From contig NZ_CP006951.1 in NCBI RefSeq assembly GCF_000830885.1, positions 62,001-126,000 of the forward strand: DNA of 64,000 nt, written 5' to 3'. Shown here piece after piece: positions 1 through 64,000 of this stretch (positions are counted from its first letter, which is position 1; each line of letters opens with the position of its first letter). Source of the DNA: Dehalococcoides mccartyi CG5 (GTDB taxonomy: Bacteria > Chloroflexota > Dehalococcoidia > Dehalococcoidales > Dehalococcoidaceae). The translations under genes and the position numbers were made by a program. Under the pieces are notes generated by a model, which had not been told where the DNA came from, did no database searches, and worked only from the letters and a program-made list of their open reading frames with translations.

Positions 1-1
1 G

Positions 2-85
2 GGCGAGAGGAATCCTTCGCTCAAGAATATTTATGCCATTTCCAGGGCCCTCAAAGTGCCAGTTTCAGATCTCTTTAAGACCTAA
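2..85 (+). CDS. XRE-family HTH regulator, C-terminal fragment (gene starts before the window)
   Basis: An open frame enters from the left edge and ends at TAA 83-85. It encodes GERNPSLKNIYAISRALKV followed by PVSDLFKT. This is the typical end of a Cro/C1-type helix-turn-helix domain, where 'P.L..I..IAkaL.vp..dLf' forms the last helices. Only the last 27 residues are visible, so the N-terminus and any partner domain are unknown. The two palindromes just downstream could be its operator, but that is inference. Confidence 0.6.
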   Translation, partial: GERNPSLKNIYAISRALKVPVSDLFKT

Positions 86-149
86 CCAGCCTCTAAAGCT
101 TATTCAATTCTCACCCTTAGCGCTGCAAATTGCCCTTTATTATGACCAT

Positions 150-196
150 ACAAAAGGTTCTTTTGTAAACTATCAAACGGTAATTACTGTTTGATA
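150..196. promoter_or_regulatory. Two adjacent palindromes in the 86-463 intergenic stretch
   Basis: ACAAAAG-GTT-CTTTTGT spans 150-166. TATCAAAC-(10 bp)-GTTTGATA spans 171-196. Both have perfect arms (7 and 8 bp). They lie directly downstream of the XRE fragment and about 270 bp upstream of the small gene at 464. The first has no strong U-tract on either side, so regulator-binding sites are more likely than a terminator. The rest of 86-463 is AT-rich, with no gene recognised. Confidence 0.45.
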
Positions 197-463
197 AAAT
201 GCCCAGATAGACGTGTCAAACCCAATTACTTAGGCTAAAATAGAAATTGAGGGGGTTATTTTTTGAGGGGGTAGGTGATATCCTAGTTTCAAAATCCCTA
301 TGTATAACTTGGTAAGGCATCTAGATCTTGTTAAAGGATTATCACAGGACAAAATATATCGATAATAATAACGGTAGTAATATGAGAAAGAATAGCGCTT
401 TTATATGAGTGACTGTTTTCATAATGGTATCGATATTAATTACTGATGCAAGAGGAGAATACA

Positions 464-706
464 ATGAGTATTGAACCTAGTGAAGAGGATAAGAAAGCAA
501 TTGAAATTGCACGTAAATTTAATATTAGACTTGGTACTCTAAAATGCACCGTATTTGATTTATTTGAACATGGTTACTTGTGTCATGAGGTTAAGTTTAT
601 TCTAAATAATAGTATTGGTGACCCGTATGACAAAATCATATACAAACGGGAGACTATCAGGATGTATTATTCTGAGTGGAAATCTAAAAAGCAGCAGATG
701 CATTAG
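464..706 (+). CDS. Small hypothetical protein with a possible HTH segment
   Basis: This gene encodes 80 residues. I chose ATG 464 rather than an in-frame ATG 18 bp upstream because AGGAGAA (453-459) sits at the right distance from it. I do not recognise the family. The middle (LFEHGYLCHEVKFIL) and the end (RETIRMYYSEWK) look like two helices of a small DNA-binding or recombinase-type HTH, in which a 'GY...EI' helix is followed by 'R.TI..Y...WK'. No signal peptide, membrane segment or cysteine cluster is present. It lies in an rdh-associated accessory region between an XRE fragment and the convergent cbiZ gene. The function is unknown and a regulatory role is only a guess. Confidence 0.55.
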   Translation: MSIEPSEEDKKAIEIARKFNIRLGTLKCTVFDLFEHGYLCHEVKFILNNSIGDPYDKIIYKRETIRMYYSEWKSKKQQMH

Positions 707-747
707 TTAATTAAGGTTTAATTCATTGGATAATACATCAAATACCC

Positions 748-1512
748 CTAGTACCCCCGGCAGTTCCTGATAGCCTGTTTGACGGCTCTGGTGGTTGCTC
801 TGGCCATCATCTCCCCCAGTTTGGTATGCCCGCCTACATAAGTGTATTTTCCACCTGTGCCTGATACAGTAATTATCTGGTCTGTACCCGTACCGGTTGC
901 CTGCCACTCTGGATGTGCCGCACTCCGTATATCCAGCTCCTGCAAGGCTACGTTCTTGGCTTCGGTCAGGGTAATGTATGAAGATGCCAGGGTGGGTGTC
1001 TCAAGGCTTGAGCCGGTCAGCAGGATAACATTAATCGTGCCTATCTTCTCAAACTTGCCGTTACGCTCTATGCCGCTGGCTTCATCACAGCCTATCCGCA
1101 TGGCATTGGTCTTAACTCCGGCGGTGGCAAAGGCCAACACCCAGAATTCCTCATAGGTTTCTTCCGCCCAGGCTATATTGTCCTGGTCTACCCCGGTAGA
1201 TAGGAATGAGACATTATCCAGGTCTGTATCGTATCTTTTGAGGACTTCTTCCAGTACTACCGAGTAGGCTGTTTGCCAGTCTGCCGAGTTGTCATGCATA
1301 AAGTCCCAGAGTTCGGGGGGGATATGGGTATTGAGTATATATTTGGCTTTGCCCAATCCGGTGCGGGTGGAGAGTATATTCCTTTCCTCCGGCAGTTCTA
1401 TAACCAGAGTATTGGTGGATACTCCCAGAGCTTTATGATAGGCAATGCCTGCTCTTACCCCGTGGAAACAGCCCAGCTCTTTGTAAGTATCTATTTTAAG
1501 TTCTTGTAACAC
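748..1512 (-). CDS. cbiZ: Adenosylcobinamide amidohydrolase-like protein CbiZ
   Basis: This protein of about 254 residues belongs to the CbiZ family. CbiZ hydrolyses the amide bond that attaches the aminopropanol/nucleotide loop of corrinoids, so that salvaged corrinoids can be rebuilt with a preferred lower ligand. The family-typical core is visible as 'FATAGVKTNAMRIG' followed by 'DEAS', then an 'INVILLTGSSL' strand and a 'LTEAKNVALQEL' helix. I chose GTG 1512 because a GGAGG (1519-1523 on the complement) lies 6 bases upstream. An in-frame start 36 bp further upstream has no such site. The gene is on the same strand as the lipoprotein and rdhBA genes to its right. That fits corrinoid remodelling for reductive dehalogenases, since D. 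mccartyi cannot make corrinoid de novo and often carries cbiZ near rdh loci. Confidence 0.85.
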   Translation of the reverse strand: MLQELKIDTYKELGCFHGVRAGIAYHKALGVSTNTLVIELPEERNILSTRTGLGKAKYILNTHIPPELWDFMHDNSADWQTAYSVVLEEVLKRYDTDLDNVSFLSTGVDQDNIAWAEETYEEFWVLAFATAGVKTNAMRIGCDEASGIERNGKFEKIGTINVILLTGSSLETPTLASSYITLTEAKNVALQELDIRSAAHPEWQATGTGTDQIITVSGTGGKYTYVGGHTKLGEMMARATTRAVKQAIRNCRGY

Positions 1513-1588
1513 CTTGTTCCTCCAAATTATGCTTGATTCTTCAGCCAACTAAAAAACAGTCCCCTCCTAAAAACAAGTGATACAAGCT

Positions 1589-2041
1589 TCAATTTATCGT
1601 AAAATATTCAGTCACTAATTCGCGGAATCCCAAATACATTGTTACCCTGTAATCACCTTTGGCAAAACCACCAGCCGGTTTATCCAGAGAGAGAGTCTGA
1701 GGTATGAGATTACCTATGCCGACGCCTTCCCAAGTACCGATAATTTCTTCTCCGTAAAACCATCTAACAAACAGTGTCGTGCAACAAATGTCCGGCACTA
1801 TAAAAGTGCAATAGATTTTAGGTGTTTCGACCGTAAATTCATGAGTAAGCTGAATTGGATTACCATTTTCGTCAATAGCAGCGGATAAAACTGCTTCGTC
1901 AATTTGTACCAAAGTATCCGGGCAAACTTCAGGTATCTGTTCAGGTTGCTCAATTATATTCTTACTATTTGCACAGGCAGCTAATAACCCTATTGAGAAT
2001 ATACTGATGAAAGTGAGCGCAAATCTAATCAATCTATGCAT
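1589..2041 (-). CDS. Putative lipoprotein of unknown function
   Basis: This protein has 150 residues. Its N-terminus is a classic lipoprotein signal: MHR, then a hydrophobic stretch to IGLLAAC, where LAAC is the lipobox and Cys22 the expected lipidation site. The mature part is short and rich in beta-type segments (EFTVETPKIYCTFIVP, TLSLDKPAGGFAKGDYRVTMYLG). It contains several Cys, including a vicinal pair in 'DICCTTLF'. The second half resembles an Ig-like or CARDB-like extracellular fold ('GEEIIGTWEGVGIG ... GDYRVTMYLG'), but I cannot assign a family. It lies between rdhB1 and cbiZ on the same strand and may act at the outer face of the membrane near the dehalogenase. That role is inferred from position only. 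Confidence 0.7.
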   Translation of the reverse strand: MHRLIRFALTFISIFSIGLLAACANSKNIIEQPEQIPEVCPDTLVQIDEAVLSAAIDENGNPIQLTHEFTVETPKIYCTFIVPDICCTTLFVRWFYGEEIIGTWEGVGIGNLIPQTLSLDKPAGGFAKGDYRVTMYLGFRELVTEYFTIN

Positions 2042-2230
2042 TCTTTATCCTTACAATATGCCAATATATGTAATCTGGAAATTTGGGCATCAGAAGTTTT
2101 CTGGCTTGTTTCTGTTGATAGTATTAACAATATTATTTGGGAATCACCTAAATTACCTTGGAGATTAAGCAATTTTACGTTAGCTTACAATTGTAAGTGT
2201 TGAATCATAGTATACCCCTTGTATTAAATA

Positions 2231-2254
2231 AGCGGGGGAAACTACTCCCCCGCT
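2231..2254 (-). terminator. Rho-independent terminator of rdhA1-rdhB1
   Basis: AGCGGGGGA (2231-2239) pairs perfectly with TCCCCCGCT (2246-2254) across a 6-base loop. Read on the minus strand it is followed by TTATTTAAT. It sits 24 bp beyond the rdhB1 stop, so the lipoprotein and cbiZ probably have their own promoter. Confidence 0.8.
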
Positions 2255-2277
2255 TGGATAAGTACAGGAAATCTGGC

Positions 2278-2550
2278 TTAGGCTTTTTTGATTCTTCTGG
2301 CAGCTAATTGCCAAGTTAATGCCAGCAAAATCAGAGATGGTAAACCAGTCACCAGCAGAAACATGGTGGCGGCTTTGGGTTCTATTTCAACATAACTGCC
2401 CAAATAATTCTGGACAGTAAAAAGCAACAATGCCAATCCTGCAATCCCCAATAGCCATTCGTACCAGGTAAGCTTGAAGTTACGGCGTTTCTGTAGCCAC
2501 ATAAAACCTAAAAATAAAGCTCCAACTAACAGCCCGATAATAAACCACAT
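2278..2550 (-). CDS. rdhB: Reductive dehalogenase membrane anchor RdhB1
   Basis: This hydrophobic protein of 90 residues has three membrane segments: near residues 2-18, 33-52 and 63-83. It ends in the basic tail AARRIKKA. Size, topology and the 'WYEWLLGI' and 'LFTVQNYLGSYVEIEPKAA' signatures match the RdhB family, which is thought to hold RdhA at the outer face of the cytoplasmic membrane. It follows rdhA1 by 32 bp on the same strand, which is the standard rdhAB order. It is closely similar in pattern to the second copy at 20316-20582. Confidence 0.93.
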   Translation of the reverse strand: MWFIIGLLVGALFLGFMWLQKRRNFKLTWYEWLLGIAGLALLLFTVQNYLGSYVEIEPKAATMFLLVTGLPSLILLALTWQLAARRIKKA

Positions 2551-2582
2551 AATTTTTTACCTTCCGAAGATATTTTTCCTGA

Positions 2583-4031
2583 TTAATTGTAATAGGCGTC
2601 ATTATCGTAATGAATGCCATTTACAGGGAATGAATTTGTCCACCATTCTTCAATGGTATCTTCAGGTTTAAGACCATAACCAAATCCTTTGTCCATATTT
2701 ACAAAAAAGCTATTAAGCATTGTAGTTTTGGCAAGAGTAGCTTTAACAATTTCGTGGACACTGGAAGCATCATCCTTGCTGAAGACACAAACCGCTTGGC
2801 AAACGCCGCAATAGGTATCTGATTCATTCCAATAGCGATTACATTTGAAATGGTCAAATGGCCAGTTATTTAAACCGGGATTATTGAAAAGGTTTGGTTT
2901 GACCGAATCATAAGGTTTAACTATATCCCATGTTAGTTCTGTCTCTTTTGACAATGCACCGGAAGGGCAAAGATCAGCGCATTTTTTGCAGGTAATACAA
3001 AACTTCTTGGCACCGAAATCTATAGGCTTTTTGGGGGCTACCGGCAGATTTACAATATTCATAGTTGACTGGCGAATCATAGGTCCCCAACCCGGAGTTA
3101 TCAAATGTGCCAAACGGCCTAGTTCGCCAAGCCCAGACATAACGCCCCAACCAACAATCGGGCCGTTGCCCAGTAGATTCTGGCTGACAGAAAAATAGCC
3201 CAGCACTTTAAGGAATGCCTGTAAACGCCACTGTGCTATATCACAGTTGTCATAAGCTTGTCCGGCTGCTCCATCAGAAAGGTACCCGACCCTACTGGAA
3301 GTATCCAATGATTGTCTTACAGTATGCACTACTGCATAAATACCAGTATCCGGAATAATTACCTTGTTTGAAGCACTGTTGAAAGAAGGCTTTGGTGCTT
3401 CTTCAAAGATTATGTCGGGGTATGTTCCTTGAGGCATCTGTGCCCATATCATCTTGCGGGTGTTTTCATTTATCTCGGCAAAACTAACACTAGATGCGCC
3501 AAAGAAGCGCAATGCCTGAGTGATCATATTGGAAGCTTCCTCGGGTGTGCCTTGCCATTTGGGAACCCCCAACATTTCAGGGGTAGGAACAGTATCCCAA
3601 CCTTCCACCAGATCCTTGGTCAGGTTTGGTTGTGCCATCCGGTACCACACACCAGCCCAACCACCCTCTTTAATTGCCTTATCGCGAAGGGTTTGCCCAG
3701 GCTTGGAAGAACTGGTCATTCGTGCAATAGCTTCTTGTTTTGTCTTGGCTTGAATAGCCTTTACTTCTTCAGTTGTCAAATGGGCGGTAAAGTTGTTATA
3801 ACTGCCGTTCTGGAATCTTTGCAATATATTCCAGTCAATTTCGGTAGTTGGTTGGTCTACTTCTTTTACCCACCAGGGATTAGCATAATCACTTTCAGCT
3901 GAGGTAGATATTACTTCATCCAGATCACGAAACACCGGGGCTACAGCCGCAGTTGTCCCAACTCCGGCTCCTGCCAGACCAAGGGCTTTCATAAAATCCC
4001 TTCTGCTTACTATTGAGTGAAAACTAGACAT
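2583..4031 (-). CDS. rdhA: Reductive dehalogenase catalytic subunit RdhA1
   Basis: This corrinoid and FeS enzyme of 482 residues reductively removes halogens from organohalides as terminal electron acceptor. The Tat signal is clear (SRRDFMKALGLAGAG, residues 9-23). The C-terminal half holds two [4Fe-4S] motifs: C345-x2-C348-x2-C351-x3-C355-P, and C397 with C408-x2-C411-x3-C415. As in most RdhA proteins, no base-off DHxxG corrinoid motif is present. The start is supported by GGAGGAG just upstream. rdhB1 follows, a strong terminator closes the unit, and a two-component system is divergent at 4312. The substrate cannot be told from sequence. Together with the second rdhA at 20614 it forms a pair of related but distinct paralogues. 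Confidence 0.95.
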   Translation of the reverse strand: MSSFHSIVSRRDFMKALGLAGAGVGTTAAVAPVFRDLDEVISTSAESDYANPWWVKEVDQPTTEIDWNILQRFQNGSYNNFTAHLTTEEVKAIQAKTKQEAIARMTSSSKPGQTLRDKAIKEGGWAGVWYRMAQPNLTKDLVEGWDTVPTPEMLGVPKWQGTPEEASNMITQALRFFGASSVSFAEINENTRKMIWAQMPQGTYPDIIFEEAPKPSFNSASNKVIIPDTGIYAVVHTVRQSLDTSSRVGYLSDGAAGQAYDNCDIAQWRLQAFLKVLGYFSVSQNLLGNGPIVGWGVMSGLGELGRLAHLITPGWGPMIRQSTMNIVNLPVAPKKPIDFGAKKFCITCKKCADLCPSGALSKETELTWDIVKPYDSVKPNLFNNPGLNNWPFDHFKCNRYWNESDTYCGVCQAVCVFSKDDASSVHEIVKATLAKTTMLNSFFVNMDKGFGYGLKPEDTIEEWWTNSFPVNGIHYDNDAYYN

Positions 4032-4189
4032 TTACTCCTCCGATATGAATTTGCTTTTGAGATACAGTTTTGAGTTTCATGGAGTTAATTTCTGCTGTCC
4101 ACCTCCTGCACTTTTACAATAGATATTAAATTCAATAAGCATATTAATCATCGTACCAAAGTATTAACGAGTATAAGCAATTGAGAGTC

Positions 4190-4218
4190 TTGGTAGCCTC
4201 CTTAAAGGAGGCTACCAA
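4190..4218. promoter_or_regulatory. Perfect 12-bp stem-loop between rdhA1 and its sensor kinase
   Basis: TTGGTAGCCTCC (4190-4201), loop TTAAA, GGAGGCTACCAA (4207-4218). Neither strand has a U-tract after it, so an ordinary intrinsic terminator is unlikely. It lies 159 bp upstream of the rdhA1 start and 94 bp upstream of the kinase start, in the shared divergent control region. It could be an operator or an untranslated-leader structure. Confidence 0.5.
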
Positions 4219-4299
4219 AGGTGTATTTTAAGAATGAAATCCTAGACTGAGCAGTAATTAGTCTAAAATAGTCTTAGCCTAGAGCTGTATTTTGTATGT

Positions 4300-4305
4300 T
4301 ATAAT
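4300..4305 (+). promoter_or_regulatory. -10 element TATAAT directly in front of the kinase start
   Basis: A perfect TATAAT ends 6 bp before ATG 4312, and no Shine-Dalgarno sequence lies between them. Transcription would start at or next to the ATG, which suggests a leaderless mRNA. No good -35 box is seen at 17 bp, so an activator may be needed. Confidence 0.45.
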
Positions 4306-4311
4306 CCGAGT

Positions 4312-5358
4312 ATGAGTAGAAAAGTGCTTGGCGAAAAACAATTACCAACGCAAGAAGTTTTGCCCGCAAATGATTTGATGATAAGCGGTATCAGAGATTC
4401 GGTATTTATTGCGGATCTAAATGGCAAAATAGTATTTGCTAATGATCAGGCTTGTAAAGTTCACGGATATACAAAAGGCGAATTTAAAGGCCTGAATGTC
4501 ATAGATATAGTCCCACCCGAGCGGGTTAAAGAGGTTATGCCACACATCAACAAAGTCAAAGCACAGGGATATTCTATTCATAATTCAATTCACCGATGTA
4601 AAAATGGTGAAATAAAAATATCAGAGATTTCCTTAAGGCTTATTGAGATGGACAACCATGAATATATCCTGGCATTGTTTAAGGATATATCTGAGTTCCA
4701 AACAAAAATTCAGACTTATGTTGCAGCACAAGAAAAAGAACGGGAGTGGGTTTCAATTGAGATTCACGACAGGATTGTCCAGAATCTGTCTGGGATTTTG
4801 CATCAAATAAATGCTTTGACCCTCTGCAAGAAACCTTTTAATAAGGATAAAAGAGATAAACTGGATGAATTATCGGGGCAATTGAATAATACTATAATTG
4901 AAGCTCGAAGTATTATGCGGGAACTTTACCCAAGCACACTCACTGGGTATGGACTTATCAGGCTAATCCAAGAAGAATCAATTCATCTGCAAGATGAAAT
5001 GCATTGTGAGATAAAGTTTAATCATTCACTGACAAAAGCAGTGCCGCCGTATTTAGAGACAACAATATACCGGATTGTCCATGAGGCTTTATTAAATGCT
5101 AAGAAGTATTCTCAGGCATCACAAATAGTTGTTGATCTTAATAGGACTGATAAAAATATTTCGCTTGACATATGTGATAACGGAATCGGTTTTTGCTTAA
5201 AAAACGTCGATTGGATACGGCCGAGTGGGTTACAAAGTATGCGCCAAAGAGCAGAGATTGTCAGCGGAACATTTTGTATTAGAAGTGGGGTAAAGGGTAC
5301 CTGTATTCATGTTTTGCTGCCTATAATTAATCACATAATGCCTACATTATCACTTTAA
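4312..5358 (+). CDS. Soluble PAS-domain sensor histidine kinase (NarX/DegS class)
   Basis: This kinase of 348 residues has no membrane segment, so it senses a cytoplasmic signal. Residues 21-128 form a PAS domain ('DLNGKIVFANDQACKVHGYTKGE', ending in 'LALFKDISE'). A HisKA_3 dimerisation domain follows with the phospho-acceptor His152 in 'IEIHDRIVQNLSG'. A HATPase_c domain carries the N-box 'HEALLNAKKYS' and the G-box 'DICDNGIGF'. The response regulator starts 17 bp downstream and both are divergent from rdhA1. Soluble PAS kinases beside rdhA are typical of Dehalococcoides, so control of rdhA1 by an organohalide or redox signal is likely. The signal itself is unknown. Confidence 0.9.
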   Translation: MSRKVLGEKQLPTQEVLPANDLMISGIRDSVFIADLNGKIVFANDQACKVHGYTKGEFKGLNVIDIVPPERVKEVMPHINKVKAQGYSIHNSIHRCKNGEIKISEISLRLIEMDNHEYILALFKDISEFQTKIQTYVAAQEKEREWVSIEIHDRIVQNLSGILHQINALTLCKKPFNKDKRDKLDELSGQLNNTIIEARSIMRELYPSTLTGYGLIRLIQEESIHLQDEMHCEIKFNHSLTKAVPPYLETTIYRIVHEALLNAKKYSQASQIVVDLNRTDKNISLDICDNGIGFCLKNVDWIRPSGLQSMRQRAEIVSGTFCIRSGVKGTCIHVLLPIINHIMPTLSL

Positions 5359-5375
5359 CGATATCCGAGGTTAAA

Positions 5376-6056
5376 ATGGGGAATTTATCAGACAATATAC
5401 GTAACCCAATCAGAATATTTATTGTTGATGACCATGAAATAGTGAGACAAGGCCTTAAAGTCATTATTAATCAAGAACAGGACTTTGAATTAGTAGGTGA
5501 ATCAAATGGACAAAAAGGACTCCTGAAGGAAATTGCTGAAGCTCATCCGGATGTATTATTACTGGACATAAGGATTAGTGGTTCAGATGGATTTGATATT
5601 GCTTCACAGCTTAATGAAAAGTTTCCTTCCATAAAAATTCTGATAATTTCCGGATATGAAAGTGAATTGTATTTAGTTGAGGCATTAGATCATAAGGTTA
5701 GCGGATTTATACCGAAGGGGTCTTCGCGAGATTATGTTTGTTCAGCGATTCGCATGGTTGCTCTTGGTGGTACAGTTTGGCACGGAGAGCTATTGTACAG
5801 AGTTATCAGGGGGTTGAGTAGACTAGGGAATGAACCTAATGATACAAAAGTACAAATAGGGAAAAGCCATTTAAAACCTCGCGAATTAAAAGTACTATCA
5901 TTATTGGCCAAAGGGAAGTTAAACAAAGAAATATGCTTCGAACTACAGATATCGATGGATACTGTTAAAAAAGATATACATCAGTTAAAAAGTAAATACG
6001 GAGTGTTTAATCGTACTCAACTTGCTATTATAGCAACTGAGATGCAATTAAAGTAA
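5376..6056 (+). CDS. NarL/LuxR-family response regulator
   Basis: This regulator has 226 residues. The receiver domain (about 12-130) has the acidic pair in 'IVDDHE', the phospho-acceptor Asp64 in 'LLLDIRISG' and the conserved Lys in 'GFIPKGS'. The C-terminal LuxR-type HTH (about 165-222) has 'LKPRELKVLSLLAKGKLNKE' and 'TVKKDIHQLKSKYGV'. A GAGG lies 9 bases before the ATG. It is the cognate partner of the kinase at 4312 (17 bp gap) and probably a transcriptional regulator of rdhA1. The last third is unusually rich in Lys and in A/T codons, like the rest of this accessory region. Confidence 0.92.
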   Translation: MGNLSDNIRNPIRIFIVDDHEIVRQGLKVIINQEQDFELVGESNGQKGLLKEIAEAHPDVLLLDIRISGSDGFDIASQLNEKFPSIKILIISGYESELYLVEALDHKVSGFIPKGSSRDYVCSAIRMVALGGTVWHGELLYRVIRGLSRLGNEPNDTKVQIGKSHLKPRELKVLSLLAKGKLNKEICFELQISMDTVKKDIHQLKSKYGVFNRTQLAIIATEMQLK

Positions 6057-6141
6057 GTGACTTATCATCAGCAAATATAAATTATTGAGGTCAATTTTAT
6101 TGGGAGCATAGGGCTCAAACAGCACCCAATTTATGACGTCT

Positions 6142-7182
6142 TTAACTAATTAGAAATATGAATTGAAAAGTTCTACCTACTGCCACCTCAGCTCCACCAA
6201 GAGTCTCAATAGGTAGAACTTCTTTTCCGTTTTTTAACCCTGGCAGCGGCAATCTGTACTTCAAAGTAGCCTCATTGCCGTTTATCTCTATCTTCTTAAC
6301 AAATGTTTTCAGGAAGGCTTTGCACTCACTGATTTCAGCTTCTGCCAGTAGTTGCTTAAGATCACCTGCATAGGCTTTTACTTGTTCAATTTTAATGCTT
6401 TCACTGCCGCTAGCTAATAACTCAGCCTCAGCCACAATCTTGGATTTCTCAAGGTCAGATTGGCGAGACCTTAAATCCTTGATTCGAGGTGATAGATCAC
6501 TGTAATCAAGTTTGCCGCTCTCAATCGCCTCATACAAACGATTTAACCTCTGCCGAATATCCTCCAGCTCAGTATCAATGACCGCAAGCCTCTCGTTATA
6601 TTGAACTGAAGCTAATTCCAGGTCTTTATTTACCAAAGACACCAGGTTTTCAAGGTTTTCTTCGGTCAATATCCTGGATTTTATCTGGGTAATAACTGCT
6701 GATTCCAGTTTTGATTTGGGTATAGCTTGTCCATTACAGACCTCGTTCCCCTGTTTAAACTTACGGTTACACTGATAATAGAAATGCCGGCCTGATTTAG
6801 CACTGTGCCCGGTTAGGGACGCACCGCAACCGCAAAAGGCCAGCCCGCTTAAGAGATACTGGCTGGGTATTGTCCGGGGGTGGATATTCCCGGGCTGGCG
6901 GGCAGTCATATTCTGCTGTACCCGCTGGAAAACTTCTTTATCTATTATGCCCGGGAAGGCATTTCCCAGTTTGACCCCTTCTCCATTTTTAGAGGCCGGA
7001 CGACCCGCCCTGGCTCCCCAAACCAGAGTTCCGATATAAGCTTCATTAGTTAAAATCTTGTGGACAGTCGTCCTGCCCCAGCGCTCTCCTGCCTTGGTAC
7101 GATATCCCTCGCGGTTAAGAGTAACAGCAATTTCCTTGCATCCTTGGCCTTTATCCGCCAAACCGAAAATGTGCCTGACCGT
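6142..7182 (-). pseudogene. Large serine recombinase, N-terminally truncated
   Basis: About 345 residues remain of a recombinase that normally has 500 or more. The Recombinase domain is visible ('KTVRHIFGLADKGQGCKEIAVTLNREG' split over 7100-7185, then 'TVHKILTNEAYIGTLVWG'). The zinc-ribbon domain has 'LSGLAFCGCGASLTG' and 'YYQCNRKF', with a later 'EVCNG'. A long coiled coil and the C-terminal 'KTFVKKIEING' follow. The catalytic resolvase domain with its nucleophilic Ser is absent. Homology begins at about 7182, where the frame runs straight into an unrelated truncated ATPase. A TTG at 7161 could start a residual ORF, but without the catalytic domain it cannot be an active recombinase. The intact parent would have integrated or excised a mobile island. 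Confidence 0.85.
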
Positions 7183-7480
7183 TTTCTGTCCAGGGAAGGA
7201 ACATCACAGTCTGTTCAGGCGACAATCCGTCGAATTGACCGCGTATGCGAAAGGAGACTGCTTGTTCCTTTGGTTTATCGAATGGTCGGTTAAAGTCAGT
7301 GTCTGACATAGGACTTCTGCCGTATTCGTCTTCCAGAAGCAACTGGCGAATGGCGTCAATGACAGCACTCTTGCCTGAGCCATTTTCACCTACCATGACG
7401 TTCAACCTAGGCGAGAAATTGACTTTGAACTTGGAGCGGAAGTTCTTATATCCTTCAATCTCAAGGTGTTGTAAATACAT
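7151..7480 (-). pseudogene. AAA/OLD-type ATPase, C-terminally truncated
   Basis: The start ATG 7480 is well supported by GGAGGAG 5 bases upstream. About 100 residues follow: 'YLQHLEIEGYKNFRSKFKV', the Walker A 'VGENGSGKS' and 'AVIDAIRQLL'. This is the beginning of a RecF/OLD-like ABC ATPase, which usually needs 400 to 700 residues with a signature motif and Walker B. Here it ends at 7151, and family-like sequence stops near 7183. From there the DNA belongs to the recombinase in another frame. OLD-type ATPases are common in phage-defence islands, so this may be a leftover of an earlier defence gene. Confidence 0.8.
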
Positions 7481-7584
7481 TATTTCTCCTCCTACTACGG
7501 AGACTAACGTGTTCAAACACGGTATTTAAGGGAATAGTAGCACTTTTGAAAGCATAATCAAAGAAAAATCTTAATTCTGGTCGG

Positions 7585-7643
7585 ATTCCCATCCGGAATG
7601 ACGTTGGGTTGAGGGCGTTCGACGCCAAACATTCTGATGGAAT
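7585..7643. repeat. Extended imperfect inverted repeat in the 7481-7875 intergenic region
   Basis: The core GGCGT-TCG-ACGCC (7614-7626) is a perfect 5-bp hairpin. It is flanked by longer imperfect arms: ATTCCCATCCGGAATGACGT on the left, and ATTCTGATGGAAT on the right. The whole can fold into one stem of about 59 nt. It lies about 230 bp upstream of the defence cassette and could be a small repeat element, a mobile-element end or a regulatory RNA structure. Confidence 0.5.
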
Positions 7644-7728
7644 ATGACTTTATTATCTAACGTAAACCTTAGCCTAGCCAGTGTTTCATAGCCTTCTTTT
7701 CTAATACTTGAAAGTTGTTGTCAATATT

Positions 7729-7757
7729 TTGCCATATTTAAATCACTAGTATATAAT
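7729..7757 (+). promoter_or_regulatory. Promoter of the defence cassette
   Basis: TTGCCA (7729-7734), a 17-bp spacer and TATAAT (7752-7757) give a near-consensus sigma-70 promoter. It lies about 120 bp upstream of the first cassette gene at 7876. I see no equally good promoter between the next genes, apart from the possible room at 15164-15287. Confidence 0.6.
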
Positions 7758-7875
7758 CGGCTAACAGCTACTTTGCGTCAGTACAATTATCGCTAGGATT
7801 ACTTCACGGACATTTAGCTCGATTATTTATCACATCCTCGCAGATTGTTGCGAATAGTTCTTAAAGGAGTTGCAA

Positions 7876-9342
7876 ATGGAAGGGATCATCCTTCCTCCAT
7901 ACGCACCAGTACTAATGGAGTCTACTAGAGCTCTAGGCTATTCTCTAGAATCGGCTGTGGCTGATTTACTGGATAATAGTATATCGGCCAATGCTACAAA
8001 TATTGAAATCGAGTATCGACCGTGGGATGATCCTTATTTGTACATTATAGATAATGGTGATGGTATGCTCCCCGATGAGATTACCGCAGCTATGCGTTAT
8101 GGTAGTAGTAATCCTCTGGATATAAGAGATAAAAACGACTTGGGACGATTCGGACTCGGGTTAAAAACCGCATCTCTTTCGCAATGTAGATGCCTAACAG
8201 TAATATCGAAAAAGGATGGCATTATATCCGGACGTCGATGGGATTTGGACATTATTAGCCAACGCCAAGATTGGGTATTACTTAAGCTAGACCAATCACA
8301 AATGGATCAAATACCAGGAATGGTTGATTTAGCAGCATTAGACCATGGTACGCTAGTCATATGGCATAAACTTGATCGTCTAACTTCTGGGGTTGCGTCT
8401 ATTGAGGACTTTTTCCCAACCAAAATGGATGATGTTCGTAGCCACCTTTCACTAGTGTTTCACAGATATTTAACTGGAGAAACAGGCCAAAAGCGTGTAG
8501 AGATATCGATTAACAAACAGCCGATTAAACCGCTGGATCCCTTTTTAAGTGGAAAAAGTGAGCAAGTGATGGATGTAGAGCCTATCATCATCGATGGGCA
8601 AAAAATAACAGCTACACCGTATATTCTCCCCCATACAAGTCGACTATCAAGTGAGGAGTTAAAATTACTTGGTGGTGAAGATGGACTCAGACGTAAACAA
8701 GGATTCTATGTATACCGTAATCGTCGCTTATTGGTGTGGGGGACTTGGTTCCGCTTACTACGCCAAGATGAACTTTATAAACTTGCCCGTGTAAAAGTGG
8801 ACATCCCAAATTCTTTAGACCATTTATGGACTTTAGATATTCGTAAGTCTACTGCTTCACCACCAGAGGTTGTGCGTAAAAACTTAGATCGTATTGTAAA
8901 ACGTATAGCAGACAATAGTAGGCGTACATGGACATTTCGTGGGCGTAAAGAAACAACTGATCGTATAAACCACGTATGGAATCGAAATAAAACACGAGAA
9001 GGAATCCGATACTCTATTAATCGAGATCATCTATTGGTAAAAACACTTGCTTCTGATATCGATAAATCAGCGAATGCTTGTTTTGAGAAGATACTACTTA
9101 CTATCGAATCATCGATCCCTTTAAATCAGCTTTATGTTGACCTTACCGAGGATGAGCACTTTGCACCAGAAACAGATGCGACAACATCCATTCGAGCAAC
9201 AATATTAGAAGTCATTGATAGAACCGATAAAAAAACAGAAACGATAAACAGCATGTTTTCTATGTTTGAATTAACCGAGCCATTCTGCAATTATCCTGAC
9301 GTTTTAAACCTGTTAAAAAAAGAGGTTTTATCAAATGAATAA
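7876..9342 (+). CDS. MORC/MutL-like GHKL ATPase of an R-M-type defence cassette
   Basis: This protein has 488 residues. I chose ATG 7876 because AAAGGAG (7863-7869) precedes it. The N-terminal GHKL (Bergerat) ATPase fold is clear: 'ESAVADLLDNSISANAT' (Glu25, Asp33, Asn34), 'IIDNGDGML' (Asp59 to Gly63) and the lid 'LGRFGLGLKTASLSQC' (89-104). The central part ('GFYVYRNRRLLVWGTW', 'DIPNSLDHLWTLDIRKSTASPP') resembles the second domain of MutL/MORC proteins. No nuclease motif is seen in the C-terminus. Family knowledge says ATP-driven dimerisation clamps DNA, and comparative genomics has placed such proteins in R-M-like operons. It overlaps the Z1 gene by 8 bp, so the two are translationally coupled. 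Confidence 0.88.
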   Translation: MEGIILPPYAPVLMESTRALGYSLESAVADLLDNSISANATNIEIEYRPWDDPYLYIIDNGDGMLPDEITAAMRYGSSNPLDIRDKNDLGRFGLGLKTASLSQCRCLTVISKKDGIISGRRWDLDIISQRQDWVLLKLDQSQMDQIPGMVDLAALDHGTLVIWHKLDRLTSGVASIEDFFPTKMDDVRSHLSLVFHRYLTGETGQKRVEISINKQPIKPLDPFLSGKSEQVMDVEPIIIDGQKITATPYILPHTSRLSSEELKLLGGEDGLRRKQGFYVYRNRRLLVWGTWFRLLRQDELYKLARVKVDIPNSLDHLWTLDIRKSTASPPEVVRKNLDRIVKRIADNSRRTWTFRGRKETTDRINHVWNRNKTREGIRYSINRDHLLVKTLASDIDKSANACFEKILLTIESSIPLNQLYVDLTEDEHFAPETDATTSIRATILEVIDRTDKKTETINSMFSMFELTEPFCNYPDVLNLLKKEVLSNE

Positions 9343-12121
9343 TTCTCCAGATAACATTAATAAGCTTGAAAATCTGGCACACTTCTTAGTCTTACAACGC
9401 TTCCCTGCAGAAGTTCCAACTGAAGCAGGGATAAAAGAATGTCTTGCCCAAGCAAGAATCCTTACTCCGGTAACTGATGAAGAATGTGATAAAGTGCTAA
9501 AGCTTCTGTACGCTCATTTACAAGTTACTATGGAAATAGGTGTTGCAGTTGTTGATGAATCAACTTATAAACCTTGGTTAAACGAACGTAAACAGGATAT
9601 CACTTTTTATTACTGGGACAGGTATCGTAAGTACTTAGAAAGATCCAAGAATTGGAATGGGGTAGTAATAGAAACACTCGGGAGAGTGTCAGACGAAATA
9701 CTTGATCTTCTTGGAAACCCTGCAAACGAGACTTCATGGCAACGATGCGGGCTTATAATGGGTGACGTTCAATCCGGTAAAACGGCCAATTATGCTACCC
9801 TTTGTAATAAAGCTATGGACGCAGGATATAGAGTGCTCATTATCCTTGCTGGAACTCAAGAAAATTTACGTCGGCAAACTCAAGAACGATTGGATTTAGA
9901 GTTGGTTGGTTTAGATAGTCAATTGATTCTGGATAGAGTAGGACGTAAACTACCTGTTGGAGTTGGGCGGATTGATGGGAATCATTTTGTTGCTACCTTC
10001 ACGTCAAAAAATAATGACTTCGATCAAAAATTACTAAATAATTTAAATATGAGAATTACAACCTGTCTGGAACCAGTTGTATTCGTAATAAAAAAGCAAA
10101 AGCATCGCCTGACCTACTTAGAAAAATGGCTACGGATTTACAACGCTGGGCCTGATGGGAAAATAGATTCTCCTATGCTGCTGATTGACGATGAAGCTGA
10201 TAATGCATCTGTCAATACAAAAGATGATGATGATCCTACGACTATAAACGAATGCATCCGCAAATTACTCATATTGTTTAAGCGGGCATCCTATGTAGGT
10301 GTAACAGCCACACCTTACGCTAATATATTTATTAATCCAGATAATGAAAAGGAGATGCTAGGTAACGATCTATTCCCGAGGGACTTCATTTATTCATTAG
10401 CTCCTCCTACAAATTATATAGGAAACACAGCCATTTTCGGCGACGAATCTTCTCATGAATATGTTGTTCAAGATATTGGAGATGATGCAGAGCATACTAT
10501 CCCAATAAAGCATGGAAGCCAGTTCAACGTAGAAGATCTTCCAGAAAGTTTGTACACTGCACTAAATTATTTCGTATTGATCAATGTTATCAGAGACATA
10601 CGTGGACCAATACATAGCCACCGCTCTATGCTCGTTAATATTAGTCGATTCACGAATGTGCAATCACAGACACGAAATATTATTCATGCATGGATTGAAC
10701 GTATCAAGAGTGCTGCTATAAATTTTGGAAGTCTTGAACCGCAAGAGGCCATGCGCAATAGTTCGATCAAATCATTGTACGATACATGGCAGGCTTTTCA
10801 TTTGTCGCTCTTATGCGAAAAGGACTGGCGTACAGTCCAGCAGCATTGGCTTTGTTATGCAGTCAATCGCCTTACAGTGGTAGAAGTTAATCAGAGAACA
10901 AGTAGCGCAATACTTGATTACGATGCATATAAGGACAATGGGTTTCGAGTAATAGCGGTCGGTGGGAATAGCTTGACCCGCGGGCTTACTCTTGAAGGAT
11001 TATGTGTCAGTTATTTCTATCGCAATTCCCAAGCTTATGATACTCTTCTACAAATGGGTCGATGGTTTGGCTATCGTATTGGGTACGAAGACCTTTGCAG
11101 AGTCTGGATGACTGATGAAGCTCGAGAGTGCTATTCGCATATTACAAAAGCAACTAACGAATTACGAGATGAAATCTATTCTATGCGTTATTATGGAATG
11201 ACTCCTAGAGAATTCGGATTGAAAGTACGATCTTCTCCAGGTAGCACAGAAAGAATGGTTAGCAAATTACTTATTACTGCTCGGAATAAGATGCGACACG
11301 CAACTGATTATATTCATACGGTCTCTGTTAGTGCCGAGCTACTTGAAACACCAAAAATTATAATTGATACTGACCGGATTATTGGTAATTTCAACTTGGC
11401 CAAACAGTTTGTAGCGTACCTTGAAGCTACGCATAAGAAAGCCGACGATTCTGTGTTTCATTCTACACATAATGTGTGGGTAGATGTACCAAGAGAAAAA
11501 GTTGCCTCTTTTATCCGAAGTTATATCGCAGACCCTCTTTATTTGCATTTTCAGACAGACGGTCTGGCAGATTTCATTGCACAAGCCAATCATCTGGAGT
11601 CATGGGATATTGCTTTACCAGAAGGTGACACCAAGGAAGAATACTGCATTACAAACAAGACTGTAATCAAACGCCAAGAGCGTTCAGTGGATATTTCACC
11701 AAATAAGAAAAGTATACGTATCAATGGGGCAAAGCTCCGTGTAGGCTCACGTCCTTGCACGAGATATGGGCTTGACAACTCAATTGTAGAAGAAATAACG
11801 CAAAGAAGAAAACAGAATAAGCAGCAAGTTCCTGATAAAGACTTCCTGATGAAACCAGATAGGAAGCCTTTACTTTTAATCCACTTCATTAACATAAAAC
11901 CCCATACCAACCTTGAAAAACCTGAAAGGGTAGAGGATAGAACTTTAGTTGTCCAAGTCATGGATAGGTTGAATGGGAAAAAAGCCTGCGTCGTAGCTTT
12001 AAGTGTTGGTTTTCCTCTAGCAACAAAAGATAACACGATGTATGTAAAATACAAGATTAATCTTGTACAGCAAGAGCTGCTTTTAGAAGCAGCAACCGAG
12101 GCACAAAATGCAGACGATTGA
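9335..12121 (+). CDS. Z1-domain helicase-like ATPase
   Basis: This protein has 928 residues. The Walker A motif 'GDVQSGKT' is at 143-150, followed by 'LIILAGTQENLRRQT', the Walker B/DEAD-like 'LLIDDEADNAS' (about 282-292) and motif III-like 'GVTATPYANIF'. The Z1 signature region has 'GGNSLTRGLTLEGLCVSYFY' followed by 'TLLQMGRWFGYR', which corresponds to helicase motifs V and VI. This matches the Z1 family, a superfamily-II-type ATPase found almost only in multi-gene restriction-like operons. It probably translocates on DNA and couples recognition by the MORC protein to cleavage. It overlaps the preceding gene by 8 bp and the following one by 14 bp, which marks one transcript. Confidence 0.93.
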   Translation: MNNSPDNINKLENLAHFLVLQRFPAEVPTEAGIKECLAQARILTPVTDEECDKVLKLLYAHLQVTMEIGVAVVDESTYKPWLNERKQDITFYYWDRYRKYLERSKNWNGVVIETLGRVSDEILDLLGNPANETSWQRCGLIMGDVQSGKTANYATLCNKAMDAGYRVLIILAGTQENLRRQTQERLDLELVGLDSQLILDRVGRKLPVGVGRIDGNHFVATFTSKNNDFDQKLLNNLNMRITTCLEPVVFVIKKQKHRLTYLEKWLRIYNAGPDGKIDSPMLLIDDEADNASVNTKDDDDPTTINECIRKLLILFKRASYVGVTATPYANIFINPDNEKEMLGNDLFPRDFIYSLAPPTNYIGNTAIFGDESSHEYVVQDIGDDAEHTIPIKHGSQFNVEDLPESLYTALNYFVLINVIRDIRGPIHSHRSMLVNISRFTNVQSQTRNIIHAWIERIKSAAINFGSLEPQEAMRNSSIKSLYDTWQAFHLSLLCEKDWRTVQQHWLCYAVNRLTVVEVNQRTSSAILDYDAYKDNGFRVIAVGGNSLTRGLTLEGLCVSYFYRNSQAYDTLLQMGRWFGYRIGYEDLCRVWMTDEARECYSHITKATNELRDEIYSMRYYGMTPREFGLKVRSSPGSTERMVSKLLITARNKMRHATDYIHTVSVSAELLETPKIIIDTDRIIGNFNLAKQFVAYLEATHKKADDSVFHSTHNVWVDVPREKVASFIRSYIADPLYLHFQTDGLADFIAQANHLESWDIALPEGDTKEEYCITNKTVIKRQERSVDISPNKKSIRINGAKLRVGSRPCTRYGLDNSIVEEITQRRKQNKQQVPDKDFLMKPDRKPLLLIHFINIKPHTNLEKPERVEDRTLVVQVMDRLNGKKACVVALSVGFPLATKDNTMYVKYKINLVQQELLLEAATEAQNADD

Positions 12122-13052
12122 TGTATTAATTCAAAGATGGCAAGATTTGAGAATTAATGGTGAAGTTAATGCGCACCAGCTCTATGATGCATCTCATCCC
12201 CTGCAGTTATTTTTTGGGTATGATGTCTCTGGGGCAAGAATATTATTTTTAATTACACCCACTGCCCCAAAACATCTTCCTGTACAAAGCGAGTCCATTG
12301 AACTCAAGCTACTACAAAGGCATGATGGTTTATTTACTCTCATGATTAGATTATTAAAACCTGACCAAGATTCAGTGTTCAACCACCTTTGCTGGGACTT
12401 AGCAGAATTCACTCGTACATGTCACGATAATGCTACAGGATCCACTATGTTCTTAGAAAGGTATAGAAAATGGCAACGGCTTCTAGAACGTGGGCGGTTA
12501 GGAATTTTATCAGAAGCAGAAATAAAAGGTCTTATAGGAGAGCTACTGTTTCTTGAGAAGTATTTATTCAAACGTTATGGAATGACTTCAGCATTAAAGG
12601 GATGGCTTGGCCCGAGTGGAGCAGATCAGGATTTTAGGTTTGAAGACTTTTGGTATGAAATTAAGACAACAGATCCCGGCGCATTGACTGTTAGAATTTC
12701 ATCTCTTGAACAACTGGATATTGATAAACTAGGACAATTATGTATTGTTCTATTGGATAAAGCAGGAAATGAAATCAATGATGCGATTTCTTTAAACTCA
12801 GTTGTAGCTAATATCCGTAATCTAATTTCAGCGGATCTAGAAGCTATACATATTTTCGAACAACGTTTAGATGCAATAGGCTATATTGACAGTAGAGAGT
12901 ATTCTGAAGATATATTCGTATTAAGAAATATACGACGTTTTCTCGTTGATTATCCATTTCCACGTATTCGACGATCAATGATTGCTTCATCAATATCAAG
13001 GGTGACTTATGATGTGAATGTTGATGACTTGGCACCCTTCGAAATACACTAA
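12108..13052 (+). CDS. PD-(D/E)XK family protein (DUF4420-like), predicted nuclease
   Basis: This protein has 314 residues. The catalytic core is visible: Glu144 in 'GLIGELLFLEKYL', then 'GWLGPSGADQDFRFEDF' with Asp175, then 'WYEIKTT' with Glu184 and Lys186. The order Glu...Asp...Glu-x-Lys is the PD-(D/E)XK nuclease signature of the family once called DUF4420. The N-terminal 110 residues are beta-rich, and the C-terminal part is helical. In this operon type it is the likely DNA-cleaving effector. It overlaps the Z1 gene by 14 bp, and AIPR follows after 14 bp. The sequence recognised cannot be predicted, and nuclease activity is inferred from the motif. Confidence 0.88.
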   Translation: MQTIDVLIQRWQDLRINGEVNAHQLYDASHPLQLFFGYDVSGARILFLITPTAPKHLPVQSESIELKLLQRHDGLFTLMIRLLKPDQDSVFNHLCWDLAEFTRTCHDNATGSTMFLERYRKWQRLLERGRLGILSEAEIKGLIGELLFLEKYLFKRYGMTSALKGWLGPSGADQDFRFEDFWYEIKTTDPGALTVRISSLEQLDIDKLGQLCIVLLDKAGNEINDAISLNSVVANIRNLISADLEAIHIFEQRLDAIGYIDSREYSEDIFVLRNIRRFLVDYPFPRIRRSMIASSISRVTYDVNVDDLAPFEIH

Positions 13053-13066
13053 GAGGAAGAATAAGT

Positions 13067-15163
13067 ATGGCTATAGAACTTTCCGAATATAGAAAGAGTT
13101 TTCTTGAATCTGCAAAAGCAAGAGCAGCAGGCAAAGAAGACGGAGCCATTGCATCTTTTATAGATGAAGCTGCCTCATCGTTACTGGAAATAGGAGCAAT
13201 CCCTGATTATGAATTAGCATTTTATACGGGTACTGGGCAGAAGAACAGAAAGCTCAGAGTAGACGGTTATGCATTGGATGAATATGATTGGACAGCCTCT
13301 CTCTTCATTGCTGATTTTAGTGGAGAAGAAGAGTCTGATACTCTTACACGTACTCAGGCTGTGCAGGTTTTAACGCGATTAGAAGCTTTCATTGAAGAAG
13401 CAGTGTATGGCAATCTATCTAACCAAATGGAGATTAGTCGTCCAGCTTATGATATATTGGATATGCTTCGTATTCATAGAACTGAGATACGAAAGATAAG
13501 ACTATTTTTATTAACGGATAAAATAGCTAGCGAAAGAATTGAGAGCTTACCACAAAATGATTTTCATGGTATCCCGTTAGAATATCATATCTGGGATATG
13601 GCACGGTTTCATCGCATTTATGTTTCAACATCTGGCCGTGATGAGTTGGATATCAACCTATGTGAATATTTGCCTCAAGGAGTCCCATGTCTTGAAGCTC
13701 ATAGTGCTAGGACTGAAACATATCGTAGTTATCTCTGTGTTATTCCAGGTATAGTCTTAGCAGATATATATGACAAATACGGAAGTCGTTTACTTGAAGG
13801 AAATGTAAGATCATTTCTTAATACAAAGGTTGCTGTAAATAAAAAGATTCGCGAAACCATCCTTCGATATCCTGAAATGTTCTTTGCATATAACAACGGA
13901 ATTGCCGCTACGGCAACTGATGTTGAAGTGAAAGATGGGAATGAGGGCTTGTTTGTCACTCGAGTTAAAGATTTACAGATTGTGAACGGTGGTCAAACAA
14001 CTGCATCAATTTCTACCGCTCGTTATCGTGATAAGGTTGACATTAGCAAAATATTTGTTCAGATGAAGTTAACAAAAATAGATCCTGAAAAAGCGGATAA
14101 AATTATACCTAATATTTCACGCTCTTCCAATAGCCAGAACCGTGTCAGTGAAGCAGATTTCTTTGCTAATTCTCCTTTCCACATTCGCATGGAGCAAATC
14201 TCCAGACGAATGTTTGCTCCGGCAGTTGGTGGAGCTCAATATGAAACTCACTGGTTTTACGAGAGAGCTCGCGGTCAATATCTTCAGGAACAGTCTCGAA
14301 AGACTAGTACTGAAAAAAGCAAGTTTCAGATACAGAATCCAAAAGTACAATTAATAACTAAAACTGATCTCGCAAAGTATCATAATTCGTGGTTTGGTGT
14401 CCCTCATAAAGTAAGTATGGGTGCTCAGAAGAATTTTCTTGTTTTTGCCGAACGTATTACAGATGCTTGGGATAAGAATGACATTGATTTCAACGACATT
14501 TATTTTCAAGAGTCAGTTGCGTTAGCTATCCTGTTCCGTCAAACAGAAAAATTAGTTAGCATTCAATCTTGGTATGAAAAGGGCTATAGGGCAAACATTG
14601 TAACCTATTCGATTGCATTACTTGCTTATTTAATAAAGAAAGGATTTCCTGATCGAAGTTTTGATTTTCACTCTGTTTGGGAAAAACAGATAATAGACGG
14701 TTATTTGGAACGTCAGATGACTATTCTCGCTAAAAGTGTATTCGATGTACTTACTGCAGAGAATAGAGGGATACAAAATGTAACTGAGTGGAGTAAGCGG
14801 GAAGCTTGTTGGGAACGTGTAAAAGGTCTACAAATACAACTCCTTCCGGAAGCTGAAAACTGGCTTGCTGATAAAGAAGACGTTCGTAGCTTGTCTCGCT
14901 CGGCTAAAAAAGAACAGAAAGTGATGAACGGAATTGAAGCACAGATTTTCGTAGTTAATCTGGGTGCACAATACTGGCAGGATATGTTGCAGTGGGCATC
15001 CCTAAAAGGGCTTATAGCATCCCAGGAAGAACAAGACATGCTGACCGTAGCCACAAAGATGCGACCTAATTCACTACCTAATTCACTACCTAATTCGTAC
15101 CAATGCAGGAGACTACAGGAAATTCGTAATAAAATGCTGTCAGAAGGGTTTAAAGAATCGTAG
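13067..15163 (+). CDS. AIPR (abortive infection phage resistance) family protein
   Basis: This protein has 698 residues. AIPR-family hallmarks are present in the middle: 'GNVRSFLNTKVAVNKKI', then 'FFAYNNGIAATAT' (about 272-284), then 'IVNGGQTTASI' (about 304-314). Later come 'ISRSSNSQNRVSEADFF' and 'WFYERARGQYLQEQ'. Members were named from plasmid abortive-infection phage-resistance proteins, and comparative analysis predicts a nuclease-like fold. A GAGGAAGAATA ribosome site lies just before ATG 13067. The last 60 residues contain a small in-frame tandem repeat (see 15065-15100). It is the fourth gene of the cassette, between the PD-(D/E)XK protein and the methyltransferase. Confidence 0.92.
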   Translation: MAIELSEYRKSFLESAKARAAGKEDGAIASFIDEAASSLLEIGAIPDYELAFYTGTGQKNRKLRVDGYALDEYDWTASLFIADFSGEEESDTLTRTQAVQVLTRLEAFIEEAVYGNLSNQMEISRPAYDILDMLRIHRTEIRKIRLFLLTDKIASERIESLPQNDFHGIPLEYHIWDMARFHRIYVSTSGRDELDINLCEYLPQGVPCLEAHSARTETYRSYLCVIPGIVLADIYDKYGSRLLEGNVRSFLNTKVAVNKKIRETILRYPEMFFAYNNGIAATATDVEVKDGNEGLFVTRVKDLQIVNGGQTTASISTARYRDKVDISKIFVQMKLTKIDPEKADKIIPNISRSSNSQNRVSEADFFANSPFHIRMEQISRRMFAPAVGGAQYETHWFYERARGQYLQEQSRKTSTEKSKFQIQNPKVQLITKTDLAKYHNSWFGVPHKVSMGAQKNFLVFAERITDAWDKNDIDFNDIYFQESVALAILFRQTEKLVSIQSWYEKGYRANIVTYSIALLAYLIKKGFPDRSFDFHSVWEKQIIDGYLERQMTILAKSVFDVLTAENRGIQNVTEWSKREACWERVKGLQIQLLPEAENWLADKEDVRSLSRSAKKEQKVMNGIEAQIFVVNLGAQYWQDMLQWASLKGLIASQEEQDMLTVATKMRPNSLPNSLPNSYQCRRLQEIRNKMLSEGFKES
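15065..15100 (+). repeat. 12-bp tandem repeat inside the AIPR gene
   Basis: Two exact copies of CCTAATTCACTA (15065-15088) and a third, diverged copy (15089-15100) encode PNSL-PNSL-PNSY near the C-terminus. In-frame copy-number change by slippage is possible. Confidence 0.85.
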
Positions 15164-15287
15164 ATGCTTTTGAATTGCTCTAAACCGGAATGATTCGGAT
15201 GCAAATATTTCTTGAACTTCATGGATCAGAAACAGTACTTAAACATATCAATACCCCAATAATATAGATATTTTAGGAAATTTTAAA

Positions 15288-16871
15288 GTGCTAGATAGGT
15301 CACAAGAAATTAGAGTTATAGATCTCTTTGCTGGGCCAGGTGGATTAGGAGAAGGCTTTGCTTCCTTTAAAAACGGTAATTACGATCCGTTTAAAATCGT
15401 ACTTTCGATAGAAAAAGATCCTATCGCATTCAAAACACTACAATTACGTAGCTTTTTCCGTCAATTCAAGAAAGGTGATGTCCCAGACGAGTATTACCAA
15501 TATCTACGTGGTGAGATAAAAGGAAGCACTCTCTTTAAACGATATCCTGCGGAATACAAAAGAGCGAAGCAAGCAACATGGCTTTTAGAATTAGGTAGCA
15601 GTAATGCGTCACCGAAAAAGGTAAACGAGCGTATCAATGCTGCACTCGATGGTTCAAATAATTGGGTTTTAATAGGTGGGCCTCCTTGTCAAGCATTCTC
15701 CCTGATAGGGAGAGTGAAAATAAAGAGCGACAGTGAAAAGAAACAGAAGGACTTTGACAAAGACCACCGCCACTTTCTTTATAGAGAATACTTGAAAATA
15801 ATTGCTACGCATAAGCCTTCGGTCTTTGTCATGGAGAACGTGCCGGGTATCCTGTCTTCCAAAGTTAATGGTACTAACACTTTCGAAAGAATACTCAGCG
15901 ACCTCAAAAATCCAGACAAGGCTATATCCGTATTGAACGGATATCCTACACAGAACAATAAAGAGTCCCTGACATACAATATCTATTCTCTGGTGAGACC
16001 GTCCGAAAACGCAAACGAACTGCAACCGGCAGATTATATCATCAAATCAGAGAGTTATGGTATACCCCAAGCCAGACATCGGGTCATCCTGCTTGGAATC
16101 CGTTCTGATATTCAGACCAGACCGGGCCAGCTTGCTCAATCCAGTTTACCTATTTCAATGTGGGAAGCAATCTCAGGTTTAGCAAAAATACGCAGTAAGT
16201 TATCGAAAGAGCCTGATTCTAATGATTTGTGGAAGTCAGTTCTCCATTCTATTCCCCAGTACAAATGGTTTGATGATTCAAAGTTAGAAGAGCCACTAAA
16301 GGAAATGCTGAAAAAGGCTTGTATAAATGACGAAACTCCAAATAACACTGGAGCTGAATTCATACCCGGTGCGGTGCAAGTCAAGTTTCGGCCTGAGTGG
16401 TTTGGTGACAGGCGAATTAAAGGACAATGTAATCATTCATCTCGAAGTCACATTAGGGGAGATCTACAACGTTATTTCTTCGCAAGTTGCTTCGCCGAAG
16501 TTTATGGTCGTTCTCCCAAAATTGGTGATTTTCCGAAAGAGCTACTACCGAAACATGCGAACGTTCAAAAGGCAATAGAAGAGAGCCTATTTTCTGACCG
16601 GTTTCGAGTGCAGGTTAGATACAAACCATCGACCACTATAACATCGCATATCTCGAAAGACGGCCATTATTACATCCATCCTGATGTTCAACAATGCCGA
16701 AGCTTGACGGTAAGAGAAGCTGCAAGATTGCAGACATTTCCCGACAACTACCTTTTTGAAGGTCCGAGAACTGAGCAATACCACCAAGTTGGTAATGCAG
16801 TCCCTCCGTTATTAGCCAATCAAATAGCCAAAGTAGTATATCGTCTTTTCACAAAGTATCAGAAAGAATAA
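15288..16871 (+). CDS. DNA (cytosine-5-)-methyltransferase
   Basis: This enzyme has 527 residues and starts at GTG 15288, preceded by TAGGAAATTTT. All main C5-MTase motifs are present: I 'DLFAGPGGLGEGF' (12-24), IV 'GGPPCQAFSLIGR' with catalytic Cys134, VI 'VMENVPG' (181-187), VIII 'QARHRVILLGIR', and X 'QVGNAVPPLLANQ'. The enzyme transfers methyl from SAM to C5 of cytosine and would protect host DNA against the cassette nuclease. It is longer than minimal M.HhaI-type enzymes, with an insertion between motifs I and IV and a long target-recognition region after motif VIII. A 124-bp gap separates it from AIPR, so it may have its own promoter, useful for early methylation. It overlaps vsr by 1 bp. 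Confidence 0.95.
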   Translation: MLDRSQEIRVIDLFAGPGGLGEGFASFKNGNYDPFKIVLSIEKDPIAFKTLQLRSFFRQFKKGDVPDEYYQYLRGEIKGSTLFKRYPAEYKRAKQATWLLELGSSNASPKKVNERINAALDGSNNWVLIGGPPCQAFSLIGRVKIKSDSEKKQKDFDKDHRHFLYREYLKIIATHKPSVFVMENVPGILSSKVNGTNTFERILSDLKNPDKAISVLNGYPTQNNKESLTYNIYSLVRPSENANELQPADYIIKSESYGIPQARHRVILLGIRSDIQTRPGQLAQSSLPISMWEAISGLAKIRSKLSKEPDSNDLWKSVLHSIPQYKWFDDSKLEEPLKEMLKKACINDETPNNTGAEFIPGAVQVKFRPEWFGDRRIKGQCNHSSRSHIRGDLQRYFFASCFAEVYGRSPKIGDFPKELLPKHANVQKAIEESLFSDRFRVQVRYKPSTTITSHISKDGHYYIHPDVQQCRSLTVREAARLQTFPDNYLFEGPRTEQYHQVGNAVPPLLANQIAKVVYRLFTKYQKE

Positions 16872-17287
16872 TGGACAAACTTTCGCCAGCTAGACGTAGT
16901 TGGAATATGTCTAGGATTCAGTCACGGAACACCAAACCAGAAATATTGGTGCGGTCAATGCTACATCGGCTTGGGTATCGATTCAGAATTCATATGCAGG
17001 GTCTACCCGGCCAACCCGATATTGTTCTTCGACGACATCTTGCGATCATATTGGTCCATGGGTGCTTCTGGCATCGACACAAAGGATGTAAATTAGCATA
17101 CACACCAAAGTCACGCTTGGAATTCTGGGAACGTAAATTTGATGAGAACATCCGTCGGGATGAAGAAGTTATGAGGGAACTTGTCAAAATGGGTTGGAGA
17201 GTCTTAACCATTTGGGAATGCCAAATAACTGACCCCAAGGAACTTCAAGACAGACTTATTCACTTCATGAAAGAAGAACAAGAATAA
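16871..17287 (+). CDS. vsr: Very short patch repair endonuclease Vsr
   Basis: This protein of 138 residues is full length for Vsr. The catalytic Asp50 is in 'GLPGQPDIVLRRH', then comes 'ILVHGCFWHRH' (60-70) with the conserved His and aromatic residues, and finally 'LVKMGWRVLTIWECQI'. Vsr nicks 5' of the T in T:G mismatches that arise when 5-methylcytosine deaminates, so it repairs the mutagenic side effect of the methyltransferase just upstream. The ATG overlaps the methyltransferase stop codon by one base, so the two are coupled. This is the last gene of the cassette. It is followed by a short non-coding stretch and an IS end at 17344. Confidence 0.95.
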   Translation: MDKLSPARRSWNMSRIQSRNTKPEILVRSMLHRLGYRFRIHMQGLPGQPDIVLRRHLAIILVHGCFWHRHKGCKLAYTPKSRLEFWERKFDENIRRDEEVMRELVKMGWRVLTIWECQITDPKELQDRLIHFMKEEQE

Positions 17288-17471
17288 GCCATCTTTCATC
17301 TGCCCACAGCATCATCTTATTCAGCGAGGGCGATTGCTGCTCTTGACCTGCCCCCGATAGTGATACCACTTTTTAAGTAGTTACCGTTGCTATTGGTCTG
17401 CTCCCCGAAAATTGATCCAGGCAAAGTGAGACTTTTATGGGATAATCACACAATGATTGGAGGAGTATTCA

Positions 17472-17738
17472 ATGAAGAGTTCACGGTATTCGGCGGAGCA
17501 AGTAGCCTTCTCCATGAGGCAGGCTGAAACGGGGACGCCAGTTCTTGAGATCTGCCGTAAGATGGGCATTGTTGAACAGACCTTCTACCGCTGGAAGAAG
17601 AAATATACCGGCATGGGCGTGGCCGAGGTAAGGAAACTGCGGGTCTTAGAAGAAGAGAACCGCAAATTGAAACAGTTGGTAGCTGATCTTTCCTTGGACA
17701 AACAGATGCTCCAGGACGTACTAAGAAAAAAAGCTTAA
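17472..17738 (+). CDS. IS3-family transposase OrfA
   Basis: This protein has 88 residues from ATG 17472, with GGAGG 8 bases upstream. The HTH part is 'YSAEQVAFSMRQAETGTPVL' followed by 'EICRKMGIVEQTFYRWKKKY'. A leucine-zipper-like coiled coil follows (LRVLEEENRKLKQLVADLSL). OrfA binds the IS ends. Its last codons run over a slippery A-AAA-AAA-G (17726-17733), where a -1 shift would make the OrfAB fusion transposase. Confidence 0.92.
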   Translation: MKSSRYSAEQVAFSMRQAETGTPVLEICRKMGIVEQTFYRWKKKYTGMGVAEVRKLRVLEEENRKLKQLVADLSLDKQMLQDVLRKKA

Positions 17739-18565
17739 AGCCTGCCGAACTACGAACACAGTGCGAAGTACTTGAGGTATGCTACGAGGTTAGTGAGCGC
17801 CGGGTGTGCCAGGTGCTCCAGTTTAGCCGGTCAAGTTATCGTTATGAAAGTGTCGCTGACGAGCAGGCTCTACTGAGACTCAGGATCAGGGATTTGGCTT
17901 ATGCCCGTGTAAGTTATGGCTATCGGCGGCTTCATGTGCTTTTGCAAAGAGAAGGCTGGAAAATCAATCATAAGCGGGTTTATCGTCTCTACAAAGAAGC
18001 GGGGTTGATGATGCGACCGAAGAGGCACAGGAGGCATGTTTCCTGCTGCCGGCGAATGGAAAGGCTGAAGTCCATGGCGCCCAATGATGGTTGGAGTATG
18101 GATTTCATGAGCGATGAACTGTATGACGGACGTCGTATCCGGCTCTTAACGTTAGTCGATAACTTTACCCGTGAGAATCTGGCTATAGAGGTTGATGTGC
18201 ACCTTAGTGGGCACCGGGTGGCCGAGGTTTTGATGCGTCTGGGTGAAGAGCGGACGCTACCTAAAACCATCAGGGTGGACAATGGTCCGGAGTTTATCAG
18301 TAAATCACTCGATCAATGGGCTTACCTTAACGGCGTGGCGTTGGACTTCAGTCGACCTGGCAAACCTACTGACAATGCCTTTATCGAAGCCTTCAATGGA
18401 CTGCTCAGGCAAGAATGCCTGAACGAGAATTGGTTTATGTCCCTGGAAGATGCCAGGGGGAAAGTAGAGGTTTGGCGTCAGGAGTATAATAGTCACAGAC
18501 CACATGGGGCACTTGGCAACTTAAGCCCTCTGGAGTTTGCCAGAGTCAAGGAGTCGGTCGCTTAG
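17732..18565 (+). CDS. IS3-family transposase OrfB (DDE), made by -1 frameshift from OrfA
   Basis: The frame opens at the slippery A7 run and reads 'SLKPAELRTQCEVLEVCYE' and then 'VSERRVCQVLQFSRSSYRY'. An independent GTG start is possible at 17804. An HTH_21 segment is followed by the integrase core: the first Asp in 'GWSMDFMSDEL', the second in 'IRVDNGPEFISK', and Glu in 'FIEAFNGLLRQECLN'. The three acidic residues are the DDE catalytic triad with the usual D-D-35-E spacing. The C-terminus 'YNSHRPHGALGNLSPLEF' is standard. The element looks intact and potentially active. Confidence 0.93.
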   Translation, partial: SLKPAELRTQCEVLEVCYEVSERRVCQVLQFSRSSYRYESVADEQALLRLRIRDLAYARVSYGYRRLHVLLQREGWKINHKRVYRLYKEAGLMMRPKRHRRHVSCCRRMERLKSMAPNDGWSMDFMSDELYDGRRIRLLTLVDNFTRENLAIEVDVHLSGHRVAEVLMRLGEERTLPKTIRVDNGPEFISKSLDQWAYLNGVALDFSRPGKPTDNAFIEAFNGLLRQECLNENWFMSLEDARGKVEVWRQEYNSHRPHGALGNLSPLEFARVKESVA

Positions 18566-18664
18566 AAACCATAAAAGTCTCTCTATACTTGGTACTGAAA
18601 GTGGGGCAAGACCAAATGAGCGCTGTACTAACTTAAAAAATGGTATCACTATCGGGGGCAGGTC

Positions 18665-18724
18665 ATGGCCGATCTTTCACTCGATAAGGCCATATTGAAG
18701 GAGGCGTCCCGGGGAAACTCCTAA
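18665..18724 (+). pseudogene. IS3-family OrfA remnant of the second element
   Basis: Only 19 codons remain, reading 'MADLSLDKAILKEASRG' to a TAA. This is the end of a typical OrfA ('LVADLSLDKA.L'). Everything upstream has been replaced by the right inverted repeat of the 17344-18665 element, so this IS has lost its left end and most of orfA. Confidence 0.75.
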
Positions 18725-19589
18725 GCCCGTCCCAAAGGCGACAAGTGATAGCCAAAGTGCGTATCAGCCTTGGAATCTCTGAAAGACGGGCTTGTCAGGT
18801 GCTGGGTCAAGCCAGATCAACACAGCGCCGTAAAGAATCGATTACCGACGACGAAGCGAAGCTTACGCTACGAATAATTGAACTGGCCAGCAAATACGGA
18901 CGATACGGGTATCGGAGAATCACGGCGATTTTGCAAATAGCTGGTTGGAGAGTGAATCACAAAAGAGTCGAACGGATCTGGAGAAAGGAAGGGCTGAAGG
19001 TGCCCCAGAAGCAACCCAAGCGCGGTAGACTATGGCTAAATGATGGTTCCTGCATCAGGTTGCGCCCCGAGCATAAGGATCATGTTTGGAGCTACGATTT
19101 CGTGGCCGAGAGGACGGTAAACGGCCGGGCGTTCCGGATATTGAATATCATTGATGAGTACACTCGCGAGTGCCTGGCGATGAAGATTGGCCGGCGGATC
19201 ACCTCCCAGGAGGTCATTGATAAGCTGTTCGAGCTATTCCTCTTGAGAGGCATCCCGGAAAACATCAGGTCGGACAACGGCCCGGAATTCACGGCCAAGC
19301 AAATCAGGAAATGGCTGAATAGGATCGGTGTAAATACTTTGTTCATTGAGCCGGGAAGCCCCTGGGAGAACGGTTACATAGAATCATTCAACGGGAAACT
19401 GAGAGACGAACTGCTCAACCGGGAAATATTTTTTACCCTTACCGAGGCAAAAGTATTGATTGAAGAATGGAGGAAAGACTACAATCAAATACGCCCGCAC
19501 AGCGCATTGGGTTACAGACCACCGGCTCCAGAGGCCGTAATGAGCGCTGTACTAACTTAACAAGTGGTACAACTAATGGGGGCAGGTCA
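18666..19589 (+). mobile_element. Second IS3-family element, left-truncated
   Basis: The element holds the orfA tail, full orfB and a right end finishing GGGGGCAGGTCA at 19589. That end is the same family as the repeat at 17344 (TGACCTGCCCCC). Its left end is missing. Its right end is joined directly to the truncated response regulator, and the TGA of the IS end supplies that gene's stop codon. Confidence 0.78.
18745..19560 (+). CDS. IS3-family transposase OrfB of the truncated element
   Basis: This protein has 271 residues from GTG 18745. In-frame sequence further upstream (LSPSQRRQ) shows that the natural product was a longer OrfAB fusion. HTH: 'LGISERRACQVLGQARST'. The DDE core has Asp in 'HVWSYDFVAE', Asp in 'IRSDNGPEFTAK' and Glu in 'YIESFNGKLRDELL', ending with 'YNQIRPHSALGYRPPAPEA'. 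The catalytic triad is complete. With most of orfA and the left end gone, the element cannot move by itself, although this protein might act in trans on related ends. Its base composition is more GC-rich than the neighbouring defence genes. Confidence 0.9.
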   Translation: MIAKVRISLGISERRACQVLGQARSTQRRKESITDDEAKLTLRIIELASKYGRYGYRRITAILQIAGWRVNHKRVERIWRKEGLKVPQKQPKRGRLWLNDGSCIRLRPEHKDHVWSYDFVAERTVNGRAFRILNIIDEYTRECLAMKIGRRITSQEVIDKLFELFLLRGIPENIRSDNGPEFTAKQIRKWLNRIGVNTLFIEPGSPWENGYIESFNGKLRDELLNREIFFTLTEAKVLIEEWRKDYNQIRPHSALGYRPPAPEAVMSAVLT

Positions 19590-20171
19590 CACCCTAAGAC
19601 AACACCTCGCATTATCAAGCTCATCACCCCATATTTCATTCGCTAAGTTAGAATAAGTAACCGGATGCTTGAATTCATCCATCAGCTTACCTAATATCTG
19701 GCATTCAGTATGGGTCAGGGGTATATTTTTACGATTGTATTTTAAGCTGAGTTTAGATGTTTCCAGATAAAATGGACCGGCACTTAAGATAATATCATTA
19801 TTATTATTTTGCTGATTACGAATGATAGCCCTTGTACGTGCAATCAACTCAAGTGGTCGTACTGGTTTAACCAAATATTCATCAGCCCCCAGCATTAGTG
19901 CTTTAATGATAGAAGATTCATCATGAATCAAGGTCAATATAATAATGGGAATATGTGAAAAAAGCCTTACTTGCTTAATTAGCTGAAAACCATCCATATC
20001 ACTGAGTGTTAATTCGCTTATTAGTAAATCAGGGAATTGATTCTCTAGCACATCCAGAGCTTCATTACCAGTGCCGACAGATAGTACGGTATCTTCCGGA
20101 TTTGATGCCTTAAGGGATAGCTTGAAATATTCAGTAGCATTTTGATCAGGATCAACAAAAACTAACTTCAT
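19587..20171 (-). pseudogene. OmpR-family response regulator, 3' end cut by IS; phospho-acceptor Asp replaced by Glu
   Basis: 194 residues remain. The receiver domain aligns without gaps to the intact regulator at 23462 through 'GADEYLVKPVRPLELIAR'. At the phosphorylation site, however, it reads 'LLISELTLSDMDGF' where the intact one reads 'VILDIGLPDISGF', so the acceptor Asp is Glu. The acidic pocket is DPD instead of EDD. The winged-helix domain stops after 'NARCCLRV', inside the recognition helix. The rest, about 35 residues including the wing, is lost to the IS end that supplies the stop. No matching 3' remainder is seen on the far side of the IS cluster at 17343. The gene lies downstream of rdhB2 beyond a terminator. 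It is probably non-functional. Confidence 0.88.
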
Positions 20172-20258
20172 ATCTATATATCTCCCCGTACATAAACATA
20201 TTTTAAGATGAGATTTATGATATTGCGGCTGTGTATAATTGGAAATTCGAATAAAAGT

Positions 20259-20284
20259 AGAGGGGGAAGCTAGCTTCCCCCTCT
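20259..20284. terminator. Terminator of rdhA2-rdhB2 (26-bp perfect palindrome)
   Basis: AGAGGGGGAAGC at 20259-20270 is part of a 26-bp perfect palindrome running to TTCCCCCTCT at 20284, centred on GCTAGC. It lies 31 bp beyond the rdhB2 stop. On the minus strand it is followed by ACTTTTAT, and on the plus strand by TTTCG. Confidence 0.75.
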
Positions 20285-20315
20285 TTTCGTATGACTTTTG
20301 CAGTCCAAATTACAG

Positions 20316-20582
20316 TTATTTGACTCTTCTAATTACCAATTGCCATGTAAGTGCAAGCAATATTACCGCTGGCAAACCAGTAACCAGAAGGAAGAAATAT
20401 GCCGCCTTTGGCTCTAGTTCGGTGAAGCTTCCCAGAAAATTTTGTAATGTGAATACGAGCAAAAACAGACCGATTATTCCGATTACCCATTCATACCAAT
20501 TCAAGGCTAATCCTTTATTCTTGGTCCAATTAACTAGCCAATAGGATAATATACCCAAAACAAACCCAATGATTACCCACAT
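20316..20582 (-). CDS. rdhB: Reductive dehalogenase membrane anchor RdhB2
   Basis: This protein has 88 residues and three predicted membrane segments: about 2-18, 33-50 and 62-83. Signatures shared with RdhB1 are 'NWYEWVIGIIGLFLLVFTLQ', 'NFLGSFTELEPKAAYFFLLV' and 'TGLPAVILLALTWQL'. It ends in the basic RRVK. A GGAGA ribosome site precedes the start. It follows rdhA2 by 31 bp and is expected to anchor the Tat-exported RdhA2 to the outer membrane face. Confidence 0.93.
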   Translation of the reverse strand: MWVIIGFVLGILSYWLVNWTKNKGLALNWYEWVIGIIGLFLLVFTLQNFLGSFTELEPKAAYFFLLVTGLPAVILLALTWQLVIRRVK

Positions 20583-20613
20583 ATAAATATCTCCTTAAAT
20601 ATTTGTTAAAAAT

Positions 20614-22020
20614 CTAGTAACGCCTAAGATTTCCTGGTCGTTCTTCGTCCCACCATGAGTCCATATCATCTCGCATCCCATACCCGAAGAAATCATCCAT
20701 AGTGCGGAAGAATCCGTTAAACAAAGGAGTGCTTGCCACAGTGGCCTTAACAACCTCATGGATAGCCGCATCATCAAATTTTGTGAAAACACAAGAACCC
20801 TGGCATATACCACAGCCAAACGTATCACCTTGTAACCAGTACTTAAAACACGATGCATAGTTGTTCTTGAAACCTTTTATACCAGGATTATTCCAAGGGC
20901 CTGTCACGCAATCCCAAGAAGGTTCGGATGCTTTGTTTATCGAAGATGAGGGGCAAACTTCAGCACATTTCTTACAAGTGCTGCAAAATTTAAACATACC
21001 CGCATCTATAGGATTTGTAGGTGCTAATGGCAAATCAGTAAAGACCACAGTTGACTGTCTTACTGTTGCACCATATTCCGGCGATATCATAAAACTGGCA
21101 CGGGAAGATTCACCAAGTCCACTGAGAACCCCAAATCCAGTAACCATTGCATTAAATGTATTTCCGGCTAACCCCTGATAGCCGAGGCCTTTCAAAAATT
21201 GCTGGGTAAAGCCTTCCATGATAATTAAGTCAGAGTATCCTCTCGCAAAACCAGCAACTCCTAAGGGTGTAGTCGTGCGTCTTGAAAGTTCATTTGATTG
21301 TGCAACTGTATAGACAATAGCCCATTTACATTTGTTAGGGATAACTATTTTAGTAGTAGTTTCGTAACCTTTATCTACATCTTCGAATACTATTTCCCTG
21401 GCACCAGATTGTAAGATTGGTGTAGACATTGTGCCATAAGACAGTATAAGCTTTTTGGTTTTTGCATCAAGCGGCAGGAAAGCCACCTGATAAGCGCCAA
21501 GATGTACTAAAGCGGCACGAAGTGTTTTACTGTTTTCCTCTGGTGTAGCTTCCCATTTGGGTAGGGCTGCCCATCTCGCATCAGATTCAAATTCTCTATA
21601 AAACAACGCATTCATTACCGGACCGGTCCAGCTGCTATAGGTTAAACTGCCGCCTTGATAAAGCCAACAAGTTTGACTAAGGGATCTATCCCGCATCCGA
21701 TATCCAGGTTTATTATCTAATGTGCCTTGATCCCAACGGTTCCATTGCGCTTGTTGTAATTGCTGTGCCTCTTGCGGATCGATAACAATAGATTTGCGTA
21801 CATCGTATCGCTCAAGCTTATCCCAATCAATCTCCATCGTAGGTTCATCTGTTTGCTTGACATACCAAGGGCGCTTCCATGTTGCGGGTGCACTGCTTGA
21901 GACTTCATCCAGATCATGAAAAACAGGACTAACAGCACTTGCTACTCCAATGCTTGCACCTGCTAGACCCACCGCTTTCATAAAATCTCGGCGTGAAATG
22001 GTAGAATGAAATTCAGACAT
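20614..22020 (-). CDS. rdhA: Reductive dehalogenase catalytic subunit RdhA2
   Basis: This enzyme has 468 residues. The Tat signal is 'SRRDFMKAVGLAGASIG' (9-25). The FeS motifs are C346-x2-C349-x2-C352-x3-C356-P and C391 with C403-x2-C406-x3-C410. The start has AGGAGGAGGAG just upstream. It aligns with RdhA1 along the signal, the 'IDWDKLERY' region and the C-terminal cluster domain, but the middle differs strongly, so a different substrate is likely. No DHxxG corrinoid motif is present, which is normal for this family. rdhB2 follows, and an OmpR-type two-component system is divergent at 22321, in contrast to the NarL-type pair beside rdhA1. Confidence 0.95.
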   Translation of the reverse strand: MSEFHSTISRRDFMKAVGLAGASIGVASAVSPVFHDLDEVSSSAPATWKRPWYVKQTDEPTMEIDWDKLERYDVRKSIVIDPQEAQQLQQAQWNRWDQGTLDNKPGYRMRDRSLSQTCWLYQGGSLTYSSWTGPVMNALFYREFESDARWAALPKWEATPEENSKTLRAALVHLGAYQVAFLPLDAKTKKLILSYGTMSTPILQSGAREIVFEDVDKGYETTTKIVIPNKCKWAIVYTVAQSNELSRRTTTPLGVAGFARGYSDLIIMEGFTQQFLKGLGYQGLAGNTFNAMVTGFGVLSGLGESSRASFMISPEYGATVRQSTVVFTDLPLAPTNPIDAGMFKFCSTCKKCAEVCPSSSINKASEPSWDCVTGPWNNPGIKGFKNNYASCFKYWLQGDTFGCGICQGSCVFTKFDDAAIHEVVKATVASTPLFNGFFRTMDDFFGYGMRDDMDSWWDEERPGNLRRY

Positions 22021-22320
22021 AACTCCTCCTCCTGATTATTTCTTAAACGATATCAGATAGGGGATTACATTCTGCTAACTTATAACGCCGAATACATTAC
22101 AAAATGGTAATACGATTTAGTAATTCTTTGGTATATAATATATTTTAGTTATACTTTCCAGATAATTTATACCAATCAAGCGAATATAAACGCTGAATGC
22201 AATTAACTGTAAAAACCAATAATTTTCAGGGATAACTTTTTGTTAGGTCCATACCTTGAGGCTATTTAATACAACGGCTGTGTCTTAGTTAGTTCATTCC
22301 AGAATAAACTTAAAATCATT
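22021..22320. promoter_or_regulatory. Divergent control region between rdhA2 and its kinase
   Basis: This stretch of 300 bp is very AT-rich and has no gene. It includes TATATAATATATTTTAG near 22133-22149 and TAAAAT (22311-22316), which ends 4 bp before ATG 22321. No Shine-Dalgarno sequence is seen before that ATG, which again suggests a leaderless or nearly leaderless kinase mRNA. I saw no strong palindrome. Confidence 0.35.
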
Positions 22321-23457
22321 ATGAGAATATTTGTTATGAAAATTGAAAATCGTAAAGATAAGCAAAAAGATCCCTTCCAATACTTTTTTGATCATTGCAT
22401 TGATGGATTGGCAATAGTTGATTGTTCTTGTATACCAATTGAATCAGGGAAATACCTCTTGGTGAATAAAAGTTTATGTAAAATGTTAGGATATACTAAA
22501 GCAGAACTTCTAAAAATGTCACCTGCCGAAATCGCAGCACCTGACCAAATGACGAAGCATATAGAACGTGTGAAAACCCTGAACACAAATTCAAAACTGT
22601 GTTTTGAAACAGTCTGTATCACGAAATTTGGTGAAAGGTATCCAACAGAGTTAACCGTAAGTCTGAGTAAATATAACAAAAAAGTTTCTGCTTTCAGCGT
22701 GTACAGGAATATCAGTGAAAGAAAATCCCTGGAAAGTCACTTAAAACAGCAATACAATGAAGCCAAACAAAGACTTCAAACTAATAAGGCATTTGTCCGA
22801 GGCATGATACATGAATTGAAAACACCCATAACATCTCTCTTGGGGCTTAGCGAAATCCTCTCAAAATCTTTAGTTAATGATCCTAAATTAAAGGTATTAG
22901 CAAGGAATTGTTTACTAAGTACAAAAAAACTCGATAAAAGAATTTCGGATTTAATCGATCTTGTCAAAGGTGAGATCGGAATACTTCAAATTAAGCCAAA
23001 AGCTGTTGATATATCTGGTCTACTGCAAGATATTGTTTCCCAAAGGCAACTTGAAGCGAAGAAACATGGTCTTGAAATCGAATTGGAAATAAAATCCGCC
23101 CCCAGCATTTTATGGGCAGATGAAGACCGATTGATACAAATAATTGATAATTTGCTTAGCAATTCAATAAAATTCACTAAACCCAACGGACAAATACGAA
23201 TAACAAGTGATGTTATTGGCACTACAGAAATAATCACGGTTGAGGATAATGGTTGCGGTATCCCTATGAAAGATCAAAAGGTAATTTTTGAACCATACAG
23301 TGTTAATCTGCGGAGTAAAGATAATCTCAGCGGGTTTGGAATGGGTTTATCTCTGACAAAAATGCTGGTTAATCTACATGGCGGTACGATTTCTCTTTCA
23401 AGCAGAGTCCATAAAGGTACCCGTGTTTCATTCACGCTACCATTTCAAGTAGGATAG
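22321..23457 (+). CDS. Soluble PAS-domain sensor histidine kinase (HisKA class)
   Basis: This kinase has 378 residues. A start at ATG 22336 (MKIENRKD) is an equally possible alternative. It has no membrane segment. The PAS domain covers about 20-132 ('YLLVNKSLCKMLGYTKAELL' and 'FSVYRNISERK'). A short coiled coil follows, then HisKA with His164 in 'GMIHELKTPITSLLG', then HATPase_c with 'IDNLLSNSIKFT', 'VEDNGCGIP' and 'GFGMGLSLTKMLV'. The partner regulator starts 4 bp after its stop. Being divergent from rdhA2, it probably controls that operon. The ligand of the PAS domain is unknown. Several Cys in the PAS region (Cys26, Cys35, Cys37, Cys53) may matter for redox sensing, but that is speculation. 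Confidence 0.9.
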   Translation: MRIFVMKIENRKDKQKDPFQYFFDHCIDGLAIVDCSCIPIESGKYLLVNKSLCKMLGYTKAELLKMSPAEIAAPDQMTKHIERVKTLNTNSKLCFETVCITKFGERYPTELTVSLSKYNKKVSAFSVYRNISERKSLESHLKQQYNEAKQRLQTNKAFVRGMIHELKTPITSLLGLSEILSKSLVNDPKLKVLARNCLLSTKKLDKRISDLIDLVKGEIGILQIKPKAVDISGLLQDIVSQRQLEAKKHGLEIELEIKSAPSILWADEDRLIQIIDNLLSNSIKFTKPNGQIRITSDVIGTTEIITVEDNGCGIPMKDQKVIFEPYSVNLRSKDNLSGFGMGLSLTKMLVNLHGGTISLSSRVHKGTRVSFTLPFQVG

Positions 23458-23461
23458 GTGT

Positions 23462-24151
23462 ATGAAAGTACTTTTAGTAGAAGATGACTCCGGGATTATC
23501 GAATACATTTGCTTTGCTTTTGGCATAGGCTGGCCTAATTGTCAGATTATAACAACCAGCACAGGAGAACAGGCTATAGACTTAGCAGAACAAGAAACTC
23601 CCGATATTGTAATATTGGACATAGGGCTACCAGATATTTCTGGATTCGATGTTATAAAAGAAATCAGGAAATTTTCCGATGTCCCCATTCTCATAACATC
23701 TGTGCGAGACAGTGAGCAGGATATTGTGAAAGGCATTCAGCTCGGAGCAGATGAATATGTTGTAAAACCGTTCGGTCAGCTCGAACTTATTGCTCGAGTT
23801 AAGGCACTGATACGCAGAAACTCACATAATCTTGGATCTCCGATCGTAAAGGGAACACTCTCCTTCAATCCAATATCTGGTGAATTATTTAATAAATCAA
23901 AAAGGATTATTTTAACTAAAACGGAAAGTATCATTATAGGAATTCTCCTTAAGAATTCACCAGAACTAGCCACTTTCTCAGAGCTATCAGAGGCGATTTG
24001 GGGGGAAGAATACGATGGTGCAATTGAAGCATTGAGGGTATACATTAATCGTTTACGCTCAAAGATCGAAACAGACCATCAAAATCCTGTTGTTATTGTC
24101 ACAAAACTTGGCAAAGGTTATTGCCTTGAAAATGTTTCTTCAAAAATCTAG
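23462..24151 (+). CDS. OmpR/PhoB-family response regulator
   Basis: This regulator has 229 residues. The receiver has the acidic pocket 'LVEDDSG', the phospho-acceptor Asp53 in 'VILDIGLPDISGF' and the conserved Lys in 'GADEYVVKPFGQ'. The C-terminal winged helix is complete: 'ILTKTESIIIGILLK', 'AIWGEEYDGAIEALRVYIN', 'RLRSKIE', and a wing ending 'VTKLGKGYCLE'. It is co-transcribed with the kinase at 22321 and is the likely regulator of rdhA2. It is the best template for judging the truncated regulator at 19587, with which it shares high similarity. A duplication origin is therefore likely. Confidence 0.93.
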   Translation: MKVLLVEDDSGIIEYICFAFGIGWPNCQIITTSTGEQAIDLAEQETPDIVILDIGLPDISGFDVIKEIRKFSDVPILITSVRDSEQDIVKGIQLGADEYVVKPFGQLELIARVKALIRRNSHNLGSPIVKGTLSFNPISGELFNKSKRIILTKTESIIIGILLKNSPELATFSELSEAIWGEEYDGAIEALRVYINRLRSKIETDHQNPVVIVTKLGKGYCLENVSSKI

Positions 24152-24657
24152 TCTCATAACAAGCTCTATTCTATTAATAAATGCGCTTTTACTTGGCTAA
24201 TACCGCTGCAGATTGATGCTAAAAGTAAGAACAAATTCCTTAAGAGTTCTATCTACTGCCACCCCAGCTCCACCATAAAGCTAAAAGCGCTGTCGGTAGC
24301 CAAAAATGAATGCTTTCTTACCATTTAACTACATCGGGTTCTCACGAACAGCCCCAAGCTAAAACCTACCATTTAACTAATTTCAAAAACCTTTCCGGAA
24401 GGCTGAATGCCAATGGTTCAGGTTTTAACTTGATTTAATGGAGAGAGTTGTTGATAAGGCTGCAGACTGTGGAGTATATAAATGGGTGGAGTTTTGATTT
24501 CTACCCATTTATATATTCCGGGTGCTTAAAAGCAATAATTTATGTTCACTACAGTACACCGCACCCCAGCATATACTGAATGAAGGCCTTAAAACCTGTC
24601 AGTAGTGAAGCTATTGACTAACTCACACAGAAACAAATTATTACTGCACAAGGTCAG
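24152..24657. other. Gene-free boundary region between the accessory island and core genes
   Basis: This stretch of 506 bp has no recognisable gene. It holds the recombinase relic (24246-24275), a 13-bp direct repeat TACCATTTAACTA (24319-24331 and 24367-24379), and a long stem-loop at 24471-24519. In that stem, GGAGTATATAAATGGGTGGA pairs almost perfectly with the segment ending ATTTATATATTCC. It looks like scar tissue from integrations, with GC content rising after it. Confidence 0.55.
24246..24275 (-). pseudogene. Relic of a second serine recombinase 3' end
   Basis: These 30 bases match 6170-6199, in the 3' end of the recombinase remnant, at 28 of 30 positions and in the same orientation. 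On the minus strand they read GGAGVAVDRT, compared with GGAEVAVGRT at 6170. Similarity stops sharply on both sides. It is either a leftover recombinase terminus or a copy of the attachment-site sequence that forms that terminus. Confidence 0.6.
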
Positions 24658-24966
24658 TTATTTGTTCTTGCGTTTCTCTATTTCCTCTTCGACTTCCTTT
24701 GCTCCATCAGCGTAAAAATTCTCTTCGTCAGGGGCAAGTTCCTTTAAGAGTCTGAGAAATTCACCGGCGTGCACCTTTTCTTCATTGGCAATATCCCGGA
24801 GTACTTCTATGGCTAGCCTGTTGGTAGTGGATTCGGCTAGTTGCATATAAAGCTGTATCGCTTCATATTCGGCTGCTACCATAAATCTTATCGCCCGTAT
24901 AAGCTCTTCGTTACTTAGGGGTTGGCCTTTAGCCATTCCGGAAAAGGGTGATCCAAACTCTGGCAT
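24658..24966 (-). CDS. Ferritin-like (rubrerythrin-type) small protein
   Basis: This protein has 102 residues and AGGAGG before the ATG. It is all helical with a half-ferritin pattern: 'RFMVAAEYEAIQLYMQLAES' and 'LRDIANEEKVHAGEFLRLL'. The Glu in 'AAEYEA' and the 'EEKVHAGE' motif supply di-iron ligands, so two chains would complete a four-helix di-iron site. Such small proteins store iron or scavenge peroxide, and related ones are encapsulin cargo. No encapsulin gene is in this window, and the C-terminal Lys/Glu-rich tail is not an obvious cargo tag. It stands alone. An oxidative-stress role in this strict anaerobe is likely but inferred. Confidence 0.8.
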   Translation of the reverse strand: MPEFGSPFSGMAKGQPLSNEELIRAIRFMVAAEYEAIQLYMQLAESTTNRLAIEVLRDIANEEKVHAGEFLRLLKELAPDEENFYADGAKEVEEEIEKRKNK

Positions 24967-25154
24967 TGTATCCTCCTGTGCACAATATTTTTATAACCAT
25001 CTAATTATAATATATTCTTGTGCTCAATGGGACGGCTCTTTAGATTAAAAGTTGCATAGGCGAATCGCAATTGAATTTGGTTGGCGGGAGTAGCGGGATT
25101 ACTTTCGGTAAGGGGACGGCAGGTTTTGAAGAATCAGGTTTTAGCTAAATACGG

Positions 25155-26300
25155 CTATATAGATTTGGTTTCTGCTATATTTCTGGCTTTTTCCAGATCT
25201 TCCGGGCGGTTTATATTGAAAAAGCTGCGGTGTTCAGGGTCAAAGCGGTTTATCTCAGCTTCTTCTATATATCTTGTTTTCAGGCAAGCCAGCAGGTCAC
25301 TTACTGCAAATTTGCCCTCATTTATTAGCCCAAGGGCTTTTTCACCGGCTGATTTGGAGTAGATTGCATGGAGGGGTTCGGGTCTTTGCGCCAGTCTGGG
25401 TACTACAGCTTCGTAACCTTCAGCCTGTGCTCTCATGTATTCAAGGAGTGGCCGGTTAATAAAGGGCATGTCACAGGCTATTACCAAATTTAGCGGGGAA
25501 TTTGACGCCATGAGACCGCTATAAATACCGGCTAGCGGCCCTTTATCCGGCAGGATATCCTGTATTATTTTGATACCGGCAAGCTGCCGGGTTTTGTCAT
25601 CTGTTTTGCTGTAAGCAGTAACCACCAAAATTTCATCTCCGTAACCGGCAAGGTTGGCTATAGCCCTTTCAAGCAGAGTTTGCGAGTTTAAGGTGGCGGT
25701 TACTTTATTGCTGCCCAAACGGGTGCTTTTACCACCTGCCAGTATAATGCAGCTGATATCAACTGTGTCAGCCCTATTTTCAAAATAATGTGTGTGTATA
25801 TCTGTGTCAGTCTGAGTGTCCTGTATTACAAAAATGTTGTTGGACTTGTCTGGTGCAAAGGCTGCCAGAAACTTTGAAAGCAGAGACTTGCGGACTACAG
25901 ATATGGTATGAGGTGCCTTTTGGTAAGCTAGACGGGCGTGTTCAGCCAGCCCTTTGCCGGCTATCTCCAAGTGACCTATTTCATCAAGGAATATAACCGT
26001 GCAACCGGTTTGGATAGCCTCCTGTATGGCTTTGCCGGCAAAAGAAAGGCCGCTTTGGCAGATAGAGTACTTGCCAACCTTTTCTCCCGTGAATTCAGCC
26101 GGGGGGTGGGTAAGGCTGAAAATAGTCTCTGCAGAAGTGCGGATATCGGTAACCTTGTAACCGGTTTTGGTTGTTTCCTGAAACACAGGCCGGCAAATCA
26201 CACCACCGGTTTTAAAACCGCACTCCTGCAGGTGTTTAGCATATCTTTGGCAATGTGAGCTTTTACCGCTGCCCACCTCTCCGGTGATAATAAGGTTCAC
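25155..26300 (-). CDS. mobA: THEP1-type NTPase fused to MobA-like molybdenum cofactor nucleotidyltransferase
   Basis: This protein has 381 residues. Residues 1-175 are a nucleoside-triphosphatase of the THEP1 (NTPase_1) family: Walker A 'GEVGSGKSSH' (7-16) and Walker B 'VIFLDEIGHLEI'. Residues about 183-375 are a MobA-type domain: 'IILAGGKSTRLGSNK', 'ILPDKGPLAGIYSGL' and 'ACDMPFINRP'. MobA adds GMP to molybdopterin. The gene is last in the minus-strand operon of the molybdopterin oxidoreductase at 27013. GTG 26300 follows the stop codon of the membrane protein with no gap, so coupling is strong. The fusion partner may supply nucleotide or help insert the cofactor, but this role is inferred. 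Confidence 0.88.
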   Translation of the reverse strand: MNLIITGEVGSGKSSHCQRYAKHLQECGFKTGGVICRPVFQETTKTGYKVTDIRTSAETIFSLTHPPAEFTGEKVGKYSICQSGLSFAGKAIQEAIQTGCTVIFLDEIGHLEIAGKGLAEHARLAYQKAPHTISVVRKSLLSKFLAAFAPDKSNNIFVIQDTQTDTDIHTHYFENRADTVDISCIILAGGKSTRLGSNKVTATLNSQTLLERAIANLAGYGDEILVVTAYSKTDDKTRQLAGIKIIQDILPDKGPLAGIYSGLMASNSPLNLVIACDMPFINRPLLEYMRAQAEGYEAVVPRLAQRPEPLHAIYSKSAGEKALGLINEGKFAVSDLLACLKTRYIEEAEINRFDPEHRSFFNINRPEDLEKARNIAETKSI

Positions 26301-26990
26301 CTAAGCTCCCAGATGAAATACTGCCGGAATAACCCAGCACGATACTACCGCAGCTGCTGAAGTTACGTAGTACAGGCGGGGATAGTTAGTTTTGAAATTT
26401 GCCAGTTTGGGCATACCGAATTTACCCAGATAGTATCCGGCTGCAAGAGTAATAGTACCGGCCAAGGCAACCGGCAAGCCGGTGCTTACGATGGTGTCTA
26501 GCTTGCCGGCCATATCAAGCATAGGCCATTTGCCCAGACCGAATACCGAGGCAATAACGGCATATAATACTATACCCAAAGCCCCTGCCAGAAAACCGGT
26601 GGTTATCTGGGCGAAAAGATGCTTTTCCATAGCCTTTTTGAAGATAAAAGCAATAGCCCCGAAGGCAACAGCCTCCATTATAATGGCTATGGCGGGGTTG
26701 ATTACGTAAGCGGAAAATACCGGTTCGCCGAAAATAAAAGCAGAGAAGGGTTTGAAAGATGCCGCAATAATGCCCAGCAGGGGGACAAGGGCAGGTTTCT
26801 TGGTAATGCTCAGGAATATGGCCATTAGGGATATAGCCAGACCGCCCATAACTGCCCCTTGATTGGCAAAATGGATTGCGTGCAGGAAACCGCCAAGCGC
26901 CATTTCCAGAAGCCCCCATACAGAACCTATGACTGCCAGGGTCAGGCCTGTAGGGATACGGTTTTTTTCAGGGTTTAAATATGTGTTCAC
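26301..26990 (-). CDS. Integral membrane protein of unknown function in the Mo-enzyme operon
   Basis: About 229 residues from GTG 26990, chosen because GGAGG lies 6 bases upstream. Roughly six hydrophobic segments are visible, such as 'LTLAVIGSVWGLLEMALGG', 'LVPLLGIIAASFKPFSAFIF', 'INPAIAIIMEAVAFGAIAFI' and 'AAAVVSCWVIPAVF'. The number and glycine-rich style of the segments recall ECF-type substrate-binding membrane subunits, but no ECF partner genes are nearby and I cannot assign a family. It sits between the Mo catalytic subunit and the THEP1-MobA fusion, so a role in Mo-cofactor or substrate handling is possible. Confidence 0.75.
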   Translation of the reverse strand: MNTYLNPEKNRIPTGLTLAVIGSVWGLLEMALGGFLHAIHFANQGAVMGGLAISLMAIFLSITKKPALVPLLGIIAASFKPFSAFIFGEPVFSAYVINPAIAIIMEAVAFGAIAFIFKKAMEKHLFAQITTGFLAGALGIVLYAVIASVFGLGKWPMLDMAGKLDTIVSTGLPVALAGTITLAAGYYLGKFGMPKLANFKTNYPRLYYVTSAAAVVSCWVIPAVFHLGA

Positions 26991-27012
26991 AGCTAGCCTC
27001 CTCGTGCTTTGG

Positions 27013-30000
27013 TTAGGTATTAACTTTTTCCAGTCTGACCTTGGTATCGTAAAAAACGGCACTGCCCCCAACGGTATCAACCAGACAGGTATTTTTCAGG
27101 TGCGGGTCTACCCTCATGGCGGCGTTGGCGTTTACACCCTTGGTTCGTTTTGTCTCGCCCGGAATCAACTGGCCGTCAATGGTAATATCCAGTCCGCCGT
27201 AGGCAAAGTGGCCGTACCCCAGTGAAAAGGCTATCACTCCGGGGCGGATACCCTGCATAATGCTGAGCTTGGCGTTCATGGGCCACTCCTGGCCATTCCG
27301 CAGGTTCCAGACACCCTTCGGATTGCTCTCGGAAACCACCCTGACTATATCTGTCTCAGTCAGCCCCAACCTGTCTGCATCCTGCTGGTTAATAAGGATA
27401 GTGTTTTCCGGCAGCAGGGGGTTCAGATAATAGTTGCTGGCGGTGGTGGGGGTGCGTGCAATCTCTCTGTAAGTGATTAAGCTCAGGTCATATCCGTTCT
27501 TTTCGTCATTCAGTTCCTGTCCGTAACAGTCACGTCCAGCCGTAATGTAGCAGGCATGACCGGGAATGGACTCACCCGTTTGCGAATTTTTAACTTCGGT
27601 GGTTTTTTCCAAAAACACATTGAACAGGCGGCCATATTTGTTGCCCAGCTGCTGATCGGCAGGATAACCCCCTTCATAGTCCTGGAAGCGGCCGCCCCGG
27701 TTCAGCATGTATACAACTTTTGGCCAGTTTTCGCCTGCCAAACTGCTCCAGCGTTCAAGGTTATAAATATTATCCGGCATATGGCGTCTGGCTTGGGTAA
27801 ATATTCGTATTTCTTCTTCGTCTGCATCAGGTACTGCATCAGAGCCGTCAGCTTTTTCCCCGAAGGCCAGATTGGCAGCCATTCTCAGGTAGAGGTCATC
27901 AAAGTGGCTAAGGGGTATACCTTGTCCCAGCCCGTCAGGCCCGAATCCCGGCAAACCCATTTCTTCCGCCAGACCCAGCAGCATGGTTTCCATGGACAGG
28001 GGCATATCCTGACCGAAAACCTTTACTGTTTCCACCAAAGGGGCAATGGCGGGTTGCCTGACCGGCTGGGATTTGAAGGGAATAGTATTTTGGCTGCCGG
28101 CAAATTCCCAGCGTTCCATGTTGGTCAGATCCGGGAAAATGTAATCTGCATACATGGAGGTTTCACTTACGACAATGTCGGTAACAACCAGCAGGGGCAG
28201 TTTCTCCGGGTCCGTCAGGAATTCCAGAGCAGTATGCCCGGCTGGGACTACGTAAACAGGTGAACCCATGTGCAGGAAAAGGGCTTTGATAGGGTAGGGA
28301 TAGGCATCTCCGGCAGAAGGAATAACCTCCTGATAAATATCTTCCGAAAGGGGATACCAGTTTCGCTTAGCCGGGTAACCTGTGCTCTGGTAAAGAGTGG
28401 TATCTTCGTAGATATTTCCGTGTCTGACAATGTTTACTCCGGAGGGTGTAAGCGCACCGGGTCTCATTTGTCCCAGATTGAACGGCCCGCCGGCTTTGCC
28501 GCCCTTGATATCATAGGCAGAGCCCTTTAGCATGCCGCCCTGCCAGTCATAGTTGCCTATCAGCATATTCAGGTTCCACCAGGCAAGGGAGTTGTAAAAA
28601 CCGTTGGTATGCTGGCTGACACCCCGGTGGATATCTGCCGCCGCTTTTTTGCCGTGGCTGGTAAATTCACTGGCTATTTCGGCAAGGTCATCTGCCTTTA
28701 CTCCGCAGATTTCCGCCCATTCCTCTATCGTATGGCTGGAAGCTTCGTCACGGAGTATTTGCAGGCTGCTTTTCACCCGCAAACCGTTTACAGTGGTATC
28801 TACCAGAAGCTCACCTTCAACTGCATTTACTTTATCGTTGGGATCAAACCGGGTAAACTGACCCTGTTTCATAACCAGCGGAGTATCAAAGCTGAAATTG
28901 CCCTGTTCCAAACCGATATCCGAAGCCCTTAGCAGTCTGGCAGCTCTGCCGGCGGCATCTATCTTCACCAGCCAGCTGGAACCGCTCCAGGTAGGTTCTC
29001 CGTCTGCATCAGCGGCGGCTTTGTTGGCATTTGCCAGATATCTGGCGTCATAGCGGCTGTTATCAAATATCCAGCGGATTAAAGCCAGTGCCAGTGCCCC
29101 TTCAGTACCGGGTTTGGCCGGAAGCCATTTCCATGCCTTGGAAGCGGCTTTGGAGAAACGCGGGTCAACTACGGCATATTTCATTCGTCCTGTATCCAAG
29201 CCTTCACTTATCCGCATGGAGCGGCTGGTCGGGCCAAAGCTGGCCTCAAAGGGGGACGCTCCGGTAAAAATAACAAATTCACTCTTGCCTATGTCGGCCA
29301 TCCAGTAAAACTTTTCGCCTTCTGAAAATGACCCCGTGCCGGAATCAAACTGGGCACTTAGGGCTTTGGCTGATTGAAAAAGGCTACCCTGGCAGACGGC
29401 GGTATGCCCGTGAGCATTTACAGAGCCCATGGCGTCATTTGTAAAACGCTTGATGAAATCTACCCGTCCACCCTGTGTCCGCCCGAACATAAAGCAGAAG
29501 CCATTGTTCTTCGTCCCCAGGTCAGGGTGGTTGGGGTCTATAAATTTATCCAGATAATCTTTATGCTTCTCTTTGAAAACCGCAACCAGAGCTGACTTTT
29601 TGGTTGCGTCTTTTTCAGCCCAGATAGCGGTTATATCATTCTTGATGGCTTTTGTTATTTCGGGGGAACGCAGTGCCCAGATATCTTTTAAACCTTCAAC
29701 TGTCCGGTTTTCTTCACCGGGCACGTTTGAAAACAGTTTGCCTCCGTTGGCTATTTCATCTATTGCCTGGGCAAAGGGAATGCTTATCCATTTGTTGGAG
29801 CCTCGGGGGCCGTCACGTTTTATTACTTTTACCAGACGGAACGGGTCATATGATGTTTGGGCACCCGAATGCCCTTTGGGGCAGATACTTGCATCAGTGA
29901 AGGCAGATGTTGTTACCGGGGTTTTGTAGTCCAGATGGGGCATCATATTCCACGGACTGAACGGGTTTCCGTCTACTTTGGCAATAACGCCGTCAATCAG

Positions 30001-30225
30001 TTTTACCTTTATACTGCATTGGGTGGCACACTGCTGGCAGGTACTGTAGATAATATCTTCAGCCTTGGATAAAGGGTAATCACTGCTGCCCAGTATCCGT
30101 CTGGGTTTTGTACCCAGGTCGCAGCCGGACAGCAGGGCAGTTCCTCCCAGCAGAGCTGAAACCTTTATAAAATTAGCCCGGGTTATGCCGCCTGAGGGGT
30201 TCTTTTCTGGTTTTTCTTTATTCAT
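27013..30225 (-). CDS. Molybdopterin oxidoreductase catalytic subunit (polysulfide/thiosulfate reductase type)
   Basis: About 1070 residues from ATG 30225, which overlaps the NrfD-like stop by 8 bp and has GAGGAAACC upstream. The N-terminus has a single-Arg, Tat-like motif ([14 protein letters not shown], 15-28) and a lipobox LLSGC (Cys35). The [4Fe-4S] motif is C63-x2-C66-x3-C70 with C115 in 'ICPKGHSG'. A Cys in '[10 protein letters not shown]' is the likely Mo ligand. The C-terminal molydop-binding domain has '[20 protein letters not shown]' and '[12 protein letters not shown]'. With the FeS and NrfD subunits it makes a complex-iron-sulfur molybdoenzyme. D. mccartyi uses a related molybdoenzyme (OmeA) in its dehalogenating complex, but I cannot say from sequence alone whether this gene is that one or a paralogue. 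Confidence 0.9.
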
Positions 30226-31399
30226 CACCGGTTTCCTCATTTCCAATTCTGACAGGTATCAGTTTCATCATCTTGGCAATAATGTAAAAGGCCAGAATGA
30301 CGGCGGCAGTAATGCCCGCTGAAAGTGCCCATTCGGGCAGGGTGGGGATATAACTGTCTATGTATCTGCTATCTATGATGGGGCTGGACAAAAAGTCTGC
30401 CCCGGCCACTATTTGGGCCGGAATGATAAAGTTCAAACGGGCTACAGCCGCTCCCAGTAGTACCAGCACACCTATGGTAAGACCCCAGGCAGGTTTTTTG
30501 GATAAACCAGGTTTGGATAAGACTTTTATCAAAGCACCCAAAGCCACCACAATGCCCAGACCTATCTGAACTATCCAGAATCCATACCAGTATTGACCGA
30601 ACATTATATAGTTGGCGGCTTCAATAGTCGGCGGGGTGGCGTCATATATGCCTACAAAAAGAACCGAACCTATAATGTACGTAATGGAGAGCAACAGGGC
30701 GATGGTGGAGATAGCCATGGTTTTGGCCAGACGCGGGTAACCGGGGCTGGTTTTATCTCCATACAAGGCGACTATTATGCGCGAGAGAGCAAATCCGGCC
30801 GACATACCGAAGATGGGGAAGAGTACCGGGAAAAGCCCCACACTCCAGAAGGAGTGGGAGGATTGGGTGCTAAGGGTAAAACCTACCGCACCACTGGCAA
30901 TGACCGCTACCGGAAAGCCCAGAATCATCAGCCATTTTATTACGGGTTCTTTGCGGAAGGGTAAGCGTTTTTGAGGTATAAATAGAACCAGCAAAATTGC
31001 GGCTGTAGCCAGGGCAATAAGGGTATAAATCCAGACGGACCAAGCCAGCACTGAATCAAAGTTAGGGTGTAAAAATACGTTCATAACCCGTTCAGGGCGG
31101 CCTTCGTTGATAAGAATATGGATCAGACCTGCACCCAAGCTGGCTAGTGAAGCCAGCATGAATATTTTGCCGGTACCGGCAAAAGTTTTGACTTTAAAAA
31201 GCAGATCCAGAGATGCTATAAAAAACATACCGGCTGCGGTACTGGCAAAAAATACATAGAGTGCCATCCACAAGCCCCAAACTACGAAACTGCCCAGTCC
31301 GAGCATCTGCTGACCATTGTTGAGGAGCATCAGGAACCCCCAGACTCCGGCAGCAAGGGAAAGGATCAATATACCCAGTGCTATCCTTTTCCAATTCAT
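30218..31399 (-). CDS. NrfD/PsrC-like membrane subunit
   Basis: This protein has 393 residues and about ten hydrophobic segments from 'RIALGILILSLAAGVWGFLM' to 'AGITAAVILAFYIIAKMM'. The pattern matches the NrfD/PsrC family, which anchors CISM complexes and exchanges electrons or protons with the membrane. The conserved early segment 'YVFFASTAAGMFFIASLDLL' and 'GAGLIHILINEGRPERVMNV' are typical. It is the middle gene of the operon: the FeS subunit ends 21 bp upstream and the Mo subunit overlaps by 8 bp. Dehalococcoides lacks menaquinone synthesis, so its electron partner may be protein rather than quinone. That is established for the dehalogenase complex and inferred here. Confidence 0.9.
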   Translation of the reverse strand: MNWKRIALGILILSLAAGVWGFLMLLNNGQQMLGLGSFVVWGLWMALYVFFASTAAGMFFIASLDLLFKVKTFAGTGKIFMLASLASLGAGLIHILINEGRPERVMNVFLHPNFDSVLAWSVWIYTLIALATAAILLVLFIPQKRLPFRKEPVIKWLMILGFPVAVIASGAVGFTLSTQSSHSFWSVGLFPVLFPIFGMSAGFALSRIIVALYGDKTSPGYPRLAKTMAISTIALLLSITYIIGSVLFVGIYDATPPTIEAANYIMFGQYWYGFWIVQIGLGIVVALGALIKVLSKPGLSKKPAWGLTIGVLVLLGAAVARLNFIIPAQIVAGADFLSSPIIDSRYIDSYIPTLPEWALSAGITAAVILAFYIIAKMMKLIPVRIGNEETGDE

Positions 31400-31419
31400 G
31401 GTTTACCTTACTCCTCCCG

Positions 31420-32358
31420 TTAAAATAAATAATAAACTGAGGGGTCAGTGCCCAACTCTGATTTAAGCTGGATAATGCCCGGATTGGCTATAAGTTCCGA
31501 AACCAGACTGTCGGGGTCATTGGAGTCACCGAAGTAGTTTACCCGGCCGATACAGGTGGTAACACAGGCCGGCAACATGCCCTTTTCCAGACGGTGCAGG
31601 CAGAAATGGCATTTGCGGGCATTGCCGATAGGCGAATCCCGTTTGGGTGTGCGCGAATGTTCGTTGCCATATTCAAAATTGGAGGCGCTTTGCCAGACTC
31701 CGCCTTGCTCATAACCCAGCACCAGGCCGGAATCTTCAGGTTCGTCTTCCAGATAGTTGTCACCGTAATCCATAGTTCGGGCGGTATAGGGACAGGCTAC
31801 GATGCAAAAACGGCAGCCTATACAGCGCTGGTAGTCAATAACCACTGTCCCGTCTGCCTGTTTAAAGGTAGCACCCACCGGGCAGACTTGGGTACAAGGG
31901 GGATTGTCACAGTGCATACAGGGACGGGGAGTGAAGCGTCTGGAAACGTTTGGGTACTGGCCTATTTCCTCGTCCATAACGAAACGGTATATTACCCCCG
32001 GAGGGAGCTTGTTTTCTGAAACACAGGCTTCGGTGCAGGCATGGCAGCCGACACACTTCCGCAGGTTGATTACCATAGCCCAGTGGCGTTCTGCGGCCGG
32101 TTTTTGCATTGCCCGGCGAAGTTCTGCCTGCATGCGGATTAACGGGTCTTCCTTGGTAGAGTTGGGGATAAAGGCTGTTTCTTCAGGAGGGAAGCTTACT
32201 GTAGAGGGTGGTGCCACAGCTGCCGAAAAATTTTGAGTGCGTTCGTCCAGCTTGGTTATTGCCGCTAGTCCCAGCACGCCGCCGGAACTTTTTATAAAAT
32301 CCCTGCGTGTGGGCGGGTGGGTTGACCGGGTGGTTCCTTTTTTGCCTTTATCTGTCAT
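31420..32358 (-). CDS. Tat-exported 4Fe-4S ferredoxin subunit of the molybdoenzyme complex
   Basis: This protein has 312 residues. The Tat motif [14 protein letters not shown] is at residues 17-30. Four cluster motifs follow the PsrB/NrfC/HybA order: '[11 protein letters not shown]', '[14 protein letters not shown]', '[12 protein letters not shown]', and '[20 protein letters not shown]' paired with the earlier Cys. It passes electrons between the NrfD-like and Mo subunits at the outer face of the membrane. It is the first gene of the five-gene minus-strand operon. A 22-bp dyad-like motif lies 121-142 bp upstream of its start (see 32479-32500). Its canonical twin Arg could also carry the Mo subunit, whose own signal is degenerate. 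Confidence 0.93.
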
Positions 32359-32478
32359 CGCTTACTCCTGCCCTAGTTTATACTTATCTTACAAGATATC
32401 TTGTTAAGTTTGGCTGCTCTGGAGATTAGGGTTGATAGATATTGTGAGGCGTGTATTAAATTACTGGCGCAAAGAGTA

Positions 32479-32500
32479 CTAGTCCTAAGGTACTAGTACC
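32479..32500. promoter_or_regulatory. Dyad-like motif upstream of the molybdoenzyme operon, shared with hup
   Basis: CTAGTCCTAAGGTACTAGTA and CC (22 bp) contains the perfect palindrome GGTACTAGTACC. It matches 17 of 22 positions of the reverse complement of 43134-43155 upstream of hupX. The surrounding region 32359-32838 (480 bp) is AT-rich and has no gene. It serves as the divergent control region for this operon and the mrp-like gene. Confidence 0.5.
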
Positions 32501-32838
32501 ACCTGTTAGAGTATAATAAGATATAACCTTGTTGTCAATTTATTCGGGTATACTTTTGCTGTCATAAATAATAGGGCACAGTTTTTCAGGATGTATTTGG
32601 TATGACAGTGGGTGAAATACGTTTGGCGTTTGCCAAATTTGCTCGCGTTGACGCTCCTTTTATATTGGTATAATATTACTAATGGGCATATGCTCATAAT
32701 AACAAAGCAATCTTTAGACTGCAAATTGAAGTTTTATTAGCGGGGGTGGTTCCTCTAAGAAAGCGAGTAAGCTTGGTTAGCGAATTTGGCAGTGTTAATG
32801 TATGGTTTAAATAAAATATGCAGGGGAATGTATAAATT

Positions 32839-33825
32839 ATGTCTATTGAGCCTGAAATAAGGGAAACTCTGGGTAAAATAAATGTAGCCGCCAGCGGACG
32901 CACACTGGCAAACCTTAATCTTTTACGGGATATTGAGGTTAAGCCCGATAAAATAAAAATAAGTGTAGCCGGAGCCGGTTTATCAGCAAGCAGCCAGCAA
33001 ATTTTGCGGCAGGATATAAGCCTGTGTCTAAAGCCGCTGCTTAATAAACAAACGCTGGAGATTGAATATATTTCCGTGCCCTTAAATGAACTCAACCATG
33101 TTAAGAAAGTAGTAGCCGTTATGAGCGGCAAGGGCGGTGTAGGCAAATCACTTATAACCGGTCTGTGTGCAGTGGCCTTAAACCGGCAAGGATACAGGGT
33201 GGGTATACTAGATGCTGACATAACCGGTTCCAGCATACCCAAAATGTTTGGTGCAAACCAGCACCTTGCGGGAAATGAGGAAGCTATTTTGCCGGCTCAA
33301 TCCCGTGCGGGTATTTCTCTGGTTTCTACCAATTTGTTATTAACCAATCAGGATGACGCTGTTATCTGGCGCGGGCCTCTTATTTCCAAGATGATTAACC
33401 AGTTCTGGGATGATGTGCTCTGGGGCGAGCTGGATTATATGGTAGTTGATTTGCCTCCCGGAACCAGTGATGCATCCCTGACGGTATTACAGTCGCTTCC
33501 TATTTCGGGTATTCTGGTGGTATTTACTCCGCAAGGTTTGGTGGAGATGGTAGCCCGAAAGGCTGTCAGTATGGCGGAGAAAATGGGGAAACCCATTATC
33601 GGTTTAGTGGAGAATATGGCTTACCTGAAAGTCCCCGAACTGGATAAAAAGATTGAAGTCTTCGGAACAGGGCATGGGGAGGAACTGGCAAAGTCAATAG
33701 GCGTGCCTTTTATAGGGCAAATGCCTTTGGATCCAGCTCTGGCGGCTTTGTGTGACAGCGGGGATATTGAAAAATACCAGCACCCTCTGCTGGATGAATT
33801 GGAAGGAGCTATATCCCGGTCATAA
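32839..33825 (+). CDS. Mrp/NBP35-type P-loop ATPase lacking the CxxC motif
   Basis: This ATPase has 328 residues. The N-terminal 80 residues form a MIP18/DUF59-like domain ('TLANLNLLRDIEVKPDKIKI'). The deviant Walker A 'MSGKGGVGKS' is at 95-104, followed by 'GILDADITGSSIPKMFG' and 'MVVDLPPGTSDASL'. Mrp/ApbC proteins carry and donate FeS clusters. The bridging-cluster cysteines usually sit in 'ENM.yf.CP.C', and here that place reads 'VENMAYLKVPELDKKIEVFG', with no Cys. It is therefore either a cluster-independent variant or has another role. Divergent from the FeS-rich molybdoenzyme operon, it may help its assembly. The gene ends in a bidirectional terminator. Confidence 0.88.
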   Translation: MSIEPEIRETLGKINVAASGRTLANLNLLRDIEVKPDKIKISVAGAGLSASSQQILRQDISLCLKPLLNKQTLEIEYISVPLNELNHVKKVVAVMSGKGGVGKSLITGLCAVALNRQGYRVGILDADITGSSIPKMFGANQHLAGNEEAILPAQSRAGISLVSTNLLLTNQDDAVIWRGPLISKMINQFWDDVLWGELDYMVVDLPPGTSDASLTVLQSLPISGILVVFTPQGLVEMVARKAVSMAEKMGKPIIGLVENMAYLKVPELDKKIEVFGTGHGEELAKSIGVPFIGQMPLDPALAALCDSGDIEKYQHPLLDELEGAISRS

Positions 33826-33838
33826 TATATATGCAAAA

Positions 33839-33862
33839 GGGGCAGACCGTGAGGTCTGCCCC
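33839..33862. terminator. Terminator after the Mrp-like gene
   Basis: GGGGCAGACC (33839-33848), loop GTGA, GGTCTGCCCC (33853-33862). The stem is a perfect 10 bp. It is 13 bp past the stop, with only a weak T-rich tail (CTATACTTTG) on the plus strand and an upstream CAAAA that gives TTTTG on the minus strand. It can serve both convergent genes. Confidence 0.75.
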
Positions 33863-33942
33863 CTATACTTTGAATTCAGGCACTATGGACGGCCAAGAGC
33901 GGGTTTAAACTATAGCTTGGGAGTTTGAAATATATTTCAAAC

Positions 33943-34308
33943 CTATAGGAAGAGTATTACCCCCAGTATGGCCAGTTCCAGGGCTATGGCATAAACGGCT
34001 ACCACGGCCCAGTTTTTCTGCTGGACAAAGTAACCGGGGCTGTTTACGGCTGAATAGATGAACATGCCGGTTGCCAGCAGATAGATACTTTCCCCCCAGC
34101 TCTGCTCAGACAGCAAACCTGTGCCAGCCAGAATAAGCATAAGGGCGGTGGCAAATTCGGCAGCCGAGCGGAGTGTAAGCTCGTAAGTACCCCATCTGAC
34201 CTTGTAACCCTTGTTGGGGTCTTGGATTGCCCGCCGGTTAAGGTTTTCCCTCCACTGAAAAATAACCAGCACCCCGGCAATTATGGAAAATATAGCTGCA
34301 AAGCTCAT
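33943..34308 (-). CDS. Small integral membrane protein, unknown
   Basis: This protein has 121 residues and four hydrophobic segments: 'FAAIFSIIAGVLVIFQW', 'FATALMLILAGTGLLSE', 'IYLLATGMFIYSAVNSPG' and 'WAVVAVYAIALELAILGVILF'. Between the first two is a basic cytoplasmic loop (RENLNRRAIQDPNKGYKVRW). I do not recognise a family. It stands alone between two terminators, so it is monocistronic. A TTTGACCCTCCCTGCG region before the start contains GGGAGGGTC on the coding strand, which is a good ribosome site. Confidence 0.7.
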   Translation of the reverse strand: MSFAAIFSIIAGVLVIFQWRENLNRRAIQDPNKGYKVRWGTYELTLRSAAEFATALMLILAGTGLLSEQSWGESIYLLATGMFIYSAVNSPGYFVQQKNWAVVAVYAIALELAILGVILFL

Positions 34309-34404
34309 TTGACCCTCCCTGCGTGTTGGGTAGCTCAGGGGGTGCGAAAGAAGATTCCCTGTATTTAAATTATAGCATGTGCAGGCCGTTCGGATAATAT
34401 AAAA

Positions 34405-34423
34405 AGGGGGGAATAACCCCCCT
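34405..34423 (-). terminator. Terminator of degV
   Basis: AGGGGGG-AATAA-CCCCCCT. Read on the minus strand, the 7-bp stem is followed by TTTTTATATTAT. It lies 30 bp past the degV stop codon. Confidence 0.8.
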
Positions 34424-34453
34424 CAATTAAATACAGTATCTATTATATGATTA

Positions 34454-35293
34454 TCAGGCTTCTTTATAGGCCACCCAGAGAGTGCCGGGTCCGCCGTGAG
34501 TGCCTAGGACCGCGCCCAGCTGGGCAATGATGGTTTGGTCTTTGGGGAAAATATCACTAAGCATCTCAGCCAGTTTATGGGCGGTTTCCGGAGTGGTGGA
34601 ATGGATTACGCTCATATCTACGATATTTTTCCCTGTTTTGGCAAATTCCACCAAGCGTTCCAGACCTTTGCCGGTATTGCGAACCCGCCCGCAGGGCTGG
34701 TATTCTCCGTCTGCCACTGTCAGAACAGGTTTAACACCCAGCAGGGAGCCCATCAGGATTTTGGCTTTGCCCAGCCGTCCGCCTACCTGAACGTAACGCA
34801 GGGTATCAAAAAATCCCATCAGTTTTATCTTGGGGATATTGTTTTTGCAGTCTTCCACAACCTCACCCAGTTTTTTGCCTGAACGGGAGGCAATGGCGGC
34901 GGCCTTTATAACAAGCCCCATGCCCATGGAAAGCAGGCGGGAATCTATAACCTCTATCGGGCAGCTTACCCCTGAGATTTTGGCACCCTCCATCGCAGAC
35001 TGGTAAGTGCCGCTGAATTTGGAAGAAATGTGTATGGATACAATGCCGGTGGCGTTATCTTTGGCCAGTTCGCGGTAAACGTTGGCAAAATCTTCGGGGC
35101 TGGGCTGGGAAGTTTTGGGGTGAATACCGCCGTGGGCCAGCCGGTCAAAGAAAGTTTCCTTGTTTATATCCACTCCGTCACGGAATACTTCGTTTCCAAA
35201 ATGGACATACAGAGGTACAACCGTAATACCCAGATTTTTTACTATATCAGCCGGTAAATCAGCTGTGCTGTCAGTTACTATTTTGATAGTCAT
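34454..35293 (-). CDS. DegV family fatty-acid-binding protein
   Basis: This protein has 279 residues, full length for DegV. The N-terminal signature is 'IVTDSTADLPADIVKNLGI', followed by 'FGNEVFRDGVDI' and 'TSQPSPEDFANVYRELAKD'. The lipid-gripping region has 'VSIHISSKFSGTYQSA', 'VIDSRLLSMGMGLVI' and 'GSLLGVKPVLTVADGEYQP', and the end is 'GTHGGPGTLWVAY'. DegV/FakB proteins bind a fatty acid and present it to a FakA kinase. No fakA is in the window. The gene is monocistronic and closed by its own terminator. Confidence 0.93.
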   Translation of the reverse strand: MTIKIVTDSTADLPADIVKNLGITVVPLYVHFGNEVFRDGVDINKETFFDRLAHGGIHPKTSQPSPEDFANVYRELAKDNATGIVSIHISSKFSGTYQSAMEGAKISGVSCPIEVIDSRLLSMGMGLVIKAAAIASRSGKKLGEVVEDCKNNIPKIKLMGFFDTLRYVQVGGRLGKAKILMGSLLGVKPVLTVADGEYQPCGRVRNTGKGLERLVEFAKTGKNIVDMSVIHSTTPETAHKLAEMLSDIFPKDQTIIAQLGAVLGTHGGPGTLWVAYKEA

Positions 35294-35491
35294 CAGGACC
35301 TTATTAACTCCTTGTCGAAATTTATGGGATAGTCCTCACAGTATACTGGTATAACACTGTTGTGTAAAATATTAACTGAAAAATCAGCCTGCGGTAATAT
35401 TTAAAATACTATCCGGGCTGGCTTTTATCCGCCTGAAAGGCGGGTATGTTATTATAAAGACCGTATAAACCTTTGGATGGGGGATAGGCTG

Positions 35492-36796
35492 ATGGAATTT
35501 CAGATTTGGGGTTATCTGGTTTTTGTACTTGGTCTGGCAGCTCTGGCGCTGGCATTTCGGACTATGCGCCGCAAACGGCTGGTAGATGATATTCCCACCT
35601 CGCGTACCCATGGAGTGTTTATCGGGCTGGTTGAGCTTAAAGGCACTGCCGAGAGTGAAAAACCTTTTACCGGTTTTCTTTCCGCCGAGCAGTGTGTTTA
35701 TTACTACTACAAGGTAGAGGAACGCTGGTCGCGCATGGTGACTGAAAGTTTTACCGATGCCAAGGGACATGTCCAGTTCCGTACCCGCCAGGAAAGCGGC
35801 TGGACACAGGTGGCTTCCGGCAAAGAGATGCAGCCGTTTTATCTTAAAGACGAAACGGGGATTATCCTTATTCAGCCGGAGGGTGCAGATATTCAGCCGA
35901 AAAACCTGTTTAACCGGACCTGCGGTCAAAATGACCCGCTGTATTATGCCAAAGGCCCGCAAGCGAGTATACCAAACTCCGACCATCAGCGCCGTTTTAC
36001 CGAAGAAGCTATCCCTCTGCATGCAGGGCTTTACATAATGGGTCAATCCAGAGAACGGCAGGATATAGTTGCCCCGGAGATAGCCAAGGATAAATCTGCC
36101 CCCCTGTACGTGATTTCCACCCGCACCGAAAAGCAGATAAGCCGCACTTACAGCGGCTGGTTCTGGTTTTGGGTAGGGCTGGGTTTGCTGCTGGCTTCGG
36201 GGAGCGGCCTGCTGCTGTCTCAAGAAAGTACTTCCGGTTTCAACCCTGATTTTGGGGTTGCAGTTTTGTGGCTTGGGCTTTACCTGATTTGCTGGCTGTT
36301 TGGCTGGCTGTGGGCAGGGTATAACAGTCTGGTGGGGCTAAGGAACAGGGTTTGCCAGGGATACGCCCAGGTGGATATTCAACTGAAACGCCGTTTTGAC
36401 CTGATACCCAATCTGGCAAAAAGTGTGGAGGGTTTCGGTAAACACGAGCGTGAACTTCAGGAGATGCTGGCAGAAGTACGCACTATCTCAAAAGTAAACG
36501 GGCAATACCCCAAAGATATTCAGGGTGCGTCTGCCATACTGGTTTTTAATATGGAAAGATACCCCGAACTCAAGGCGGACACTTTATTCCTGAAGATACA
36601 GGAGGAACTGGCGGCTACCGAGTCACGGATAGCTCTGGCCCGTGATTACTATAACTCTATAGCTACTTTTTACAATACCCGCCGGGAGGTATTTCCTGAC
36701 CGCCTGCTGGCCGGGATTTTCGGTTTTAAAGAACGGGTGCTGATAAACGCAAGCGCTCTGGAAAGGGCGGTTGTAAAGGTAAAGCTGGCAGAATAA
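35492..36796 (+). CDS. GIDE-domain membrane protein fused to a LemA domain
   Basis: About 434 residues from ATG 35492, which is preceded by GGGGATAGG. An upstream in-frame ATG at 35477 lacks a site. The N-terminal membrane helix is 'WGYLVFVLGLAALALAF', followed by a GIDE-like domain ('GLVELKGTAESEKPFTGFLS', 'CVYYYYKVEERWSR'). Two helices are near 'FWFWVGLGLLLASGSGLLLS' and 'VLWLGLYLICWLFGWLWAGY'. The C-terminal 150 residues are LemA-like: 'NSLVGLRNRVCQGYAQVDIQ', 'LKRRFDLIPNLAKSVEGF', and 'ATESRIALARDYYNSIATFY'. Both domains are envelope-associated in bacteria with no firmly known role. The joining of the two in one chain is notable. Confidence 0.85.
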   Translation: MEFQIWGYLVFVLGLAALALAFRTMRRKRLVDDIPTSRTHGVFIGLVELKGTAESEKPFTGFLSAEQCVYYYYKVEERWSRMVTESFTDAKGHVQFRTRQESGWTQVASGKEMQPFYLKDETGIILIQPEGADIQPKNLFNRTCGQNDPLYYAKGPQASIPNSDHQRRFTEEAIPLHAGLYIMGQSRERQDIVAPEIAKDKSAPLYVISTRTEKQISRTYSGWFWFWVGLGLLLASGSGLLLSQESTSGFNPDFGVAVLWLGLYLICWLFGWLWAGYNSLVGLRNRVCQGYAQVDIQLKRRFDLIPNLAKSVEGFGKHERELQEMLAEVRTISKVNGQYPKDIQGASAILVFNMERYPELKADTLFLKIQEELAATESRIALARDYYNSIATFYNTRREVFPDRLLAGIFGFKERVLINASALERAVVKVKLAE

Positions 36797-36858
36797 AGGC
36801 TTTTAATATAAATGCTTTCAACTGGTCAACCTTTATTGGGAAGTGAGGTATAGCAGGC

Positions 36859-38778
36859 ATGAAAAAATTTTTTCAAGAAAAACCGGGTGCAGTGGAATTT
36901 TTATTGCCGGCGCTGGTTTTTACACTGGCGATAAGTTTGTTTCCTTTATTCGGTTCGGGTATGACCTGGATATTGGGAGACCGCTTCGGGCAGGGGGCAG
37001 GAGTGCTGGGGTTAATAGCCCTGACTGTTTTCAGCCTGTCATTTTTGGCCAAACCCCTGCGCCGTTTTTTATGCAGTTACAAAGCCATTATTTTTAGTGC
37101 TGGTGGAGTGGGTATACTCAGCCTGCTGGCCCAGATAGGTTTTTCCGAGCCTCTTTTAAATTTTGTCTGTTCCGCTTTGGGATTGTCTCTTTTCGGTATT
37201 TTCCTGTGTGTTTATCTGGATAGTGCCCGGGTGCGCGGTCCGTCTGCGGTGGGGCATTTCGGGGCGGGTGCTGTCTTCGGATTACTGCTGAATGCCGCCC
37301 TGTCTGCCGGATTTGGTACCTATGACCTGCTCAACCAGCCTTCATTTTTTCCTTTGCTGGTTAGTGCTGTAATGGTGGGCTTTTTATTGTTTTTGCTTAC
37401 GGTGCATATGCCTCTGGCTGAGGGGCCGGCTGCCAGTAATGACGGCCTTGGCTGGCTGGCAATAGGGCCGTTCCTCTTTTTAGAGTTGGTAGTCTTCGGG
37501 AATATTGCCCGTTTGTCTGCTCTTAGCGGTTTTTCCAGTCCGGTGGCTTCAATGTTTGTACTAGGGGCGCTTTCACTGGGTTTAGTAGGTATACTCTGGG
37601 TATTGTCACTCTCTGAAAGACACATCCGGCTGCTTACCCTGATATCCAGCCTGTGCCTGATACTCTCCCTGACCGGTATTTCTGATGGAGTGGCTTTTGT
37701 AAGCCTTATCCAGCAGGTACTGGGGCAATTGGCAGTGGTACTCCTGTTTGGGGTGATTCTCCGCTATATTGGCGGCAGGAAGGCTGACGGGCATTCTGAA
37801 AGTCTGAATCTGCCTAGCGGTCTGGGTATGCTTGTATTCGTTATATTGCTGCTGGGATATTACGCTGTCTATCAGGTGGCTGTGCCGTATGACAATACAG
37901 TTCTGGAGCTGGTAGCCGGACTGATAGTGGTGGGTTTGGCCCTGTATTCCGGGCGGGAGAGCCTGCCTCTGCTGGATTTCAAGAGTGACAGGTTCATTTT
38001 ACCGGCCATGTCAGTTTTGCTTTTGACTCTGCCTCTTTTAGGTTTGCTTACATATAAAACACCTCCGTCTCCCCCTCAATTTGAGGGCAGTCTGCGGATT
38101 ATGACTTATAATTTACATAACGGGTTTAATACTCAGGGTAAGCTGGATATGGAAGCTCTGGCAAGGGTGATTGAAGACAGCGGGGCGGATGTGGTGGCTT
38201 TACAGGAGATTTCCCGCGGCTGGGTGATAAGCGGACGGGTGGATATGCTTGAGTGGCTTTCCCAGCGGCTGAATATGTACTCTGCTTTTGGGGCTACGGC
38301 CGGTGAATACTGGGGTAATGCCATACTGTCAAAATACCCCATTCTGGATACCCATAATGTCAGTCTGGAAAGTGAAGAATTGCCTATCAAACGGGGCTAT
38401 CTGAATGCAGTGCTGGATTTGGGCGGCAGGTATCTGTATCTGGCGGCTACCCATTTGCATCATGTACCTGAAGAAGGAGATGTGCGCCTTATTCAGGCAG
38501 GGGAGCTGGCAGATTTTTGGGATAATGCTCCTGCAACTATAATACTGGGTGATTTTAATGCTGAACCGGATTCGGAGGAGATAGGTTTACTGCGGCAGGC
38601 TGGTCTTTCTGACAGTCTGGAAGGGCAGACATCTGTCCTTACTTACCATTCAGCAGACCTGTACCAGCGGATAGATTATATCTGGGCTTCGCCTGAAATA
38701 GAGTATATAGATTCATATACCATTGTTAGCTTGGCATCGGACCATCTGGCTATCATAGCGGATATACGGCTTTCCTGA
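36859..38778 (+). CDS. Polytopic membrane protein with C-terminal endonuclease/exonuclease/phosphatase domain
   Basis: This protein has 639 residues. The first 400 or so hold about a dozen hydrophobic segments. From about residue 412 an EEP-superfamily domain follows: 'LRIMTYNLHNGFN' (Asn metal site), 'DVVALQEISRG' (catalytic Glu), 'GDFNAEP' (Asp/Asn pair) and 'SDHLAIIADIRL' (Asp-His pair). All key residues of a Mg-dependent phosphodiesterase are present. Because the domain follows the last membrane helix it may face outside and act on phospholipid head groups, nucleic acid or sugar phosphates; the substrate is unknown. The gene is 62 bp downstream of the GIDE-LemA gene and ends at a terminator. 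Confidence 0.88.
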   Translation: MKKFFQEKPGAVEFLLPALVFTLAISLFPLFGSGMTWILGDRFGQGAGVLGLIALTVFSLSFLAKPLRRFLCSYKAIIFSAGGVGILSLLAQIGFSEPLLNFVCSALGLSLFGIFLCVYLDSARVRGPSAVGHFGAGAVFGLLLNAALSAGFGTYDLLNQPSFFPLLVSAVMVGFLLFLLTVHMPLAEGPAASNDGLGWLAIGPFLFLELVVFGNIARLSALSGFSSPVASMFVLGALSLGLVGILWVLSLSERHIRLLTLISSLCLILSLTGISDGVAFVSLIQQVLGQLAVVLLFGVILRYIGGRKADGHSESLNLPSGLGMLVFVILLLGYYAVYQVAVPYDNTVLELVAGLIVVGLALYSGRESLPLLDFKSDRFILPAMSVLLLTLPLLGLLTYKTPPSPPQFEGSLRIMTYNLHNGFNTQGKLDMEALARVIEDSGADVVALQEISRGWVISGRVDMLEWLSQRLNMYSAFGATAGEYWGNAILSKYPILDTHNVSLESEELPIKRGYLNAVLDLGGRYLYLAATHLHHVPEEGDVRLIQAGELADFWDNAPATIILGDFNAEPDSEEIGLLRQAGLSDSLEGQTSVLTYHSADLYQRIDYIWASPEIEYIDSYTIVSLASDHLAIIADIRLS

Positions 38779-38800
38779 ATATATTCCGGACATAAAAAAA

Positions 38801-38819
38801 GGGCGGTGAAAATCCGCCC
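38801..38819. terminator. Bidirectional terminator between convergent genes
   Basis: GGGCGG-(TGAAAAT)-CCGCCC. On the minus strand it is followed by seven T (from AAAAAAA at 38794-38800), so it mainly ends the hup operon. On the plus strand GTTTCAG follows. Confidence 0.75.
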
Positions 38820-38844
38820 GTTTCAGTATTAGCTACTGCAGGGG

Positions 38845-39327
38845 TTATTTTATACCCAGTTCTTCTTTCATCATTTCCACCACCCGGTTAACAGCTTTGT
38901 CTACTGCCGGGGTCAGCTCAAATCCCGGTGCCATGCTGCCTGGCTGGATACCGTAAATGATAATATCTTTGGGCATGGCGTCATGGTATTTGGCCAGATT
39001 AAGTATCTCCATCAGTCCCATCTGGTGGAAAGAAATATCTATTTTGGGCTGGGTCTTGATATCTTCGGGGCGGAAGCGGTATATCATACCGGGTTCGTCT
39101 CCGCCGTGAACCGCATCCAGTATAAACATTTTTTCACGCCCGGATATCACGTCCAGCAAATCCATGGCGGCGGTGCCGCCGTCATACAGTTCTACATCCT
39201 CAGGAACAGGAAACCGGGATAGCCGCTCTACGCAGCGTACCCCGGCACCTTCATCACTCAAGAGTATATTGCCTGTACCTAGGACCAATATAGGTTTGGG
39301 AGATTCATCTCCCGGATTAAAAAACAT
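38845..39327 (-). CDS. hupD: NiFe hydrogenase maturation protease
   Basis: This protease has 160 residues. The family motifs are 'VLGTGNILLSDEGAGVRCVE' (Ni-binding Asp/Glu), 'LYDGGTAAMDLLDVI', 'MFILDAVHGGDEPG' and 'SFHQMGLMEIL' with its His. The enzyme removes the C-terminal extension of the hydrogenase large subunit once Ni is inserted. Its ATG lies 2 bp after the hupL stop, so the gene is coupled to its substrate, whose C-terminus has the expected cleavage site. It is the last gene of the hupXSL-protease operon. Confidence 0.93.
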   Translation of the reverse strand: MFFNPGDESPKPILVLGTGNILLSDEGAGVRCVERLSRFPVPEDVELYDGGTAAMDLLDVISGREKMFILDAVHGGDEPGMIYRFRPEDIKTQPKIDISFHQMGLMEILNLAKYHDAMPKDIIIYGIQPGSMAPGFELTPAVDKAVNRVVEMMKEELGIK

Positions 39328-39329
39328 AC

Positions 39330-40910
39330 TTAGTAGACGCGGAAGCGGCTGATTTCATTGCCCGTAGGGGAGATCAGGTGAACGGCACAGGCCAAACACG
39401 GGTCAAACGAGCGGACAATACGAACCAGCTCAAAGGGATTATCGTTATCACGTACCTTGGTTCCGATAAGAGCCTGCTCAACCGGACCGTAAACACCTTG
39501 TCCGTCCTTAGGTGAACAGTTCCAAGTAGTAGGAACTACACACTGGTAGTTGCTGATCTTGTGGTTTTCAATCTTTATCCAGTGGCCAAGAGCACCGCGG
39601 GGAGCCTCCCAGAGACCCATGCCTTCGGCACTTTCGGGTATTTCGTAATCGGCACATACCGGTTCGCCAATCTTAAGTTCCATAACCCACTTGACCATTT
39701 CATCAGCCACAATCTTGCATTCCAGAGCGCGGGCGGCGTGTCTGCCAAGGGTGCTGAAGAGGGCGGCAGGGCCGGCACCGAAATGAGCCAAGATATCATT
39801 TACCATCTTTTGAACCACGGGGTCACCGGCTACATAATTAACCACCATACGGGCCAGAGGGCCGACTTCGTAAGGGGTGTTTTCATAGCGGGGGGCTTTG
39901 AGCCATGAATAGCCTTCAGCCTTAGTATGGTCAGGTTCGGTTACTTCGTTCAGGGGGTATTCATTGGTTTCACCCTTGAACCAGCCGTACTTGATATCTT
40001 CGGTAATCTTGTTGGGATCAAAGGTGTGGAGTGTCAGGTCGGAAGCGGAGACTGTACCCTGAGTGAAAAGCCTCTGGCGGGTAGCCAGATTAGTACCGTT
40101 TGCTTCCAGATCAAACACACCATAACTAAGCAGGTTGCCGCAACCTACGCCGATACCAAAGTAATCAGGGTAGGTCTCAGCTACTGCAATAACGTCAGGC
40201 AGGTATACATTGTCAATAAAGTGGCGCAGAGTATTCAGCTTGCTCATAAAACTTGAGATGCTGTCTATGCTTGGGTGAGAAGTAACACCGCCGGCTACCA
40301 CTGCCACACTGTGGGGCATACGGCCGCTGTAGATAGCGGAGAGTTCGTGAGCCAGGCGGCGCATATTCAAAGCTTCTACGTAATGGGCGACTGCGGCTTG
40401 GGCGACCTTCTTGGGCAAACGGTAGTCGCCCTCGTATCTGGGGTAGAAGGGAGCCAGCATGGACATATCCCCGGCAGCCAGAGCCCGTGAAATAAAATCC
40501 TTGACTTTCAAAAGTTCAGGATCAGTGCCGTCGTAATCTGCTACTTCGGTTACATCTACATAATCCAAGGCGGCCAGATGGTAGAAATGGACTATATGAG
40601 AGGCAATGTAGTTGGCACCCTGAATAAGGTTGCGGAGTATCCGCCCGTTATTCGGTATCTTGTCAGCTACACCAAAGGCAGCGTCCAAATTTAAAGCGGC
40701 GGTAGTGCCGTGAGAGGTGGGGCAGACACCGCAGATGCGTTGGGTAATGTGAACAGCATCACGCGGGTCACGGTCTTTCATAAATATTTCAAAGCCGCGG
40801 AACAAAGTGCCGACACATTTGGCATCTTTAACCTCGCCGCCGTCTACGGTGGCTTCGATTTTAAGATGACCTTCAATCCTCGTTATGGGATCAATTACTA
40901 TCTTCTGCAT
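39330..40910 (-). CDS. hupL: [NiFe] uptake hydrogenase large subunit HupL
   Basis: About 526 residues from ATG 40910, with GGAGAAGAAA just upstream. The N-terminal Ni-binding motif is 'RICGVCPTSHG'. The C-terminal one is 'DPCLACAVH', followed by a 15-residue tail (LISPTGNEISRFRVY) that the protease would cleave after His. 'DPITRIEGHLKIE' at the start is the standard family signature. The subunit holds the NiFe(CN)2CO site and oxidises H2, the usual electron donor for organohalide respiration. In D. mccartyi, HupL, HupS and HupX co-purify with RdhA, which is established for another strain. Confidence 0.97.
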   Translation of the reverse strand: MQKIVIDPITRIEGHLKIEATVDGGEVKDAKCVGTLFRGFEIFMKDRDPRDAVHITQRICGVCPTSHGTTAALNLDAAFGVADKIPNNGRILRNLIQGANYIASHIVHFYHLAALDYVDVTEVADYDGTDPELLKVKDFISRALAAGDMSMLAPFYPRYEGDYRLPKKVAQAAVAHYVEALNMRRLAHELSAIYSGRMPHSVAVVAGGVTSHPSIDSISSFMSKLNTLRHFIDNVYLPDVIAVAETYPDYFGIGVGCGNLLSYGVFDLEANGTNLATRQRLFTQGTVSASDLTLHTFDPNKITEDIKYGWFKGETNEYPLNEVTEPDHTKAEGYSWLKAPRYENTPYEVGPLARMVVNYVAGDPVVQKMVNDILAHFGAGPAALFSTLGRHAARALECKIVADEMVKWVMELKIGEPVCADYEIPESAEGMGLWEAPRGALGHWIKIENHKISNYQCVVPTTWNCSPKDGQGVYGPVEQALIGTKVRDNDNPFELVRIVRSFDPCLACAVHLISPTGNEISRFRVY

Positions 40911-40940
40911 TTTCTTCTCCAAAGGTAAGATTACGGTCTA

Positions 40941-42005
40941 CTAACCCTTTTTCGCGGCATTCCGCTTGGCTTTTTTAGCAAGTTCTACAGCAGCTACACC
41001 GGCAGTCAGTACAACGGCAGTGCCGGCAATACCGATAGCCAGTTTGTCAGTACTATTAATAACAGGCGGGGCTTCAAACATGGGAGAAACCGCATCCGGG
41101 AAGCCGGGGTGGGCACAGCCGATACAAGGCGAATCAGCTTCCACGCACCAGCGGGTTTTATTGTTCCAGAGCCTGTCAGAACAATCAGCATAGGTTACCG
41201 GGCCTTTACAACCCACCAGGAACAGGCAGTAAGGCTCAGATAGCTTGGTGGCAAACAGACCCTTTTCGTAGTGGCCGCGGCGCGGACACTGGTCATGCAG
41301 CAGTTTGCCATAGTAAGCCTTGGGACGCCCCATATCGTCAAGGTCAAGCGCGTCCAGCCCGCTCATAAGTACAGTAGCCAGAGTGCCCACTACCCAATCC
41401 GGATGAGGGGGGCAGCCGGGCAGATTTACAACAGGGGTAGTTATATTATGGTCTTTAAGAATCTCTGAAACGGCCTTGGCGCCGGTGGGATTGGGAGCGG
41501 CAGCTGTAATTCCGCCGAAAGCGGAACAGGTACCGGCAGCTACTACGGCCAGTGCCTTGGGAGCCAGGTTCAGTACGTGCTCAAGCAGGGTGATTCCTTC
41601 GCCGTCTTTTTCGCCGACTTCGGCGTAAATCCCGCCATCCTTAAGAGGTACAGAGCCTTCAATTACCAGTACAAAAGGCCCTTTAGCGGCAGTATCGGTA
41701 ATAGTGTTCATAGCCAGGTCACCCTGGGCGGCCATAATGGTGGGGTGGAACTGCATGGAAACATGAGTACCGGGCACTACCGAAGTAAGCAGTAAATCCT
41801 GGATGGTGGGCGATACAACGTTGAGAGTAGAGATAGTGCAACCGTTGCAGCCGGCACCCTGTAGCCATATAACCGGGATTTCTTTCAAAGCCTCGGCAAA
41901 CATTTTCTCAAATTCGGGGAGCTTCAAAGCTCCCAGACTCAGGGCGGCAGTAGAGCCGGCGGCTAGCTGTACAAAATCCCGTCTAGTAAGTTTAGTATTA
42001 AACAT
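40941..42005 (-). CDS. hupS: [NiFe] uptake hydrogenase small subunit HupS, Tat signal and C-terminal anchor
   Basis: This subunit has 354 residues. The Tat motif LTRRDFVQLAAGSTAAL starts at residue 6. Cluster ligands are visible for the proximal ('GAGCNGCTIS', 'AGTCSAFGG', 'LPGCPPHPDW'), distal ('DQCPRRGHYEKG', 'VGCKGPVTYADC') and medial ('WCVEADSPCIGCAHPGFP') clusters. A C-terminal helix 'LAIGIAGTAVVLTAGVAAVE' followed by KKAKRNAAKK anchors the complex outside. It passes electrons from HupL to HupX. It lies 30 bp upstream of hupL and 52 bp downstream of hupX. Confidence 0.96.
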   Translation of the reverse strand: MFNTKLTRRDFVQLAAGSTAALSLGALKLPEFEKMFAEALKEIPVIWLQGAGCNGCTISTLNVVSPTIQDLLLTSVVPGTHVSMQFHPTIMAAQGDLAMNTITDTAAKGPFVLVIEGSVPLKDGGIYAEVGEKDGEGITLLEHVLNLAPKALAVVAAGTCSAFGGITAAAPNPTGAKAVSEILKDHNITTPVVNLPGCPPHPDWVVGTLATVLMSGLDALDLDDMGRPKAYYGKLLHDQCPRRGHYEKGLFATKLSEPYCLFLVGCKGPVTYADCSDRLWNNKTRWCVEADSPCIGCAHPGFPDAVSPMFEAPPVINSTDKLAIGIAGTAVVLTAGVAAVELAKKAKRNAAKKG

Positions 42006-42057
42006 TTTTCCTACTCCATTCCAAAGTGGTTCTTTTGTCTAAACCTGCGTGCGCGGT

Positions 42058-42861
42058 CTAGTGCTTGCCAGCCTTGTTTTCAGCATGCTCAGCATCGTGT
42101 GCCTGTGCCTGAATTCTGCGGCCGCGGAAGTACCATACACCAACCATCAGCGAAGCTACTATAGAGATTTCCAAGGGTATATTGCCAAGGAATTCTCTGG
42201 TAAAGCTGGGGAAGAACTCATGCTCGTGCATGTCAAAGCCAAGCTTTTCAGGGTGAACGCTGCTTAGGTACAAAACATGAGTACCGCCAGCTTCTTTTTC
42301 ACCGTAAACATAGGGGTAGTATTTGTCAGGGTTGTTTGAAAGTCTTTCATAGGCCTCTGCCAGCAGGTCAGCCCGTTCGCCAAATTTGATAGCGCCGGTG
42401 GGGCAGGTAGCGGCACAAGCCGGTTCCATACCTTCGTCTACCCTGTTCCAGCACATGGTGCATTTGGTGATTTTAGCCCAGTTGTCATCCCACTCAAACT
42501 TGGGGATTTCAAAGGGGCAGGCGTTCTGACAATAACGGCAGCCGAAGCATTTATCCTGATCCCAGACTACTGCGCCGTTAGGCCGTTTGTGGAGGGCACC
42601 GACCGGACATACCGAAACACAGGCCGGTTCATAGCAGTGTAAACATCTCTTATGAGCGAAGATCCATTGAAGTTTTCCATCTTCTTCAATTTCCCTGCAC
42701 TCCAGCAGGTTGTAGTTGAATGCGTTTTGTTCCAAGGGATTGGTCACTTCAGGACTGAAAGTTGTCTTGACAGCAGGATTTTCATTCCACTGCTTACAGG
42801 CCACCTGGCAGCCTCGACAACCAGTACATCTAGTGGTATCAATCAGCATTCCATTAGGCAT
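42058..42861 (-). CDS. hupX: HupX, HybA-like 4Fe-4S electron-transfer subunit with membrane anchor
   Basis: This subunit has 267 residues and four ferredoxin-like motifs: 'CTGCRGCQVACKQW', 'CLHCYEPACVSVCP', 'CFGCRYCQNACP', and 'CTMCWNRVDEGMEPACAATC'. A single C-terminal helix 'ISIVASLMVGVWYFRG' is followed by a His/Lys-rich tail. It has no Tat signal of its own, so export would rely on the HupS signal. It is the first gene of the operon. Hydrogen-derived electrons leave Hup through this protein towards RdhA or the molybdoenzyme. The family role is established; partner choice here is inferred. Confidence 0.95.
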   Translation of the reverse strand: MPNGMLIDTTRCTGCRGCQVACKQWNENPAVKTTFSPEVTNPLEQNAFNYNLLECREIEEDGKLQWIFAHKRCLHCYEPACVSVCPVGALHKRPNGAVVWDQDKCFGCRYCQNACPFEIPKFEWDDNWAKITKCTMCWNRVDEGMEPACAATCPTGAIKFGERADLLAEAYERLSNNPDKYYPYVYGEKEAGGTHVLYLSSVHPEKLGFDMHEHEFFPSFTREFLGNIPLEISIVASLMVGVWYFRGRRIQAQAHDAEHAENKAGKH

Positions 42862-43483
42862 TCCTGTTGCCCCCCTTGTGCTTTAATCTATAAAGGGCAT
42901 CGCCCTGTATTGCATAAAACAAGTGTTACTGCGGCGGTATTTTCTAAAATGGGTTTATAACCCTCAACATTTAGAATACCTCCAAATGCCACTTACGTGC
43001 AACTTCCGGAGTTCTAATACTTTCCTTCTGCCTTCAGTCCGTTAGCACTAAGCCCTGTTGACAGCCAATAACTGGCAGAATTCCAGTTGTTAATTGATGT
43101 ATTGTAACATACAGGTTTTTACATCGTCAAAGGGGTATTAGTACTTTGATACTAGGTCTTAATCGTAAAGTAAAAAATATTTCATATATTTTTACAAAAG
43201 ATTATAAGGAAATAATATTGTTGGGGGTTTACCTGTTAATCAGGCAAACCGGAAAATTCCTGTAGTTTGCCTACTGAGCGAGGAATTTTAACACCCGTAA
43301 TTCTGAGTGTCAAACAGAGGTTTGCTTAGGAAGCGCCTGGAGCAGGCAGAAACTGTAAAAATGAAATGACTGCAAAGGTGAAAGAACTATACAATAAGTT
43401 ATGGAAAATTTGGGGGATAAACAAAAAATACGCCATTAACCAAGGAACAGGTATCCTAAGGTAGCACCGGACACAGGCATAAA
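42862..43483. promoter_or_regulatory. Upstream region of hupX, with the shared dyad-like motif at 43134-43155
   Basis: This region of over 600 bp has no convincing gene. GGTATTAGTACTTTGATACT and AG (43134-43155) has TAGTA/TACTA arms. It matches the motif at 32479-32500 (17 of 22 bases after reverse-complementing). It lies 273-294 bp upstream of the hupX start, so the leader may be long. AT-rich runs around 43160-43220 could hold the promoter. Confidence 0.45.
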
Positions 43484-43515
43484 AAAGCCGCCCGGTTTTA
43501 GACCGCGGCGGCTTT
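43484..43515 (-). terminator. Terminator of the ABC efflux operon
   Basis: AAAGCCGCC (43484-43492) pairs with GGCGGCTTT (43507-43515), with a small inner CGGT/ACCG stem. On the minus strand six T follow. It lies 23 bp beyond the last permease gene. Confidence 0.8.
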
Positions 43516-43537
43516 ATATCTTAGACAAAGGATGTTA

Positions 43538-44611
43538 TCAGGTATAAAGACGCAGGGCAGAGTTTGACATGCGGCTGACCACTTTGGAAACAGCCACCAG
43601 CAATATAACTACCAGTATTACGGATATACCTGCATTCAGGGCTATATCTGTCCAGCCGGCATCATAAACACTCAGGTCTACCACCGGTTTTAAAATATAA
43701 TAGGTAGGGAAGAAGTAGCCTATCCACTGGGGTATTTGGGGGAAAAGGTAGATAAAGGCCGGTCCGAAAAGGAGCAGTCCGCCAAACTTCCAGACGGCAA
43801 AGAGGGTGTTCATATCCTTTATGAAAGCACCTGCCAACAGCCCCAGCAGCGAGGCCATCAGCGAGCCCAATCCCAGCATAAGTATCAGGGGCAAAGGGGA
43901 GTTGCCGAAAGCGGAATTCAAAGCCAGTATAATCAGACCCATTACTACGCCCAGCAAAGTGCCTATCGCCCCCTTGGCGGTAAATATTTCGCCCAGAGTG
44001 GCCGGAGTGATATTGACCGCTTCCAGAGTGCGTTTTTGCTTTTCATCTATAAGGGAACTGGCCGGCAGCATTAGCCCGCTGAAGAACATGGCCATAAGCA
44101 CTACGAAGGGGAATAACCGGTCAGCCCAGGGTACGTTCATCTCATCTCCCAGAGAGATGGAGTTTATTTCCACCGGTACGTTGGCACCCGTAATCTGCCG
44201 GGCGGTATCCGCCAGCACCGCCGGGATAATCATGCGGCTTTTAGCCAGACTTTCGCCCCAAACATAGGCATTGGCCTTGAGGGTATTGGTCTGGATAAGA
44301 GAAGTATCAAAATCTGCCGGCAGTACCAGCCCCATGTCTACTGCGCCGCTGGTAGCGGCTTCCTTCAGGGCGGCTTCGTCAGGGTATTCCTTTATCAGCA
44401 GGGTATTATTTTCTTTGAGCAGGTTTACAATCTGGGAGTTGCCCAAATCAGTCAGCCCCAGCTTGGGTTTTTCTGAAAAAATGTTGCCGAAGGCCAGAGA
44501 TATAAACAGGGAAATAAGTATGGGGGTTACCACCACCATAATAAAGGTGACATCTTTCGGCCCGTGGATTACCTCACGGTTAAAAAGGGTGATTATATGT
44601 TTTATGCTCAT
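43538..44611 (-). CDS. ABC-2 type transporter permease (second of two)
   Basis: This permease has 357 residues. It has one N-terminal helix ('VTFIMVVVTPILISLFISLA'), a large outer loop of about 150 residues, then five to six helices ('FPFVVLMAMFFSGLMLPASS', 'GVVMGLIILALNSAFG', 'LILMLGLGSLMASLLGLLAG'). This is the ABC2_membrane_3 layout. The 'SSLIDEKQKRTLEAVNITPA' segment is the usual coupling region. It overlaps the upstream permease gene by 4 bp. The two permeases and the ATPase should form one exporter, and under TetR control a drug or lipid-like substrate is likely. Confidence 0.9.
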   Translation of the reverse strand: MSIKHIITLFNREVIHGPKDVTFIMVVVTPILISLFISLAFGNIFSEKPKLGLTDLGNSQIVNLLKENNTLLIKEYPDEAALKEAATSGAVDMGLVLPADFDTSLIQTNTLKANAYVWGESLAKSRMIIPAVLADTARQITGANVPVEINSISLGDEMNVPWADRLFPFVVLMAMFFSGLMLPASSLIDEKQKRTLEAVNITPATLGEIFTAKGAIGTLLGVVMGLIILALNSAFGNSPLPLILMLGLGSLMASLLGLLAGAFIKDMNTLFAVWKFGGLLLFGPAFIYLFPQIPQWIGYFFPTYYILKPVVDLSVYDAGWTDIALNAGISVILVVILLVAVSKVVSRMSNSALRLYT

Positions 44612-45666
44612 TGGTAACGCCTCCGCAGGACAACAATACCGGCTGTTACTATTACGGCAGTAAATCCCACTAGGATAAGCAGGTTGCCGCCTACCACACT
44701 AAGGTCTGCCCCGTAGTTAACCACCCGGTTTACGGTATCTGTCAGGTAGTACGAGGGTATTACCTTAGCCCAGCTGCTGATAAGGCCGGGGAACATTATG
44801 CCCATGCCGGGTATGGCCAAGATTATAAAGAGCAACATGCCCCAGGCGGTTACTGACATAAGGCTTTTGGTAAGTGAGGCCAGCAGGAAGCCCAGACCCG
44901 TTACCATAAGGCTGCCCAGCAGGAGTACGCCAAGGGTAATAAGCGGCTGGGAGTTGAATCCGCCAACCAGCAGCATAAAGAGAACCACCTGCCCCAGTGC
45001 CATGCCTACCCCTATTATGCCTTTGGCGGCAAAGAGTTCAGGTACGGTCATGGGGGTTACCAGCAATGCTCTGGCTGTGCCCTGTTCGTTCTCTTCGGCA
45101 ATCAGGCTGGCCAGACTGAGTATTTCCATCATTAAAATAAATATTGCCAGCAGGGGCACCATACGGTTACGCATGGGTATTTGTTCACCCAGCATATCCT
45201 GTCCCATTACCTGCTCATTGGTATCAAAGGTAAGTGACTGCCCGGTCTGGATATAGGAAAGCTCTTTTACCAGACTGATAACTGCATCACGCAGTTCAAG
45301 AGGGGCGGACGAGGCATAATATATTTCTATTTCAGGTTTACCGCCGGAAGCCCATGTCTGCATGATATCTGCCGGCAGGACAATGGCTACCTGTGAATCA
45401 CCGTTCTCAACCGCTGCCTTGGCCTCCTCCAGCGAGGCGTAACTGGTCAGGCTGCTTGCCGGGTCAGCTACCAGAATCGAAAAAGCCGGGGGCATGACCG
45501 GTGCATATATACCCGCTTTAAGCTGTTCGTCTACCTTGTTGGGCATTATAAAGAAGATAATGATATAAAATACCAGCCCGACAATAGTCATCAGCATATA
45601 AAAGCGGTTTTGAAGGAAAAGGGAAAAATCCTTTTTCAGCAGGGCTTTTATAACGCTAAAGTTCAT
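44608..45666 (-). CDS. ABC-2 type transporter permease (first of two)
   Basis: This permease has 352 residues with the same layout as its partner: N-terminal helix 'MLMTIVGLVFYIIIFFIM', an external domain to about residue 165, then helices 'VPLLAIFILMMEILSLASL', 'GMALGQVVLFMLLVGG' and 'VGGNLLILVGFTAVIVTAGI'. The coupling segment is 'IAEENEQGTARALLVTPMT'. It ends in the basic RRRYQ. It overlaps both neighbours by 4 bp (ATGA-type), typical of strict co-translation. The two permeases are diverged, so a heterodimeric channel is expected. Confidence 0.9.
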   Translation of the reverse strand: MNFSVIKALLKKDFSLFLQNRFYMLMTIVGLVFYIIIFFIMPNKVDEQLKAGIYAPVMPPAFSILVADPASSLTSYASLEEAKAAVENGDSQVAIVLPADIMQTWASGGKPEIEIYYASSAPLELRDAVISLVKELSYIQTGQSLTFDTNEQVMGQDMLGEQIPMRNRMVPLLAIFILMMEILSLASLIAEENEQGTARALLVTPMTVPELFAAKGIIGVGMALGQVVLFMLLVGGFNSQPLITLGVLLLGSLMVTGLGFLLASLTKSLMSVTAWGMLLFIILAIPGMGIMFPGLISSWAKVIPSYYLTDTVNRVVNYGADLSVVGGNLLILVGFTAVIVTAGIVVLRRRYQ

Positions 45667-46529
45667 TCAGTCAACCTCCGTCCGGTTATCTTTATAAAGA
45701 TATCCTCCAGAGTGGCTTCTTCACTGTGCAGGGTCAGCACCCGCTCACTGCTGAGTAGTTTGCTAACCTCCTCGGCTGTCTTGCCGGTATCCAAGGCTAT
45801 TTCCCTGTTTTCCAGCTGGCCGTTTGCACTTTTTACTTTGGCTATAAGAGAGCGTTTGCCGTACTGCTGTTTTAAGTTAACCGGGGCATCAAGTGCGGCA
45901 ATAGAGCCTTCGTTGATAAAGGCCACCCGGTCACACAGCTTGTCGGCTTCCCACATGTCATGGGTGGTCAAAAATATGGTAGCCCCCCGCTTGCGTTCTT
46001 CCAGTATGATGTCACGGATAGACTCTGAAGATACAGGGTCAAGCCCGGAGGTTGGTTCGTCCATAAAGAGTATACTGGGGGTATTTACCAGTGAGCGGGC
46101 TACCATAAGGCGTTGCTTCATACCCTTGGAGTAACCGGCTACTTTGTCTTTTTCCCGTCCGGCCAGCCCCACTCTTTTTAAAAGGGCATAACCGTTAAAA
46201 CTATTCACCCCGAAAAGGTCAGCAAAAAGCTGGAGGTTTTCCAGAGCGGTCATTTGTTCGTACAGATTGGTCTGTTCAAAACAGATACCTATCCGTCGGT
46301 GGATTTCTTCGGTATCTTTAGCCACATCAAATCCCAGCAGGGTAGCCCGGCCGTCCTTTGGCCTGAGCTGTCCGGTCAGCATTTTCTGGGTGGTGGTTTT
46401 GCCTGCCCCGTTCGGGCCCAGAAAACCCAGAATTTCACCTTGGGTAACCTCAAAGCTTATCTGGTTTACCGCTTTTAGGTCTCCATACCAGTAACTAAGC
46501 TTTTCCACTGAAATTGATATTTGACTCAT
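45663..46529 (-). CDS. ABC transporter ATP-binding protein
   Basis: This ATPase has 288 residues: Walker A 'GPNGAGKTTTQ', signature 'YSKGMKQRL', Walker B 'ILFMDEPTSGLD' and the switch His in 'IFLTTHDMWEAD'. The C-terminal 70 residues form the short DUF4162-like tail common in ABC-2 exporters. It drives the two permeases that follow and overlaps the first by 4 bp. A TetR gene lies 11 bp before it, so regulator and exporter are one transcript. Confidence 0.95.
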   Translation of the reverse strand: MSQISISVEKLSYWYGDLKAVNQISFEVTQGEILGFLGPNGAGKTTTQKMLTGQLRPKDGRATLLGFDVAKDTEEIHRRIGICFEQTNLYEQMTALENLQLFADLFGVNSFNGYALLKRVGLAGREKDKVAGYSKGMKQRLMVARSLVNTPSILFMDEPTSGLDPVSSESIRDIILEERKRGATIFLTTHDMWEADKLCDRVAFINEGSIAALDAPVNLKQQYGKRSLIAKVKSANGQLENREIALDTGKTAEEVSKLLSSERVLTLHSEEATLEDIFIKITGRRLTE

Positions 46530-46540
46530 CAGTTACTCCT

Positions 46541-47179
46541 TCAGCCAGTTTTTGCGTGCCCGCTCTTGATATCCGGGATAAGGCAAGCGTCTTTTTTAAA
46601 AAATCCGTACATCATTATTCGGGAAAGTTCCATCATAAGGTTTATTTTTTCTTTGGCGGGTTCAAATAAGGCGGCATTGGCGTTGAAGCCGTCACGCACC
46701 ACTTTCAGGTAAATGAATACCGCTTCCTCCGAAAGGGACGGGTCTACGTATCCTTCGGCTTTGCCGTCTGCTATCAGTTTCTGCCACATAGGCTGGATTT
46801 CTTGTTGGTAGATTTCCTGTATCAGGGCGGTTACGTCATCATCCATGTGTACCAGTTTTTTCAGTATCTCTTCCGGCATTTTGCCAGCCATATCGTTCTT
46901 GTTGGATAGTATGAGCTGTATTTTAGCGGGAAAGGGCAGGGGACGGGCCATGATATCTTTTGCTTGAATAAGGCTGGTGTCTATTATTTTTTCCACTACT
47001 CCATGCACCAGAGCTTTCCTGCCGCCGAAATTATTGTAAATGGTGGTGGGGGAAACTTTGGCCTTAACGGCTATATCTTCAATACTCACCTTGCCGGCAT
47101 CATGCGAGTTTAAAAAAAGGTGAGTGGCGGCGGAGAGTATTTTGTCACGGCTGGTATTGCTCTGTTTGGCTTTAGCCAA
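46541..47179 (-). CDS. TetR-family transcriptional regulator
   Basis: About 212 residues from TTG 47179, chosen because GAGAGGGGG lies about 9 bases upstream. A start 21 bp further upstream is possible. The HTH is standard: 'SRDKILSAATHLFLNSHD' and then 'VSIEDIAVKAKVSPTTIYNN' with 'FGGRKALVHGVVEKI'. The C-terminal ligand domain has no diagnostic motif. It is the first gene of the efflux operon. A 9+9 bp palindrome sits 32-59 bp upstream of the start, overlapping the likely promoter, so autorepression relieved by a transported compound is the simplest model. Confidence 0.92.
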   Translation of the reverse strand: MAKAKQSNTSRDKILSAATHLFLNSHDAGKVSIEDIAVKAKVSPTTIYNNFGGRKALVHGVVEKIIDTSLIQAKDIMARPLPFPAKIQLILSNKNDMAGKMPEEILKKLVHMDDDVTALIQEIYQQEIQPMWQKLIADGKAEGYVDPSLSEEAVFIYLKVVRDGFNANAALFEPAKEKINLMMELSRIMMYGFFKKDACLIPDIKSGHAKTG

Positions 47180-47210
47180 GTGAATATTCCCCCTCTCCAA
47201 TGTGTATCAA

Positions 47211-47238
47211 TTGTAGTAATACTATAACTTTACTACAA
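47211..47238. promoter_or_regulatory. Probable TetR operator
   Basis: TTGTAGTAA (47211-47219), a 10-bp spacer, TTACTACAA (47230-47238). The arms are perfect. It sits directly in front of the TetR-efflux operon, and the size and symmetry fit a TetR dimer site. Confidence 0.7.
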
Positions 47239-47311
47239 TTAAGTCAATATCTTTTTCGGGGAAATATTTTCCGAAATCTGCAATAAATATTTCTATGCCT
47301 GCTGCAAATAG

Positions 47312-47336
47312 AAAAGGGGGGTTAAAACCCCCTTTT
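47312..47336. terminator. Terminator of the DJ-1/PfpI gene
   Basis: AAAAGGGGG and CCCCCTTTTT flank a short GTTAAAA loop. It works on both strands and lies 24 bp past the stop codon of the minus-strand gene at 47360. Confidence 0.8.
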
Positions 47337-47359
47337 TACGTTCAGATATTGCAGAATGG

Positions 47360-47902
47360 TTAAACCAGCATTTCATCCCGCACTACTTTGGCTGATTGTG
47401 GTTTGGCAAACATATCCATCAGGGTCAGGGCAAAATCCATGGCGGCCTGAGGGCTTCGCCCGGTAATCAGCCTGCCCTCTACCTTTACCCGCAGGTCACA
47501 GGCGGTGCAATTTTTCAAAAGGTGCTTAACCCCCGGATATATGGCAACCTCTTTGCCGTCTATCACTCCGGCTCTGGAGAGTACTGCCGGCCCGGCACAA
47601 ATAGCCGCCATGTATTTGTTTTCGGCATGGGCGGTGCGGATAAGTTCAAGTACCCTCTGGTCTTTGCCCATATTTATAAAGCCCGGATTGCCGCCGGGCA
47701 GAACCAGCACTTCGTAATCAGTGGTCTTCAGGTCATCTATATGCATATCCGGCATTATACGGATTCCTCTTGAGCCGCCGGTAAGGTCGTTTTTAAGTCC
47801 TACTATCTTGACCTCAAGGTCTGCGCGCCGGAGAATATCCGTAATAGTGCAGAATTCTATTTCTTCAAAACCCTCGGCTAACAAAACGGCAAAACGGCTC
47901 AT
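47360..47902 (-). CDS. DJ-1/PfpI family protein
   Basis: This protein has 180 residues and a class-I glutamine amidotransferase-like fold: 'VLLAEGFEEIEFCTITDILR' with the conserved Glu, 'VLVLPGGNPGFINM', and the nucleophile elbow 'MAAICAGPAVLSRAGV', where Cys is the likely active residue. 'RLITGRSPQAAMDFALTLM' closes the domain. Family members are deglycases, chaperones or ThiJ-like proteins, and the exact activity cannot be told. It is monocistronic with its own terminator. AGGAAACTATG gives a fair ribosome site. Confidence 0.9.
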   Translation of the reverse strand: MSRFAVLLAEGFEEIEFCTITDILRRADLEVKIVGLKNDLTGGSRGIRIMPDMHIDDLKTTDYEVLVLPGGNPGFINMGKDQRVLELIRTAHAENKYMAAICAGPAVLSRAGVIDGKEVAIYPGVKHLLKNCTACDLRVKVEGRLITGRSPQAAMDFALTLMDMFAKPQSAKVVRDEMLV

Positions 47903-48073
47903 AGTTTCCTCCGGAAATAAATAAAAATAGTGATACCCGCACGCGGGCAGTTAGCACCTTTGGAGGGTTAACATTATATGCCAGAAATTTGCCGAAGTGA
48001 AATGTGCCTTTTTTCAGCTATAAAGACACAGGTTTTCAGAGTTTCGGGGTGAACGGCTAATGCTTGCCGTTTC

Positions 48074-48102
48074 TTGACAGTGCAAGGAGGCTAAGATAGA
48101 AT
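48074..48102 (+). promoter_or_regulatory. Promoter of pycB-pycA
   Basis: TTGACA (48074-48079), a 17-bp spacer, TAGAAT (48097-48102). This is a near-consensus sigma-70 promoter 94 bp upstream of the pycB ATG. Confidence 0.7.
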
Positions 48103-48195
48103 AAACTTCACTTTCTATCTTTTTGCCTCAGTATTTTCTTTTATCCTTTCTGAGCAGCAACCGGAATTATTAATATAGACGGTAGGGTTAATAAT

Positions 48196-49944
48196 ATGGG
48201 TATAAAGATTACAGATACCACTCTGCGGGATGCGCACCAATCACTGATAGCTACCCGAATGCGTACCCGTGACATGATTGATATTGCTGCCCGGCTGGAT
48301 AAGGCCGGCTTTCACTCGCTGGAGGTCTGGGGCGGTGCTACATTTGACTCCTGTATCCGCTTTCTGAACGAAGACCCGTGGGAACGCCTCCGCCTGATAC
48401 GCCAAAAAGCTCCCAACACCCCTCTCCAGATGCTCCTCAGAGGGCAGAATCTGGTGGGATACCGCCATTATGCAGACGACGTGGTACGTGAATTTGTCCG
48501 TTTGTCAGTTAAAAACGGGATAGATATTTTCCGGGTTTTCGATGCGCTGAATGATATCCGCAATATGGAAGTTTCCATTCAAACTGCCAAAGAGCTTAAA
48601 GCCCATGTTCAGGGGACTATCTGCTATACCACCAGTCCCATTCACACCGTGGAGAAGCTGGCCGAAATGGCAGTGGAGCTGGAAAAGATGGGTTGTGATT
48701 CCATATGTATTAAAGACATGGCCGGGCTTATTACTCCCACCGCCGCCGCCCAGCTGGTCAAGTCCATAAAATCCAAGGTCAAACTGCCGGTAGACCTGCA
48801 TTCACATTGTACCAGCGGAATGGCACCCTTAGCTTATTATGCAGCGGCTGAGGCCGGGGTGGATATAATAGATACCGCCTTCTCCGCTTTTGCCTGGGGT
48901 ACTTCCCAGCCCACCACCGAAAGTTTTGTGGCCGCTTTTAAGGGTACGAAACTGGATACCGGGCTTGATCTGGAACTTATGAGTGAAATAGGTGAGGAAT
49001 TTAACAAAATAAGTGCCTCTTATCGTTGCCTTTATACCTGCGAAGCCACCCAGCCGAGTATCAGCGTGCTCCTTCACCAGATACCCGGCGGCATGATATC
49101 AAACTTGGTCAGCCAGCTTCGCCAGCAAAATGCCTTTGACAAACTGTCAGAGGTACTGGCTGAAGTGCCCAGAGTCAGGGCTGATTTGGGTCATCCCCCA
49201 TTAGTTACCCCGTCAAGCCAGATTGTGGGTACTCAGGCTATTTTAAATGTGCTGAGCGGCGAACGCTATAAACAGGTGACCAAAGAGACCAAAAACTATC
49301 TCATGGGGTATTACGGCAAGATACCCGGTAAAGTAAACGAAGATATCCGCAAGGCTATTATAGGGGATGAAAAACCCATCAGCGTCAGGCCGGGGGCTTT
49401 GCTGGAACCAGAACTGCCCAAGATGAAAGCCGAAGGCGAAAAGCTGGGTATACTCAAAACCGAAGAAGACCTTTTGACTTATGCCATGTATCCGGAGGTA
49501 GCCGCCAAGTTCCTCAAGGGTGAGTGCAAGGAAGAGTGCCTTCTGCCGTCTACACCTGAGGCAGCCAAACCGGTCAAGACTGAAGCGAAGCCTGTACCTG
49601 CCTTTAGTGGTTCGGCTGAATACAGTGTTGAGGTGGATGGAGAGGTCTTTACAGTCAAGGTTTCTGCCAAGGCTGGAGTTGCTGGGGAAGCCCCTAAAGC
49701 GCTCAAACCTACTGCCTCTCATCCAGGAGCTATTGTCTCCCCCATGCAGGGTATGCTCCTTTCGCTAAAGGTGAAGGAAGGGGATAAGGTAACCGAGGGT
49801 GAAGTGGTAGCCACCATTGAGGCTATGAAAATGGAAAATGATGTCTGTGCCACTGTAAACGGGGTGGTTGTGGAAATATATGCCTATGAAGGCGAAGTAG
49901 TGGGCAGCAAAGACGTTATCATGGTGATAGAGCCAGATGCTTAA
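48196..49944 (+). CDS. pycB: Pyruvate carboxylase subunit B (carboxyltransferase + biotin carrier)
   Basis: This protein has 582 residues. The HMGL-like carboxyltransferase domain starts with 'ITDTTLRDAHQSLIATRMRT' and has 'GGATFDSCIRFLNEDPWERL', 'CIKDMAGLITP' and 'DLHSHCTSG' with its metal-binding His. The conserved PYC/OADA domain runs from about 300 to 460. A Pro/Ala linker leads to the biotinyl domain with 'EAMKMEND', in which Lys545 is the biotin site. It carboxylates pyruvate to oxaloacetate with subunit A, which feeds the incomplete TCA and amino acid pathways. Oxaloacetate decarboxylase alpha is the main alternative, but the adjacent biotin carboxylase and the absence of membrane subunits favour pyruvate carboxylase. 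Confidence 0.92.
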   Translation: MGIKITDTTLRDAHQSLIATRMRTRDMIDIAARLDKAGFHSLEVWGGATFDSCIRFLNEDPWERLRLIRQKAPNTPLQMLLRGQNLVGYRHYADDVVREFVRLSVKNGIDIFRVFDALNDIRNMEVSIQTAKELKAHVQGTICYTTSPIHTVEKLAEMAVELEKMGCDSICIKDMAGLITPTAAAQLVKSIKSKVKLPVDLHSHCTSGMAPLAYYAAAEAGVDIIDTAFSAFAWGTSQPTTESFVAAFKGTKLDTGLDLELMSEIGEEFNKISASYRCLYTCEATQPSISVLLHQIPGGMISNLVSQLRQQNAFDKLSEVLAEVPRVRADLGHPPLVTPSSQIVGTQAILNVLSGERYKQVTKETKNYLMGYYGKIPGKVNEDIRKAIIGDEKPISVRPGALLEPELPKMKAEGEKLGILKTEEDLLTYAMYPEVAAKFLKGECKEECLLPSTPEAAKPVKTEAKPVPAFSGSAEYSVEVDGEVFTVKVSAKAGVAGEAPKALKPTASHPGAIVSPMQGMLLSLKVKEGDKVTEGEVVATIEAMKMENDVCATVNGVVVEIYAYEGEVVGSKDVIMVIEPDA

Positions 49945-51433
49945 CAAGATACTGGTTGCCAACCGGGGTGAAATAGCTATACGGGTCATGCGTGCCTGCC
50001 GTGAGCTGGGTATTAAAACAGTGGCGGTTTATTCCGATGCCGATAAAGGTGCTCTGTTTGTAAAATATGCTGATGAAGCTTATCATATCGGCCCTTCCCA
50101 GCTGTCCGAGAGCTACCTGAATATTAAAAAGATAGTGGCTGTGGCCAAAAAATCAGGCGTAGACGGGGTTCATCCCGGATACGGCTTTTTATCTGAAAAT
50201 CCCGGTTTTGCTCTGGCTCTGGAAAAAGCCGGAATTAAATTTGTAGGTCCAAGCAGCCGGGTTATAGAACTGATGGGCAACAAGATTGCCGCCAGGCGTG
50301 AGATGAAAAAGGCGGGTGTGCCGGTACTGCCCGGTACGGAGGGCTGTGTTTCAGGTATTGAACAGGCCACCGAGGCGGCAGCGGCTATCGGCTATCCGGT
50401 TATTATAAAACCCAGCGGCGGCGGCGGTGGTATCGGCATGCGGGTGGCTAATGGCCCGGATGAACTTAAAGATGCTATAGAGTCTTCTCAGAAAGTGGCC
50501 GGCAACACCTTTGGTCTGGCCGAAGTGTATATTGAAAAATACATATCCAATCCCCGCCATATAGAAATACAGATAATGGGTGATTCACAGGGCAACATAG
50601 TTTATCTGGGTGAGCGGGAATGTTCTATCCAGCGGCGTTATCAGAAACTCATCGAAGAATCCCCTTCCCCCGTTATTACCCCTGAGCTTCGCAAGAAGAT
50701 GGGCGAAGTGGCGGTAAAGGCCGGTAAATGGGTTAACTATGAAGGTGCCGGCACTATTGAATTTATTTTTTCAAACGGGCAGTTCTATTTCCTTGAGGCC
50801 AATACCCGTGTACAGGTAGAACACCCTGTTACCGAAATGGTAACAGGCATAGATATAGTCAAAGAACAGATAATGGTAGCTTCCGGCAGTGAGCTTTCAT
50901 TCAAACAGGAAGAAGTTGAGATGCGGGGCTGGGCTATAGAGTGCCGTATCAATGCCGAAGATCCCTTGAACGAGTTTGCTCCCTCGGCTGCCAAGCTCAA
51001 AGGCTATCGTTCACCCGGCGGTATCGGAGTCCGGGTGGATAGCGGTGTTCATACCCGCTATAACATACCCTATCTGTATGACCCCATGATATCCAAGCTG
51101 ATTGTTTGGGGACGCACCCGCGAAGAAGCCATAGCCCGCATGCGGCGTGCCCTGTACGAATACATCATAGTAGGGGTAAAGACCAATATTCCTTTCCATA
51201 AGGCGGTTATGGTTAACCCTAACTTTGTAGCCGGCAATCTGCATACTCATTTCATTGAGAAGGAAACTACCCTGTTGGATGAAATGAAACGCATTATGAG
51301 TGAAGAACAGCCTCTGGAAGAGAAGCTGTCCGAGATATTTGACGATACCCGGCGGATTGCCGCTATTGCGGCGGTTACTGCCCTGACCCAGTTGCCGGCT
51401 GAAATTGACGAAGATGAGATAACCGGCGTTTAA
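49937..51433 (+). CDS. pycA: Pyruvate carboxylase subunit A (biotin carboxylase)
   Basis: This subunit has 498 residues. The N-terminal domain is 'KILVANRGEIAIRVMRACRE', and the ATP-grasp part has the glycine-rich loop 'KPSGGGGGIGMRV' and 'ERECSIQRRYQKLIEE'. Catalytic residues are in 'FLEANTRVQVEHPVTEM', and the C-terminal domain has 'ECRINAEDP'. It carboxylates the biotin on PycB with ATP and bicarbonate. It overlaps pycB by 8 bp, so the two are coupled, and converges with the small gene at 51430, overlapping it by 4 bp at the stop codons. Confidence 0.95.
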   Translation: MLNKILVANRGEIAIRVMRACRELGIKTVAVYSDADKGALFVKYADEAYHIGPSQLSESYLNIKKIVAVAKKSGVDGVHPGYGFLSENPGFALALEKAGIKFVGPSSRVIELMGNKIAARREMKKAGVPVLPGTEGCVSGIEQATEAAAAIGYPVIIKPSGGGGGIGMRVANGPDELKDAIESSQKVAGNTFGLAEVYIEKYISNPRHIEIQIMGDSQGNIVYLGERECSIQRRYQKLIEESPSPVITPELRKKMGEVAVKAGKWVNYEGAGTIEFIFSNGQFYFLEANTRVQVEHPVTEMVTGIDIVKEQIMVASGSELSFKQEEVEMRGWAIECRINAEDPLNEFAPSAAKLKGYRSPGGIGVRVDSGVHTRYNIPYLYDPMISKLIVWGRTREEAIARMRRALYEYIIVGVKTNIPFHKAVMVNPNFVAGNLHTHFIEKETTLLDEMKRIMSEEQPLEEKLSEIFDDTRRIAAIAAVTALTQLPAEIDEDEITGV

Positions 51434-51717
51434 AGGTTTTTCTTTAAACGCCCAATCTCTTTCTGGATTTCCTTGCTTTCCCAGTCACTTTCATCACGCA
51501 TAAAGCCGAAAACGCTCAGGAAGTGGAAAATCAGTCCTATACCCCAGCCCCCCAGAGGGAAGATAAACCAAGGGTACGAGCTGCCGGTAAATGCCCAGAT
51601 GCCGATAATCATGGCGTTTATTACTACATATACCGAAAGGTGATTGTAAAAATCCTTCTTTTCCTTTACCCGTTTTTGGGCAATACGGTAGATTTCATCA
51701 TCGTTTAGCTGTTTCAT
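51430..51717 (-). CDS. 2TM-domain small membrane protein
   Basis: This protein has 95 residues. It matches the bacterial 2TM domain layout: the helical N-terminus 'IYRIAQKRVKEKKDFYNHLS', a first helix 'VYVVINAMIIGIWAFTG', 'WFIFPLGGWGIGLIFHFLSV' as the second, and a charged tail 'KEIQKEIGRLKKNL'. The function is unknown; the domain sometimes accompanies histidine kinases. It is convergent with pycA with a 4-bp overlap of stop codons. Confidence 0.82.
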   Translation of the reverse strand: MKQLNDDEIYRIAQKRVKEKKDFYNHLSVYVVINAMIIGIWAFTGSSYPWFIFPLGGWGIGLIFHFLSVFGFMRDESDWESKEIQKEIGRLKKNL

Positions 51718-51800
51718 CTTGTCTGCCTTTCTTCATCTGGAATTATGATTTATTTTTCAGGTGTTATCAAGTCTCTGCAGGAAAATTCGGGCATAAAAAA

Positions 51801-51824
51801 ACTGCCGGGTTTGAAGCCGGCAGT
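51801..51824 (-). terminator. Terminator of the GltD-like gene
   Basis: ACTGCCGG (51801-51808) pairs with CCGGCAGT (51817-51824). On the minus strand TTTTTTT follows. It lies 24 bp past the stop codon. Confidence 0.8.
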
Positions 51825-51847
51825 CTGCAAATAATAGCATTAACTCT

Positions 51848-53650
51848 TTAAGTAGAAAGTTTGGCAATGGCAGCGGCCAGTATCATCAGGCCTATGGCAA
51901 TGGGCAGAATACGGATAGCGTAGTTGTATACACTATTCTTTTCTTCCAGAGCGGCTGCCTCTGCCTTGCGTTTCTTGGCGGCAGCCTCATAACCGTAACC
52001 GTTGGTAATAGCATCCCAGTAACAGGCATCTACACACCGTCCGCAGTAAGTGCAACTGGAGGTATCCAGACTATAGTCATGTACCTGATGGACAATATCA
52101 CACCTAAGGCATCTCTGAGCCTCTTTTTTGGCAGCATTGGGAGACAGGGTTTTTTCAATTTCCACCTTGTCACCGCCGGCCTGTTTAACCAGATTAAGCT
52201 CTACCTGAGAGCGGTTTTGACCCTTGGGTTCGCCAAGTGGTTTGATGGTTTTTTCAGGCGGAGCCAGAGTTTCATCCAGATTGCCTTCGCCCCCTAAATA
52301 TTTGTCAATCAGACCGGCTACCGAACGTCCGGCGGCCATAGCCTCAATAACCGAACGGGCACCGCTGATGCCGTCACCGGCGGCAAATACGCCGGGCTGA
52401 ACCACAGACAGATAATCCGAACCGGGTTTATCATTTTGGGCTACAGTGGTGATAATGGTATCTGCAGATATCAAACGGCGGGTATCGTTTATTATTTCAT
52501 AATGGAGTTTATTTTCTTTGTCATATCCGTAAGAACGGATACGGAACAGTTCAACTCCCTCAATCTTGTCATTTAGCTTTACCAGCTTTACAAAATCCAG
52601 CGAAGGTTGAACAGTTACGCCCGCATCTATAGCGCGGTCAACTTCTTCGGGAGAAGCTTCCTTGCTGCCGGTATGGCGGCTGCAAACCAGATTCACCTCG
52701 GAGACACCCAGATTTTTAGCGGCAAAGGCACTATTGTAGGCTTCACTGCCGCCGCCTATTACGATTACCTTGTCGCCAAGGGTTTCTTTAGTGGTTGATT
52801 TTATGCCCTTCAGGAAATCATTGCCCTTAATCAGGTCTGATTTGGCAGTTTCATCACAGGGAAGCAACAGCCCTTCGTCTACGCCAAGTACCCCGGTGGA
52901 GAGCAAAACCGAGTCGTAGCCCTGTTTAAACAGGGTCTGTACGGATTGTACCTGGCAGGAGGTATGAATGGTCACACCCAGGTCGGTGATAGTCTTAATT
53001 TCTTTGTTGAGTATCTCTTTGGGCAGCTGATGTTCCGGTATGCTGTAAAACATCTTGCCGCCGGCATATTCCATGGATTCAAATATAGTAGCCTCATGCC
53101 CCAGCAGGGTCAGGAAGTAGGCAGAGGTAAGGCCGGCCGGGCCTGAACCGATAATAGCCACTTTTTTGCCGGTGGGCGGGGCAATTTTGAGGTTGTTTTT
53201 CCAACTGCCGTCATCATTTTCAGCGGCATATCTCTTGAGTGCCCGAATAGCAATGGGCTCATCAAACTTCTGGCGTTGGCACTCCAGTTCACAGGGGTGG
53301 AAACAAACATAGCCGCACACTGAAGGGAAGGGTATTTTTTCTCTCATAACGGCGGTAGCGGCTGGAGCATTGCCATCAGCTACGAAACGCACGTAGCGGG
53401 GGATATCCAGTCCGGCAGGGCAGGCACGGGTGCAGGGAGAAGTGCCAACCCGCTTGGTGGGCATTTTATCCCGCTCCAGTTTGATAGCATCTACCGGGCA
53501 GACGCTGGCACAACGGTTACACCCGGTACAGCGGCTTTGTGTCCAAAAAAACTCACTGCCCTTGGTGCGCTTGGTAGAAACTACCTTACCGTCCTTTTTG
53601 GTTTCCTCGGCTGGTTCCAGTTTTTCTACAGGCTTTTTTGTTTTGGCCAT
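51848..53650 (-). CDS. GltD-like FAD/NAD(P) oxidoreductase with ferredoxin domains and a C-terminal anchor
   Basis: This protein has 600 residues. The N-terminal [4Fe-4S] motif is 'CTGCNRCASVCPVDAIKL' (about 39-56). A DPYD/GltD-type cluster domain follows ('TRACPAGLDIPRYVRFVADG', 'CGYVCFHPCELECQR'). The FAD site is 'VAIIGSGPAGLTSAYFLTLL' and the NAD(P) site 'VIVIGGGSEAYNSAFAAKNL'. A C-terminal pair 'CLRCDI' and 'CTYCGRCVDACYWDAI' is present. The last 20 residues form a membrane helix ('ILPIAIGLMILAAAIAKL'). No glutamate synthase large subunit is next to it. The anchor and extra clusters suggest electron transfer between NAD(P)H and ferredoxin or a membrane partner, which is inference. Confidence 0.88.
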   Translation of the reverse strand: MAKTKKPVEKLEPAEETKKDGKVVSTKRTKGSEFFWTQSRCTGCNRCASVCPVDAIKLERDKMPTKRVGTSPCTRACPAGLDIPRYVRFVADGNAPAATAVMREKIPFPSVCGYVCFHPCELECQRQKFDEPIAIRALKRYAAENDDGSWKNNLKIAPPTGKKVAIIGSGPAGLTSAYFLTLLGHEATIFESMEYAGGKMFYSIPEHQLPKEILNKEIKTITDLGVTIHTSCQVQSVQTLFKQGYDSVLLSTGVLGVDEGLLLPCDETAKSDLIKGNDFLKGIKSTTKETLGDKVIVIGGGSEAYNSAFAAKNLGVSEVNLVCSRHTGSKEASPEEVDRAIDAGVTVQPSLDFVKLVKLNDKIEGVELFRIRSYGYDKENKLHYEIINDTRRLISADTIITTVAQNDKPGSDYLSVVQPGVFAAGDGISGARSVIEAMAAGRSVAGLIDKYLGGEGNLDETLAPPEKTIKPLGEPKGQNRSQVELNLVKQAGGDKVEIEKTLSPNAAKKEAQRCLRCDIVHQVHDYSLDTSSCTYCGRCVDACYWDAITNGYGYEAAAKKRKAEAAALEEKNSVYNYAIRILPIAIGLMILAAAIAKLST

Positions 53651-53898
53651 ATATGTCTCTTTTTTAAAATATTTACGCCTATATTTAAAAGACCTAGTTC
53701 CTGATATTATACTTGCAACATATAGTACATTGTCAATCCGCCGGGTTCACAGGCGGATAAGCAGATTTATTCTACCACCCCTTCGGCTCTTTGGCCAACT
53801 TACATCCGTGTCATTGGTTTTAGGGGATAATATTGTTTTAAACAGGGGATTGACAAAACAGTAATAACTAATTAAAATCAAGTCTAATTGAATAAGGT

Positions 53899-54066
53899 CT
53901 GCCGGTGCTTTGTAACAAAAGCTTAAAAGGGAAGCCTGTTAAAATCAGGTGCGGTCCCGCCGCTGTATACGGGGACGAAAACTGGAATTTGCCACTGTTT
54001 TATTAGAATGAAACGGGAAGGCCCGGTGAGTAGGTTGAGCCGTAAGCCAGAATATCTGCCGGCATA
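53899..54066 (+). ncRNA. Cobalamin riboswitch (aptamer)
   Basis: The core elements are in order: 'AAAAGGGAAGCCTGTTAAAA', then 'TCAGGTGCGGTCCCGCCGCT' with GT, 'GGGACGAAAACTGGAATTTG', 'CCACTG', 'GGGAAGGCCCGGTGAGTAGG', and the B12-box-like 'GCCAGAATATCTGCCGGC'. The closing stem TGCCGG pairs with CCGGCA. It senses adenosylcobalamin or a related corrinoid and controls the two genes at 54192 and 55238. Confidence 0.93.
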
Positions 54067-54082
54067 GAGTTTCGCGGAAAAT

Positions 54083-54174
54083 GGCCGTGGGAAATGGTAA
54101 ATCCCTGAGCCGAAAGGTTTGGGGTTTTATTTTTTGTTTGAATCCTCAAACCTTGGTGGTTTGGGGATTTTTTT
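54083..54174 (+). terminator. Riboswitch expression platform: terminator with competing antiterminator
   Basis: The terminator is AATCCTCAAACC (54141-54152), loop TTGGT, GGTTTGGGGATT (54158-54169), then seven T. An identical GGTTTGGGG also occurs upstream at 54116-54124 and can pair with the same left arm, which would prevent the terminator. A further hairpin (GGGA/TCCC inside GGC/GCC, 54083-54111) lies between aptamer and switch. High corrinoid should favour termination. Confidence 0.85.
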
Positions 54175-54191
54175 ATTGGGCGGGGTGAAAT

Positions 54192-55223
54192 ATGAAAGCA
54201 GTCTTATTGGAAAAACCGGGTGAACTAAGGCTTGCAGAGGTGGTTACTCCATACTGCCCGAAAGGCGGGGTACTGCTAAAGGTACTTTGCTGCGCAATCT
54301 GCGGGACAGACGTAAAGATGTTTCGGCGGGGGCATCGTGACCTTGAGTACCCCCGGATACTGGGGCATGAAATAGCCGCCGAGGTAGTCTGCTCTGGACA
54401 CCCTGATTTTGAGGCAGGTTGCCGGGTACAGGTTTACCCCGGTATTGCCTGCGGGGTTTGCCCTCTCTGCTTGCAGGGCAGGGAGAACCTGTGCCGGAAG
54501 GTAAAAATAATCGGTTTTAACTATGACGGGGGCTTGGCCGAATATATGGCACTCCCCCCTGAAAGCCTTCCGGTTGGGCTTAACATAATACCTGAACATG
54601 TTTCAGACGAGGAAGCCTCTCTGGCCGAGCCGCTTGCCAGCTGTATCCACGCCCAGTCTGTTTGCCGGGTGGGAGACGGGGACAGGGTGCTGGTGCTTGG
54701 GGCGGGTCCTTTGGGCCTTTTGCAAGCCATGCTGGCCAGACACAACGGAGCGGAACAGGTGCTCGTGGCCGAAGTCCTGCCCGAAAGGGTGAATGGGGCA
54801 GAACTGGCCAGCCCTGACGGGGTAATAGATTTGGGTAAAACCAGCCTTAAGCAGGGGGTTTTTGACCAGACCGGTGGGGCAGGGGTAGACGTAATCTTGA
54901 TTGCCAGTTCGGGGGTGGAAGTGGGAGAGCTTCCCTTTATTTTAAGCCCAGGCGGGCGGATAAATTTCTTTTCCGGCCTGCCCAAAGACCGCTCTGAGCT
55001 TATCATTGATGCAAATGCCGTGCATTATCAGGAACTGGTTATTAATGGCTCTTACGGCTCTACCGCGGCGGATAATGCCGAAGCCCTCCGCCTGATAGGG
55101 AAGGGAATTATACCTGTAAAAAGGCTTATCAGCCGGATAACAGGTATTTCAGATATAGAGGCAGCTTTTCTGGGAGTAGAAAGGCTGGATGGTCTTAAAA
55201 CCATAATAAAATTTCATAAATGA
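54192..55223 (+). CDS. Zinc-dependent MDR-family dehydrogenase (threonine/sorbitol dehydrogenase-like)
   Basis: This enzyme has 343 residues. The catalytic zinc site is 'CCAICGTDVKMFRRG' plus 'LGHEIAAEV'. The structural zinc loop is 'CGVCPLCLQGRENLC', with all four Cys present. The Rossmann motif is 'VLVLGAGPLGLLQAM'. The enzyme would oxidise a secondary alcohol with NAD(P). The cobalamin riboswitch immediately upstream ties it to corrinoid metabolism, where aminopropanol or threonine-derived substrates for the nucleotide loop are candidates; that is inference. Its stop is 14 bp before the chosen start of the next gene. Confidence 0.88.
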   Translation: MKAVLLEKPGELRLAEVVTPYCPKGGVLLKVLCCAICGTDVKMFRRGHRDLEYPRILGHEIAAEVVCSGHPDFEAGCRVQVYPGIACGVCPLCLQGRENLCRKVKIIGFNYDGGLAEYMALPPESLPVGLNIIPEHVSDEEASLAEPLASCIHAQSVCRVGDGDRVLVLGAGPLGLLQAMLARHNGAEQVLVAEVLPERVNGAELASPDGVIDLGKTSLKQGVFDQTGGAGVDVILIASSGVEVGELPFILSPGGRINFFSGLPKDRSELIIDANAVHYQELVINGSYGSTAADNAEALRLIGKGIIPVKRLISRITGISDIEAAFLGVERLDGLKTIIKFHK

Positions 55224-55237
55224 AGAAGGAAACAAAA

Positions 55238-56362
55238 ATGGACGAAAACAGAGTAAAAAATTTCGGGGCTGTTATCAGCCGCCTTATCTCAAAGGAAAAT
55301 CTGAGCCGTGAGGAGGTTAAAGACTGTTTTTCCCAGATAATGCGGAATGAACAGCCTGACCTTCAGCAGGGTGCGTTTATGGCCGCCCTTACCGCCAAGG
55401 GCGAAACGGCATCTGAGATTGCTGGTGTCTGGGAAGCTATATATGAGCAGGATACTGTTCGGGTTAAGCTGCAGGTAAACAAACCGGTGGTGGATAACTG
55501 CGGGACAGGCATGGACAGCCTGAAAACCTTCAATATCAGTACAGCTGCTTCAATTGTGGCGGCGGCGGGCGGGGTGGTACTGGCCAAACATGGTGCCAGA
55601 GCCCTCAGCGGGAGCTGCGGCACTATTGATATGCTTGAATCACTGGGCGTTGACGTGGAAACAGATGTGGAGACGGTCAAGCGGAGTATTGAAACAGTGG
55701 GCATAGGTATTTTTAACGGTATGAGTGCCAAGGTTCACCCGCAGGCTCTTTTCCGCATTCTTTCCCAGATACGTTTCGGCACTACCCTTAATATTGCCGG
55801 TTCACTGGCAAACCCGGCTTTGCCCCATTATGCGGTAAGGGGTGTATACTCATCCGAACTTTTACAGCCTGTAGCTGAGGTAATGCGTGAAATAGGTTAT
55901 AAAAAAGCTTTGGTTATCTTCGGGTCTGCACCCGGCGGACGCGGGATGGACGAGCTTTCAAATCTGGGTGAAAGCCGCATTGCCGAACTTGGGGAAGACG
56001 GGCAGATTACTGAATACAGCCTGTCCCCGGTGGATTTCGGTTTGAAGGTTCGCCAGGCGGAGGACATTCTTACCTCAGGTGACAAACAGGGTGAAACCCT
56101 GAGACTGCTAAGGATTCTTTCGGGTAAGGAAAATGGGGCTGCTTTTGAAGTGGTTTGTTTGAATACGGCACCTGTTTTCTATGTAGCCGGTGCGGTTAGT
56201 AGCCTTAGAGAAGGTTATGCTAAAGCGGCCGAAATAATCCGTTCGGGTGTGGCCATTGCCAAGCTTCGGCAGTGGATACAGGCCCAAAACGCCAACCCTG
56301 AAGCGGGCATTGCCCGGCTGGAAAGTCTGCTGGGTGAGCTGGATGGGGCAAAAATCAGCTAG
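55238..56362 (+). CDS. TrpD/nucleoside phosphorylase-like phosphoribosyltransferase
   Basis: About 374 residues from ATG 55238, chosen because GAAGGAAAC precedes it. ATG 55220, overlapping the upstream stop, is possible. The family core is clear: 'NCGTGMDSLKTFNISTAAS' (PRPP/phosphate loop), 'VLAKHGARALSGSCGTIDML' and 'RFGTTLNIAGSLANP'. This matches anthranilate phosphoribosyltransferase (TrpD) or its close relatives. No trp gene is nearby and it is under a cobalamin riboswitch, so the usual tryptophan role is doubtful. A phosphoribosylation step for a corrinoid lower ligand is a possible role, unproven. Confidence 0.85.
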   Translation: MDENRVKNFGAVISRLISKENLSREEVKDCFSQIMRNEQPDLQQGAFMAALTAKGETASEIAGVWEAIYEQDTVRVKLQVNKPVVDNCGTGMDSLKTFNISTAASIVAAAGGVVLAKHGARALSGSCGTIDMLESLGVDVETDVETVKRSIETVGIGIFNGMSAKVHPQALFRILSQIRFGTTLNIAGSLANPALPHYAVRGVYSSELLQPVAEVMREIGYKKALVIFGSAPGGRGMDELSNLGESRIAELGEDGQITEYSLSPVDFGLKVRQAEDILTSGDKQGETLRLLRILSGKENGAAFEVVCLNTAPVFYVAGAVSSLREGYAKAAEIIRSGVAIAKLRQWIQAQNANPEAGIARLESLLGELDGAKIS

Positions 56363-56449
56363 ACCTGAAAATATATATGTTGGTCAGTCCGGTTGACACG
56401 AGTACACTTTCGGCGTGCTTTTGGCAATCGGACTCTATATACAAAAAGG

Positions 56450-59400
56450 CTACCCGGCTGTTTGGTTAAGGCCGTCAGCAGGGGAAGCCGGCTTGATATC
56501 TGCAAACGGCAATTCAATGCGGAAAGTAGCCCCGTTTCCAAGGGTGCTTTCTACGGATATTTTACCGTGGTGTTCCTCGATAATGCCGTGGCATATGGAA
56601 AGACCCAGCCCGGTTCCTTTGCCAACCTCCTTGGTGGTAAAGAAAGGGTCAAAAATACGTTTCATATTTTCGGGGCTGATGCCCGGGCCGTTATCTGAAA
56701 TACTGATTATGACGTGCCCGTTATGCTGGCTGGTCTTTATGGTTATCTGGGGGTGATCCTTAAGCCGCAGGAAAAACTCTGCATTGATAATAATATTTAT
56801 CAGTACCTGCTGAATCTGGAAGAAGTCCAGCATTACCCGGGGCAGATCTGGATCCAAATCAGTCAGGCAGCGGATATTATTAATCCGGTGGTCATGTTTG
56901 CGTAATTCCAGTACCTTGTGAATGCTCAAGTTTATATCACCGGCTTCACGGGTGGGAGTATGCTGACGGGCAAAGGTAAGGAGGTTACGAACTATCTCGG
57001 CTGCCCGTAGTGCCTCGCGGTGAATGGTTTGGATATCTTCTTTTATGGATTCTTCCAGTTCATTCATCAGCAGCAATTCGCTGAAACCCACGATACCTGT
57101 AAGAGGGTTGTTTATTTCATGAGCCAGACCGGAAGCCAGTTCACCTACGGAAGCCATGCGGTCAGTCATAATAAGCTGCTGCTCCATCTGTTTGCGTTCA
57201 GTTATATCTACGCTGAGTATTATTATGCCCTGAATCTCGCCGGCATATCCGCGGAGTACCGCCCCGCTTATCTGGCTGAAGTATTCGGTCCCGTCCGAGC
57301 GTAAACACCGGAGCTCCAAATTGCGTACTTCATTCAGATGGTCTGCTTGGGTCAGGTATGCTCTGGCTTCCTCACGGTCTTTGGGGACAATAAATTCCAG
57401 CCCGTGTCGGCCTATTAATTGGTCTTTGCTGGTGCAGTGATTCATCTTTAGCATAGTTTGGTTTATTTCAGTAATGTATCCCTTGGCATCCATAACAACT
57501 ATGCCTTCGTTAACCCCGTTGAACATACTGCGGATTTTCTCTTCCGAGGCTATCAGGGCATAATTGGTTTGTTTCTGCTGTGTAATGTCAGTGATAATGC
57601 AAATTTCGTTCAGCACAATACCATGCTCGTCAATCAGGGTAGAGCAGTTCACCATGACATCCCGGTATTGGCCGTCTTTGTGCAGCATGCGGCAATCTTT
57701 GTTGTAGATAATATCCCCTTGGTTCAGACTGGCAATATGTTTGCGGATTTCCTCTCGGAAAGAATCCTCTATGATATCCAGAAAATTTGTGCCAAGTATT
57801 TCAGCCGGGGTGTATCCCAGAATTTCCTCGATACGCATATTGCAGTCATTGATAATTCCGTTCGGGTCAAACGAGATAATTATGCTGGCGGCGGTTTCAA
57901 ATATTGAGCGGTAGCGGTTTTCGCTGCGGGTAAGGGCATCACGGGCATTTTTCAGGCGGCTTATATCTGTAAAGGTGGTGTAAACCATATATGAATTTTC
58001 CTGATTGATATGGAACAAGGGAAGAGCAAACAGATTTACCCAGCGGATATCGTCAGAGCGGTTATTCTTAATGCCCATGAAAACATTACGTACCGCTTTT
58101 CCAGTCTTCAAGGCGACTATTACGGGATTTTCACCGGGCGGCATGATTGAGCCGTCTTCATGCACATATGTCCGGGCAGGGTCGGCAATGTTTGTGCCCA
58201 GCAGTTCGCTTTCGTGCTTCCCGAAAATGGCATTTGCCGCCGGGTTGGTTTCAATTATGGTGCCTTTATCATTAACATAAATAGCCCCCTGGGCCATAGT
58301 TTCAAACAAAGTGTGGTACTTTTCTTCGGACATGCGCAGGGCTTCTTCAGTATGTTTCAGCTCGGTAACATCTTCACCTGAGTACAGTATCGAAACTATC
58401 TGCCCGTCTTTGTTACGGATAGCGGTAGAATGCCACAGGATTACCTTTTCCTGGTCGTTTTTAGTCAGGATTACATCCATATAGCGTTCCGGCAAATCGG
58501 CTTTGCCGGATATAATCTGTTTGTACATGGAACGTTTTATCAGGCGGCGGTAGCCCGGTATAAACTTCTCAAACCAGTTTTGGCCCACAATTTCCTGATA
58601 TTCATACCCCAGTATCTGGCAACCCCGTTTGTTAATCTGTGAAATAGTTTCATCTGCATTGAGGATAACTATAATTACGCCCGCAATATCCAGATAAAGC
58701 TGGGCTTTGTCCCGTTCTTCTTTCATCCGGGTTTCGGTTTTGGCAATTTCCTGACGGTGGCGTATTTTTTCCACCCCCAGCGATATATCTTGGGAAACCT
58801 CACGCAGAAGGGAGACTTCTTCTCTTCCGAATACGTCAGGGTTATTTGAATAAACGCATAATATTCCCAGCAATTCATTCCCGAAATCAATAGGCGAACA
58901 AAGCAGACTGTGGCAATGCTGGCAGTGTGGGGCAGAGTTATCAGCCGGTTGGGTTTGAATATCCGGCACTACTATCAGACTGCGGCTTTTAATAGCCTGC
59001 TGTATCGGTTCGCCGGGTAGGTGCAGGCAGTGCTGGGCGGGGCATTTTTCGGTTGAAAGGCGGGATTGCCCGTTTACAGCGTGATAACGGGGTTCAACTA
59101 CCAGCTGGTCAGGGGGCGCATAGCCTATCCAGGCTACCTGATATCGCCCGGCATAAACCAGCCTTTCACACACCCGTTCCATCAGCTCTTCTTCGTTATC
59201 TATATGGGTAATGTGGTGGTTGATGTCCCGTATCATGGAAAGTATCTGATTGAGTTCTTCCTCATGGCTGATAATCCGGCTATGGTTGTGAATTATAAGG
59301 CTTACCAGCCAGCTTGCACCCAAAGTTACTAATACAAGTATAAGGATAATTGGTTCAAATATGCCGATTGTAACCAGCAACAGCATGCCTGTAATCAAAA

Positions 59401-59638
59401 TGCCGCTTGCCCAGAGCATGGAAAGTTTAATTCCCCAGCGCCAGGTGGCAATGGCAACGATGATTATGATTGTAGCTGCTTCTACGCTGGTGGTAAAAAG
59501 TTCCCAATTGGGGTTTTGAAGGAGGTCTTGAGGGGATAAAACCGAATATAACCCTAATGCGATTACCAGTATGGATAATCCGGTGACGTATCTGAAGTAC
59601 TTATCTCTTAAAAGAGAGGGGGGCTTTTGGTTTGTCAC
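56450..59638 (-). CDS. Membrane-bound multi-PAS hybrid-less sensor histidine kinase with Cys-rich GAF domain
   Basis: This kinase has 1062 residues. Four hydrophobic segments lie between residues 14 and 118. A GAF domain (about 140-295) carries Cys199, Cys204, Cys239, Cys242 and Cys247 in 'CPAQHC' and 'CQHCHSLLC'. Then come about four PAS domains, for example 'VILNADETISQINKRGCQIL' and 'FDPNGIINDCNMRIEEILG'. HisKA has His840 in 'LAHEINNPLTGIVGFSELLL', and HATPase_c has 'SDNGPGISPE' and 'GTGLGLSICHGIIEEH'. No receiver domain is attached. The receivers at 61557 and 62009 are possible partners. The GAF cysteines suggest metal, FeS or redox sensing, which is inference. Confidence 0.92.
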   Translation of the reverse strand: MTNQKPPSLLRDKYFRYVTGLSILVIALGLYSVLSPQDLLQNPNWELFTTSVEAATIIIIVAIATWRWGIKLSMLWASGILITGMLLLVTIGIFEPIILILVLVTLGASWLVSLIIHNHSRIISHEEELNQILSMIRDINHHITHIDNEEELMERVCERLVYAGRYQVAWIGYAPPDQLVVEPRYHAVNGQSRLSTEKCPAQHCLHLPGEPIQQAIKSRSLIVVPDIQTQPADNSAPHCQHCHSLLCSPIDFGNELLGILCVYSNNPDVFGREEVSLLREVSQDISLGVEKIRHRQEIAKTETRMKEERDKAQLYLDIAGVIIVILNADETISQINKRGCQILGYEYQEIVGQNWFEKFIPGYRRLIKRSMYKQIISGKADLPERYMDVILTKNDQEKVILWHSTAIRNKDGQIVSILYSGEDVTELKHTEEALRMSEEKYHTLFETMAQGAIYVNDKGTIIETNPAANAIFGKHESELLGTNIADPARTYVHEDGSIMPPGENPVIVALKTGKAVRNVFMGIKNNRSDDIRWVNLFALPLFHINQENSYMVYTTFTDISRLKNARDALTRSENRYRSIFETAASIIISFDPNGIINDCNMRIEEILGYTPAEILGTNFLDIIEDSFREEIRKHIASLNQGDIIYNKDCRMLHKDGQYRDVMVNCSTLIDEHGIVLNEICIITDITQQKQTNYALIASEEKIRSMFNGVNEGIVVMDAKGYITEINQTMLKMNHCTSKDQLIGRHGLEFIVPKDREEARAYLTQADHLNEVRNLELRCLRSDGTEYFSQISGAVLRGYAGEIQGIIILSVDITERKQMEQQLIMTDRMASVGELASGLAHEINNPLTGIVGFSELLLMNELEESIKEDIQTIHREALRAAEIVRNLLTFARQHTPTREAGDINLSIHKVLELRKHDHRINNIRCLTDLDPDLPRVMLDFFQIQQVLINIIINAEFFLRLKDHPQITIKTSQHNGHVIISISDNGPGISPENMKRIFDPFFTTKEVGKGTGLGLSICHGIIEEHHGKISVESTLGNGATFRIELPFADIKPASPADGLNQTAG

Positions 59639-59716
59639 TAATCTGTTTTCCCCTCCCGCCTGTTGGTTTATATTAAACCAGAACCGACTTAATTATTCAA
59701 AACAGAGTTAAAAGGG

Positions 59717-61108
59717 TTAAATTGTACAAAAATCTTTGGAAATACGAATAAAATTCTTTGCCAGGTCGGGATTTGTGCCGAAATGAAGGTGAAGATAACT
59801 GGCCAGTACGTTAGTACTGCCCCCTATGATAAAGCCTTCATTTTGGCCGACAAATTCGGCTGGTTCCAGCAAGGTATAGGCAGGTTTGGTCTGGGGTGAG
59901 GGCAGCTTTGACCAGTGGAAAATGTGGCCGCGGAGTTCTGTGCCTTTGGCAGACAGGATATTGTCATTTTGCACCGCTGCTCTGGTATATCCCAGACGGT
60001 GAAGCTTCTTCTGCATAACGGATATGCCAGGTAGCAGTCCCAGCATTAAGTATTTAGTACTATCAAAATCTTCTATAGCCTCGGATAAATACATAAGCCC
60101 GCCGCATTCGGCATAAATGGGCATGCCATCCGCCGCCGCTTTGGTCAGTGTGTCTTTCATGGGCTGGTTGGCACTCAGTTCAGCGGCCATTATTTCCGGA
60201 AAGCCGCCTCCTATATATATGCCGCCGATATCCGGAGGCAGGCAGGTATCATGCACCGGGCTGAAATAACAAAGCTCTGCCCCCCAGTCGGACAACATAT
60301 CCAGATTAGCCTGATAATAAAAACTGAAAGCTTCATCTTTGGCTACGGCTATGCGGGTAACGGGGCAGGCTGGAGTTTCTGGGAACAGACAAGGCAGGGG
60401 TTTCTCAGGCAGGGGTGGGGCATTGCGGGCAATTTCCAGAATACGGTCAATATCTATAGTGCTTTCAATACGGGTAGCCAGATTTTGGATAAAGGTTTCC
60501 AGTTCTCCGCCTTCAGAGGTAGTTTTCAATCCCAGATGGCGTTCCGGTATGACCAAATCTTTATTGCGAAGCAGGTAGCCTATCACCGGGGTTGAGGCAT
60601 ATTTTTCAATTGCTTTGCGGCAGATTTCATAATGGCGCGTACTCCCTGCCTGGTTGAGTATAACGCCGGCAATATTTATACGGGGATCCAGATTTTTATA
60701 ACCCAGAACTATGGCGGCAGCACTTTCAGCCATATGTGAAATATTTACCAACAGTATAACAGGGGCTGAGAGTAACCGGGCTATTTCGGCTGTAGACCCT
60801 CCGGGGCGTTCCCCGCTGTATCCGTCATACAGTCCCATAACGCCTTCTACCAGAGCTATATCCCGGTTTTTCAGACCGTGAAAAAATACCTCTGTCATAG
60901 CGTCTTTACTTAGCATCCACGAATCAAGGTTATGGCAGGGATTATTTGAAGCCAGAGTAAGGTATCCGGGGTCTATATAATCAGGGCCGCACTTATAGGC
61001 GGCTACTTTGTGTCCGCGTTGGGCAAGGGCGGCAGTAAGGCCGCTGCTTATGGTAGTCTTGCCGCTGCTTGAAGAAACTCCGGCTATAACAATACGGGGG
61101 AAATTCAT
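59717..61108 (-). CDS. cbiA: Cobyrinate a,c-diamide synthase CbiA/CobB
   Basis: This enzyme has 463 residues. The N-terminal dethiobiotin-synthetase-like domain has the P-loop 'VSSSSGKTTISSGL' (11-24) and 'YKCGPDYIDPGYLT'. The glutaminase domain has 'YIGGGFPEI', the nucleophile Cys in 'IYAECGGLMYLSEAI' (about 334) and 'LRGHIFHWSKL'. It amidates the a and c side chains of cobyrinate using glutamine and ATP. D. mccartyi lacks early corrin-ring synthesis, so it would act on salvaged, side-chain-hydrolysed corrinoids. It stands beside yjbQ, 40 bp away on the same strand. Confidence 0.95.
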   Translation of the reverse strand: MNFPRIVIAGVSSSSGKTTISSGLTAALAQRGHKVAAYKCGPDYIDPGYLTLASNNPCHNLDSWMLSKDAMTEVFFHGLKNRDIALVEGVMGLYDGYSGERPGGSTAEIARLLSAPVILLVNISHMAESAAAIVLGYKNLDPRINIAGVILNQAGSTRHYEICRKAIEKYASTPVIGYLLRNKDLVIPERHLGLKTTSEGGELETFIQNLATRIESTIDIDRILEIARNAPPLPEKPLPCLFPETPACPVTRIAVAKDEAFSFYYQANLDMLSDWGAELCYFSPVHDTCLPPDIGGIYIGGGFPEIMAAELSANQPMKDTLTKAAADGMPIYAECGGLMYLSEAIEDFDSTKYLMLGLLPGISVMQKKLHRLGYTRAAVQNDNILSAKGTELRGHIFHWSKLPSPQTKPAYTLLEPAEFVGQNEGFIIGGSTNVLASYLHLHFGTNPDLAKNFIRISKDFCTI

Positions 61109-61147
61109 ATTGCAGAGTATATCACTCTATGTTTATTTGCGTAAAGC

Positions 61148-61564
61148 TTACTTTTCCTTGAGGATTTTTATATTCACTGTACGTTTCCGGGGACCATCAA
61201 ATTCAGCAAGGTAAATACCCTGCCATGTTCCCAACAGTATCATTCCTTCTTCTATAATCAGGTTCAGGCTGTTTCCCATCAGGCTGGTTTTGACATGGGC
61301 GGCCGAGTTGCCTTCGGCGTGAAGGAAGGGAGTAACGGAAGGGACTATCTGTTCAAGCTGGGCTTTGATATCGGTGATAACGTCAGGGTCGGCATTTTCG
61401 TTTATAGTCAGTCCGGCAGTAGTGTGAGGGACAAAAATAAGGCACAGGCCGGAGGTAATACCGCTTTGGTGGATAACAGAACGAATCTGGGGGGTAATAT
61501 CTATAAATTCGGTTTGGCTGTGGCTGGGTATTTCAAGACGGTACAGGGGCAGGGCATCAGTCAT
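61148..61564 (-). CDS. yjbQ: YjbQ/UPF0047 family protein
   Basis: About 138 residues from ATG 61564, which overlaps the end of the upstream receiver gene by 8 bp. An in-frame start 15 bp earlier is possible. Family motifs are 'LCLIFVPHTTAGLTINENAD' with the conserved His and 'TAG.TINE', 'HAEGNSAAHVKTSLMG' and 'LLGTWQGIYLAEFDGPR'. The fold is a trimer with a metal-like pocket. Some members have secondary thiamine-phosphate synthase activity, but the biological role is unsettled. It is translationally coupled to the receiver at 61557. Confidence 0.92.
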   Translation of the reverse strand: MTDALPLYRLEIPSHSQTEFIDITPQIRSVIHQSGITSGLCLIFVPHTTAGLTINENADPDVITDIKAQLEQIVPSVTPFLHAEGNSAAHVKTSLMGNSLNLIIEEGMILLGTWQGIYLAEFDGPRKRTVNIKILKEK

Positions 61565-61928
61565 GCTTGATAAATTCACTCACCTTGTTGCGCAGTTCCT
61601 GGGGATTAAAGGGTTTGGTAATATAGCCGTCCGCACCCAGCTGTTGGCTGAGTTTCTTGTTCAATTCGTAGCCCACCCCGGTCAGCATAATAATAGGAGT
61701 GGAACTGGTTTGCTTGTCACCTTTGAGCATGCAACAGGCCGCCAACCCGTCCAGTTTGGGCATCATGATATCCATGAGTATCAGGTCAAAATTCTGCTCG
61801 CGTGATTCTTTCACGGCTTCTTCGCCATTTCTAGCCTGAACTATCTGATAGCCTTTGTCCAGTATGCTGCAAACCAGCTGCCTGATGTGTTCTTCGTCAT
61901 CAGCTATCAGTATTTTTATTTTGGACAT
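61557..61928 (-). CDS. Stand-alone CheY-like response regulator receiver
   Basis: This protein has 123 residues and a receiver domain only: 'KILIADDEEHIRQLVCSIL', the phospho-acceptor Asp in 'LILMDIMMPKLDG', Thr in 'IIMLTGVGY' and Lys in 'GADGYITKPFNPQEL'. There is no output domain, so it must act by protein contact or phosphotransfer. The orphan kinase at 56450 lies 2 kb away on the same strand and is a candidate partner. An upstream AGGGAGGCA gives the ribosome site. Confidence 0.92.
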   Translation of the reverse strand: MSKIKILIADDEEHIRQLVCSILDKGYQIVQARNGEEAVKESREQNFDLILMDIMMPKLDGLAACCMLKGDKQTSSTPIIMLTGVGYELNKKLSQQLGADGYITKPFNPQELRNKVSEFIKHD

Positions 61929-62008
61929 GACTGCCTCCCTGAGATACCGGAAATAATAAGTAATAGTATATCATCCGGAGATAAAAAAAAGATAAGTTTT
62001 AAAAAACC

Positions 62009-62401
62009 TTAGTTCTGTTCCCCAAGTTTTTGGAAAGTTTCGGTGATTATTGTCTTAAGATCGTTGGGGGTGAAGGGTTTGGGTAAAAAGGGTTGGCCGG
62101 TGGCATCCAGAAAACCCCGGGTGGTCTCATCCAAAAGGTCACCGGTTGTGAATATAATCCGTTTGGCGATATTCGGATAATGGTTCAGCACGTATGCGTA
62201 CAGGTTTTTACCATTCATAACGGGAGTGCGTATATCTACCAGACAGAGGTCAAATGTATCTCTCTGGATAAGTGATTGACCTATCTGTCCATTTATAGCT
62301 ATGGTGACATCAAGCCCCATGCCTTCCAGAGTGCGCAAGCATACCTGGCATATGGAGGGTTCGTCTTCAACTACCAGTACCCTGTATTTTTTATCAGTCA
62401 T
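62009..62401 (-). CDS. Stand-alone CheY-like response regulator receiver
   Basis: This protein has 130 residues and is a receiver only: 'RVLVVEDEPSICQVCLRTL', the acceptor Asp in 'LCLVDIRTPVMNGK', 'IIFTTGDLLDE' with Thr, and Lys in 'PFLPKPFTPNDLK'. It is similar in size to the receiver at 61557 but only moderately alike, so they are not a recent duplication. A gap of 80 bp separates them. An output partner is not evident. Confidence 0.92.
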   Translation of the reverse strand: MTDKKYRVLVVEDEPSICQVCLRTLEGMGLDVTIAINGQIGQSLIQRDTFDLCLVDIRTPVMNGKNLYAYVLNHYPNIAKRIIFTTGDLLDETTRGFLDATGQPFLPKPFTPNDLKTIITETFQKLGEQN

Positions 62402-62545
62402 AGAGTCCTGTCTGTTGGAAGGAAAGTTTGGATTGTTAGAATGGGTAATGAATTTGTACTAATGGTATTGTACCACAGAGTTGCCAGCTGTCAATAGAGA
62501 GGTATAGTAAAGTGTTAAAAAGGCAAAAAAGAGGTCAAAAAATAC

Positions 62546-63118
62546 TTAAAACTTGAATTTACCCTGCTGGATAAGGTAGCCGCAGGCAAGCCCGACGAGT
62601 AATCCCCCCAGATGTCCCTGCCAGGCAACCGACGGAAGGAAGGACAGGATAATAAAGCTGCCAATGACTGCAATCCAGAGAGGGATGGGTATTGGCAGAG
62701 GGAAGACCATAACCTTGGAGTTCGGGCGAAGTACTGCCAGAGCTCCGCCAAGTGCAAAAACCGCCCCTGAAGCACCTATTACATATCCGTATGAACCGGC
62801 GTTTAGTAGTATAAACAGCAAACTGCCTGCCAGACCGCCCCCGAAGAATATTATCAGCCAACTGCGCTGGCTTATCATCTGGAGCAGGGCATTGCCGAAG
62901 AAATACAGGGTGAGCATATTGGCAAAAAGATGCCAGAGGTCTGCGTGGACAAACAGGCTGGTTACAATAGTCCAAGGGTGGCTGATGGCGGTTGCAGGTT
63001 GAAGCGCAAGGTACGGCCCAAGCTGAGGAACGAAATTAACCCCGAAGAATACAACCACGCAGGTGATTATTATCAGAAGTATGACATCCGGCTGGTTACG
63101 GTAGTTTGAAAATTTCAT
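62546..63118 (-). CDS. Rhomboid family intramembrane serine protease
   Basis: This protease has 190 residues and six membrane helices. Family motifs are present: 'ADLWHLFANMLTLYFFGNAL' (HxxxN oxyanion region), the catalytic Ser in 'VIGASGAVFALGGAL' and the catalytic His in 'GHLGGLLVGLACGYL'. It would cut membrane helices of unknown substrates. It is a minimal six-helix form without extra domains. The gene is monocistronic and divergent from the gene at 63225. Confidence 0.95.
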   Translation of the reverse strand: MKFSNYRNQPDVILLIIITCVVVFFGVNFVPQLGPYLALQPATAISHPWTIVTSLFVHADLWHLFANMLTLYFFGNALLQMISQRSWLIIFFGGGLAGSLLFILLNAGSYGYVIGASGAVFALGGALAVLRPNSKVMVFPLPIPIPLWIAVIGSFIILSFLPSVAWQGHLGGLLVGLACGYLIQQGKFKF

Positions 63119-63224
63119 ATGCAGTAATTCTGACAGTTTTATCCAAGGTGTGTCAAATTTTTATTGACAGGCGGATTTGAGTGGCACTAAAGTCTTATCA
63201 GTAAGGTATTGATGAGGTGAAACT

Positions 63225-64000
63225 ATGCCCACGCTTATTCTCTCCCGTAAAGATATTTCCGGACTGATTTCCATGCCGGTGGTTATACAGGCAGTAGAGC
63301 AGGCTTTTAAGGACTGGGCGGTGGGGTTGGCGGATATGCCCTCTAAAGTGTATCTGACACTTCCCGGAGGGGATTTCAGGGCTATGCCGGCCTCCTTGCC
63401 GGGTGCGGCCGGAATAAAATGGGTAAATGTCCATCCCGGAAACAGGGCTTTGCATATGCCTACCGTAATGGGGCTTATAATTTACTCTGATCCGGATACC
63501 GGTTATCCGTTGGCAATTATGGACGGCACAGATATTACCGCTTACCGCACCGGGGCGGCAGCCGCCATTGCCTCAAGGTATTTGGCCAGACAGGATGCCA
63601 CTACGCTGGGAATTATAGGGGCGGGGCGTCAGGCCATTACCCAGATAATGGCCCATAAGGTGCTTTTTGAACTTAGGGAGATACGGGTGTACGACATATC
63701 TCCTGATGCGGGTTTAAGACTCATAGAGTATTTCCCTGATCTGAATATAAGGCAAACCAGCCTTGAAGAAACTGCCGCTTCAGATATAATCTGTACCCTT
63801 ACTACTTCAACCAAACCGGTCTTGTTCTTAAAACACTTAAAACCCGGTTGCCATATAAATGCGGTCGGGGCGGATGCCCCCGGCAAACAGGAGCTTGACC
63901 CCCTTATCCTCAAGCAGGCGGTAGTGGTGGTAGATGATATGGACCAGGCAATCCATGCCGGTGAGCTGAATGTGCCCGTGAAAGCGGGTGCTTTTAATAA
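63225..64000 (+). CDS. Ornithine cyclodeaminase/mu-crystallin family protein (5' part, runs off the window)
   Basis: 258 codons are visible from ATG 63225, with GATGAGGTGA before it and no stop by the window end. The family usually has about 325 residues, so some 65 are missing. Motifs: 'MPSKVYLTLPGGDFRAMPAS', 'AAGIKWVNVHPGN' with the substrate-binding Lys, 'DGTDITAYRTGAAAAIAS' and the Rossmann 'TLGIIGAGRQAITQI'. Members include ornithine cyclodeaminase, alanine dehydrogenase and imine reductases. Which one this is cannot be decided. Confidence 0.9.
   Translation, partial: MPTLILSRKDISGLISMPVVIQAVEQAFKDWAVGLADMPSKVYLTLPGGDFRAMPASLPGAAGIKWVNVHPGNRALHMPTVMGLIIYSDPDTGYPLAIMDGTDITAYRTGAAAAIASRYLARQDATTLGIIGAGRQAITQIMAHKVLFELREIRVYDISPDAGLRLIEYFPDLNIRQTSLEETAASDIICTLTTSTKPVLFLKHLKPGCHINAVGADAPGKQELDPLILKQAVVVVDDMDQAIHAGELNVPVKAGAFN

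Follow-up and report, generated by a model that had tools for sequence, protein, structure and literature searches.

The window (the whole 64,000-nucleotide stretch of Dehalococcoides mccartyi CG5 DNA analysed here) contains a cobalamin riboswitch followed by a zinc-type dehydrogenase gene (ADH) and a gene for a TrpD-like phosphoribosyltransferase (TrpDL). Judged from sequence comparison, the locus is rather likely to be a two-gene cassette, repressed by cobamide, that works alongside CobT in nucleotide-loop (lower-ligand) metabolism. Its most likely contribution would be to supply or process a substrate that CobT uses in lower-ligand activation, and the pair probably carries out a step, so far undescribed, by which the B12 cofactor is finished or recycled. 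The two open reading frames overlap by 4 nt, the next large gene 3' of TrpDL lies on the opposite strand and, as the earlier note on this DNA had observed, no trp gene stands beside TrpDL. The features of the locus are as follows.

53850–53878, + strand: promoter-like site, TTGACA-17-TAAAAT, agreeing with the consensus at 11 of 12 positions and kept in the Dehalococcoides relative L043 (predicted from sequence)
53886–54077, + strand: cobalamin riboswitch aptamer, RF00174, 110.5 bits over the whole model (1–189)
54103–54124, + strand: first terminator-like hairpin, then a T-rich run; identical in L043
54140–54170, + strand: second terminator-like hairpin with a T tract; identical in L043
54192–55223, + strand: ADH, zinc-type medium-chain dehydrogenase, 343 aa, PF08240 and PF00107
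55220–56362, + strand: TrpDL, TrpD-like phosphoribosyltransferase, 380 aa, PF00591, PF02885 and TIGR01245

Riboswitch and regulon

The aptamer matches RF00174 in both sequence and structure (110.5 bits, E 8.3e-27; gathering score 31.5) and is an ordinary representative of its class. With its full length and the terminator-like hairpins at 54103–54124 and 54140–54170, it bears out the earlier description of a complete riboswitch with terminator before the pair; the coordinates given there are otherwise correct, with a start (53899) that falls 13 nt within the aptamer. The promoter-like site ends 8 nt 5' of the aptamer. Alternative folds are available to the leader in that the 5' arm of the second hairpin can pair with the 3' arm of the first, and the segment 54070–54185 has a folding energy of -46.3 kcal/mol (z = -5.0 against shuffled sequences). 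The leader of the congener L043 is nearly identical.

Three copies of RF00174 above threshold and one weak copy are found in the complete 1.36 Mb genome, the copy at 53886–54077 being the strongest. Of the remaining copies, one precedes cobT-cobS-cobC-cobU and one a cbiZ beside a reductive dehalogenase gene, while the weak copy lies before btuFCD-cbiZ-cbiB-cobD. Since the riboswitches elsewhere in the genome all precede corrinoid genes, the ADH–TrpDL pair is a member of a small, otherwise purely corrinoid regulon. Its arrangement of an RF00174 aptamer with terminator-like hairpins 3' of it resembles that of B12-salvage riboswitch regulons, including the cobT and cbiZ aptamers of the same genome, although the window copy governs two genes outside the standard cobamide set. 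The genome holds many corrinoid salvage genes and reductive dehalogenase genes, and its CobT gene lies away from the cassette.

Two further observations concern corrinoid genes. At L008:4726-4977 a cobalamin riboswitch lies 5' of a second cbiZ, which is itself directly 3' of a reductive dehalogenase gene. The window also encodes, 3.4 kb from the cassette and on the - strand (59717–61108), a cobyrinic acid a,c-diamide synthase (CobB/CbiA; 527 bits, cut-off 254); de novo corrin synthesis is presumed to be lacking in this organism.

TrpDL, its acceptor site and the dehydrogenase

TrpDL scores 288 bits against the TIGR01245 equivalog, whose cut-off is 199, so that the NCBI model would still name it anthranilate phosphoribosyltransferase. 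Its AlphaFold2 model (pLDDT 92.9) is predicted to have the complete TrpD fold and, as modelled, a type-IV PRTase fold, superposing on 1zyk with a Z score of 44.7, an rmsd of 1.7 Å and 28% identity; the likeness to TrpD (PDB 1zyk, 1o17) extends over the full length, with Z about 45 and rmsd 1.7–1.8 Å. Only TrpD entries were among the matches listed in a structure search with this model, which gave no clue to the substrate. The PRPP-loop features that had been noted in TrpDL hold across its relatives: the PRPP/Mg2+ motifs of TrpD (GTGxD, NxST, [KR]HG and DE) are kept in all 26 clade members compared, the only variation being an R in place of K in nine and one G to A change in KHG.

The acceptor site, by contrast, departs from that of TrpD. 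In the Mycobacterium tuberculosis enzyme, N138 and R193 hold the anthranilate carboxylate (PMC9835598). The first of these is Asn in 9/9 canonical TrpDs and Ala or Ser in 26/26 members of the TrpDL clade, while the second is Arg in 9/9 and Leu in 26/26, respectively. The third Gly of GTGGD is Met in TrpDL, and the canonical HPAMK...RxxGIRT...LGPL has become HPxALxRILSQIxFGT...SLANPA, part of a new stretch conserved in the clade around the lost residues (NGMSxxVHPxALxRILSQIxFGTxLNIxxSLANPA). On the same helix as the replaced carboxylate residue lies Arg179, which is new and invariant in the clade; it may bind a carboxylate, and the acceptor of TrpDL could thus be carboxylated.

The earlier note had left room for TrpDL being the only trpD of the genome. 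This is ruled out by a second, canonical TrpD, 38% identical to TrpDL, encoded within a complete trp operon (trpE-trpG-trpD-trpC-trpF-aroF-trpB-trpA). A TrpD homologue of canonical-range score is likewise present besides TrpDL in each of the four further genomes checked (G245-G248), and profile scores separate clade members (330–644 bits) from the second TrpD (154–235 bits, in four genomes with both scored). The phylogeny that the note had also proposed comprised 61 proteins, including 39 rows from the cassette clade (riboswitch-associated and archaeal) and 21 canonical TrpDs; the 39 TrpDL members, from Dehalococcoidia, Firmicutes and archaea, form a single clade (SH-aLRT 98) apart from canonical TrpD, with a diverged pair from genome G138 (L017/L050) as its sister. 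Together, the acceptor-site residues and the tree rule out a misplaced trp gene. On these comparisons TrpDL is not orthologous to the TrpD of the trp operon, and it appears to form a new subfamily, probably a non-anthranilate one. That it is an ordinary second anthranilate phosphoribosyltransferase, under the riboswitch by chance, is highly improbable: the TIGR01245 score (288 vs 199 bits) and the shared fold are what such a reading has in its favour, and it is opposed by the presence of a complete trp operon with its own TrpD, by the loss of both anthranilate-carboxylate residues across the whole clade and by a conserved riboswitch and cob context in which the gene's surroundings are those of cobamide, not tryptophan, metabolism.

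TrpDL falls outside two other families. A Pfam search gave no match to the CobT family (PF02277) at E 0.001, and the score against YbiB/TrpD2 (NF006005) is 35 bits, where the cut-off is 185. TrpDL is comparable to CobT (NaMN:DMB phosphoribosyltransferase) by analogy, in its phosphoribosyl chemistry, in what is presumably the same pathway branch and as a neighbouring gene, but differs from it in lacking PF02277, in retaining the PRPP site and in occurring in the same genomes as CobT itself.

The partner protein is polyol/threonine-dehydrogenase-like, with an NAD-type Rossmann motif. Its catalytic zinc ligands (C37, H59/E60, E146) and structural cysteines (87, 90, 93 and 101) are kept in 30–31 of 31 cassette homologues and place it in the zinc MDR dehydrogenase superfamily. 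Its closest named families (NCBIfam) and solved structures (PDB) are threonine 3-dehydrogenases. It shares zinc ligands and an NAD fold with these and with polyol dehydrogenases, but lies far under the L-threonine 3-dehydrogenase equivalog cut-offs (148.6 vs 458 and 158 vs 380 bits) and is always partnered by TrpDL. Divergently from the cassette, at 51848–53650 on the - strand, the window encodes a GltD-like flavoprotein of 600 aa whose two ends carry 4Fe-4S motifs and whose C-terminal part includes a hydrophobic segment.

Conservation and neighbourhood of the cassette

Homologues were collected with the window protein as query and then with a profile built from 12 members. The TrpDL clade is present in all of the Dehalococcoides genomes (3/3), in 5/8 from a sister genus (taken as Dehalogenimonas), and further afield in the groups around a Methanothrix MAG (17/247 genomes), a Firmicutes MAG (10/398), a Eubacteriaceae MAG (3/291) and a Methanomassiliicoccales MAG (4/145). 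Wherever the flank is long enough, an ADH gene adjoins TrpDL, across five phylum- or class-level groups. Each of the 18 bacterial loci whose flank was read has a cobalamin riboswitch directly 5' of ADH, namely the window, five Dehalogenimonas-family genomes (L045-L049), L040, L042 and ten further Firmicute loci (L105-L112, L114, L115); L113 is truncated where its contig stops. The pair at L050, which is more distant, has no cobalamin riboswitch 5' of it. This diverged ADH–TrpDL pair (39% identity; L050:6788-14929, G138) comes after hemA-hemC-SUMT/hemD-hemB-hemL, has a pyrrolysine mttB element (RF02510) close by, and suggests a wider tie of ADH–TrpDL to tetrapyrroles.

The neighbours of the cassette point to the same branch of metabolism in distant groups. 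In four Dehalogenimonas-family genomes (L045-L048) it is embedded in a salvage operon, btuFCD-cbiZ-cbiB-cobD-[riboswitch-ADH-TrpDL]-cobT-cobS-cobC-cobU. In most archaea that carry it, it stands directly beside cobT: the neighbour is a bacterial-type CobT in L093-L101 (partial in L093 and L101) and an archaeal one in L039 (TIGR00303, 313 bits) and L102. In L089-L091 the neighbour is a corrinoid ABC transporter ATPase, and in archaeal L103, L104, L116 and L118 no cobamide gene lies within the stretch read. A Firmicute locus (L111) has the order riboswitch-ADH-TrpDL-BzaA-BzaB-CobT, where two ThiC-like proteins with BzaB as best model lie between TrpDL and CobT; by its gene content this is an anaerobic benzimidazole operon. 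The earlier proposal that the pair makes or activates part of the nucleotide loop or a lower-ligand precursor is thus supported as to its place in corrinoid, specifically nucleotide-loop, metabolism, by the conserved riboswitches, by cobT adjacency in three distant groups, by its position inside the cob salvage operon in relatives and by the bzaAB-cobT operon.

CobT also tracks the cassette beyond the immediate locus. PF02277 is over its cut-off in 38/42 cassette genomes and in 34/80 cassette-less ones (Fisher p = 1e-7, with genomes treated as independent of kinship). A role as CobT bypass is ruled out, as nearly every cassette genome has CobT, with an archaeal-type CobT adjoining the cassette in G245 and G358.

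As far as the open literature searched shows, the two-gene cassette is undescribed, work on D. mccartyi corrinoid transcriptomics and remodelling lying outside that search. The strain 195 orthologues of the pair may be DET0125/DET0126, and a corrinoid transcriptome study of that strain (Johnson 2009) may have listed them as corrinoid-responsive.

Possible roles of the two enzymes

From the riboswitch and terminators we infer that scarcity of cobamide would permit production of ADH and TrpDL. The conserved residues and the model indicate a TrpD-fold phosphoribosyltransferase with its PRPP/Mg2+ site kept and its acceptor pocket rebuilt, which makes a non-anthranilate N-heterocycle the most likely partner in phosphoribosyl transfer to or from PRPP. 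Candidate acceptors would be a lower-ligand base or a pyridine base from which the phosphoribosyl donor of CobT is formed. The NAD-linked ADH, given the invariant pairing, may act on an alcohol or ketone of the TrpDL substrate or product, and the product of the two enzymes would feed CobT/CobS. No single proposed TrpDL reaction accounts for the invariant ADH. Transfer from PRPP with inversion yields beta-N-ribosides; the ribosides of cobamides are alpha-N-linked and are made by CobT. A direct CobT-like role for TrpDL therefore does not follow, and the stereochemistry would more naturally have TrpDL make the CobT donor, or work on a beta-nucleotide, than build the loop.

Several more specific assignments can be set against this scheme. 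A role in freeing, converting or supplying the lower-ligand base for organisms without benzimidazole synthesis of their own is possible, if tentative. It would agree with a bzaABCDE-type operon at a cobT locus of the cassette-less Dehalogenimonas-family genomes G124 and G200 that the cassette-bearing ones do not have, and with bzaAB at 4/4 cassette-less Firmicute cobT loci read vs 1/12 with the cassette, counts that are small, non-random and phylogenetically clustered, with bza scored at cobT loci only. It is weakened by L111, which has both cassette and bza, by G113, with neither at its cobT locus, and by the need of D. mccartyi for external DMB in culture. Somewhat more doubtful is a PRPP-dependent nicotinate phosphoribosyltransferase that would rebuild NaMN, the donor of CobT, from the nicotinate that CobT releases. 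TrpD-type stereochemistry suits the formation of beta-NaMN from PRPP, almost every cassette genome has CobT as well, Arg179 might hold a carboxylate, and PncB (PF04095), which usually does this job, is missing from 35/42 cassette genomes, all nine Dehalococcoidia included. Yet PncB is found in 7/42 cassette genomes vs 4/34 cassette-less CobT-positive relatives (p = 0.75), the known carboxylate-binding residues are lost, and ADH is left with no role. Compensation by TrpDL for loss of PncB finds no support, since PF04095 occurs just as seldom in genomes that have the cassette (7/42) as in those that lack it (12/80).

An aminopropanol-side role, in which ADH would make (R)-1-amino-2-propanol from threonine or aminoacetone with TrpDL as a secondary partner, is improbable. 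The threonine 3-dehydrogenase affinities of ADH and its position just after cobD in the Dehalogenimonas-family operons would suit it, but ADH reaches only 148–158 bits against equivalog cut-offs of 380–458, the PRPP enzyme is left unexplained, and in archaea the neighbours are cobT rather than cobD/cbiB. No single proposed TrpDL reaction accounts for the invariant ADH.

We put at about an even chance that ADH–TrpDL performs an undescribed nucleotide-loop step other than those of CobT, ArsAB and the Bza enzymes, for example PRPP-dependent handling of a lower-ligand base by the two enzymes or provision of a special phosphoribosyl donor for CobT, and common to corrinoid-salvaging bacteria and methanogen-related archaea. 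Such a cassette would be expected to show a PRPP-dependent activity on a non-anthranilate base that is cobamide-repressed. The locus indicates that genes likely annotated trpD in bacteria and archaea are members of the cobamide regulon and not tryptophan genes; if the proposed activity is true, a missing step would be added to a pathway thought complete.

Two features of the cassette-less relatives deserve separate mention. L123 and L124 (G200) show a complete btuFCD-cbiZ-cbiB-cobD-cobT-cobS-cobC-cobU block twice, with CobT scores equal to a tenth of a bit. L120 and L122 (G124 and G200, of the window's family and probably Dehalogenimonas) carry an apparent full anaerobic DMB operon encoding CobS-like, CobT, BzaC-, BzaD- and BzaE-like proteins, BzaA and BzaB, which is unexpected in a group presumed to be auxotrophic for corrinoids.
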